Shown here: positions 1-35,494 of the stretch, in pieces | Position numbering within the stretch: the stretch's first letter is position 1 | Layout: every line of letters starts with the position of its first letter | Assembly (NCBI GenBank): GCA_027357065.1 | Contig: DAHVVZ010000009.1 | Coordinates: 1 to 35,494, forward strand | Length of the DNA: 35,494 nt | Direction of reading: 5' to 3' | DNA from: Candidatus Saccharimonadota bacterium | GTDB lineage: Bacteria; Patescibacteriota; Saccharimonadia; Saccharimonadales; UBA4665 | Notes under the pieces: model-generated | What the model was told of the DNA's origin: nothing | What the model saw: only the letters and a program-made list of their open reading frames with translations | Databases searched by the model: none | Translations under genes and position numbers: made by a program

Positions 1-1262
1 CAAACCCATAGTAAACCACAGCAGTGGCCGTTTGATTAGCTACCGGAAGACTAGTAGTAGCAGTCCAAGCTCCAAGTGTGCCATTAGAGTTTATTGGGGC
101 GTAGTAGACTGTGGCGCTAGCTACGCCGCCTATATTGCCTCCTATCTCATACACGTAGCCGTTGGTAACAATCGATGCGGCCGAAAACGTAGCCGCTGGA
201 AGGCTAGTGGTGCTGGTCCAACTGCCAAGTGAACCGTTAGAGTTTATTGGCGCATAATAGACTGCCACAATAGCATTGCTGCTTACTACGCCCCCTATCT
301 CATAGACGTAGCCGTTATATGTAACGGAAGTTGCGTCATCAATACTGGAAAGACTTGTTGCACTTCCCCAAGCATTAGGCGTAGTGCTATTAGGGCTACT
401 AACCCATCCCGCTGGAGCAAGCTGAGCGTAGTACAGTAAAGATGTACTAGCAGTAGTATAACCACCAATCTCATAGACGTAGCCGTCAAAAGTAATCGAG
501 GTGGCATTGTAGTCAGCTTTGGATAGACTAGATGTTTCCATCCAGTTACCCAGGGTCCCGTTGGAATATATTGGTACGTAGTAGACGTTAGCGGTCTCTG
601 CGGTGGTATAGCCACCAATCTCATACACGTAGCCGTTATATACGACTGAAGTAGCGTTTGCAGTAGCGACTGGGAGACTTGTGGTAGCAGTCCAGGATCC
701 AAGCGTGCCATTAGAGTTTATTGGGGCGTAATCCACTGTAGTAATGTAGCCGCCAGAGTCGCCGCCAATCTCATAGACGTAGCCGTTATATACGACTGAG
801 GTAGCGGAATATGAAGAATTAGGCAAACTAGTCGTAGCAGTCCAAGTTCCAAGCGTGCCATTAGAGTTTATTGGAGCGTAGTAGACTTGATAGAAGCCTG
901 TGGTTCCTGTCAATCCGCCAATCTCATAGACGTAGCCGTTATATACGACTGAGGTAGCCATTGAATTAGCGGCTGGGAGACTGGTGGTGCCCGTCCAGCT
1001 GCCAAGTGTGCCATTAGAGTTTATCGGAGCGTAGTAGACGTTAGCGGTCTCTGCGGTGGTATAGCCACCAATCTCATAGACGTAGCCGTTATATACGACT
1101 GATGTAGCCGTTTCAGTAGCAACTGGGAGGCTTGTGGTAGCAGTCCAAGCTCCAGTTGCGCCATTAGAGTTTATTGTAGCGTAACCGACGGTGGCTAAAT
1201 CTGTAGTGCCATTATTTCCTCCTATCTCATAGACATAGCCATTGTACTCGACGGAGGTAGCT
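1..1262 (-). repeat. Tandem ~153-bp coding repeats (kelch-like, NGYVYEIGG core)
   Basis: On the + strand the motif 'ccaatctcatagacgtagccgttatatacgactga' recurs about every 150-155 bp (near 150, 300, 475, 627, 778, 930, 1083, 1230). Confidence 0.9.
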
Positions 1263-2560
1263 TCACTATCTGCAGTCAGCAGGCCACTTTCTCCCGCCCA
1301 GCCCGTTGCTCCAATACTTCCTCCGGTCTGGGCACCAGTAGATACTTGGTTAGCGGTGATGTTGTTTCCTCCCTCATCATTGCCTAGGAGCATTGAGGTA
1401 GCGGAGTTAATAGTAATTGATGGATCAATGGTTATTGGGTAACTAAGCTTGGAGAGATTGGTGGCAACTAAGGTTAGTTGGTTGTTTTTGAGGATTAGAC
1501 TGGCTTTAGCCTTAGATTGAGTTCCTCCGGTTTGGCCATTACTTTGTTTAATAGTCGGATTAGCTAGTTGGAAGAGGATCTTTCCTCCTTGTTCGATAGC
1601 TATTGATCCTCCGGCTAAGTTGAATGCTTTAAAGGTCGCAGGAAGCTTGAGTGAGTAAGGGAAAGAGAGGGCATTACCTACCGGGTTATTGATCACCAGG
1701 TCTTCAGCTAGCTGGGTAGACTTCGCGGTATAGACAGCTTGAATAGCGCCGCTACCTAATGGATAGATGAAGTGACCGCCTATAAGTTTGCCTTGGGAGG
1801 TATTAAACTGTGGGGTTAAGCTAAAGCCGACATGGTTAGAGTTGTCGGTTATGGAGATTCCTTTATCTAGGTTTGTTGGTAGTGAAGCGCTGTAGAGTCC
1901 GGACCCTGGTTGACCAACTAGAGTACTGGGATTAGGACTGAGGGCCGGGTGTAAGCCTTTAGGGTTTATTACGTAGGACGAGGAATGAGAGTCGAAACTA
2001 ACAGTATTATTGAGATACCGGTTCGGTTTATTAACTAGCAGTTGAGCGGCAGATGAAAGATCATAGCTGGAATTTGGCAGCAATGAGGATAGCCAAGGCA
2101 CGAGACTTAGTAAGAGTAGTGCGGCAATGACTACTCCATAGCGAAGGTATCTGGTAGTGGAGAGTAGGTAATCTTTAGCCCTACGGGAAAACTTGGCAGC
2201 TAGGATAGCGTATTTAGTTATCAGGAAGGAGCCTAAGCTGCTGATAATTCTTTTAAAATGTTTGTTAACCAAAAAGTCCGTCAAATTGATGCTTTGACTT
2301 TGACTGAGAATTTTATGCCTTAGAAAGCTGGTGTCATGGGCCAATCTCGCTCTTTTAGCTAACTCAAATACCTGTGAACTACGATTAATGACGGACTGTC
2401 GATAGCTAGAGAGCGGAAGAACCCGTTTGGTTGGCGTCTCAGTATATGACCGTCGGGTAATTATTCTTCGGTTATTTTGCCTGGTCGGAAAAGTCAGAAT
2501 ATAGCGCCGCTCCGGCTTTCTAGTCGGAAGGCCATCCTTCTCATTTCCACTTTTTGCCAT
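1..2560 (-). CDS. Partial kelch-like repeat surface protein with N-terminal membrane anchor (C-terminus lies beyond window start)
   Basis: The ORF track misses it because its stop is outside the window. The minus-strand frame from ATG at 2560 reads MAKSGNEKDGLPTRKPERRYILTF..., then a hydrophobic stretch YGVVIAALLLLSLVPWLS, then about eight ~51-aa repeats with consensus ATSVVYNGYVYEIGG...VYYAPINSNGTLGSWTATTSLP. Confidence 0.85.
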   Translation of the reverse strand, partial: MAKSGNEKDGLPTRKPERRYILTFPTRQNNRRIITRRSYTETPTKRVLPLSSYRQSVINRSSQVFELAKRARLAHDTSFLRHKILSQSQSINLTDFLVNKHFKRIISSLGSFLITKYAILAAKFSRRAKDYLLSTTRYLRYGVVIAALLLLSLVPWLSSLLPNSSYDLSSAAQLLVNKPNRYLNNTVSFDSHSSSYVINPKGLHPALSPNPSTLVGQPGSGLYSASLPTNLDKGISITDNSNHVGFSLTPQFNTSQGKLIGGHFIYPLGSGAIQAVYTAKSTQLAEDLVINNPVGNALSFPYSLKLPATFKAFNLAGGSIAIEQGGKILFQLANPTIKQSNGQTGGTQSKAKASLILKNNQLTLVATNLSKLSYPITIDPSITINSATSMLLGNDEGGNNITANQVSTGAQTGGSIGATGWAGESGLLTADSEATSVEYNGYVYEIGGNNGTTDLATVGYATINSNGATGAWTATTSLPVATETATSVVYNGYVYEIGGYTTAETANVYYAPINSNGTLGSWTGTTSLPAANSMATSVVYNGYVYEIGGLTGTTGFYQVYYAPINSNGTLGTWTATTSLPNSSYSATSVVYNGYVYEIGGDSGGYITTVDYAPINSNGTLGSWTATTSLPVATANATSVVYNGYVYEIGGYTTAETANVYYVPIYSNGTLGNWMETSSLSKADYNATSITFDGYVYEIGGYTTASTSLLYYAQLAPAGWVSSPNSTTPNAWGSATSLSSIDDATSVTYNGYVYEIGGVVSSNAIVAVYYAPINSNGSLGSWTSTTSLPAATFSAASIVTNGYVYEIGGNIGGVASATVYYAPINSNGTLGAWTATTSLPVANQTATAVVYYGF

Positions 2561-2625
2561 ATCAGTTTTTGTTACCGCACTTAAGCTTATTTACAAGGAT
2601 AATTTTAGCACAAAATTAATGATTC

Positions 2626-4293
2626 TTAGAAATGTTCACGGATGTGCGAGTAGCTATAGTCCCAGTCCGAATCGGTTTTCTTGTGCGGGTTAAAAATATT
2701 ACTGGGGTCAAAAATATGCTTAACGTCTTTAAAAAGCTTCAGCATCTCCGAACCGAATTGTTTGCCTAGCCAAGGGCCCCTAATCAATCCGTCGTTGTGC
2801 TCTCCCGAAAGTGAGCCGTGGTAACTCAGAACCAAGTCGTTAACTTCTTTCATGGCCGGCAGCATAGTGTCGCGTTCAGCCTTATTCTCGAGCTTCATTA
2901 AAGGAATAATGTGGAAGTTTCCATCACCCAAATGCCCGGCAATCGTGGCGAACAGTTTGTACTTTGCAATAATCTTGCGCATTTTAGGTAGAAAATCGAC
3001 CAAGTACTCCGGATTAACTACCAAATCGTCAATAAAAGGAGCGGTATGCTTATCTTTAACCTTACTGCGCAGCAGGTTAAAGCTTTGTCGACGCATTACC
3101 CAGAATTTTTCGCTTTTACCCTCGGTAGCATCTTCTTCAAAACCGTTGATTTCGTAGCGCGCCCGCTTATCCTTTAGTTCCTTATGCAGCGCTTTAATCT
3201 TTTCTCGAACTTCGGACTCGGTCTGAGCCGTAAACTCAACCATCACAATCAGTTTCGGAACTCCCTTCAGCAATTGCCAGCCGTCAGGGATTAAACTAAT
3301 CAGCAAGTGAACAAACCGCGCCGGGCCAAGCAACTTTAAAAAGCTAGGCATAAAGCGAATCGACAACCAAAGCGTCTGGTCGTCAAAGCTCTCCACGGTT
3401 GCCGGTTTATGCGATAAAATGGTTGGAATTAATTCTCCTAGATCGTCTATATCCCTAAGGAAGAGCACTAGTAAACCGGAATGTGGAACGTTAGGTACGA
3501 GACGAAAAGTAATGTCCGTAACAAAACCAAGCGTACCCTCGCTACCAACAATAAGCTTAGTTAGATCAAAAATGCCGGTCTCCCGATCCCAGACTTCCCA
3601 TAACGTATAGCCCATGGAGTTTTTGCTTACTGTCGGCTTAGCGGACTTGATCAAATCATAATGCTTTTCACAGAGCTCATAGATTTTACGGTATACCTCT
3701 CCTTCAAAATCTTCCTGCGCCATGATTTTATCCAGCTGGGCCTTGTTAATCGGCTTCACGACGCGCTCAATGCCGTCTGCAAAAACCAGCTTCAGTTCTT
3801 CAATAAAATCTTTAGTTTTGCCGTATTCAAGCGATTTCTCGCCACCGGAGTTATTAGCAACCATACCGCCGATTGAAGCCAGGTCCCGAGAAGCCGGGAA
3901 GGTGGGCATCAAAGCCCCGTTCTTTAGGGTCTGCACTTCAAAATCTTTATACAGCACGCCCGGTTGAGCGTGGCCGATACTGGAAGTTATTTCTTCGATT
4001 TTCGTAAAGTGGCGCCGGAAATCTACAATTATTGAATCATTTACTGCGCCACCAGCCATGTCAGTGCCGGCAGAGCGAGCGGTTAAGGAGAGACTTTTGT
4101 CCTGATGCTTATGGTCTTTTACAGTGCGTACCAGTTTTTCTACGTCGTCGGCGTTTTTAGGGAAAACCACAAGTTTTGGACGAATTTCAAACAGTGACGC
4201 ATCGTGACTATAGTTTTCGATAGTCGGTGCTGAATCGTCCATCTCGCCCTGGAAACCGCTAGCTTTTATTATTTCTTGTAAGTTTTTATCCAT
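2626..4293 (-). CDS. FAD-binding oxidase, GlcD/D-lactate dehydrogenase-like
   Basis: 555-aa ORF with PCMH-type FAD-binding motifs (SLTARSAGTDMAGGAV, GGMVANNSGGEKSLEYGKT, VGSEGTLGFVTDITFRLVP) and C-terminal GHLGDGNFHIIPL. Confidence 0.88.
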   Translation of the reverse strand: MDKNLQEIIKASGFQGEMDDSAPTIENYSHDASLFEIRPKLVVFPKNADDVEKLVRTVKDHKHQDKSLSLTARSAGTDMAGGAVNDSIIVDFRRHFTKIEEITSSIGHAQPGVLYKDFEVQTLKNGALMPTFPASRDLASIGGMVANNSGGEKSLEYGKTKDFIEELKLVFADGIERVVKPINKAQLDKIMAQEDFEGEVYRKIYELCEKHYDLIKSAKPTVSKNSMGYTLWEVWDRETGIFDLTKLIVGSEGTLGFVTDITFRLVPNVPHSGLLVLFLRDIDDLGELIPTILSHKPATVESFDDQTLWLSIRFMPSFLKLLGPARFVHLLISLIPDGWQLLKGVPKLIVMVEFTAQTESEVREKIKALHKELKDKRARYEINGFEEDATEGKSEKFWVMRRQSFNLLRSKVKDKHTAPFIDDLVVNPEYLVDFLPKMRKIIAKYKLFATIAGHLGDGNFHIIPLMKLENKAERDTMLPAMKEVNDLVLSYHGSLSGEHNDGLIRGPWLGKQFGSEMLKLFKDVKHIFDPSNIFNPHKKTDSDWDYSYSHIREHF

Positions 4294-4383
4294 TCCAATA
4301 ATTAAGCATAAGCCCTAAACTTCATTAGGGCAAGACTTAGGTTACAAAATCAAGCATAAGCTATATACTAGATATAAATCACT

Positions 4384-5574
4384 ATGGCAAAAGAGAAAGT
4401 TTTAATTGTTGGCGGAGGCTTTGCCGGAACAAAGGCGGCTCTAGAGTTGAGCCGTGACGAACACTTTGAGGTTACTTTACTTTCCGATTCTGAGCATTTC
4501 ACTTACTTTCCGACGCTTTACCACGTTGCTACCGGCGGGGCTAGAGCCAATGCTTCTATCCCACTGAAAACCATCTTTAAAGATAGTCCAATCGAACTGC
4601 GCAATGGCCGCGCAGTATCCATCGACCGCCACAATAAAAGCCTGACTACTCAAACCGGTCAGACTTATTATTACGACACTTTATTATTAGGGCTTGGCGA
4701 GGTAACCAACTACTTTAATATTCCCGGCCTGGCAGAATTATCTTTCGGCGTTAAAAGTATCGAAGAAGTTGAGCGATTAAAGGCTCACCTGCATTCCCAG
4801 CTCTTAAGCGACCATAAACCAGATCTCAACTATGTCATTGTCGGTGGCGGCCCTACAGGAGTCGAATTGGCCGGCTCTTTGGAAGCTTACCTATTGCGTA
4901 CCGCTCATTTACACGGCATCGAGAATCGTCCGATTCATATCGATATCGTGGAAGCATCTAAAAGATTACTGCAGAGACTGCCTAAAGACATGAGCCGGGT
5001 AATTACTCGCCAGCTACGACGCCAAGGAATTCACCTTTACCTCAACAAAAAAGTGGAAGGCGAGACCGCTAATCAGCTAATGGTAAGTGGCAAACCGATC
5101 CAAAGTCATACCGTCATTTGGACTGCCGGCACTGCCAATAACCCTTTCTATAGCTTGAACGATTTTACGCTTAGTTATAACCATAAGGTAGCTACCGATA
5201 TCTACCTTCAAGCCGAACCGAATATTTTTGTGCTTGGTGACAACGCCAATACTCCCTATAGCGGCATGGCTCAAACCGCTATCTATGATGCTATCTTTGT
5301 TGCCAACAATCTCAAACGTCGCAGCAAAGGCAAGAGCTTTAAAAGTTATGTCGCTCATCCGCCAATTACTGTTATACCGGTTAGAGAAGGCTGGGCAGGA
5401 ATTTCTTGGGGTCATGTCCGCCTCTACGGCTGGATTGGCTGGTTGCTACGCCAGGCAGCAGACGCTAAAGCTTTCCACTATTTCGAACCTTGGAGCAAGG
5501 CTATGCCGCAGTGGTTTAGCTACAGCGCCGGTGAAGCCGAACAGTGCACTATCTGCAACAAACAACTTAGCTAG
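4384..5574 (+). CDS. NDH-2-type NADH dehydrogenase / pyridine nucleotide-disulfide oxidoreductase
   Basis: N-terminal VLIVGGGFAGTKAALEL, second Rossmann motif YVIVGGGPTGVELAGSLE, and VLGDNANTPYSGMAQTA. Confidence 0.85.
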   Translation: MAKEKVLIVGGGFAGTKAALELSRDEHFEVTLLSDSEHFTYFPTLYHVATGGARANASIPLKTIFKDSPIELRNGRAVSIDRHNKSLTTQTGQTYYYDTLLLGLGEVTNYFNIPGLAELSFGVKSIEEVERLKAHLHSQLLSDHKPDLNYVIVGGGPTGVELAGSLEAYLLRTAHLHGIENRPIHIDIVEASKRLLQRLPKDMSRVITRQLRRQGIHLYLNKKVEGETANQLMVSGKPIQSHTVIWTAGTANNPFYSLNDFTLSYNHKVATDIYLQAEPNIFVLGDNANTPYSGMAQTAIYDAIFVANNLKRRSKGKSFKSYVAHPPITVIPVREGWAGISWGHVRLYGWIGWLLRQAADAKAFHYFEPWSKAMPQWFSYSAGEAEQCTICNKQLS

Positions 5575-5592
5575 GACTATAATTAATCATCT

Positions 5593-8500
5593 ATGGTAAG
5601 TAATCCAAGTGACGATGCTTTTGCTAAGGCATATAACGAATTAAATCACGAGCAAAAAGAGGCTGTTGATCAGCTTGAAGGCCCGCTGTTAGTGATTGCC
5701 GGCCCTGGCAGTGGCAAAACCCAACTGCTGGCCACTAGGGTCGGGAATATTCTAAAGCAAACTGACGCCAGCGCCGAAAACATTCTTTGCCTAACCTTCA
5801 GCGAGTCGGCAGTTAGTGCCATTAGGCAGCGTCTGGCGACACTTATCGGACCGGCCGCCAGGGACGTAACAGTGTCAACCTATCACGGCTTTGGTCGTAC
5901 CTTAATCGCCACTTACCCCGAACAGTTTAATCAGGAAGTTATTGATGCAAAACCGGCCGATGAACTACTTTTAGATAAACTCCTGCGCCAGGTACAAGCC
6001 GAGCTTCGATACGCTAACCCGATTAAAAATGACTACTATTTACACGATTTAAAATCTTTAATCAGTGGCTATAAAAGGGCCTTAATTACGCCAGAACTCT
6101 TAGAACGCGTAATCAAGTCCAATACTACTTTTATGGACCGAGTTAACGAGATTCTCGAGCAACTGTTTAAGCCCGACTTTAAACTTAGCAAATCTGGCCT
6201 TAGCTTATTTGCAGATCTACTGCAGGAGACTGAAACTCTAACTAGTGAACCAATCGAAAACATCGTACCGCTTCAAAAGCTTTGGCAGGAAAGCCTGGAG
6301 CAAGCTTACGAAGCGGCTCAAGAGCAAAACAAAACTACACCAATACGCGAATGGAAAGATCGCTGGCTTGAAAAAAATAGCCAGGGTCATTTTGTTGTTG
6401 TTTCGCCGCGGATACTGCGTAAGCAGAAAGCTTTCGTGGAAGTTTATCGCAAATACAACAAACTACTTAGCGACAGCGGCCTTTATGATTACGACGACAT
6501 GATCATGCTGGCAATTAAGGGGCTCAGCGAAAACCTGGACTTAAAGCAAACTCTTCAGGAAAGATATCTTTATGTTCAATTAGATGAATTCCAAGACACC
6601 AACGAAGCCCAACTGAAACTTGTCGAGTTACTAGGTGATCATCCGCTAAATGAAGGACGGCCAAATATTCTAGCGGTCGGCGACGACGATCAGGCAATTT
6701 ATAGTTTTCAGGGTGCACACTACTCGCACATGGAGCGCTTTTTTAACATTTACCGTGACGTCAAATTAATCGGACTAAAGGAGAACTACCGCTCTACACA
6801 AGAGATCATTGACCTTAGTGCCCAAGTTAGGGAACAAATCAAGGATCGGCTTGATTTAATCCCTAAACAACAAATATCTAAAGCTCGGGTCGCTAAAGAA
6901 GCTCTCATTGAGCGAGTTGAGCTCGATAAAGACATCGAAACACTGGCCTGGGTCGCGAAGTTTGTTAAAGAACAAATCAAAAAGGGTACTCCGGCCGAAG
7001 AGATTGCTGTCTTTGCGCCCAAACATCAGCTGCTAATAGATCTTATCCCATTCTTACACGCCGAAGACGTAGCGATTAATTACGAACAAAGAAATAATAT
7101 CTTAGAGGACCCGAGAATTGACGAGCTACTGTCAGCAGCCCGCTTAGCAATCCGCCTGCAAGACACTAAAGCCGCCGACGCCCTTTGGCCCAAAGTACTA
7201 AGTCATGCCTACTGGCAATTACCGACCAGTTTAATTTGGAAGCTCTCTCTTGAAGCCTATGATTTGAGACGCCCTTGGACCGAGCTAGTTTTTGAAAACC
7301 CGCAAACTAAAGTTATCGCCCTGTATTTTATGCGTTTAAACCAACTAAGTGCTGAGGCCCCGTTTGAACTAATCTTAAGCTACCTCTTAGGCAGCCAAGA
7401 ACTAACCCTAAACGAAAAAGATATACCAGGTTTTACCAGCCCATTCTATAGCTACTATTTTAAAGAGCTTACCCAGACGGACGGGGGGATCGAAGCTTCA
7501 ACTTGGCAATTGCTAGGTCAACTGACGATTCTTACGTCCCGGGCACAAGAATCTAGCGAGCAGAGCTTAAACCTTATAGATTTCATTGATTTCTGCGATA
7601 GCTACAAACTAGCTAAACTAGTTATTCTAGATACTTCTCCGTTCCGTGAAAGTCTTAATGCCGCAAATTTAATGACCGCTTATGCCGCAAAAGGGCAAGA
7701 GTTTGACACGGTAATATTGCTCGATGCGGTCGATAATGTTTGGGGTAAAAGCGCTAAACGTCAGTCGGATAAAATATCGCTGCCGGCTAATTTAGCTCAC
7801 GTTCGGATCAATAAAAATAGTGACGACGATAAGTTGCGTCTGTTATTCGTAGCTTTGTCTAGAGCCAAAAGAAAACTTATTATAACCAGCTATAAAAGTT
7901 CGTTATCCGGACGCAATAGTGAACCACTATCTTACTTAAATGAGCACCAGCAGTCCGGCCAGCTAATCTCGCCGTTCCTGCCTAAAATGCAGCAGGTTGT
8001 AAAACGGCCTAGGTCGAGCGAAATACTTAACCTTGCGACTGCTCCAAACTGGTGGAACCGGCATCTGGATAACTTTAAGGCCGAGCGAACGGCTTTACTT
8101 AAAGACCGTCTGGAAAATTTTCACTTAAGTGCGACAGCTCTAAATAACTTTACTAACGTAAGCGGCGGCGGTCCACAAAGCTTTTTTGTTAATGAAATCC
8201 TTAAGTTTCCTCAGACCCAATCGGAGCGCGCCCAATACGGTAGCGCAATGCACTTAACACTTGACTGGCTATTTAAACAGACCCAAGTCGCCAAAGGCCA
8301 TCCACCTAAAATGGCATCTGTATTGTCCGAATTCGAACATTTACTTTCGCAAAGACAATTGACCAACTCAGAATTTAAGCAACTGTTGTTAAGAGGCCAG
8401 GAAGCGTTAAAATCCTACCTAATTCAAGTTCCTTTTTCCGTTGGTCCGGATGACTTAAGTGAGTTTGCTTCACGCCCGGTGATTGGCAAACAGCAGAACA

Positions 8501-8919
8501 TCCGTTTAAGCGGCGCGATTGATAGACTGAGTATTAATAACCAAGATAAAACAATTAAGATTATGGATTATAAGACGGGGGCCAGCTACAACCGCTGGAG
8601 CAATTCGGACATTAAATCTTTGCACCATAAACGCCAACTATACTTTTATAAACTGCTGCTTGAAAATACCAGTCGCTTCAAAGGCTATAGTGTCACCCAA
8701 GCTAGCATTCAGTTTGTCGAACCTAACGAGGAAGGGGAGATAATTAATATTGAACTGCAGTTTAATCCAGAAGATGAAAAATATTTAAAAAACCTGATAG
8801 CTGCTGTTTGGCAAAAAATTATGAACCTAGATTTTCCCACAACCGAAAACTATAGCGAGGACGTAAAAGGCATTCTGGCTTTCGAACGTGACTTATTGTC
8901 TCAGGCCAATATTCAATAA
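5593..8919 (+). CDS. UvrD/PcrA-type superfamily 1 helicase with C-terminal RecB-like PD-(D/E)XK nuclease domain
   Basis: Walker A VIAGPGSGKTQLLATRV, LDEFQDTNEAQ, VGDDDQAIYSFQGA, ENYRSTQEI, AYAAKGQEFDTVIL, and C-terminal IMDYKTGASYNRW. Confidence 0.9.
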   Translation: MVSNPSDDAFAKAYNELNHEQKEAVDQLEGPLLVIAGPGSGKTQLLATRVGNILKQTDASAENILCLTFSESAVSAIRQRLATLIGPAARDVTVSTYHGFGRTLIATYPEQFNQEVIDAKPADELLLDKLLRQVQAELRYANPIKNDYYLHDLKSLISGYKRALITPELLERVIKSNTTFMDRVNEILEQLFKPDFKLSKSGLSLFADLLQETETLTSEPIENIVPLQKLWQESLEQAYEAAQEQNKTTPIREWKDRWLEKNSQGHFVVVSPRILRKQKAFVEVYRKYNKLLSDSGLYDYDDMIMLAIKGLSENLDLKQTLQERYLYVQLDEFQDTNEAQLKLVELLGDHPLNEGRPNILAVGDDDQAIYSFQGAHYSHMERFFNIYRDVKLIGLKENYRSTQEIIDLSAQVREQIKDRLDLIPKQQISKARVAKEALIERVELDKDIETLAWVAKFVKEQIKKGTPAEEIAVFAPKHQLLIDLIPFLHAEDVAINYEQRNNILEDPRIDELLSAARLAIRLQDTKAADALWPKVLSHAYWQLPTSLIWKLSLEAYDLRRPWTELVFENPQTKVIALYFMRLNQLSAEAPFELILSYLLGSQELTLNEKDIPGFTSPFYSYYFKELTQTDGGIEASTWQLLGQLTILTSRAQESSEQSLNLIDFIDFCDSYKLAKLVILDTSPFRESLNAANLMTAYAAKGQEFDTVILLDAVDNVWGKSAKRQSDKISLPANLAHVRINKNSDDDKLRLLFVALSRAKRKLIITSYKSSLSGRNSEPLSYLNEHQQSGQLISPFLPKMQQVVKRPRSSEILNLATAPNWWNRHLDNFKAERTALLKDRLENFHLSATALNNFTNVSGGGPQSFFVNEILKFPQTQSERAQYGSAMHLTLDWLFKQTQVAKGHPPKMASVLSEFEHLLSQRQLTNSEFKQLLLRGQEALKSYLIQVPFSVGPDDLSEFASRPVIGKQQNIRLSGAIDRLSINNQDKTIKIMDYKTGASYNRWSNSDIKSLHHKRQLYFYKLLLENTSRFKGYSVTQASIQFVEPNEEGEIINIELQFNPEDEKYLKNLIAAVWQKIMNLDFPTTENYSEDVKGILAFERDLLSQANIQ

Positions 8920-8936
8920 ATTAAAAAGGCAAATAA

Positions 8937-8966
8937 AAACTGCCTGCTAATTTGCGCAGGCAGTTT
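8937..8966. terminator. Bidirectional intrinsic terminator between convergent helicase and aquaporin genes
   Basis: Perfect 11-bp inverted repeat aaactgcctgc / gcaggcagttt with a short loop, A/T-rich on both sides. Confidence 0.8.
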
Positions 8967-8996
8967 AATATTTCCAAACTTTAGGGAGTTTGAATT

Positions 8997-9767
8997 TTAG
9001 CGGCGAGTAGTCTTCTTTTTTGCAGTAGAAGTCTTCTTTTTGCCGCGCGTCGCACGAGAACTGCTAGCCGAAGAGGTGGTTACCGCCTCAGCTGCTACCA
9101 TTTTGCCGTTGCCCGTAGACTTTGAGTCAGCGAACAATAGCATGTAGAGGTTGACGCCAATAAGCGCGCCTAATACCGGACCAGCGACGTAAGTGCCCCA
9201 GCCCATAGAACCAGCAAAAGCCCAAGCGCGAACGCCTAGTGCCAACGCCGGGTTAGCGACACCGAAACCAACGCCTGTTACTGCCGCGATAATAATCGCT
9301 AGAGCGTATGAACCGCCCAACAGAAATGCCCGGCTACCGGTTTCCATTTTACGTACTGACGCAGCACCCCAAGCCAAAGCTAGCACGAATGTGCCTAAAG
9401 CCTCAGCAATTAGTACGTGCGCACTATAGTGCCCACCAATTGATGCAAAGCCGCTTCCCACTAAATAGTGGTAAACGCCATACGCCGTCCAGGCGCCTAG
9501 TACTTGGAACACGAGGTATAAAGCCGCCGTGACCGTTCCTACTTTTCTGGCCGTCCATAAGGCCAGAGTGATGGCTGGGTTCATGTGTGCGCCCGACACA
9601 TCGCCGAAGAAGTACGCTGTAGCTGCAACTGCAGCGCCTGCCGCTATGGCGACGAAGTAGGCAATGCCGATTGTAGAACGCTGAACGCTTAAATACGTTA
9701 GTGTCAATAAACCGACACCCAGGAACTCAGCTACAAATGTAGCCACCTGTTTTCTTCCAATTACCAT
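8997..9767 (-). CDS. MIP-family aquaporin/glycerol channel with basic C-terminal tail
   Basis: Two NPA motifs (SGAHMNPAITLALW and GVANPALALGVR) and C-terminus SRATRGKKKTSTAKKKTTRR. Confidence 0.9.
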   Translation of the reverse strand: MVIGRKQVATFVAEFLGVGLLTLTYLSVQRSTIGIAYFVAIAAGAAVAATAYFFGDVSGAHMNPAITLALWTARKVGTVTAALYLVFQVLGAWTAYGVYHYLVGSGFASIGGHYSAHVLIAEALGTFVLALAWGAASVRKMETGSRAFLLGGSYALAIIIAAVTGVGFGVANPALALGVRAWAFAGSMGWGTYVAGPVLGALIGVNLYMLLFADSKSTGNGKMVAAEAVTTSSASSSRATRGKKKTSTAKKKTTRR

Positions 9768-9952
9768 AATTGGAACCTCCTTATATTTTATAATTCTTAG
9801 CGTACAAGGTATGATTACAAATGTAAAGGATTTAAGCTTTAGCGCATTAAATAGTTTGCCAAAAAAACTTTATTTTTACGTACTACGCGAAATGTATTTT
9901 TGTTAAAAATTGGTTTACTATTATTTATATCTAAGGCTAAATTACATTAATA

Positions 9953-10366
9953 ATGTTGTCTGATTTTAAGAAATTTATATTGCGCGGAAATGCTATTGAG
10001 CTAGCCGTGGCCTTTGTCGTCGGCGCTGCTTTTAACGGAGTAGTGCAGTCATTAGTGAAAGATTTAATCACGCCTTTAATTTCGGCAATTGGTGGCAAAC
10101 CAGATTTTTCAGCTTACTATTTTACGCTCAATCACAGCCGCTTCGCGTACGGCGATTTTATAAATAGTCTGGTCTCATTTCTAATGATTGCAGCGGCCGT
10201 TTTCTTTTTGGTAATTCACCCGCTAAATAAATTAATCGAATTTACTTCACGGCTTAAAACTCCGCCCGATCCAACTGACAAAAAATGTCCGGAATGTCTA
10301 AGTACTATTCCGATTAGCGCTACCCGCTGTGCCTTTTGTGGCGTTAAATTAAAGCCCGCTAAGTAG
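9953..10366 (+). CDS. mscL: Large-conductance mechanosensitive channel with C-terminal zinc ribbon
   Basis: MscL N-terminus (DFKKFILRGNAIELAVAFVVGAAFNGVVQSLVKDLITPLI) followed by KKCPECLSTIPISATRCAFCGVKLK. Confidence 0.92.
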   Translation: MLSDFKKFILRGNAIELAVAFVVGAAFNGVVQSLVKDLITPLISAIGGKPDFSAYYFTLNHSRFAYGDFINSLVSFLMIAAAVFFLVIHPLNKLIEFTSRLKTPPDPTDKKCPECLSTIPISATRCAFCGVKLKPAK

Positions 10367-10374
10367 TAAAAAAA

Positions 10375-10805
10375 TTATTTCTGGCGATGTCGACGATGCA
10401 GGTTTGCGACTTGCAGGCGTACCGCACTTCGATCGATTAAGGCCTGAGCGTGCTCCAAAGAAACCTGGTCTTTAGCTTCAGCATGCATGCGCTTAGCTCT
10501 TTCAAAAGCTTTTTGAGCCTCAGCTTCATTAATGCCTTCCGCAGCGTCAGCCTCGTCAACAATGACTCGCAAATTATTATGCTCAAACTCAATTACGCCG
10601 CCGTAGGTCGCGTAGTGATCCATTTGCCGGTCCATGTCATGCGGATTCTTGCGAACGCTAATCACGCCGGTAGTTGCAACACTAATTAGAGGCATGTGAT
10701 TTGGCAAAATGCCAATCTGCCCATCCAGGGTCGGCAATAGCACCTCATAGACATCACCCTCAAACATGGTGCCGGTTAATGTCACGAGTTTGAGATGAAA
10801 CATCA

Positions 10806-10806
<1 letters not shown>
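10375..10806 (-). CDS. atpC: F-type ATP synthase epsilon subunit
   Basis: FHLKLVTLTGTMFEGDVYEVLLPTLDGQIGILPNHMPLIS; operon position after beta. Confidence 0.93.
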
Positions 10807-13083
<2,277 letters not shown>

Positions 13084-13084
<1 letters not shown>

Positions 13085-14649
13085 TAGACACTCTCTTGCT
13101 TCTTTTTCTTAGTCTCAGCAACCGGCTCATAGGATGCCGCAATCGCTTTGCCGACACTTAGAATTGCTTCTTTTTGGCGCTCTTCAGGAAGCGCACCGCT
13201 ATTAATCTGCTCGATCATCTTGGAGTGCTTGGCTCTAAGCTCTCGAAGCAGCTCAGCTTCCGCCAGCTTAATCTTCTCCAAAGGCACTTTGTCTAACAGC
13301 CCAGTAGTAGTAACTAGAATTGCCGCGTACATCTCCCATAGCGCGTAAGGCGAGTACTGAGCCTGCTTTAGCAGCTCAGTTAAGCGCTGACCGCGTTCAA
13401 TACGGTTTCTGGTATCTTGATCAAGATCGGTCGAGAACTGGCTAAAGGAGGCCAATTCACGGAACTGCGCTAAGGCCAAACGTAGTCCACCGGCCACGTT
13501 CTTAATACCTTTAGTCTGAGCTGCTCCACCAACCCGGGAAACCGATAAACCAACCGATATAGCCGGACGGATCCCTTGATAGAACAAGTTTGTTTCCATG
13601 AAAATCTGACCGTCGGTAATCGAGATTACGTTAGTCGGAATGTAGGCCGAAATGTCACCGGCCTGAGTCTCGATGATTGGCAGGGCAGTTAATGAACCTC
13701 CTCCTAAATCGTCGCTCAGTTTTGCCGCCCGTTCCAGCAAGCGTGAATGCAGGTAAAAAACATCACCTGGGTAAGCTTCTCGTCCTGGTGGACGGCGCAA
13801 CAAAAGACTCATCTGCCGATAAGCAACAGCATGCTTGGATAAGTCATCATAAATTACCAAAGCGTGGGCTGAATTATCACGGTAGTACTCGCCCATGGCG
13901 CAGCCGGCATAAGGAGCCAAATACAGCAGCGCAGCTGGATCAGCAGGGGAGGTTGCAACGACAATCGTCTGTTCCATTACACCCTCACGTTTCAGTCTAT
14001 CTACTAAACGGGCGACTTTGCTCAACTTCTGACCAATGGCCACGTAAACGTTAATAACTCCGGTCTTTTGACGTTTTTGGTTAATCATCGTATCGACGAC
14101 AATAGCCGTTTTACCGGTCTGGCGATCGCCAATAATTAGCTCTCGCTGGCCACGTCCAATCGGGATCATCGCGTCAATGGCCATGATTCCAGTCATTAAC
14201 GGCTCATGAACGCTCTTACGATCAAGTACTCCAGGGGCCCGGCGTTCTACCCGGGCAGTCTGCTTGGTCTTAATCGGCTCACCGCCATCTAGCGGTCGAC
14301 CAAGCGGGTCAACCACCCGGCCAACTAATTCTGGGCCGACAGGTACTTCAAGCACCTTGCCGCTAAGTGAAGCCTTTGCGCCAGCCTTAACTTCGGTATC
14401 CTCGCCTAGAAGCACCGCGCCAATCTCGTCATCGCCCAAATTAAAAGCGAAAGCTGTAACTGGTTTACCGCTTAGGCCTTCAATATCTATCATTTCACTA
14501 AAGCCACAACGTCTAAGACCATAAATCCAGGCAATACCGTCACCAACCCGGGTGACAATACCGGCCTCTTCTATCTCCGGACGAGTTTTCAGCTCACTAA
14601 TTGCCCGGCGAATGTCTGAACTTAAATTTTGAATTGAAATCTCAGCCAC
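13084..14649 (-). CDS. atpA: F-type ATP synthase alpha subunit
   Basis: [47 protein letters not shown]. Confidence 0.98.
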
Positions 14650-15053
14650 TATTCTTCCTTTCCGTTAGTCATTAATTGTTTAAAGCGATTTAATTTACCC
14701 CTTAGAGTTAGATCTAACTGGGCGTTAGCAAACTCCAGCCGGACACCACCAATCAACGAAGAGTCATGCTTAGGGCTGACTATAACTTCGCGAGCTTTAG
14801 GATAGTGGACTAAAACCTGGCGCTTAATATCTTCTACGGCACGCGGATCAAGTTCATGAGCACTCACGGCAATCACTTCAACCACTCCGTGCTGGGCTCG
14901 GTCCTCCATGCAATCACGCATCAGTGAATCCAATTCATTGCTGCGCCGCTCACTCAGTAAATAGGCCGCAACTTCGTTAGCCAGCTTGTCGATGGGAGTT
15001 GTAAAGCTCAGCTCGGAAATAGCCGAGGCGATCTGTCTGCGCGCTACCTTCAT
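14649..15053 (-). CDS. atpH: F-type ATP synthase delta subunit
   Basis: Position between b and alpha; C-terminal [30 protein letters not shown]. Confidence 0.85.
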
Positions 15054-15580
15054 GTTTTAATCTGCTCCTTTAGGGCACGATTAATAAGCTCCGAATCCTT
15101 ACTCGAATCTACTTTTTCGCCAATTACAGCCTCAGTAGCATCTGTAACTAGGCCGGTTAGCTGACCTTCCAGCTTGCGCCAGGCCCGCTTGGTTTCCAGC
15201 AAGCCGCGATCGGCGGCGTCCTTAATAATTACCTCAGCCTTCACTCTGGCCTGATCTTCGGCCTCATGCACCATCTGTCTAGCGGTTGCCGATGCCTCAG
15301 AAAGTATCTTATCCGCTTTTTGACGAGTCTGCGTTAGGGTATGGTTCACCTTGGCTTCCAACTCATCCTTTTCTTTTTGCATCTGTTCGCCCAAAGTAAC
15401 ACCTTTTTCAATCGCCTCGCGCCGCTCATTAAGAACCTTCATGATTGGCTTAAAAGCCCACTTGCGAAGAATCAGTAGGGCGATAACAAAGGTAATTAAC
15501 TGAATTACAAAAGCAGACGCACTCAGCCCTAAGGCTCCTAGTCCAGTCGAACTGCCGAAGTTTTGTACCAATCCTATCAT
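15050..15580 (-). CDS. atpF: F-type ATP synthase b subunit
   Basis: N-terminal TM helix followed by a long charged coiled coil; operon position between c and delta. Confidence 0.9.
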   Translation of the reverse strand: MIGLVQNFGSSTGLGALGLSASAFVIQLITFVIALLILRKWAFKPIMKVLNERREAIEKGVTLGEQMQKEKDELEAKVNHTLTQTRQKADKILSEASATARQMVHEAEDQARVKAEVIIKDAADRGLLETKRAWRKLEGQLTGLVTDATEAVIGEKVDSSKDSELINRALKEQIKT

Positions 15581-15622
15581 TTTCTACTCTTCTATCTCTG
15601 TCCTTGATTATTATTAATACCC

Positions 15623-15862
15623 TTAAGCAATAAAGAACACTGAAGCAAATGCCAAAAGGGCATAAAGCTCAATGATCGCCACGAACACTAGAGCCTGTCC
15701 TAATAGTTTAGACTCCGGATTACGTCCGGTTGCTTGCAAGTAGCTACCGCCGACTACACCCATTCCAATGCTTGGCCCAATAAAGCCGCCGCCGATCATC
15801 AGCCCCTTGGCGATAGTCTGCATTGCTTGCGGTTGCGTTAATGTTGCTAGAATCGTTACCAT
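15623..15862 (-). CDS. atpE: F-type ATP synthase c subunit
   Basis: Two-TM 79-aa protein: GLMIGGGFIGPSIGMGVVGGSYLQATGRNPESKLL...AIIELYALLAFA. Confidence 0.95.
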   Translation of the reverse strand: MVTILATLTQPQAMQTIAKGLMIGGGFIGPSIGMGVVGGSYLQATGRNPESKLLGQALVFVAIIELYALLAFASVFFIA

Positions 15863-15922
15863 ACTTTCTCTCTTCTCCTTTAAATTGATTTAATTAACAA
15901 CTAATTTCACCCACCCTTATTT

Positions 15923-16762
15923 TCAAGCGTTCGCCTTAATTCTTTCAGGAAGCGCGGTCTCGGTCAAGCCGTCTTCAGTCTTAGCGTGTGCTGAACCATG
16001 GTTAACTGCAATCGCCAGATACATCGTGCCTAAAAGCACAAAAATAAAGGCCTGCAGAACATCGTCAAACAAATCAAGCAGGTAAAATGGGGCGGCCGTA
16101 AACGGAGCGATAACGTGCCCCAGCCAAGCAAAAACAACTACGATAATTTCAACGATCGATATATTTAAGAAAAGACGCAACGACAGGCTTATTACTCTTG
16201 TCAGGTCGGTCACCATCTCAATTAAGCCTAGGAAAATATAAAACGGATTTTTTAAACTGCCGACAAAAAAGTGGCTAAAGTATCCCTTTAATCCAACTTC
16301 GCGAATCGAGCTAGAGTACACCAGGCCCATCGTAATGACCGCCATCGCAAGAGTCGCGTTAAAGTCGGCTGTCAGCGGCCTAAGTAAGGCCGTGCCGTTA
16401 TAGGTGATAGGATCGCCAATACCCGGAATCAAACCCAGTAGGTTGTTAAATAAAATGAAAAAGAATAAGGGCACAAAGTAGAGCACGTACTTTTGAGCTC
16501 TGGCCTTCTCGTCAAAAGCGTCCTCAACGGTTCCGCCAATATACTCAGCAATCACTTCAATGAACTGGATAATACCGCCTTTGGGCTTAACCGTAATCCG
16601 ATGCGCTACCCAAATAAAGAGTACGATCATTACCAGTGTGCCAATCCAGCCAAATAAGACGGAATTGGTAATTGTTAGGTGCCAGATATGAAACAGACCT
16701 TGTGGTGCAATATGCACCGCCGGACCACTAGAGGCAAACACATGACTTAACCCAAATCTCAC
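15923..16762 (-). CDS. atpB: F-type ATP synthase a subunit
   Basis: NNLLGLIPGIGDPITYN; DLTRVISLSLRLFLNISIVEIIVVV (conserved Arg helix). Confidence 0.94.
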   Translation of the reverse strand: MRFGLSHVFASSGPAVHIAPQGLFHIWHLTITNSVLFGWIGTLVMIVLFIWVAHRITVKPKGGIIQFIEVIAEYIGGTVEDAFDEKARAQKYVLYFVPLFFFILFNNLLGLIPGIGDPITYNGTALLRPLTADFNATLAMAVITMGLVYSSSIREVGLKGYFSHFFVGSLKNPFYIFLGLIEMVTDLTRVISLSLRLFLNISIVEIIVVVFAWLGHVIAPFTAAPFYLLDLFDDVLQAFIFVLLGTMYLAIAVNHGSAHAKTEDGLTETALPERIKANA

Positions 16763-17058
16763 TTCTTCTCCTTAGGATTACTCAGACTAAAATTTCCATA
16801 TGCCGCAAGCATCCGCTTAATGACCAGGTAGGTGCCGAACATCGCAATAATAAAGCCGCTAATTGTCAGCCAAGGGGTCGTGTGCCAGTGCTTATCTAGC
16901 TCGACGCCGCCAATGATTGGCACTAGTACGACAATTGCCATTTGCCAGCTCATATCTAAAACAGCGCCCAAAAACAAGCTCATGGCCGTCTTTCTAGTAC
17001 GCTCTTCTTGCGCCTGATCTACTTTGGCCGGTTGCTTACCGGTCATCTCGCTCGACAT
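16759..17058 (-). CDS. AtpI-like / putative F0F1-ATPase accessory membrane protein
   Basis: Two predicted TM segments, first gene of the atp operon, overlaps atpB start. Confidence 0.7.
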   Translation of the reverse strand: MSSEMTGKQPAKVDQAQEERTRKTAMSLFLGAVLDMSWQMAIVVLVPIIGGVELDKHWHTTPWLTISGFIIAMFGTYLVIKRMLAAYGNFSLSNPKEKK

Positions 17059-17155
17059 TTCTTAAATTGTAACAGATATCCGCTAAACGTTACAAAATAA
17101 TAGCTTTCTTTAGTCCTTCAGCAAAAATTCAATTTTATGTATAATATTACTTGCT

Positions 17156-17419
17156 ATGGCAGACGATAAAGATAAGACAGTTACAATTTACACAGCTACT
17201 TGGTGTGCCTTTTGCCACGCTGCAAAGCAATACCTGGATCAAAAAGGCATTAAGTATACTGATTTAGATGTTGAGAGCGATCCGGCTAACGGAACAGCCG
17301 CCGTTGAAAAAAGTGGCCAGCGCGGTATACCTGTATTAGATATCGGCGGTGACATCATTATTGGATTCGATCGACCACGAATTGACTCAGCTCTTGCGGC
17401 ACACGGTTTAGCAGCCTGA
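17156..17419 (+). CDS. Glutaredoxin family protein
   Basis: TIYTATWCAFCHAAKQYLDQKGIKYTDLDVESD; GIPVLDIGG. Confidence 0.92.
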   Translation: MADDKDKTVTIYTATWCAFCHAAKQYLDQKGIKYTDLDVESDPANGTAAVEKSGQRGIPVLDIGGDIIIGFDRPRIDSALAAHGLAA

Positions 17420-17495
17420 TTCTCGATACTTAGTTAGAATTTCAACAGAACCTCTAGATGGTGGAGTGTTAGTATGCAGCTACTAAGGAGGGCAG

Positions 17496-17996
17496 ATGTC
17501 TAGCGAGAATAACTTTGAGGTAAAATTTACGACCGGCGCGGTATTGAAAGTACTGAAAGAGACTCCGGAAGCTGCCGAGTTGGCACTCGATGAACTTAGG
17601 CGTGACCCGATGAACGTTGAAGACAACGAACGTTTAAATGAGGTCGAACAAAACCACGGTACCGACGTATTGGAGTACTATAACTTTTTCTTTCAGGTCA
17701 TAAATGATTCTCGAGCTTTCTTTGAAATCGATTTTGAACCTAGCGTAGACGATGCCGTTGCTAGAGATACTACTCAAAAAGGCGTTGAAGCGGAGATTAT
17801 TAGCAAATTTAACAGCCAAAACTTCAGTGAGGACTTAACTCCGGCAATTGTCATTTCCCGCTCTAAACGAGCCCATATGCTCATGTGGGTCGCAAGATTA
17901 GAAATTGAAGCTAAGTTAAAGAACCCTGGAGTTAATCCAAAGCCAAGCGAGGCGGAAGAGAAAGCCGAAGATTTAGAGCTAGTAGTGCGGCAGTAG
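17496..17996 (+). CDS. Uncharacterised acidic protein
   Basis: 166-aa ORF with RBS-like aaggagg upstream; no family recognised. Confidence 0.65.
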   Translation: MSSENNFEVKFTTGAVLKVLKETPEAAELALDELRRDPMNVEDNERLNEVEQNHGTDVLEYYNFFFQVINDSRAFFEIDFEPSVDDAVARDTTQKGVEAEIISKFNSQNFSEDLTPAIVISRSKRAHMLMWVARLEIEAKLKNPGVNPKPSEAEEKAEDLELVVRQ

Positions 17997-18031
17997 TTAC
18001 CCGCTCAGCGTATAATGCCCAGTAACAAACT

Positions 18032-18601
18032 ATGGCATTTGAGGGATACAAAACCAAAGACTCGGTAGTCGTCGTGTTTACCGGCGAAGGCAAGGGAAAG
18101 ACCAGCGCTTCAGTCGGCCTAATGGCCAGAGCTTTGGGCAATGATTGGCGAGTGGCCTTCATTCAATTTATTAAGCACTGGGAAGTTAGCGAGCACAGCT
18201 TTATCAGACAAATCCAGCCACTCTATGGAAATAAGTTATTTTTCTATAAGGGTGGCCGCGGTTTTTATAACGCCAAGGATCTGAGCGCTAAAGACGTAAC
18301 CCCGGAAGAACATCGGCTGGCCGCCGAACTAACACTTGAAACCGCCATAAAATGCGCAAGCTCCGGCGACTACGATTTAGTAATCTGCGATGAGATCAAT
18401 AACGCCGTGAACGATGGTTTACTTAAAATTAGTGACCTTAAGCAATTAATAACCAAGCGCCATCCTAAAACCAGTCTTTGTCTAACCGGACGCAACTTTA
18501 AACCTGAGCTGCTGAAGCTTGTAGACATTGCAACTGAAATGAAAAAGATAACCCATCATTTTGACAAACACTATCTAGCCAACAAAGGTATAGATTATTA
18601 A
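18032..18601 (+). CDS. Cob(I)alamin adenosyltransferase (CobO/BtuR-like) family P-loop protein
   Basis: VVVFTGEGKGKTSASVGLMARALG ... VAFIQFIK ... LVICDEINNAVNDGLL ... SLCLTGRN. Confidence 0.88.
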   Translation: MAFEGYKTKDSVVVVFTGEGKGKTSASVGLMARALGNDWRVAFIQFIKHWEVSEHSFIRQIQPLYGNKLFFYKGGRGFYNAKDLSAKDVTPEEHRLAAELTLETAIKCASSGDYDLVICDEINNAVNDGLLKISDLKQLITKRHPKTSLCLTGRNFKPELLKLVDIATEMKKITHHFDKHYLANKGIDY

Positions 18602-18660
18602 GTCGGGTAATGCTAAGCTTCACTAGAAGATAAGAGACAACTCGTTTTGTCAAGCAGCGC

Positions 18661-19620
18661 ATGGTTGAGGATTTAAGCAAAGTACGGCACGCCACAGCTC
18701 TAATCAATCCGGTTAGCAGCTCTAAAAGACGTGGCCAAAAACGGCTGCAGCGCTTAATCGAAGTTTCGCCCTTCGAAATCTCTCCCGTCACAACCTCCAA
18801 GGACGACGCGACCACCAAAGAACTCATTCGCGCCTCTTTAGAGAACAGCGACTTGTTGTTAATCATATCTGGAGACGGCACGTTTAATACCGTAGTACGG
18901 ACCATAATTTCCAACAATCTATCTGAAAAAGCCAAAACCACTCCAATTTGGAGTTTAGGCGGCGGTAATGCTGAAGACGGTACTAAAGCAACGCACAGTA
19001 AGCTGTCCTTACGCCATCCGGAAATGGCTCTAAACAACGGCCGGATTGTCGAAACCCGTCCGATTCGTTTCGATATAACCCTCCCGAATGATGAGCACGA
19101 GATGTATCCGGCGGCCTTTTATGCCACCCTTGGCGCTTCCGCCTTGGTAGCCAGCAATGAATTTTTAAACCGTGAGACATACCGTCGCAGCTTACTAGCT
19201 AAATTTACGCTCAGTCGCTCCTTAAGCGAGCTGCCGATAGGGATTTACGGCTTGCTCAGCTCGCCGCGCAGTTTAATCCGTTCCGAAAATGGTACTCAGG
19301 AACTCTATGATTTTGGCTATGTTAATACCCGAATCATGGCCAAGTATCTACGCTTCCCAACCGATCTAACCAAGGCGGAGCTCTTCCGTTATCAGGTCCC
19401 TACACAGCACGACTTGTTGCGCCATATCTCAAAAAGTGTAATCTGCGGCCAACCAGGCGGTGAATACATAAGCCAAGATCAAGAAGATTCATTTGTCGTT
19501 GAGCAGGACATTCTGGCTCAGTTTGATGGTGAAGCCAGAAAAATTCCTGCGCAAAGCCAGATACGCGTCAGTATTCATGATCAGCCATTGCACTTAGTGG
19601 TCACTAAACCCAATCTTTAA
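18661..19620 (+). CDS. Diacylglycerol kinase/LCB5-family lipid kinase-like protein
   Basis: ALINPVSSSKRRG, LLLIISGDGTFNTVVR, IWSLGGGNAEDGTKATHS. Confidence 0.8.
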   Translation: MVEDLSKVRHATALINPVSSSKRRGQKRLQRLIEVSPFEISPVTTSKDDATTKELIRASLENSDLLLIISGDGTFNTVVRTIISNNLSEKAKTTPIWSLGGGNAEDGTKATHSKLSLRHPEMALNNGRIVETRPIRFDITLPNDEHEMYPAAFYATLGASALVASNEFLNRETYRRSLLAKFTLSRSLSELPIGIYGLLSSPRSLIRSENGTQELYDFGYVNTRIMAKYLRFPTDLTKAELFRYQVPTQHDLLRHISKSVICGQPGGEYISQDQEDSFVVEQDILAQFDGEARKIPAQSQIRVSIHDQPLHLVVTKPNL

Positions 19621-20501
19621 GAAACGTTAGTTGTCGGGTCGGCCCGAGCCGGCCGGTGACTGTTAAGCCAGAAGGTACGCAACGAAAAGCTATCGGTAAC
19701 TCGATCATACCCTAAAAAGAACAGGTGAGCCGGGGCATAAAGCACCCAGCATAAAATAACTACCGGGTAAATAAAGCGCAGATACTTTAACCCATGAACC
19801 GAGTAGGAGCGCGGGCTAACTAGTGAATAGCGGACATAATCGCTAAAACTGCCCCCGACGCGGCGAATCGATACGCCGGCCACCAACTGATCGTCATAAG
19901 CCACCTTATATCCTTCGAGCTGGAGATGAATTGCTAGATCAATATCTTCATGGATACCATTTTTAGCGCACAAAGTATCCTTAACCCCTGTCCAAGCAGT
20001 ATTGCGGATCGCCATGTTTGAGCCGTACAGAAATAGATGCTTAGATAGGTGCTTGGCCAGAAACTTCCGGATCTGATGATCTATCTGATTAGCCGTTTTA
20101 GTAAGCTTAATGTCGTAATAATCCGGGGGTCCGGAAACTGCAGCCAGCTCGGGATTGTTATTAAAAAGACTGACAATCTGATCAATCCAGCCGTCGTAGA
20201 GCAGGGTATCGGCATCAATGCGTGCGAAAATGTCACCTCGAGCCGCATCAAAGCCACTGCTGCGAGCGTGCACTACACCTTGTTTACTTTCGCTAATCAA
20301 CCTAACGAAGCTAAAACTGCTTGCAATGTCCCGAGTTTGATCGTTGGAGTTATTGTCTACGACAATCACCTCAAAAGGTTTAACAGACAGCTCTTCAATC
20401 GTTCTTAAACAGACCAGCAGGCTTTCGCCGTCGTTGTATACTGGGATAATAATGCTGACTTTAAGATTTTTCTTCATTAACAACGATTTATTATATGCCA
20501 C
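19617..20501 (-). CDS. Family 2 glycosyltransferase
   Basis: VSIIIPVYNDGESLLVCLRTIEEL, VIVVDNNSNDQT, DIFARIDADTLLYDGW. Confidence 0.92.
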   Translation of the reverse strand: MAYNKSLLMKKNLKVSIIIPVYNDGESLLVCLRTIEELSVKPFEVIVVDNNSNDQTRDIASSFSFVRLISESKQGVVHARSSGFDAARGDIFARIDADTLLYDGWIDQIVSLFNNNPELAAVSGPPDYYDIKLTKTANQIDHQIRKFLAKHLSKHLFLYGSNMAIRNTAWTGVKDTLCAKNGIHEDIDLAIHLQLEGYKVAYDDQLVAGVSIRRVGGSFSDYVRYSLVSPRSYSVHGLKYLRFIYPVVILCWVLYAPAHLFFLGYDRVTDSFSLRTFWLNSHRPARADPTTNVS

Positions 20502-21643
20502 TAGCTACTGAATCCTACGCCTCCAAGCTGAAAAAGTACTGGCTATTTTTGTGCGGCATTCCACTGCGCTACTGGCGACGCGGTTGGCCACAAAAACTAG
20601 TAGTGATCTTAATAGTCTTAATCTTCTTAATAATGTCGACGATGGCCGGAATTGGTGAATACTATATTTCCACGCAAGCCAACATTCCTCTAACTTACGG
20701 CGTTACTTTTATCCCGGATTATGCTCAAAGTTTAGGTGTAAACCCTGAGCAAACAATGCAAGCCTTGCTAAATATTGGCGTACGTCAGTTTCGTCTGACC
20801 AGCTACTGGAGCGATATTCAACCAAGCAAAAACGTCTATGACTTTAGCCAGCTGGACTGGGAGATGAAACTTGCGGACCAGTACCATGCCAAGATTATTT
20901 TAACTGTTGGCCTGCGTCAACCACGTTGGCCGGAATGTCACCCGCCGTCCTGGGTCAATACCGCTGCGCCAATGAGCACCTGGGAGCCCCAACTGCTGAG
21001 TTTCATGAGCAGTGTCATCAACAGATACAAGACGAATCCGGCTTTGGAAGCCTGGCAGTTGGAAAACGAATACTTCCTAAAGGGATTTGGCGACTGCACT
21101 AACTTTAGCCGCACTAGACTGGTTACCGAGTATAGCTTACTCAAACGTCTCGATCCAAGACATCCAATCATTGTTAACCGCAGTAATAACGCTCTAGGCA
21201 TTCCGACAGGATCTCCGACACCGACTTTTTATGGAATCTCCATATACAAGCGAGTCTGGGACGCGAATGTTACCCACCGCTACATCGAGTACCCGTTTCC
21301 AGGCTGGTTTTATGCCTTCCTAGCCGGCACTCAGGAAATCTACCAAGGAAAAAACATGATCATTGACGAGCTGCAAGCGGAAGCCTGGCCACCTAACGGT
21401 CAACCGATTCCGCAAACCTCCCTGGCCGAACAAAATAAATCTCTCTCTCCGGCAATGCTTAAAGGACGCTTCGCATTTGGCAAATCTACCGGTATGAAAG
21501 ACATCATTATGTGGGGAGCGGAGTACTGGTACTACAGGCTGGTCGTGCTTCACGATCCGTCGCTATGGAACATTGCGAAACAAGAGTTTAAAAGCAACAA
21601 CTACCATGACGGAGAATATCTGCTCTCTCATCCTAACCTGTAA
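20495..21643 (+). CDS. Membrane-anchored TIM-barrel glycoside hydrolase-like protein
   Basis: N-terminal TM helix; IRQFRLTSYWSDIQPSKNVYDFSQLDW, LEAWQLENEYF, MIIDELQAEAWP. Confidence 0.75.
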   Translation: MPLATESYASKLKKYWLFLCGIPLRYWRRGWPQKLVVILIVLIFLIMSTMAGIGEYYISTQANIPLTYGVTFIPDYAQSLGVNPEQTMQALLNIGVRQFRLTSYWSDIQPSKNVYDFSQLDWEMKLADQYHAKIILTVGLRQPRWPECHPPSWVNTAAPMSTWEPQLLSFMSSVINRYKTNPALEAWQLENEYFLKGFGDCTNFSRTRLVTEYSLLKRLDPRHPIIVNRSNNALGIPTGSPTPTFYGISIYKRVWDANVTHRYIEYPFPGWFYAFLAGTQEIYQGKNMIIDELQAEAWPPNGQPIPQTSLAEQNKSLSPAMLKGRFAFGKSTGMKDIIMWGAEYWYYRLVVLHDPSLWNIAKQEFKSNNYHDGEYLLSHPNL

Positions 21644-21661
21644 TAGGCTATAGTTTAAGCT

Positions 21662-22123
21662 ATGGCTAAAGCCAAGAAGACAACCAAATCAATAATTAAC
21701 CGTAGAGCCCGTTATGACTATCAAATCGGCGATACTTTAATCGTGGGCTTGGAACTAACTGGCGCCGAGACTAAAGCCCTCCGCTTAGGGCACGGAAACT
21801 TGACCGGGTCATACGTAACTATTAAGGATAATCAGCTATACCTAATTAACGGCACGATTAGCGGCACCAGCGCAATCCATATTAAAGACGAGGACCAGAC
21901 ACGTACCAGAAGATTACTAGCTAAGCGTAGGGAAATAGACCGCCTCATCCAGACCAAGCACCAAGGCCAGACCATCATCCCGCTCGAAATTCTAACCCAA
22001 GGCAGATACATTAAACTCAAAATCGCCACCGCTCAGGGCAAAAAACACTACGATAAGCGCGAAACTTTAAAACAGCGCAGCGCCAAACGACAAATAGAGA
22101 CAAAACTCAAATTTAAACGCTAG
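21662..22123 (+). CDS. smpB: SsrA-binding protein
   Basis: NRRARYDYQIGDTLIVGLELTGAETKALRLGHGNLTGSYV... GKKHYDKRETLKQRSAKRQIE. Confidence 0.95.
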   Translation: MAKAKKTTKSIINRRARYDYQIGDTLIVGLELTGAETKALRLGHGNLTGSYVTIKDNQLYLINGTISGTSAIHIKDEDQTRTRRLLAKRREIDRLIQTKHQGQTIIPLEILTQGRYIKLKIATAQGKKHYDKRETLKQRSAKRQIETKLKFKR

Positions 22124-22198
22124 AACCATCAATCATTTGCTCGCCAGATGGATGTTCAGTTATAATCGACCTGTTCAGTCGCCAACAGATCCATTTAT

Positions 22199-22273
22199 TC
22201 CGGGGTAGCTCAACGGTAGAGCGGGACGCTGTTAACGTCTAGGTTGCTGGTTCGAATCCAGTCCCCGGAGCCA
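22199..22273 (+). tRNA. tRNA-Asn (anticodon GTT), CCA encoded
   Basis: Acceptor TCCGGGG/CCCCGGA, anticodon loop CTGTTAA, T arm CTGGTTCGAATCCAG, discriminator G then CCA. Confidence 0.95.
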
Positions 22274-22337
22274 TGACTTGTGTTAAAGGTGTTTTGATTA
22301 TATAATATATCCTATCACGTCTGTTATTTCAGAAATT

Positions 22338-22370
22338 TAAGTTGCTTATTACGTAGGCAACTTATTTTTT
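22338..22370. terminator. Intrinsic terminator
   Basis: Perfect 8-bp inverted repeat taagttgc / gcaactta followed by ttttttattt. Confidence 0.7.
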
Positions 22371-22440
22371 ATTTGTAGCAAGCGCGCATCTGATATTCCA
22401 GTTCTAGACCGGAATACGTTCGAAGCCCGACTTATCCGCC

Positions 22441-22788
22441 TTATCCTCGCAGTTTTCGTATACGCTCTCTTACTGACTCCTGATATTGAGCAGGGTTTTG
22501 CATCTGGTGATAAGCACGAACTGCTATAACCTCAAAACGGTTATCATCCACTAGATATATAATCGCTACTTTGTGGTTTTCCATTTGGACTTTACGAATG
22601 TCTGGATCATCTGTAAACACAGCATTAGACCTTGGCAGGATTTCCAAGTTTGACACAGTCTCCATCGCTTCATCAAAAAACTTTGTGGCCGATTCGGCAT
22701 CTACCAGCTCTTCATAAAATGCCATAAGCTCGGCAATATCATTCTCTGCATCTTCTGTAAGATTTACGCTATACTTTTGCACCAGCAA
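22441..22788 (-). CDS. RelE/ParE-family toxin
   Basis: KYSVNLTEDAENDIAELMAFYEE ... IRKVQMENHKVAIIYLVDDNRFEVIAVRAYHQMQNP. Confidence 0.85.
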   Translation of the reverse strand: MLVQKYSVNLTEDAENDIAELMAFYEELVDAESATKFFDEAMETVSNLEILPRSNAVFTDDPDIRKVQMENHKVAIIYLVDDNRFEVIAVRAYHQMQNPAQYQESVRERIRKLRG

Positions 22789-22936
22789 GCTCCTGATATT
22801 TTTTTAAAATATCTTGCTTGGCTTTGCTAAGGTGTATACGATTTTTAGGATTTTTAGCAAGCTTAATGCGTCTTTCCAGCTCAAGCCGGAACTCTGGGCT
22901 TTTTTCATCTACATTAATAACTTTGCTTCTTTTCAT
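22769..22936 (-). CDS. Small antitoxin partner of the RelE/ParE toxin (below the ORF-track cutoff)
   Basis: 55-aa ORF MKRSKVINVDEKSPEFRLELERRIKLAKNPKNRIHLSKAKQDILKKYQELAGAKV*; its 3' end overlaps the toxin start. Confidence 0.75.
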   Translation of the reverse strand: MKRSKVINVDEKSPEFRLELERRIKLAKNPKNRIHLSKAKQDILKKYQELAGAKV

Positions 22937-22980
22937 GGTTTTATTGTATCACATTTGCCACATAAAATATACGCCAAACC

Positions 22981-23068
22981 TTGACAATTTACAGGGGTAA
23001 GGTAAAGTAAGGCGAGCCTAAAATTCAGGTGGTAGAAACGTCTGGTTCGAATCCAGTTCCCGGAGCCA
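22981..23068 (+). repeat. att-like module R2: 63-nt upstream block plus tRNA-Asn 3' tail (25 nt incl. CCA)
   Basis: TTGACAATTTACAGGGGTAAGGTAAAGTAAGGCGAGCCTAAAATTCAGGTGGTAGAAACGTCTGGTTCGAATCCAGTTCCCGGAGCCA; last 25 nt match the tRNA-Asn 3' end with one mismatch. Confidence 0.9.
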
Positions 23069-23119
23069 AGCATAAGCACTTTAGCGAAACCTAATTCGAT
23101 CTACTTGCATTTTCGCTTA

Positions 23120-23947
23120 TTACAAATTAACGATTAGGTTGTCATGCCCAATAATAAAACTATCGTTTTGATATTTTTGTACTAAAATTTCGTGTTTGTT
23201 CATGTGTCTGCTCATATGCACTGTATATGTTTTTGCTGCATTAATTTTAGTTTGTAAATCTATGACTTCGTCAACTGTCATGTGAAACCATTCTGTACCT
23301 AAATTAGGGGTAGGCATACCGCAATCTATATATACCCTTTTTACTTGTTCTATGTCTTCCGAGAAGGTATCGGCGAAGAGTACATCAACATTATTGAGCG
23401 CCTCAATCGTTTCAGGATTAAGTTTGGAATTTGTATCCGTCACAACAGCAATTTTTTTATCTTTATAGCTAAATATAAACCCGCTCGTGGGGAATCCATG
23501 ATTCAGCTCGATTGGCAGAACTGATAGATCAGTTGTTAATTGAATTTTTTTAAAATTATCGAATGTTCTAAACGTAAGTACTTCTTCATTTTCTAAATAC
23601 TTCCAATACTCCATGAGCTTATGATTGAGAGAATGATTACCAAACCAAAGTGTTTGTGGCGCTGATCTCCTAAAAAAGAACTCCCCTAAACCGTTAACAT
23701 GGTCAGAATGATGGTGAGTAATAAATATATGGTCAATGTCTTTTAACTCTAAATTTGAATTTAAACACTCCCACTTTAGATCAGGATTTGGGTCAACCAA
23801 GATTTTCAGATTGTCTATTTCAAGCAAAAGTCCAAATCTATATCTTTTAGAATGAAGGTCTAGGCACGTATCGCAGCTACAGCCTGCTAGAGGAGTACCT
23901 AAAGTGTCGCCCGAACCGAGAATTATAATCTTAATGCTTGGAATCAT
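23120..23947 (-). CDS. MBL-fold hydrolase, PhnP/PqqB-like
   Basis: IIILGSGDTLGTPLAGCSCDTCLDL, IFITHHHSDHVNGLGEF, VVTDTN, VHMSRHMNKHE. Confidence 0.85.
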   Translation of the reverse strand: MIPSIKIIILGSGDTLGTPLAGCSCDTCLDLHSKRYRFGLLLEIDNLKILVDPNPDLKWECLNSNLELKDIDHIFITHHHSDHVNGLGEFFFRRSAPQTLWFGNHSLNHKLMEYWKYLENEEVLTFRTFDNFKKIQLTTDLSVLPIELNHGFPTSGFIFSYKDKKIAVVTDTNSKLNPETIEALNNVDVLFADTFSEDIEQVKRVYIDCGMPTPNLGTEWFHMTVDEVIDLQTKINAAKTYTVHMSRHMNKHEILVQKYQNDSFIIGHDNLIVNL

Positions 23948-24225
23948 ATAGCTTCTTTATCGCTTTCTGGGCAGTTGTACTATTAATTATCGCCTTCATT
24001 ACACTCATATTATTATATATGTGGCGCAAGTTAGCTTCTGAATTAAAGTTGCGAAGCTCGTCCACTAGAGGGAGCCAGGCCAGGCCAAGTCGAGCTATAC
24101 CCAGACCGAGTTCCGTAGCCAAAAGTCACACACATTCTTTTGTCATACAGAAATGCATCGTGCTGATTACAAGGCGCGAAAGTAAGAACCATCCGAAAGC
24201 GCGGTTTTCGCTTTATTACTCCTAA

Positions 24226-24290
24226 AGTCCAGTCCGTAAACTGACCAGTTAAACCCCTGGAAACTGGACGGCGAGAAAGCCGACGGACTT
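24226..24290 (+). ncRNA. Candidate structured RNA (three-way-junction-like inverted repeats)
   Basis: Nested pairings agtccgt/acggact (7 bp) enclosing ccagtt/aactgg (6 bp) and cggc/gccg (4 bp) inside a non-coding intergenic region. Strand is not established. Confidence 0.3.
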
Positions 24291-24434
24291 CTGTGACTGA
24301 CCTTCCTCTAAGCCAACAAAAAAATAAGCTATTCAGTAAACTCTAACTGACCGTTCCGGATCTGCAGTTTTGTTTTCATACAGACGACATGCATATTTTT
24401 CATAGATGAAATAGTAAGGCGTATGATATGGGTA

Positions 24435-25076
24435 ATGAATCTATACCTATCCTCATACGGCATTCCGGCTCCTCGAGAGCTTGAGAAATTGCTTAACATA
24501 ACCTTGCAGGCCGCTAAGGTTGCACTCATTCCTAATGCCAAAGATTATTTAGCCCAAGATGATAGAGATACCAAAATTAAAGCATACATAGCCAAGTATC
24601 TTCAGCCGCTTGGTCTTAACGTTGACGTGATTGACTTGCGAGGCTACAACGACTTGGTAGCCCTAGAGAAAACCTTACGCAACTACAATCTCGTATGGGT
24701 GATGCCAGGCAACACGTATGTGCTTCGTTATGAGATGCAGCGTAGCGGATTTGAAAACATCATACGCGAGCTCTTAGCTTCGGGCGTTGTGTACGGCGGA
24801 GGTAGTGCGGGAGCGCTCGTGGCGGGAATGTCCATTGACGGCGTTGAGGCGATAGACAACCCTGTATTTGCGCAAGCTTTAATAAACGAAGGCTTGAACT
24901 TAGCGCCTTACATCATTGTCCCTCATGCCGACAACGCTGAGCTTTCCGGTCTTTTACCGAGTATGCAGGCAAAGCACCTAGACAAGCAGTGTATTGAGCT
25001 CAATGATTCACAATCAGCGGTGATTACAAACGATAGGTATGTAATCGTAGACGCAGAAAAGTCAAGTCGGAAGTGA
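24435..25076 (+). CDS. Peptidase S51 (dipeptidase E-like)
   Basis: VALIPNAKDY, LVWVMPGNTYVLRYEM, nucleophile elbow VVYGGGSAGALVAGMSI. Likely start MNLYLSSYG at 24435; the track ORF starts at 24423. Confidence 0.85.
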   Translation: MNLYLSSYGIPAPRELEKLLNITLQAAKVALIPNAKDYLAQDDRDTKIKAYIAKYLQPLGLNVDVIDLRGYNDLVALEKTLRNYNLVWVMPGNTYVLRYEMQRSGFENIIRELLASGVVYGGGSAGALVAGMSIDGVEAIDNPVFAQALINEGLNLAPYIIVPHADNAELSGLLPSMQAKHLDKQCIELNDSQSAVITNDRYVIVDAEKSSRK

Positions 25077-25228
25077 TAGAATAGCTCACTGTACAAGACG
25101 CAAGAACAAGCAGGTGTAGACCGTTTGAGCACTGCACAGCGCAACGAGCGAAAATAATATCACTGATATATATTTGCTATTAACGCAAGATGTAGTATCC
25201 TAAATGTAATCTTAAATGACTGGTTTTT

Positions 25229-26548
25229 ATGGCCGAAATTTCACCCGAAAGCGTTCCTAGTGATCTATACCTAACTACTGACGAAGTTCGAGCTATGTTC
25301 TTGGATTTCTTTATGAGGAAGGGGTATGCACATCACCCTAATGTCGGTGTCATCCCCGAAAACGACCCAACGCTCTTATTTATAAATTCTGGGATGGCTC
25401 CGATGAAACCCTTCTTTACCGGCGAAGCCACGCCTCCAACTGATCAACTAACAAACGTACAAGACTGTATTCGCACCGGCGATCTCGATGATGTAGGTGA
25501 TTCGTACCACGGCACGAGCTTCCATATGATGGGCTCATGGCAGTTCGGCGACCGATTTAATAAAGAACAGGCAATCGAGTATGCGTATGAACTTATCACA
25601 GACGGCTTTGGATTAGACCCAGACTACCTGTTAGCCTCTGTTTTGAATGATGAAGCTAAGGAACAAGGAATTCCTAAGGACGAAGAAGCAGCCCAAGCCT
25701 GGGCAAAGCTACTCCCAAATGAGCGAATAATCTGGCTGCCACCATCCGACAATCTATGGGGGCCTCCGGGCACTAGCGGACCATCTGGTCCTTGCACCGA
25801 AGTCTTTTTCGACCGAGGTTCTGGCTTTGAGGAAGGTTACGACAACGTAGCATTGCGAAAGGGTCGGCATATCGAAATTTGGAACGCAGGCGTGTTTATG
25901 ACTCACCACGTAGCAGAAGATGGCACGGTTACTCCACTGGCATCGAAGAGCGTTGACGGCGGGGCGGGACTTGAACGTATCGCTATGATTCTGCAGAACG
26001 CGCCCAGTATACATGAAATTGATAAGTGGCTTCCGGCCTACGATGTAATTCGCACCGACAACCAAGATACTCGTTCGGCTCGTATCGTCATCGACCATAT
26101 ACGCACTGCCGAAATTCTTGCTCGCTCAGGTGTGATTCCAGGCAACAAAGCCGGTCCGTACGTGCTGCGGACTCTACTACGCCGCGCCATGACTACGCTC
26201 GTGCAAACGGGGATTGAGCAAGGTCGTTTGCTAGAGTACCGTGATGCTATCTGCGAACAAATGGATGAAGTACCCGGCACCGTTCGGACACATAATGAAG
26301 TAAGTACAATCTTCGCGAAGGAACGTGACGCATTCGCGAAAATCCTTCAGCGCAGCGAGCGGCTCCTGGCACCCATTGTCGCTCGAGGCGAGACGACGGG
26401 CAACGAGCTATATAAGTTGCACGAGACCCACGGCATACCAGTAGATATTTTACGCGAGACCTGCAACAGCAACAATATCCAATTCCCAGAGGAAACGTTT
26501 GCCGCCGCCCGTAGTAAGCATGCTGAAGAGTCTAGTGCCACGAAGTAG
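25229..26548 (+). CDS. Alanyl-tRNA synthetase N-terminal (catalytic)-like protein lacking editing and C-Ala domains
   Basis: AlaRS-like: NDPTLLFINSGMAPMKPFFTG, CIRTGDLDDVGDSYHGTSFHMMGSWQFGDRFNK (motif 2), GPSGPCTEVFFDRG, IEIWNAGVFM, GGAGLERIAMIL (motif 3), DHIRTAEILARSGVIPGNKAGPYVLRTLLRRAM. Ends at 439 aa. Confidence 0.85.
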   Translation: MAEISPESVPSDLYLTTDEVRAMFLDFFMRKGYAHHPNVGVIPENDPTLLFINSGMAPMKPFFTGEATPPTDQLTNVQDCIRTGDLDDVGDSYHGTSFHMMGSWQFGDRFNKEQAIEYAYELITDGFGLDPDYLLASVLNDEAKEQGIPKDEEAAQAWAKLLPNERIIWLPPSDNLWGPPGTSGPSGPCTEVFFDRGSGFEEGYDNVALRKGRHIEIWNAGVFMTHHVAEDGTVTPLASKSVDGGAGLERIAMILQNAPSIHEIDKWLPAYDVIRTDNQDTRSARIVIDHIRTAEILARSGVIPGNKAGPYVLRTLLRRAMTTLVQTGIEQGRLLEYRDAICEQMDEVPGTVRTHNEVSTIFAKERDAFAKILQRSERLLAPIVARGETTGNELYKLHETHGIPVDILRETCNSNNIQFPEETFAAARSKHAEESSATK

Positions 26549-26624
26549 ACACTGAACGTATACAATCGATGGTAAATCAATCCCAAGAAACTTTGTACTA
26601 ACGATAAAAGGAGTAATCAGACCA

Positions 26625-27326
26625 ATGCCTTCCCCTAACCAACTCATTCTTGGCACGTGGCAGTTCGAAACTATCGATGAGCAGACCGCTGCCGCGCTTG
26701 TGGCACAGGCCCACGACACTGGTATCCGTACGTTCGATACGGCAGCCGTGTACGCTTGCGGGAATGCGGAACGCATACTTGGTAAACACCTACATACTAG
26801 TGACACTATTATTACCAAGACCACCGCGGTACGCAAGGGCATACCATCAATTGCCACTGCATATCCTAAGCAATATATTGAAGAGAGCGTAGCCGGATCA
26901 GTAGAACGCCTTGGCCGGATGCCAGACGTCATGCTCATGCACAACTGGGACGAAGCTTGGGAAGCTGATCCAGATACACCAGCCACAATAGACAAATTTC
27001 GCACTATATGCACCCAGCAGGGCATACCCCTAATCGGCATCTCCCTGCCGAATGGATATAGTGGCAGTTTAGAAGCACATGCCAACATATTGGATGCGGT
27101 TGATTGCCTTGAAGCTCCATATAACCAGGACTCGCCGAGTCTCAGTGCTCAACGACTTTCAACGTTATCATCAACAATGCCAGTACTGGTTCGTAGCATT
27201 TTTAGGCATGGCAGAGACACCGAAAAGATAACCTCGAGACTACAAGAAGCGGTAGCAATTAGTGGCCTCGTTGTCGTTGGTGCGACAAAGCCAGAACAAA
27301 TTCAGCAATGGAGCACCGTACTATGA
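26625..27326 (+). CDS. Aldo/keto reductase family protein
   Basis: LILGTWQF, GIRTFDTAAVYACGNAERILGK, TKTTAV, DVMLMHNW, VVVGATKPEQI; RBS aaaggag upstream. Confidence 0.82.
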   Translation: MPSPNQLILGTWQFETIDEQTAAALVAQAHDTGIRTFDTAAVYACGNAERILGKHLHTSDTIITKTTAVRKGIPSIATAYPKQYIEESVAGSVERLGRMPDVMLMHNWDEAWEADPDTPATIDKFRTICTQQGIPLIGISLPNGYSGSLEAHANILDAVDCLEAPYNQDSPSLSAQRLSTLSSTMPVLVRSIFRHGRDTEKITSRLQEAVAISGLVVVGATKPEQIQQWSTVL

Positions 27327-28561
27327 GTAGAGGCGAGACAAACCCCTTTACTGCTGGATGTGCCGCCGATAGGGCAAATCAAGAAGTATTCATACCCGTC
27401 ATCGGAAGACGGACCGGTACAGAGTTCAAAATGCGTGAATTCACCTATGGTGTACTCGATTCAGATCCGCACAGCCCATTGTCTTGCGTGAGCGTAGCAA
27501 ATTCCTCACTGAGTGTTGACTTATGGAAGGGTTGTGCATGGCAGTGTAGCTACTGCCACGTGCAGGGCGGGCTGCAAGATTTAGACCCAGAAACCCTAAC
27601 TATGCCCAAACGACCAGAACCGCGATCGCGCTTTGAGGTCGAAGATGTGGTCGACGCACTGGTTGAACACCCTTTCTTTGAACGTAATAAGTCAGTCATA
27701 AGTATAGGCACGGCAAGCACTGAACCTTTTGCGCGTGGACCGGTTTCCGATTCGACATTTGAAATAATGGAGCAATTTGTCGCCAGGGGCTACAAAAATC
27801 CGTTCTGGGTTGTAACCAAAGCTGGCTTTCCTAAGGGCTATGAAGAACGCTTGAAAAGTGTTACGGAAAATGGGAACCAAGTTATGATTTCTATTTGCTG
27901 GGCCAATAACCCTAAGCATGTCGAGCCCGTACAAACAAACCGTTTCCGCAATGTGCAGGCCGCGCACGAAGCTGGCGCAACCATTAGTTGGTACTTACGC
28001 CCCCTCGCTGACAGCTGGAGTATTGATCCAACAAAGTTAGCAGAAACTTTCGAGACTGCCAGTAAATATGCGCCCTGGGTTGACGAAATTATCCCCGGAG
28101 GCTTGCGCTGGACAATGGGGATTGAGTACGGTGTAAATGAAGTACGCGGCCAAGAAATGCCTAATATTCCTCACAAAGATAACGTCAAAGACTTGAGTGA
28201 AGAAACCTGGGTTCTTATACACGAACTCGCAGAAAAGTACTTCCCGGGCGTACCGCTGTACCACAAATCTTCATGTGGCTTGAGCTTGATGCTCGAAGCC
28301 CCCAACCATAACCTCGTGCAGCGTCATAATCGTGATGCCTGCGAAGCGTCGACGTGCCCGGCCGCACAACGTGACCGATGTGAGTCATACCAAGTCCCTG
28401 GTCGCAGCGAGCTGCAGCACCGTCTTGCCACTATCGGTCTCAAAGAAATCGAAGTTGTTTCAGTTGATCAAGGCACTGGGAAGGTAACAACGAAGCCCGA
28501 ACTTGGCACACTAACATTTGCGCTCAAGCACTTGGTCGAAATACAAACCGCACGAGAGTAG
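27323..28561 (+). CDS. Radical SAM protein
   Basis: CX3CX2C motif LWKGCAWQCSYCHVQGGLQ. Start overlaps the AKR stop (ATGA). C-terminal Cys cluster CEASTCPAAQRDRC. Confidence 0.88.
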   Translation: MSRGETNPFTAGCAADRANQEVFIPVIGRRTGTEFKMREFTYGVLDSDPHSPLSCVSVANSSLSVDLWKGCAWQCSYCHVQGGLQDLDPETLTMPKRPEPRSRFEVEDVVDALVEHPFFERNKSVISIGTASTEPFARGPVSDSTFEIMEQFVARGYKNPFWVVTKAGFPKGYEERLKSVTENGNQVMISICWANNPKHVEPVQTNRFRNVQAAHEAGATISWYLRPLADSWSIDPTKLAETFETASKYAPWVDEIIPGGLRWTMGIEYGVNEVRGQEMPNIPHKDNVKDLSEETWVLIHELAEKYFPGVPLYHKSSCGLSLMLEAPNHNLVQRHNRDACEASTCPAAQRDRCESYQVPGRSELQHRLATIGLKEIEVVSVDQGTGKVTTKPELGTLTFALKHLVEIQTARE

Positions 28562-28565
28562 GCCT

Positions 28566-29309
28566 ATGGCGAAGAACACGGAAACTCCCAGGATTATCGA
28601 AGCTATTACGTTGCTCGACCCCAATGCAGCTATATTAGCGACGGATCATAATCCCGAAAGTGCGACCGACTTGCTTGTCGTAGGCGAGATGCCGCGCGAC
28701 GTGTACATAGAAAAGCTGAATGAATCTGCCATACTGGCACATTTCACACGTAAAAGAAGTGACGATGCACTTATTATTACTGCTGACAATGGATCCGCCT
28801 GCGGTGTTGCGTACTACGAGCAAAAATTGTTCAGCACGCGAATTCAAGCAATTGCAATGGGGCGCGAAGTTGACCCTATCGTGAAACCATGGTCAGTTGG
28901 GCCTTGGCTACCAGAAGCGTTTGCAGCAGATCTGTCCCAGGCACATGTACTACGGTCGAATCCAGCTGTCGAAAAAAAAGTCGCTCATTTTACAAACTAC
29001 CCGGAAGGGATGCGACAAGGCATACTGCAGCGTTGCATCGAAGAGATTACGATAAAAGCGAATCGCATGGGTCGTACAGCAGAAACGGTTAAAGACCTCG
29101 CATTCACCCAAACAGCTGCTGATATATGCATGGCAGGTATACGTGTAGCGCACGCCCGAGAGCGAGTGTACTTTCGTGGCCTACGATATGTGGATGAGAC
29201 CATACCAAAGCTCTCAGAGGGAGGCAGAGCGATTGCTAGTGAGCTTAGCACTACAGCCAACTACAGAGTAGCACTGGAGCTTATAAATCTTGGTTCGAGA
29301 CAGCAGTAA
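28566..29309 (+). CDS. Uncharacterised protein of the AlaRS-like/rSAM cluster
   Basis: ATG 4 nt after the rSAM stop; 247 aa from ATG 28566 (track ORF 263 aa). No family recognised with confidence. Confidence 0.7.
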   Translation: MAKNTETPRIIEAITLLDPNAAILATDHNPESATDLLVVGEMPRDVYIEKLNESAILAHFTRKRSDDALIITADNGSACGVAYYEQKLFSTRIQAIAMGREVDPIVKPWSVGPWLPEAFAADLSQAHVLRSNPAVEKKVAHFTNYPEGMRQGILQRCIEEITIKANRMGRTAETVKDLAFTQTAADICMAGIRVAHARERVYFRGLRYVDETIPKLSEGGRAIASELSTTANYRVALELINLGSRQQ

Positions 29310-30444
29310 GCAGCCAGTCAACTACCTCTTGGTCTAGCCCGTATGTTTGCTTATAGTCGCCGTAGTCTTCTTCTGTCGGTTGCTCGCCATGTCTGAGCAT
29401 ACCTTTCATAACGACACGCGTACCTTGCCGTAGTAAGCGTTCGAATCTGTCCTCTTCAGACCTGTAAATACCAACAACACGCTCGGGCTCAACAGCTAAG
29501 CCATGAGCTTGAATCGTATCTCTTATAACCGCGTCCATTATAATTTCTGGGGCATGCAGCCGAGCACGTACGAGCTCTGCAAACACCTTGCGAACAATGT
29601 ACTGCTCAGCCTTGGGGCCTGGCATAACATCGCATGACACCATGACGGCAGCCGCTCGTGCAAAGTCGGTAATACGACACGCAGTACCTTCATCAAGCCC
29701 ACTGAGCGTGCGCCTTGCATGTACCCAACTGGCAACTTCATAATCAGTACTCAGCCCATTAGCCGCTGCCGTCAGTCGATCTATACTTGCCCCCGAGTCA
29801 AACGCCACGATCCCTAGCGGGGACCTTTTTTCATCAATACCTTCGTGGGTCGTAAATACTATGTTCCACAGCTCGGTCGTTACTCCATCTGTTATCCTGC
29901 CAAGTTCGACTCGAGTACCACTTCGGCGTCTTTGGTTACACACGTGCGTGTTATCTTCGCTCACCAATAGCGTAGGCTCTAATCCTTCAAGCACAGTCAT
30001 GGAAAGAACATCGTCTGGGTGCACACGGGCAAATAAATTCTGGATGCCCAGTTGCTGCAATGTCGCAACGGCCGACGTAATAGCAAGTTGCTTAGCGGCA
30101 GCTTCGCCAAATTCAAAGAAACTAAAATGTCCGAGCATATCAAATGCAATATGGTGACGACCAGTACGCCCGACCTTACTCAGGCCATTTGCACGTATGC
30201 AACGCTGGACTGACGCCTGGCGGGGGTAAGCTGGTGGATATTGGTCACCAGAAAGCACATCCTCATACTGAACGCCGCCTGAAATGTTGAACAGTAACGT
30301 AGGGTTATCTGTTCTAATATCAGCGTTTATACCAAACTGAAACCCATAGCCCGAGAGCACCATTTGCGCAACATCAATTACCTCATGCTCGTCCATCGGC
30401 TCAAGGCGATACGATAGTTCGTGCGTACGTTTATCTTGAGACAT
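29281..30444 (-). CDS. Second, divergent AlaRS catalytic-domain-like protein
   Basis: TDNPTLLFNISGGVQYEDVLSG, SVQRCIRANGLSKVGRTGRHHIAFDMLGHFSFFEFGEA (motif 2-like), TELWNIVFTTHEG, DSGASIDRLTAA (degenerate motif 3), ITDFARAAAVMVSCDVMPGPKAEQYIVRKVFAELVR. Confidence 0.8.
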   Translation of the reverse strand: MSQDKRTHELSYRLEPMDEHEVIDVAQMVLSGYGFQFGINADIRTDNPTLLFNISGGVQYEDVLSGDQYPPAYPRQASVQRCIRANGLSKVGRTGRHHIAFDMLGHFSFFEFGEAAAKQLAITSAVATLQQLGIQNLFARVHPDDVLSMTVLEGLEPTLLVSEDNTHVCNQRRRSGTRVELGRITDGVTTELWNIVFTTHEGIDEKRSPLGIVAFDSGASIDRLTAAANGLSTDYEVASWVHARRTLSGLDEGTACRITDFARAAAVMVSCDVMPGPKAEQYIVRKVFAELVRARLHAPEIIMDAVIRDTIQAHGLAVEPERVVGIYRSEEDRFERLLRQGTRVVMKGMLRHGEQPTEEDYGDYKQTYGLDQEVVDWLLTAVSNQDL

Positions 30445-30494
30445 ACTTTATACATTTATCATATCTATGTGTTTCTGTATATAAGCAATAAAAT

Positions 30495-30580
30495 TTGACG
30501 TTTAATAGAGTTAAGTTAAAGTCAAACAACTTAAAATTAGGTGCTATAAATGCTTGGTTCGAATCCAGTCCCCGGAGCCA
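30495..30580 (+). repeat. att-like module R3 (86 bp) ending in exact tRNA-Asn 3' tail
   Basis: TTGACGTTTAATAGAGTTAAGTTAAAGTCAAACAACTTAAAATTAGGTGCTATAAATGCTTGGTTCGAATCCAGTCCCCGGAGCCA. The last 25 nt match tRNA-Asn exactly. Confidence 0.9.
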
Positions 30581-30615
30581 AGCATAAGCACAATGATTAT
30601 TGGTATAATTTGTGT

Positions 30616-31149
30616 ATGCCACATATCCATACAGCTGATGGTCAGCATGATTTTACCGTAGGCGCTTATATAATAAGACAAGATATCGAAATGCCGAAAG
30701 CTCTTCTGCATTTACACAAAAGAAGCGGTATGCTTTTTCCAATTGGCGGACACATTGAACTTAATGAAACGCCCTGGCAAGCATTAGCTCGCGAAATAGC
30801 CGAGGAATCTGGCTACGATTTTTCTCAATTAATGGTATTACAACCTCAAAATGGATTAAGGACGCTCTCCGATGTAACAGCTCATCCAATACCTGTAGTT
30901 ATTAGTGATCATGATGTAAGCAGTACTCACTTCCATACAGATTTAGCGTATGCATTTATCGCTGATGATTTTCCTACAAATAATATAGACAAATCTGAGT
31001 CACAAGATTTAAGATGGTTAACGCTAGATCAAATAAAAACTTTAAATGTAGACATTATCTATCCAAACACAAAAGAAATATACACTTTTATAATAAATAC
31101 TTGCCTAAAAGACTGGGATAGAATAAGCGTTAATAAATACAAGCTATAA
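30616..31149 (+). CDS. Nudix hydrolase
   Basis: Nudix box GGHIELNETPWQALAREIAEESGYD; likely start MPHIHTADGQHDF at 30616 (track ORF starts 30550, inside R3). Confidence 0.9.
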   Translation: MPHIHTADGQHDFTVGAYIIRQDIEMPKALLHLHKRSGMLFPIGGHIELNETPWQALAREIAEESGYDFSQLMVLQPQNGLRTLSDVTAHPIPVVISDHDVSSTHFHTDLAYAFIADDFPTNNIDKSESQDLRWLTLDQIKTLNVDIIYPNTKEIYTFIINTCLKDWDRISVNKYKL

Positions 31150-31245
31150 ATCAGACATATTTATAAACTAGTAAAAAAGATTAATTCTTAAGACTGACAT
31201 TATTACGCAGATACAGTAATATAGTTTTTATATTTTAGGGGTTGC

Positions 31246-31506
31246 ATGGAGCACGATCCTTCTGTAAAAGTACCTGAAGCAAACGAGACCCTCGATAATT
31301 ACACTTCGGGTAAAATTGGTGGTCTTCAAAAACTGCAGCGCTTAGACGCAGATGTACCACCATACATAACTATTGGCGCTGATTTGTCTGAACCTGAAAT
31401 TAATGCATTATTAGAGCATCTTGATTCAGCAAGAAAAGAAATGCATAAGTTGGGTTATAAGCCATTATCTAAAGGTTTGGCCTCAATTCCTCACCCGATG
31501 CCTTAG
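31246..31506 (+). CDS. Small uncharacterised protein
   Basis: 86-aa ORF, no recognised family. Confidence 0.5.
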   Translation: MEHDPSVKVPEANETLDNYTSGKIGGLQKLQRLDADVPPYITIGADLSEPEINALLEHLDSARKEMHKLGYKPLSKGLASIPHPMP

Positions 31507-31604
31507 ATAGAACAGATATTTTTAGTCTCTAAATTACACTCAAGCTCTTAACAGATAAGAAGGATTTCAAAATAGCCTCACCTTATGCGATAGTATAGAC
31601 ATAC

Positions 31605-31800
31605 CTAAATTCTAGAACCAAACGCAACCTGCGTTAAGTCTAGCTGTTTATCCTGGTTCTGCGCAAGCCAAGCATAGACTTCCTGTGGTGTATGCCATTG
31701 CAGTCGTTTCCTGGGCTTGTTGTTTAGCTCCCAAGCAATGTTATCTAATAGGGGTTTGTGAGTCTTGCGAGATATCACAAGCCTCTTTATTAAGAATTTT
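31605..31800 (-). pseudogene. IS30-family transposase C-terminal remnant
   Basis: ISRKTHKPLLDNIAWELNNKPRKRLQWHTPQEVYAWLAQNQ resembles the IS30 C-terminal 'LNxRPRKxLxxxTPxEv' motif; no DDE core present. Confidence 0.7.
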
Positions 31801-31818
31801 ATAGCTTCTAGTTTACTA

Positions 31819-31854
31819 TTGACACGTGTATACATGTATATGTATACTGTATGC
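31819..31854 (+). promoter_or_regulatory. Promoter/operator of the vapBC-like operon
   Basis: TTGACA, 18-nt spacer, TATACT, ATG 6 nt downstream; spacer contains palindrome TATACATGTATA and GTATAC repeats. Confidence 0.6.
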
Positions 31855-32103
31855 ATGAGTAACATACAATATACAATTCGAAATATTCCCGAAGATTTGG
31901 ATAAAAAGCTACGCCTAAGATCCAAAAAACGTGGTGAGAGCTTTAATAAAACCTTAATCCAAGCTCTGAGTTCATCTACCACCCTAACTAACACGTCTAG
32001 CGACATAGACTGGTTTTACGGTAGTGGCGGTATAGGCAGCGAGGAACTGCAAGCTTTTGCAGATCAACGTATAATCGATAAAGCTGCCTGGAATCTAAAA
32101 TGA
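31855..32103 (+). CDS. VapB/FitA-like ribbon-helix-helix antitoxin
   Basis: MSNIQYTIRNIPEDLDKKLRLRSKKRGESFNKTLIQAL; overlaps the PIN toxin start. Start chosen at 31855 (track ORF 31765). Confidence 0.8.
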   Translation: MSNIQYTIRNIPEDLDKKLRLRSKKRGESFNKTLIQALSSSTTLTNTSSDIDWFYGSGGIGSEELQAFADQRIIDKAAWNLK

Positions 32104-32495
32104 AAATTGCATTAGATACGAATGCCTACTCTTCATTGCAAATAGGCAATGTACCTACCTTAAAAAATATCGTAGACGAGGTAGAAGAGATAATATTGCC
32201 ATTTATCGTAGTCGCCGAGCTAAAAGCAGGTTTCCATAAGGGTCAGAAGAAAGTCGACAACTACAAAAAACTAGAAAAGTTTATAGGCATGGACAGGGTG
32301 CAATTACTTTGGGCTGACGATCTGACTAACGAACTCTACGCACGAATCTGGTCAGATCTTTCAAAACTAGGTAAACCTATTCCAACTAACGATATATGGA
32401 TTGCTGCTGTTTGCGTACAGCATCAGCTAGTATTAGCCACAAATGATATCCACTTCAGCAATATATCTTTGCTTCAAACCGTCAATTTTGAATGA
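32100..32495 (+). CDS. VapC-like PIN-domain toxin
   Basis: KIALDTNAYSSLQIG, FIVVAELKAGF, PIPTNDIWIAAVCVQHQLVLATNDIHFSNI. Confidence 0.9.
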   Translation: MKIALDTNAYSSLQIGNVPTLKNIVDEVEEIILPFIVVAELKAGFHKGQKKVDNYKKLEKFIGMDRVQLLWADDLTNELYARIWSDLSKLGKPIPTNDIWIAAVCVQHQLVLATNDIHFSNISLLQTVNFE

Positions 32496-32573
32496 TTTTT
32501 CCAAACTATTTTTTTGCAGTTTAGTTTCACTTAACAAATTCTTAATCATGCCAGCATGCACATATACTAAATA

Positions 32574-32593
32574 GGTTCGACTCCAGTTCCCTC
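32574..32593 (+). repeat. Degenerate tRNA-Asn tail-like fragment R4
   Basis: ggttcgactccagttccctct resembles ggttcgaatccagttcccgg; the upstream block is not clearly conserved. Confidence 0.45.
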
Positions 32594-32601
32594 TAACGTA
32601 T

Positions 32602-32949
32602 TTATTTGCTAAATAAGCCGAACAATTTCTTTAATTCGTCTACTACGGCATTTTGGATCTCGGTCGACGCATAGCCAAGCTGTTCCTTTAAATCAATAAA
32701 AGGAAGAGGCGCAATCCGATGCAGCCTAATTGTTGAAGGTCGCATAAGGCCCAAGTCTTTGTAGTTATCTATAATAGGTATGTCGCCTTTAAGTTTGTGG
32801 TCTGCTTTTTTCGAATAAATTGGGGCTACAAGCAATATATTATGTTCGCCAACGGGTTCACTTATAGCAATGACCGGGCGCAGTTTTGAAGTGTTTTCTT
32901 CTATAAAACCTATTTCAGCGATATAGATATTCCACTGAATAATAGGCAT
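32602..32949 (-). CDS. MazF/PemK-family toxin
   Basis: IIQWNIYIAEIGFIEENTSKLRPVIAISEPVGEHNILLVAPIYS... RPSTIRLHRIAPLP. Confidence 0.8.
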   Translation of the reverse strand: MPIIQWNIYIAEIGFIEENTSKLRPVIAISEPVGEHNILLVAPIYSKKADHKLKGDIPIIDNYKDLGLMRPSTIRLHRIAPLPFIDLKEQLGYASTEIQNAVVDELKKLFGLFSK

Positions 32950-32950
32950 C

Positions 32951-33220
32951 TTAGAAGTTCACTTTCTTCCCCATGCCTAAGTGGTAAATATCCTCTTCGG
33001 GATCATCAAGATAGCCACCGATACTATATGAATGTGCTGTCATTGCTCTAACTTCGGCTATATCATTATCTTCAGTTGTATCCGCAATAAGTTTTGACAA
33101 ACCCACTTTTAAAATTTCTGGGTCACTAAGAGTTGGGTAGCGTCTCTTCGCCAACGCTAAAGCTCTCGTTACTTCAGGTGTGCGTGTTAATCTTATGGCT
33201 GATGGGATTAATGTACTCAT
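32951..33220 (-). CDS. Antitoxin partner of the MazF-like toxin
   Basis: MSTLIPSAIRLTRTPEVTRALALAKRRYPTLSDPEILKVGLSKLI..., immediately upstream of the toxin (track start 33226). Confidence 0.7.
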   Translation of the reverse strand: MSTLIPSAIRLTRTPEVTRALALAKRRYPTLSDPEILKVGLSKLIADTTEDNDIAEVRAMTAHSYSIGGYLDDPEEDIYHLGMGKKVNF

Positions 33221-33270
33221 ACACATATTCTACCACAAAGTGTGCATAATCAACACTAAGTGTAAGGAAT

Positions 33271-33358
33271 TTGACAATTAGCAGAGGCAAGTTAAGGTAA
33301 AGCGAGCCTAAAATTTAGGCGGTCGTGGAGTTTAGTTCGAATCCAGATAGGGGAGCCA
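33271..33358 (+). repeat. att-like module R5 (88 bp), same architecture as R2/R3
   Basis: TTGACAATTAGCAGAGGCAAGTTAAGGTAAAGCGAGCCTAAAATTTAGGCGGTCGTGGAGTTTAGTTCGAATCCAGATAGGGGAGCCA; first 45 nt match R2 at 38/45 by hand count. Confidence 0.9.
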
Positions 33359-33428
33359 AAAAGCCTATATTTTAAAGGGGATCCAGTAGCATTCATGCGG
33401 CTAGATTTTAATTTGATAAACTGTGTCT

Positions 33429-34133
33429 ATGATTCAAAAAATAGTCATAACTCCAGTTGTAGCCATACCCTTAATAAAACCGGGTGATGATATATCGAGC
33501 ATAATCATCGACTCAATTCAAAAGAATGGGATTACTCTGAAAAAGCACGACATTGTTTGTGTAGCATCGAAGATTATTTCAATTTCAGAGAATAAGTATG
33601 TTGACCTCAAAAATATTACGGCTACACCTCAAGCAGAAAGTCTGCATAAAACAGTCCCCAGGAAAGACCCGCGCGTTATCCAACTAATCATTGATCAAGC
33701 CGGCAGAGCAAAAGAAAATATCAATATAACCGGTTCTTGGATAGGGGCAAAGAATCATATCGGTAGAGTTCTAACTAGTGCTGGAATTGATAAAATAGAC
33801 GAGAACACGGTCTTGACCCTACCTGACAATCCCGATTATTCAGCTAGTAAAATCGGAGAAAAAATTAAGTCAGAGCTTAATAAAAGTGTAGGAGTTTTAA
33901 TTACAGATAGCGACGGCAGGGAGGGCATCAACGGTGCAACTCAGCTGTGTATCGGCCTTTACGGAGTACCGCCTATTCGCAAAAAGGATGATTCGCCTGA
34001 AACCGCCTGTGATATGCTTGCTGCAGCCGCAGGTCTTGTGATGGGGCAGAGAGGCAATAATATCCCCGTAGTAGTGATAAGTGGTTATAAATATACATTT
34101 AACAGCAGCGTCAGACTGAAAGACGCATACTAA
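33429..34133 (+). CDS. CofE-like (F420-0:gamma-glutamyl ligase family) protein
   Basis: PVVAIPLIKPGDDISSIIIDSIQKNGITLKKHDIVCVASKIISISENKYVDL, KDPRVIQLI, LTLPDNPDYSASKIGEKIK, VGVLITDSDGREGINGATQLCIGLYGV. Confidence 0.82.
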   Translation: MIQKIVITPVVAIPLIKPGDDISSIIIDSIQKNGITLKKHDIVCVASKIISISENKYVDLKNITATPQAESLHKTVPRKDPRVIQLIIDQAGRAKENINITGSWIGAKNHIGRVLTSAGIDKIDENTVLTLPDNPDYSASKIGEKIKSELNKSVGVLITDSDGREGINGATQLCIGLYGVPPIRKKDDSPETACDMLAAAAGLVMGQRGNNIPVVVISGYKYTFNSSVRLKDAY

Positions 34134-34298
34134 GTTTAAGATCAGTACGCTGAGCCAAGCATATTAATTTTTGAGCGTATGCTCGTTATCAACTCTTTTT
34201 AAATTCGAGAATGTATCCCTAAAGGATGCTGAGGCTTAAGAGCATAGCATTAACTAAATTGACGGGTTTAAAGACTATTAACTTTAACTTCATTGTAA

Positions 34299-35322
34299 TA
34301 AGCCCCAGTTGTCTAGACACTTACGCATAAGCTAATCTCGGCTTCCAATAGGTATTAAAGTATTCCAGCGGTGGCAGGTTCTTGCAGCTGGAGTGGCGCC
34401 TAAATAAATTGTACTCGTCTTGCCAGATATTCATCTTTGAATTTAATGAGGCTGTATCTAGGTTTGCTGCCTTTGTTACCGAGTAGAACTCTTCTTCATC
34501 GGTCCTGTGACTACGCTCTACAAAGCCATTGTGTTGTGGCGTACCTGGACGAGATAGTTTATGCTCAATACCTCTATCCATTAAGTAGAGGGTTAGTGGG
34601 TGTACTCTTCTGAGCTCATGGTCCGCCTTCTTGGTGCCTCCGGCATAAAGATTAGTGAAAGTAGCGTGGTTGTCTGTTTGTACGCACTCAATCTCAATAC
34701 CAATGTCCCGGTAGAACTGAAGGGCTTCTGTAACGAAGGCAATAGAGTTTCCATTAGACAATCCACCCATAACCCTGAGGTAACGAATCTTAGAAGTAAT
34801 ATCTATAGCTGTAAACTGATGTTTTCGACTTTTACGTTTATCTCCATCGTTTGGCACAGCCTTAGTATCTACTTGGAGTCTGTAGCCTGGATATGGAGCA
34901 TAGAAGGGTTGCATAGCTCTCTTTTTAGGTTTCCGTTGCTTTTTAGCTAGGCCAGTAGCCTCAATGATGTTTCGGATGGCTTTCTCTCCTACGACAACAT
35001 TAATATCTGCCAGCTCATCCCTAATACGCTTCGGGCCGTAGTTGGTGGCTAATCTTATTTGGATAACTAGCTCTTCAATATCTGTAGCTGTTTGCCAGAA
35101 GACAGCACCTCTTGGACCTGTTTTCTGTGGGGTTATCTCTACTTACCAGTTGTAGATCGTTCCCCGACTTAGTCCATATCTTCTGGCTGCAGTACTCACA
35201 CCTAATTTATTAACATCATTTAATACTCTAGCCCTGTAATCTAATACTTGTCTCTTTGTTAAATATTTCTTCATACACATACCCATATTTTAGAACAGAA
35301 GTGTTCAGTAAACTGGGGCTTA
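34299..35322 (-). mobile_element. Insertion sequence with DDE transposase and terminal inverted repeats
   Basis: Left end taagccccagttgtctagacactta; right end reads in reverse complement taagccccagtttactgaacacttct. Transposase lies between. Confidence 0.85.
34321..35274 (-). pseudogene. DDE (rve-type, IS3/IS481-like) transposase interrupted by an in-frame TAA
   Basis: MKKYLTKRQVLDYRARVLNDVNKLGVSTAARRYGLSRGTIYNW*VEITPQKTGPRGAVFW...YRLQVDTKAV...CVQTDNHATF...HNGFVERSHRTDEEEFY. Stop at 35143-35145, same frame on both sides. Confidence 0.8.
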
Positions 35323-35327
35323 GTATA

Positions 35328-35352
35328 GATTCGGGTTATACATACCCGAATC
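35328..35352. repeat. Perfect 9-bp inverted repeat hairpin just right of the IS
   Basis: gattcgggt-tatacat-acccgaatc. Confidence 0.6.
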
Positions 35353-35426
35353 ACGAATTAGACGCATAAAGTAAAGCACGCTAGAATTCTCTTGTAAATA
35401 TTTCAAAACAAACAGGAGAAAACAAA

Positions 35427-35494
35427 ATGCGTGCTTTACAGAAACATCATATAGTAGACGTTTACACTTGGGTAGATGACAGTCTACCCAAAGA
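35427..35494 (+). CDS. Start of a CDS truncated by the window end; possibly a transposase
   Basis: RBS-like aggag then ATG: MRALQKHHIVDVYTWVDDSLPK...; too short to assign firmly. Confidence 0.45.
   Translation, partial: MRALQKHHIVDVYTWVDDSLPK

Follow-up and report, generated by a model that had tools for sequence, protein, structure and literature searches.

A tRNA-Asn gene of a Saccharibacterial genome is followed by several copies of its own 3' end, with small groups of genes lying between the copies. This raises the question of whether the region is a tandem array of mobile cassettes gathered at one tRNA gene and, if so, which recombinase has gathered them. The window analysed here, a stretch of 35,494 nucleotides, is the complete contig C15 of the host genome (G000), whose assembly is 82% complete.

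Cassettes and junctions behind tRNA-Asn

The sole tRNA found by ARAGORN is tRNA-Asn(GTT), and its encoded CCA is directly abutted by inserted DNA. The features of the array are as follows.

22199–22273, + strand: tRNA-Asn(GTT), the anchor and putative attB (ARAGORN; Rfam tRNA, 68.9 bits)
22274–23068: E1, ParE/RelE toxin (22441–22788, − strand; Pfam ParE_toxin) with a small antitoxin ORF upstream
22981–23068, + strand: right-end module a (102 bits)
23069–24077: E2, MBL-fold hydrolase (23120–23947, − strand; Pfam Lactamase_B_2); left end AGCATAAGCAC, right end of type B (24045–24077), junction type compared with G010, G039 and G045
24078–30580: E3, one or more cassettes with an S51 peptidase, an AlaRS-like protein, an AKR, a radical SAM-like protein, a 263-aa unknown protein and a second AlaRS-like protein (Pfam)
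30495–30580, + strand: right-end module b (79.6 bits), with an exact tRNA tail
30581–32591: E4, one or more cassettes with a Nudix protein, an 86-aa ORF and a VapBC-like pair; left end AGCATAAGCAC
32592–33358: E5, MazF/PemK toxin (Pfam PemK_toxin) and antitoxin
33271–33358, + strand: right-end module c (91 bits), with a degenerate tail
33359–34157: E6, F420 ligase (CofE)-like protein (Pfam F420_ligase); right end ...GTACGCTGAGCCA
34158–35494: E7, incomplete at the contig end, with an IS-type transposase ORF (34321–34914; Pfam rve_3)

Copies of the 25-nt tRNA-Asn tail lie at 23044–23068 (one mismatch) and 30556–30580 (no mismatches), always on the + strand, and none arose in 100 dinucleotide shuffles. 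A displaced tRNA fragment in the orientation of the tRNA gene, the criterion used by Islander, is present. The first-pass annotation had listed two more tail repeats in this orientation, the second as degenerate: the tail at 33334–33358 is itself degenerate, with 78% identity between 22981–23069 and 33271–33359 over the whole unit, and the decayed copy at 32574–32591 matches in its T-loop half alone and lacks GAGCCA. The latter forms the right end of E4, an edge supported by a homologous MazF cassette that starts at 32598. The sequence shared downstream of the repeats R2 and R3, as that annotation had observed, is AGCATAAGCAC (23069–23079 and 30581–30591).

Two further junctions, at 24077 and 34157, lie outside the tail copies. 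The junction at 24077 (AAAGTTGCGAAGCTCGTCCACTAGAGGGAGCCA) is of a second kind, and a near-identical one is present in G010; it had been overlooked at first reading. The possible "edge remnant" reported at 34152 proved to be a true junction, as similarity to the homologous CofE cassette of the G013 array (73% DNA identity) ends at 34158. The type-B left end AGCATAAGCAC occurs at two junctions in the window and the type-B right end at one. Elsewhere AGCATAAGCAC joins several tRNAs (Asn, Asp, Arg, Gln and near Leu), and no recombinase linked to AGCATAAGCAC or type-B ends was found. A phylum-wide distribution of AGCATAAGCAC was considered and rejected, with 6 of 22 genomes of the order against 2 of 268 outside it, about the reversed-control level.

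The cassettes of the window measure 0.8–6.5 kb and mostly hold one or two genes, many of them toxin-antitoxin pairs. A discrete cargo for each interval (ParE, AlaRS-like/radical SAM, Nudix with VapBC-like, MazF, CofE) had been proposed, and Pfam agrees, with matches to ParE toxin, Lactamase_B_2, S51, tRNA-synt_2c (twice), Aldo_ket_red, NUDIX, PIN, PemK/MazF and F420_ligase; the matches to radical SAM and to a FitA-like RHH beside the PIN domain fall under their cut-offs. As also reported before, no site-specific recombinase lies within 22150–35494, and the ORF lists of the cassettes contain no common transposase.

The right-end module of about 88 bp consists of a promoter-like box with a fixed 16-bp spacing, a covarying hairpin and, at its end, a tRNA tail made of the exact 3' part of the T-arm and the 3' strand of the acceptor. 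A search of the relatives found module matches in 67 of the 246 genomes of the order. The first ~60 bp are conserved and are not tRNA, and neither ARAGORN nor Rfam calls a tRNA in the module, so the modules are not decayed tandem tRNA genes; no known RNA family matched in Rfam either. RNAalifold predicted zero pairs and no global fold for an alignment of 56 modules, and the covariation was found for a 5-pair hairpin that was named by hand and was the only one put to this test. Where a locus has both a module and an upstream tRNA (Asn, Met or Gln), the tail nearly always fits that tRNA, an exception being locus L107 of G004, with a Gln-like tail behind tRNA-Met. Target-site duplication as the source of the tails was rejected because module tail and resident tRNA differ in G024, G054 and G405.

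Gain, loss and reshuffling of cassettes in relatives

Comparison of the tRNA-Asn downstream regions, mostly in draft metagenome assemblies, revealed a syntenic smpB–tRNA-Asn left flank behind which cassettes are gained, lost and reshuffled among relatives. The region is therefore not the fixed syntenic core that would speak against the proposed tandem array of discrete cassettes at one tRNA gene. ParE, MazF, CofE and AlaRS-like cassettes also occur elsewhere, differently combined and with their ends mostly at CCA, and cassettes of relatives also carry metal-transport and restriction-modification genes. E1, E5 and E6 each recur in other genomes, E1 and E6 stopping at the same CCA junctions. The part of E1 from ParE to the module is 79–83% identical in G036, G472, G493, G496 and G035, and the homologues stop at CCA in four of these five; its left end, sharply bounded directly after AGCCA, is common to G036, G004 and G012. 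For one element, identity at the left end is kept up to AGCCA in four genomes and the DNA upstream differs. E5 has homologues in G493 (84% identity over 718 bp) and in the G472 array (75% over 806 bp), and a homologue of the E3 AlaRS-like protein (57% identity) lies directly 3' of tRNA-Asn in G006 (L105).

A second array of two cassettes is present at tRNA-Met of G000. It is 97.7% identical over 4.1 kb, up to the CCA of the second module, to a contig of G505 from another genus, which is just 4.2 kb long and may be mis-binned; core DNA aligns at 66–69%. One scaffold of G405 carries the tRNA joined to TAAAAAATCC (empty site), the module joined to GACCCAGC (attP-like) and the module joined to TAAAAAATCC (attR), junctions that may be an artefact of scaffolding a tandem.

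Large serine recombinases and a model of accretion

In relatives, elements behind the same tRNAs and with the same left ends as the arrays encode large serine recombinases (LSRs) of ~430 aa with Resolvase, Recombinase and Zn-ribbon domains (L100, L195 and L300 are loci where such an enzyme sits in an element with shared ends). These LSRs form a monophyletic clade (support 100/100) with Asn, Met, Gln and Ser groups, and its subclades follow tRNA identity and left-end type. A convergent tRNA-Asn, -Met or -Gln or a module lies within 6 kb in 28 of 33 bacterial loci, a sample selected by LSR alone. Among Saccharibacterial LSRs in general, 50 of 60 lie no more than 350 bp from a convergent tRNA, compared with 1 of 131 controls. 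No member of the clade was found in G000 (82% complete), where the only LSRs, at tRNA-Gly and tRNA-Gln, are 26–27% identical; action in trans or loss of the recombinase is therefore indicated, as the first-pass annotation had suggested. The tyrosine recombinase that it implied fared less well, and the array enzyme is probably not of this type: a PF00589 search found none in G000 or in another array genome, G013 (94% complete), and the Xer-like gene of most relatives is unlinked to arrays.

We consider it likely, judging from sequence comparisons, that the array consists of non-autonomous, TA-rich integrative cassettes accreted in tandem at the 3' end of tRNA-Asn by an LSR of the ~430-aa clade acting in trans. 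A cassette would enter as a circle with one att site composed of the right-end module and the left end. We infer a crossover inside the last bases shared with the tRNA, (G)GAGCCA, so that the tRNA would be kept whole and followed by the left end of the incoming cassette, and the displaced junction would shift one cassette downstream. The LSR that would catalyse this movement may come from a longer element with the same ends, often distal in arrays.

Movement of the cassettes by the single Xer-like tyrosine recombinase, as in integrons and IMEX elements, is an unlikely alternative: exactly one such gene in most relatives, and the joining of AGCATAAGCAC to several tRNAs, would suit one host-wide enzyme, and tyrosine integrases serve classical tRNA islands (PMC4383910), but its lack of linkage, its absence from the searches of G013 and G000 and the match of LSR subclade with tRNA and left end argue for the serine enzyme. 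It is quite improbable that the region is a collection of old, frozen and decayed islands in which no site-specific system is active and which owe their spread and reshuffling to natural transformation followed by homologous recombination between tails. Identical tails would permit such exchange, and the partly decayed tails at 32574 and 33334 and the lack of a cognate LSR among the genes found in G000 are in keeping with it; however, the edges at CCA are sharp and the DNA past them is unrelated, genera have tails and left ends in common even where their core DNA aligns at only ~65%, and the G405 assembly contains empty-site, attP-like and attR sequences. That the repeats are remnants of tandem tRNA duplicates or a conserved RNA gene with no attachment role, as the exact tRNA tail or the promoter-like box and hairpin might suggest, is very unlikely, since the modules are not called as tRNA and left ends, contents and edges behave like those of mobile units.

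Beyond LSR-driven accretion, we tentatively raise the possibility that the junction module doubles as a small transcription unit, composed of promoter-like box, covarying 5' hairpin, tail and a left-end terminator. The order would then possess a distinct form of LSR-driven, tRNA-anchored capture, in which a junction RNA might have a part in selecting the target or in the expression or control of cassettes.

Comparison with known systems

The array works like an integron or an SCC composite island and is a member of neither. Integrons combine same-orientation junctions, small TA-rich cassettes, a recombinase in trans and a single anchor site. "Integron-like", the earlier term, is apt as a description of layout, the window sharing the small TA-rich cassettes, the junction orientation and the single anchor, but IntI is absent, G000 has no PF00589 match and the Xer-like genes of relatives are not beside arrays. 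The junctions are also a promoter-like box, a short hairpin and a tRNA tail instead of attC folding sites, the anchor is a tRNA, and a serine recombinase, usually located distally, is the candidate enzyme.

SCC is an LSR (Ccr) system in which ccr-less elements, bounded by direct repeats, stand one behind another at the 3' end of a single gene. The SCC, pseudo-SCC and composite islands of staphylococci thus resemble the array in being LSR-linked, with recombinase-less elements stacked at one gene 3' end. Here, by contrast, the targets are tRNA genes (LSRs neighbour tRNA-Asn, -Met, -Gln and -Ser) and not the rlmH 3' end, the cassettes are mostly TA or enzyme units of ~1 kb, the att module has promoter-like and hairpin parts, and the phylum is another. 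Tycheposons carry cargo bounded by tRNA tails, some without a recombinase of their own; compared by description, the window shares both traits, whereas tycheposons are cyanobacterial, larger and based on tyrosine recombinases.

Islander islands and CIME/ICE accretion share the tRNA with a displaced same-orientation fragment per element, and tandem arrays with defective members. For a tandem to qualify in Islander, every member must carry an integrase of its own (PMC4383910); the array members have none, and the enzyme linked to them in relatives is an LSR and not the tyrosine integrase of classical tRNA islands. According to Islander, the integrases known to target tRNA genes are all tyrosine enzymes (PMC4383910), and we found no matching report of Saccharibacterial LSR/tRNA elements in the open-access literature. 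The present elements run counter to the published rule by which tRNA genes are not among the known targets of serine integrases, and the integron/SCC principle of dependent cassettes with a shared recombinase would extend to tRNA-targeting serine recombinases. The analysis also yields LSRs for which the sequence reveals the target tRNA; such a set is useful for studies of LSR specificity and may provide genetic tools for Saccharibacteria, which are hard to engineer. These bacteria have very small genomes, yet single genes, chiefly TA pairs, are swapped as modules at fixed safe sites, and this exchange is widespread.

Tail repeats and junctions behind tRNA-Asn

The window's contig, C15, belongs to a 599-kb draft genome (G000; other G numbers are relatives, L numbers are loci cut from genomes) that is 82% complete and falls in the order of Candidatus Saccharibacteria. 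The first-pass annotation held that the tRNA-Asn tail recurs downstream in one orientation, and this was borne out: the 25-nt tail is seen again at two positions (0 expected in shuffled sequence), with a degenerate and a half copy, all in identical orientation. The repeat unit exceeds the tail, 22981–23069 and 33271–33359 being 78% identical over 89 nt.

22199–22273: tRNA-Asn, the sole tRNA of the window
23044 and 30556: tail copies
32574: half tail copy
33334: degenerate tail copy
23069–23079, 30581–30591 and 24045–24077: type-B ends, AGCATAAGCAC 3' of CCA and GTTGCGAAGCTCGTCCACTAGAGG 5' of CCA
24077: extra junction, type B
34157: extra junction

Type-B junctions, a second kind with another left end, come right after the CCA of several tRNAs. 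Their left end AGCATAAGCAC occurs in 49 of 246 genomes of the order and in 2 of 268 from outside it, the latter being a separate draw. G042 carries separate type-B arrays at tRNA-Asn, at tRNA-Gln and close to tRNA-Leu, and G045 carries them at tRNA-Asn.

The cargo of cassette E3 (24423–30444) comprises two paralogues of the AlaRS catalytic domain, 439 aa and 387 aa long, an S51 peptidase, an aldo/keto reductase, a radical SAM-like protein and an uncharacterised 263-aa protein, and may be a tRNA-dependent biosynthetic cluster. The contig end (34321–35270) holds an IS-type transposase remnant (rve_3).

Modules and cassettes among relatives

Most of the genomes compared are drafts assembled from metagenomes, and each species is represented by one. 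The 88-bp module that the annotation had singled out was first sought in 60 relatives and was present in several genera, a few kb at most from tRNA-Asn. A covariance model of it matched 67 of 246 order genomes (E ≤ 0.001), the weakest matches including the tRNA gene itself, so that genomes with true modules number fewer than 67. Module tails agree with the upstream tRNA: Asn tails follow tRNA-Asn, Met tails follow tRNA-Met (G008, G505, G036, G012, G385 and also G000) and Gln tails follow tRNA-Gln (G018), one exception being G004 (L107), where a Gln-like tail follows tRNA-Met. A group I intron of ∼230 bp (Rfam RF00028) splits the tRNA-Asn gene in three relatives (L075, L110, L027).

Among 53 distinct module copies, TANNNT is present in 48, and the gap to a TTGACA-like box is 16 bp in 50. 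A hairpin rich in G-U pairs follows, with compensatory changes (22 cells versus 5.6 in shuffles) whose signal is abolished by sliding; since the shuffle control leaves the relatedness of modules in place, the covariation supports an RNA, short of proof. With a promoter-like box at constant spacing and the hairpin right before the tRNA tail, the modules (22981–23068 and others) could possibly encode a junction-spanning small RNA.

The ParE cassette E1 was found again in G036, G472, G493, G496 and G035 (79–83% identity), and its left end is common to G000, G036, G004 and G012, the likeness starting directly after AGCCA and the preceding DNA being different. The MazF cassette E5 recurs in G493 (84%) and G472 (75%), and the CofE-like E6 has a counterpart in G013 (73%) whose match stops at 34158. 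In G472 the ParE and MazF cassettes share one array, separated by a different neighbour, and a 57% identical homologue of the E3 AlaRS-like gene lies immediately 3' of tRNA-Asn in G006 (L105). The left flank, on the smpB side, keeps its synteny at just 64–76% identity. Cassettes that are closer in sequence than this flank, and differ in order behind it, indicate that the array undergoes gain, loss and shuffling and is not the fixed syntenic core that would have spoken against a cassette array.

A second array in G000 (contig C31; L284, 7311–11442) consists of tRNA-Met and two cassettes, each closed by a Met-tail module; its cargo is BrnT-like/antitoxin, SWIM and AbrB-like/PIN. These cassettes are 97.7% identical over 4.1 kb to those of G505 (L291), from another genus, and the match runs to the second module's CCA and stops there, whereas core DNA aligns at 66–69%. 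Alternatively, the short G505 contig may be mis-binned.

One G405 scaffold holds the tRNA joined to TAAAAAATCC, Ns, a module tail joined to GACCCAGC and, 5.2 kb further on, a module joined to TAAAAAATCC. The simplest reading would be an empty site, a circle (or tandem) junction and a right junction within one population. In G024, G054 and G405, the resident tRNA and the module tail are unlike until the last bases, which argues that the tail is part of the element and that exchange falls inside the common (G)GAGCCA end.

Recombinase candidates and affiliation of the array

The tyrosine recombinase implied by the annotation was not supported: a PF00589 search found one Xer-like gene in most relatives, none of them adjoining the arrays. 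A PF00239 search found large serine recombinases (LSRs) adjoining tRNA genes of many isoacceptors. A convergent tRNA 3' end lies within 350 bp at 50 of 60 LSR loci, chosen solely for holding an LSR gene, versus 1 of 131 other large ORFs. Saccharibacterial LSRs of many clades (L160–L219) end at or in a tRNA 3' end, the frame often overlapping the tRNA.

One clade of ∼430 aa (support 100/100; Resolvase, Recombinase and Zn ribbon domains by Pfam) has its gene placed deeper within the element than other LSRs, and its subclades track tRNA-Asn, Met, Gln and Ser. At 28 of 33 bacterial loci picked by this LSR alone, a convergent tRNA-Asn, Met or Gln or a module lies within 6 kb. The left end GACCAAGCA...GACC..GTTCC..GACC is common to its element and to LSR-less cassettes. 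These shared ends and targets suggest that the clade moves the cassettes; in the 82% complete G000 it was not found, and only distant LSRs (26–27%) are present.

The integron-like label holds for the TA-rich row of cassettes, a likeness in working, but not for the machinery, since neither IntI nor attC is present and the integron tests failed. The Islander test for tRNA islands failed likewise, no tyrosine integrase being on board. Staphylococcal (SCC) composite islands work similarly, with dependent elements stacked at a single LSR target. The array fits best among LSR integrative elements that have dependent cassettes, as a variant whose anchor is a tRNA gene.

Follow-up and report, generated by a model that had tools for sequence, protein, structure and literature searches.

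A conserved cassette with two truncated AlaRS-like genes on a tRNA-Asn island of Saccharibacteria: a candidate unit for small-molecule biosynthesis

Organization of the locus

The window, a stretch of 35,494 nucleotides of saccharibacterial DNA, contains a compact cassette of five genes. On the forward strand, AlaRS1 (positions 25229–26548) encodes a truncated AlaRS-like protein of 439 aa (PF01411, E 2e-94). It is followed by a short aldo/keto reductase (AKR) of 233 aa (26625–27326; PF00248, E 2.3e-19); by a radical SAM enzyme (rSAM; 27323–28561), assigned by its cysteine motif and a weak PF04055 match; and by P0004 (28566–29309), to which a kanamycin-nucleotidyltransferase-like fold is assigned from an AF2 model, a match to ANT(4') and homology to nucleotidyltransferases (NTases) of Bacillota. 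On the reverse strand, AlaRS2 (29281–30444) encodes a strongly divergent truncated AlaRS-like protein of 387 aa (PF01411, E 9e-31). AKR and rSAM overlap by ATGA, rSAM and P0004 are separated by 4 nt, and P0004 and AlaRS2 converge with a tail overlap of 29 bp; all ORFs of this arrangement, described in the first-pass annotation, are present. In the saccharibacterial cassette we saw neither a transporter nor a carrier protein, and no precursor peptide. Rfam returned tRNA only, with no T-box or further RNA family, and the gene combination was not found in the open-access literature.

The apparent attachment target is a tRNA-Asn(GTT) gene (22199–22273, forward strand; ARAGORN and Rfam), which adjoins smpB. 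Its 3' end is duplicated twice on the same strand, at 23042–23068, resembling an attachment site (26 of 27 positions identical; 0 expected from shuffles), and at 30554–30580, the distal boundary. These duplicates delimit an island of 7.5 kb (23069–30580) that contains the cassette. The locus had been called mobile, and the repeated tRNA-Asn 3' ends agree with this, but no integrase lies inside the island. Other accessory genes lie beside this island location.

The AlaRS-like pair

Both AlaRS-like proteins consist of the aminoacylation and tRNA-recognition regions only; as proposed earlier, they stop before the editing and C-Ala domains, neither of which was detected by Pfam in AlaRS1 or AlaRS2. 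Their scores against the NCBIfam alaS model are 322 and 101 bits, respectively, with a cut-off of 457. The genome encodes a separate AlaRS of 629 aa on contig 37, thus AlaRS1 is not the housekeeping enzyme.

AlaRS1 aligns with the catalytic fragment of E. coli AlaRS and, in E. coli UniProt numbering, retains R70, W171, N213, D236 and the motif-3 residue R243. AlaRS2 keeps R70, N213, D236 and R243 and has lost W171 and the GPCGPC loop; in the tree it forms a separate long-branch clade. Both proteins are changed at the motif 2 residues F90 and E92, which do not vary among 28 canonical AlaRS. A further motif 2 change in AlaRS1, Arg to Tyr/His at E. coli R86, was considered as a loss of ATP binding and rejected, since 19 of 26 canonical patescibacterial AlaRS likewise have no Arg there.

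By analogy, the closest characterised precedent for the pair is AcmD/AcmF of the ascamycin pathway in Streptomyces sp. 80H647, two AlaRS-like proteins of which one is near-canonical and the other divergent (PMC12945691). AcmF, which is truncated to its aminoacylation and tRNA-recognition domains, moves Ala from Ala-tRNA to the amine of a small molecule (PMC12945691). The cassette likewise holds a near-canonical and a divergent member in one cluster, and the AcmF-like truncation is found in AlaRS1 and AlaRS2; it affects both proteins, unlike in AcmD/AcmF. The exchanges N->Q and D->E in the AcmF pocket (PMC12945691), taken from the published description, do not occur here, Asn213 and Asp236 being kept in both proteins. 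The rSAM, AKR and NTase-fold partners also differ from those of AcmD/AcmF. In S. cattleyicolor, no such cassette was found around a stand-alone AlaRS-like gene.

Stand-alone class II aaRS paralogues that activate amino acids outside translation are also represented by the amino acid:[carrier protein] ligases (Bradyrhizobium Bll0957; PDB 3mey, 4h2s). These have a SerRS-like core and a carrier protein as acceptor, whereas the cassette proteins are AlaRS-derived. Both proteins being of AlaRS type (PF01411), with no carrier-protein ORF in the cassette, they were not assigned to these ligases.

The partner enzymes

The ORF called unknown in the first-pass annotation, P0004, indeed has no Pfam domain, but its AF2 model (pLDDT 84) gives it a predicted nucleotidyltransferase fold. 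The model matches ANT(4') with Z 12.2 over 210 residues (4.0 Å, ~12% identity), and matches outside the ANT/LinB group have Z below 8. Relative to the motif GSx(n)DxD/E, P0004 has neither the GS nor the first Asp. All four saccharibacterial proteins retain just the second Asp, whereas the motif is intact in both Bacillota homologues, as GSx8DYD. According to the model, P0004 thus has the ANT(4')/KNT fold of aminoglycoside nucleotidyltransferases with a degenerate catalytic motif.

In rSAM, the CX3CX2C cysteines (C71, C75 and C78) and four C-terminal cysteines (C318, C340, C345 and C353) are invariant in six homologues, including those of Bacillota. The PF04055 score of 21 bits is under the cut-off of 29.5, no characterised family was matched, and the structure model (pLDDT 65) is too poor for fold comparison. 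The AKR, whose PF00248 score exceeds the cut-off, has the catalytic tetrad D38/Y43/K65/H106, invariant in five homologues. A radical SAM enzyme working with a reductase is known from apramycin biosynthesis, in which the diol dehydratase AprD4 and the NADPH-dependent reductase AprD3 act on a sugar-type substrate (PMC5461906); the likeness is one of analogy, not of sequence comparison.

The weak fold resemblance of P0004 to HalB of the Hailong system (Z 7.7) bears on a role in self-immunity or defence, with the AlaRS-like proteins as decoys or resistant targets of an AlaRS inhibitor or a phage factor and the NTase-fold protein as a toxin or resistance enzyme. The island site beside other accessory genes would suit such a role, and AcmD is more resistant to inhibitor than the housekeeping AlaRS (PMC12945691). 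On the other hand, PADLOC matched none of the five proteins, the viral contigs searched held no relatives of them and phages no relatives of rSAM, and an rSAM with an AKR is hard to fit in a decoy system. We regard this explanation as very unlikely.

Conservation and distribution

The five genes occur in three other Saccharibacteria, four genomes in total, with order and convergent tail unchanged; in one of the four, AlaRS1 is interrupted by a contig end. The co-occurrence of these neighbours, on which the first-pass proposal depended, is thus borne out. Among 392 sampled genomes, AlaRS2 and P0004 are found in the same four, with rSAM adjacent every time, and AlaRS2 is restricted to cassette carriers. 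Between two close relatives, dN/dS is 0.03–0.13 for all five genes, which are under purifying selection. The block conserved in three other genomes and the low dN/dS show that the cassette is not a random set of ORFs.

Clusters of Bacillota with the same core

In Thermoactinomyces sp. DSM 45892, homologues of the NTase-fold protein, AKR and rSAM (the latter 45% identical) lie side by side, as they do in a second Bacilli genome. The Thermoactinomyces cluster also encodes an amino acid:[carrier protein] ligase (nearest PDB entries 3mey/4h2s; NF005479) together with a carrier protein, two ATP-grasp proteins, a condensation-like protein, an S51 peptidase and an MFS protein. The Bacillota clusters share with the cassette the adjacent core, near which an S51 gene and a paralogue of class II aaRS are located. 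They differ in that the paralogue is the carrier-protein ligase, accompanied by the carrier protein, ATP-grasp, condensation-like and MFS genes, and in that they have no AlaRS-like proteins, of which the cassette has two. By their gene content, the Bacillota clusters look like natural-product loci.

This small-molecule context, in which genes for export, for ATP-grasp and condensation-like proteins and for a carrier protein accompany the core, argues against a modification system in which the AlaRS-like proteins would bind tRNA-Ala or a mimic for modification by rSAM, AKR and the NTase-fold protein, on RNA or protein. The tRNA-recognition regions kept in AlaRS1 and AlaRS2 would be in line with such a system, as would the RNA nucleotidyltransferases among the weaker fold matches of P0004. 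However, the patchy distribution (4/392) is unlike that of housekeeping RNA modification, and we consider this reading improbable.

The Bacillota counterpart, a tRNA-independent class II paralogue, also raises a tRNA-independent route for the cassette itself. AlaRS1, alone or as a heterodimer with AlaRS2, would make alanyl-AMP and pass the alanine directly to a carrier or to the amine of a small molecule, in the manner of the carrier-protein ligases. The pocket and motif-3 residues retained in AlaRS1 (R70, W171, N213, D236, R243) are compatible with this, but both proteins keep a tRNA-recognition region that would be superfluous in a tRNA-free ligase, and F90 and E92 are altered in both. This variant seems rather unlikely.

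Proposed role of the cassette

Of the functions suggested in the first-pass annotation, biosynthesis is favoured by the NTase–AKR–rSAM clusters of Bacillota, and modification and immunity are less favoured. We propose, with a probability of about 0.5, that the five genes form a self-contained unit for small-molecule biosynthesis on a tRNA-Asn island, in which alanine or a similar amino acid is attached by the AlaRS pair. The computational results support the biosynthetic context; the substrates, the order of the steps, the tRNA dependence and the product are what we infer. The product is probably a small aminoacylated molecule, because the enzyme core also occurs within antibiotic-type clusters of Bacillota. 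The use of activated alanine, suggested earlier, is kept here as a presumption.

In the proposed biosynthetic unit, rSAM and AKR would jointly process a core resembling a sugar, cyclitol or nucleoside: a carbonyl would arise by radical rearrangement or by dehydration and would then be reduced. P0004 may bind this core, or its ancestor may have nucleotidylylated it. The AlaRS pair would then put alanine (or Gly/Ser) onto an amine of the product. AlaRS1, with alanine pocket and motif 3 intact, could activate alanine or charge tRNA-Ala without editing, and the heavily remodelled AlaRS2 could be an AcmF-like acyl transferase. In Bacillota, the equivalent loading would be carried out by the amino acid:[carrier protein] ligase, the carrier protein and the condensation-like enzyme. 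More tentatively, these loci may represent an undescribed biosynthetic family with a fixed NTase-fold/AKR/rSAM core and interchangeable loading, by a carrier-protein ligase in Bacillota and by an AlaRS-derived transferase pair in Saccharibacteria.

Saccharibacteria have genomes of about 0.6–1 Mb and are usually thought to be poor in secondary metabolism. If the proposal is correct, a lineage with ultra-reduced genomes would encode a natural-product pathway in five genes, and carrier-protein and AlaRS chemistry would have been swapped for amino-acid loading around one enzymatic core. It would also provide an independent case beside AcmF, the single characterised AlaRS-like transferase that we found described. 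Such a conserved, mobile cassette for biosynthesis would offer a way into the question of how Saccharibacteria act on hosts or competitors.

Neighbouring and distantly related genes

A PepE-like S51 peptidase gene (24423–25076, forward strand; PF03575, E 4.6e-22) precedes the cassette. It is also next to the cassette in one other carrier (L017) and within both Bacillota clusters, and it was found in 4/4 carriers versus 5/17 sampled non-carriers; its membership of the unit is suggestive but unproven. PepE as an obligate sixth gene was dropped, because the copy in the window resembles ordinary saccharibacterial S51 proteins more than it does the copies of the other clusters and because two carriers have the gene on a contig other than that of the cassette.

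Plasmid radical SAM matches (~25% identity) in Streptomyces and Rhizobiales were likewise rejected as the same system and are considered distant relatives; they lie mostly beside exonuclease/AAA genes rather than AKR or NTase genes.

Conservation of the cassette

A saccharibacterial genome of 599 kb (82% complete) contains the window as its contig 15. AlaRS1 (25229-26548, +), an aldo/keto reductase (AKR; 26625-27326, +), a radical SAM protein (rSAM; 27323-28561, +), P0004 (28566-29309, +) and AlaRS2 (29281-30444, -) present the overlaps and the convergent AlaRS2 described in the first-pass annotation. The families also recur together elsewhere, as its reading implied: the five-gene order, with AlaRS2 tail-to-tail, is repeated in UBA6664 (locus L009), UBA1050 (L010) and JAPUET MAG32 (L017/L018, AlaRS1 of L017 being interrupted by the contig end). 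Across 392 genomes of the order, P0004 and AlaRS2 as separate queries returned the identical four genomes, and an rSAM profile search of 379 genomes sampled across the phylum found two carriers at E <= 1e-20, both previously found. Between UBA6664 and UBA1050, dN/dS was 0.04 for AlaRS1, 0.13 for AKR, 0.03 for rSAM, 0.07 for P0004 and 0.08 for AlaRS2. Thus the five genes are maintained and travel together; the genes flanking them vary from genome to genome.

The loci of UBA6664 and UBA1050 also encode a LeuRS of about 959 aa (L009:14743-17622; L010:2074-4953) with an apparent NUDIX-like insertion (GGGIDD..REVLEEVG / GGGVEG..RELLEETG), which differs strongly between the two while the remaining protein is nearly identical.

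Cassette proteins

The alignments of AlaRS1 and AlaRS2 cover the catalytic fragment of bacterial AlaRS, and the editing and C-Ala domains are absent from both, as first annotated. A separate AlaRS, on which the earlier reading of AlaRS1 depended, is encoded by the host on contig 37 (629 aa). In the phylogenetic tree, AlaRS1 forms a supported clade close to canonical AlaRS; AlaRS2 forms a separate clade, whose exact placement is unsure because its branch has about 5 changes per column. Residues R70, N213, D236 and R243 (E. coli UniProt numbering) are present in both proteins, while W171 and the GPCGPC loop are retained in AlaRS1 and missing from AlaRS2. F90 and E92 do not vary among the E. coli AlaRS, the host enzyme and 26 other patescibacterial AlaRS; at these positions AlaRS1 has S and H/N, and AlaRS2 has A/S and D. 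From these kept and lost active-site residues, AlaRS1 seems capable of binding alanine and perhaps of activating it, and AlaRS2 looks repurposed.

Plasmids of Streptomyces and Rhizobium also encode truncated, stand-alone AlaRS-like proteins of about 300-420 aa (loci L032:9899-11083, L033:9824-11095, L035 about 9884-11065, and L034:7908-8810), apparently with no rSAM/AKR cassette; the Rhizobium gene adjoins a RES/Xre toxin-antitoxin pair.

The rSAM protein has a CX3CX2C motif and four invariant C-terminal cysteines, the latter compatible with a second cluster. The AKR is short and retains the catalytic tetrad. Distant radical SAM relatives are found on plasmids of Streptomyces and Rhizobiales (loci L023, L024, L025, L026 and L027) in a recurrent neighbourhood: 3'-5' exonuclease and AAA ATPase genes often follow them, and some loci also have MurA-like and class II aldolase genes.

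P0004 had no match in Pfam, NCBIfam, PHROG or PADLOC. The match between its AF2 model (six sequences; pLDDT 84) and the nucleotidyltransferase (NTase) ANT(4')/KNT spans 210 residues, with Z 12.2 and 4.0 A. The NTase motif GSx8DYD is complete in the Bacillota homologues, and its last Asp is the sole survivor in the four saccharibacterial proteins. Compared with L021:8337-9146, P0004 and its saccharibacterial homologues have lost most NTase catalytic residues, and W-x-P-E and DPIVKPWS are strongly conserved.

Related clusters and proposed function

A scan of 84,980 species genomes gave a single match outside Saccharibacteria, Thermoactinomyces sp. DSM 45892, in which the NTase, AKR and rSAM genes are mutually adjoining. 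Downstream of them come genes for a carrier protein (PF00550), a homologue of amino acid:[carrier protein] ligases, an ATP-grasp protein and a condensation-like protein, as well as an S51 peptidase and MFS transporter; a second ATP-grasp gene lies upstream. Among 348 genomes of the same class, one additional genome has the core, together with genes for a carrier protein, a ligase, an ATP-grasp protein, MazG and an S51 protein. In gene content, both resemble natural-product clusters.

The ascamycin pathway uses AcmD to charge tRNA-Ala, and AcmF, a truncated AlaRS-like protein, transfers Ala from the tRNA to a sulfamate amine (PMC12945691). By analogy, the saccharibacterial cassette is most simply explained by amino-acid loading of the AcmD/AcmF kind, because it encodes a pair of AlaRS-like proteins and lacks a carrier protein, in contrast to the carrier-protein version in Bacillota. 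The specific substitutions of AcmF are absent from AlaRS1 and AlaRS2, so these are not classed as members of its family, although they may work like it. The rSAM/AKR pair recalls, as an analogy, the radical SAM dehydratase AprD4 and its reductase partner AprD3 (PMC5461906). The cassette is real, conserved and rare, and is probably biosynthetic; what is new about it is the combination of genes and the host.

Genomic context

Copies of the last 25-27 nt of the upstream tRNA-Asn gene (22199-22273) lie at 23042-23068 and 30554-30580, with 0 expected in shuffles, and therefore the cassette is within a 7.5-kb segment bounded by them. The repeats are in tandem, bounding two successive segments, one of 0.8 kb that contains a gene for a ParE-like toxin and the other that of the cassette, and no integrase was found within either. 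The GC content of the cassette is 0.50 versus 0.39 immediately downstream. The tRNA-Asn end occurs twice on one contig in three more genomes of the genus, 1.1-12.5 kb apart (genome:contig coordinates G372:C60:125492-126598, G107:C5:176860-178569 and G387:C6:67618-80098), which suggests that the site is an insertion hotspot.

The same island carries an MBL-fold hydrolase gene (23120-23947, -), AT-rich in relation to the cassette. Elsewhere in the window, this reduced genome encodes an ATP:corrinoid adenosyltransferase-like protein (18032-18601, +; PF02572) and, beyond the island, an F420-0:gamma-glutamyl ligase-like protein (33423-34133, +; PF01996, E 3.6e-47).
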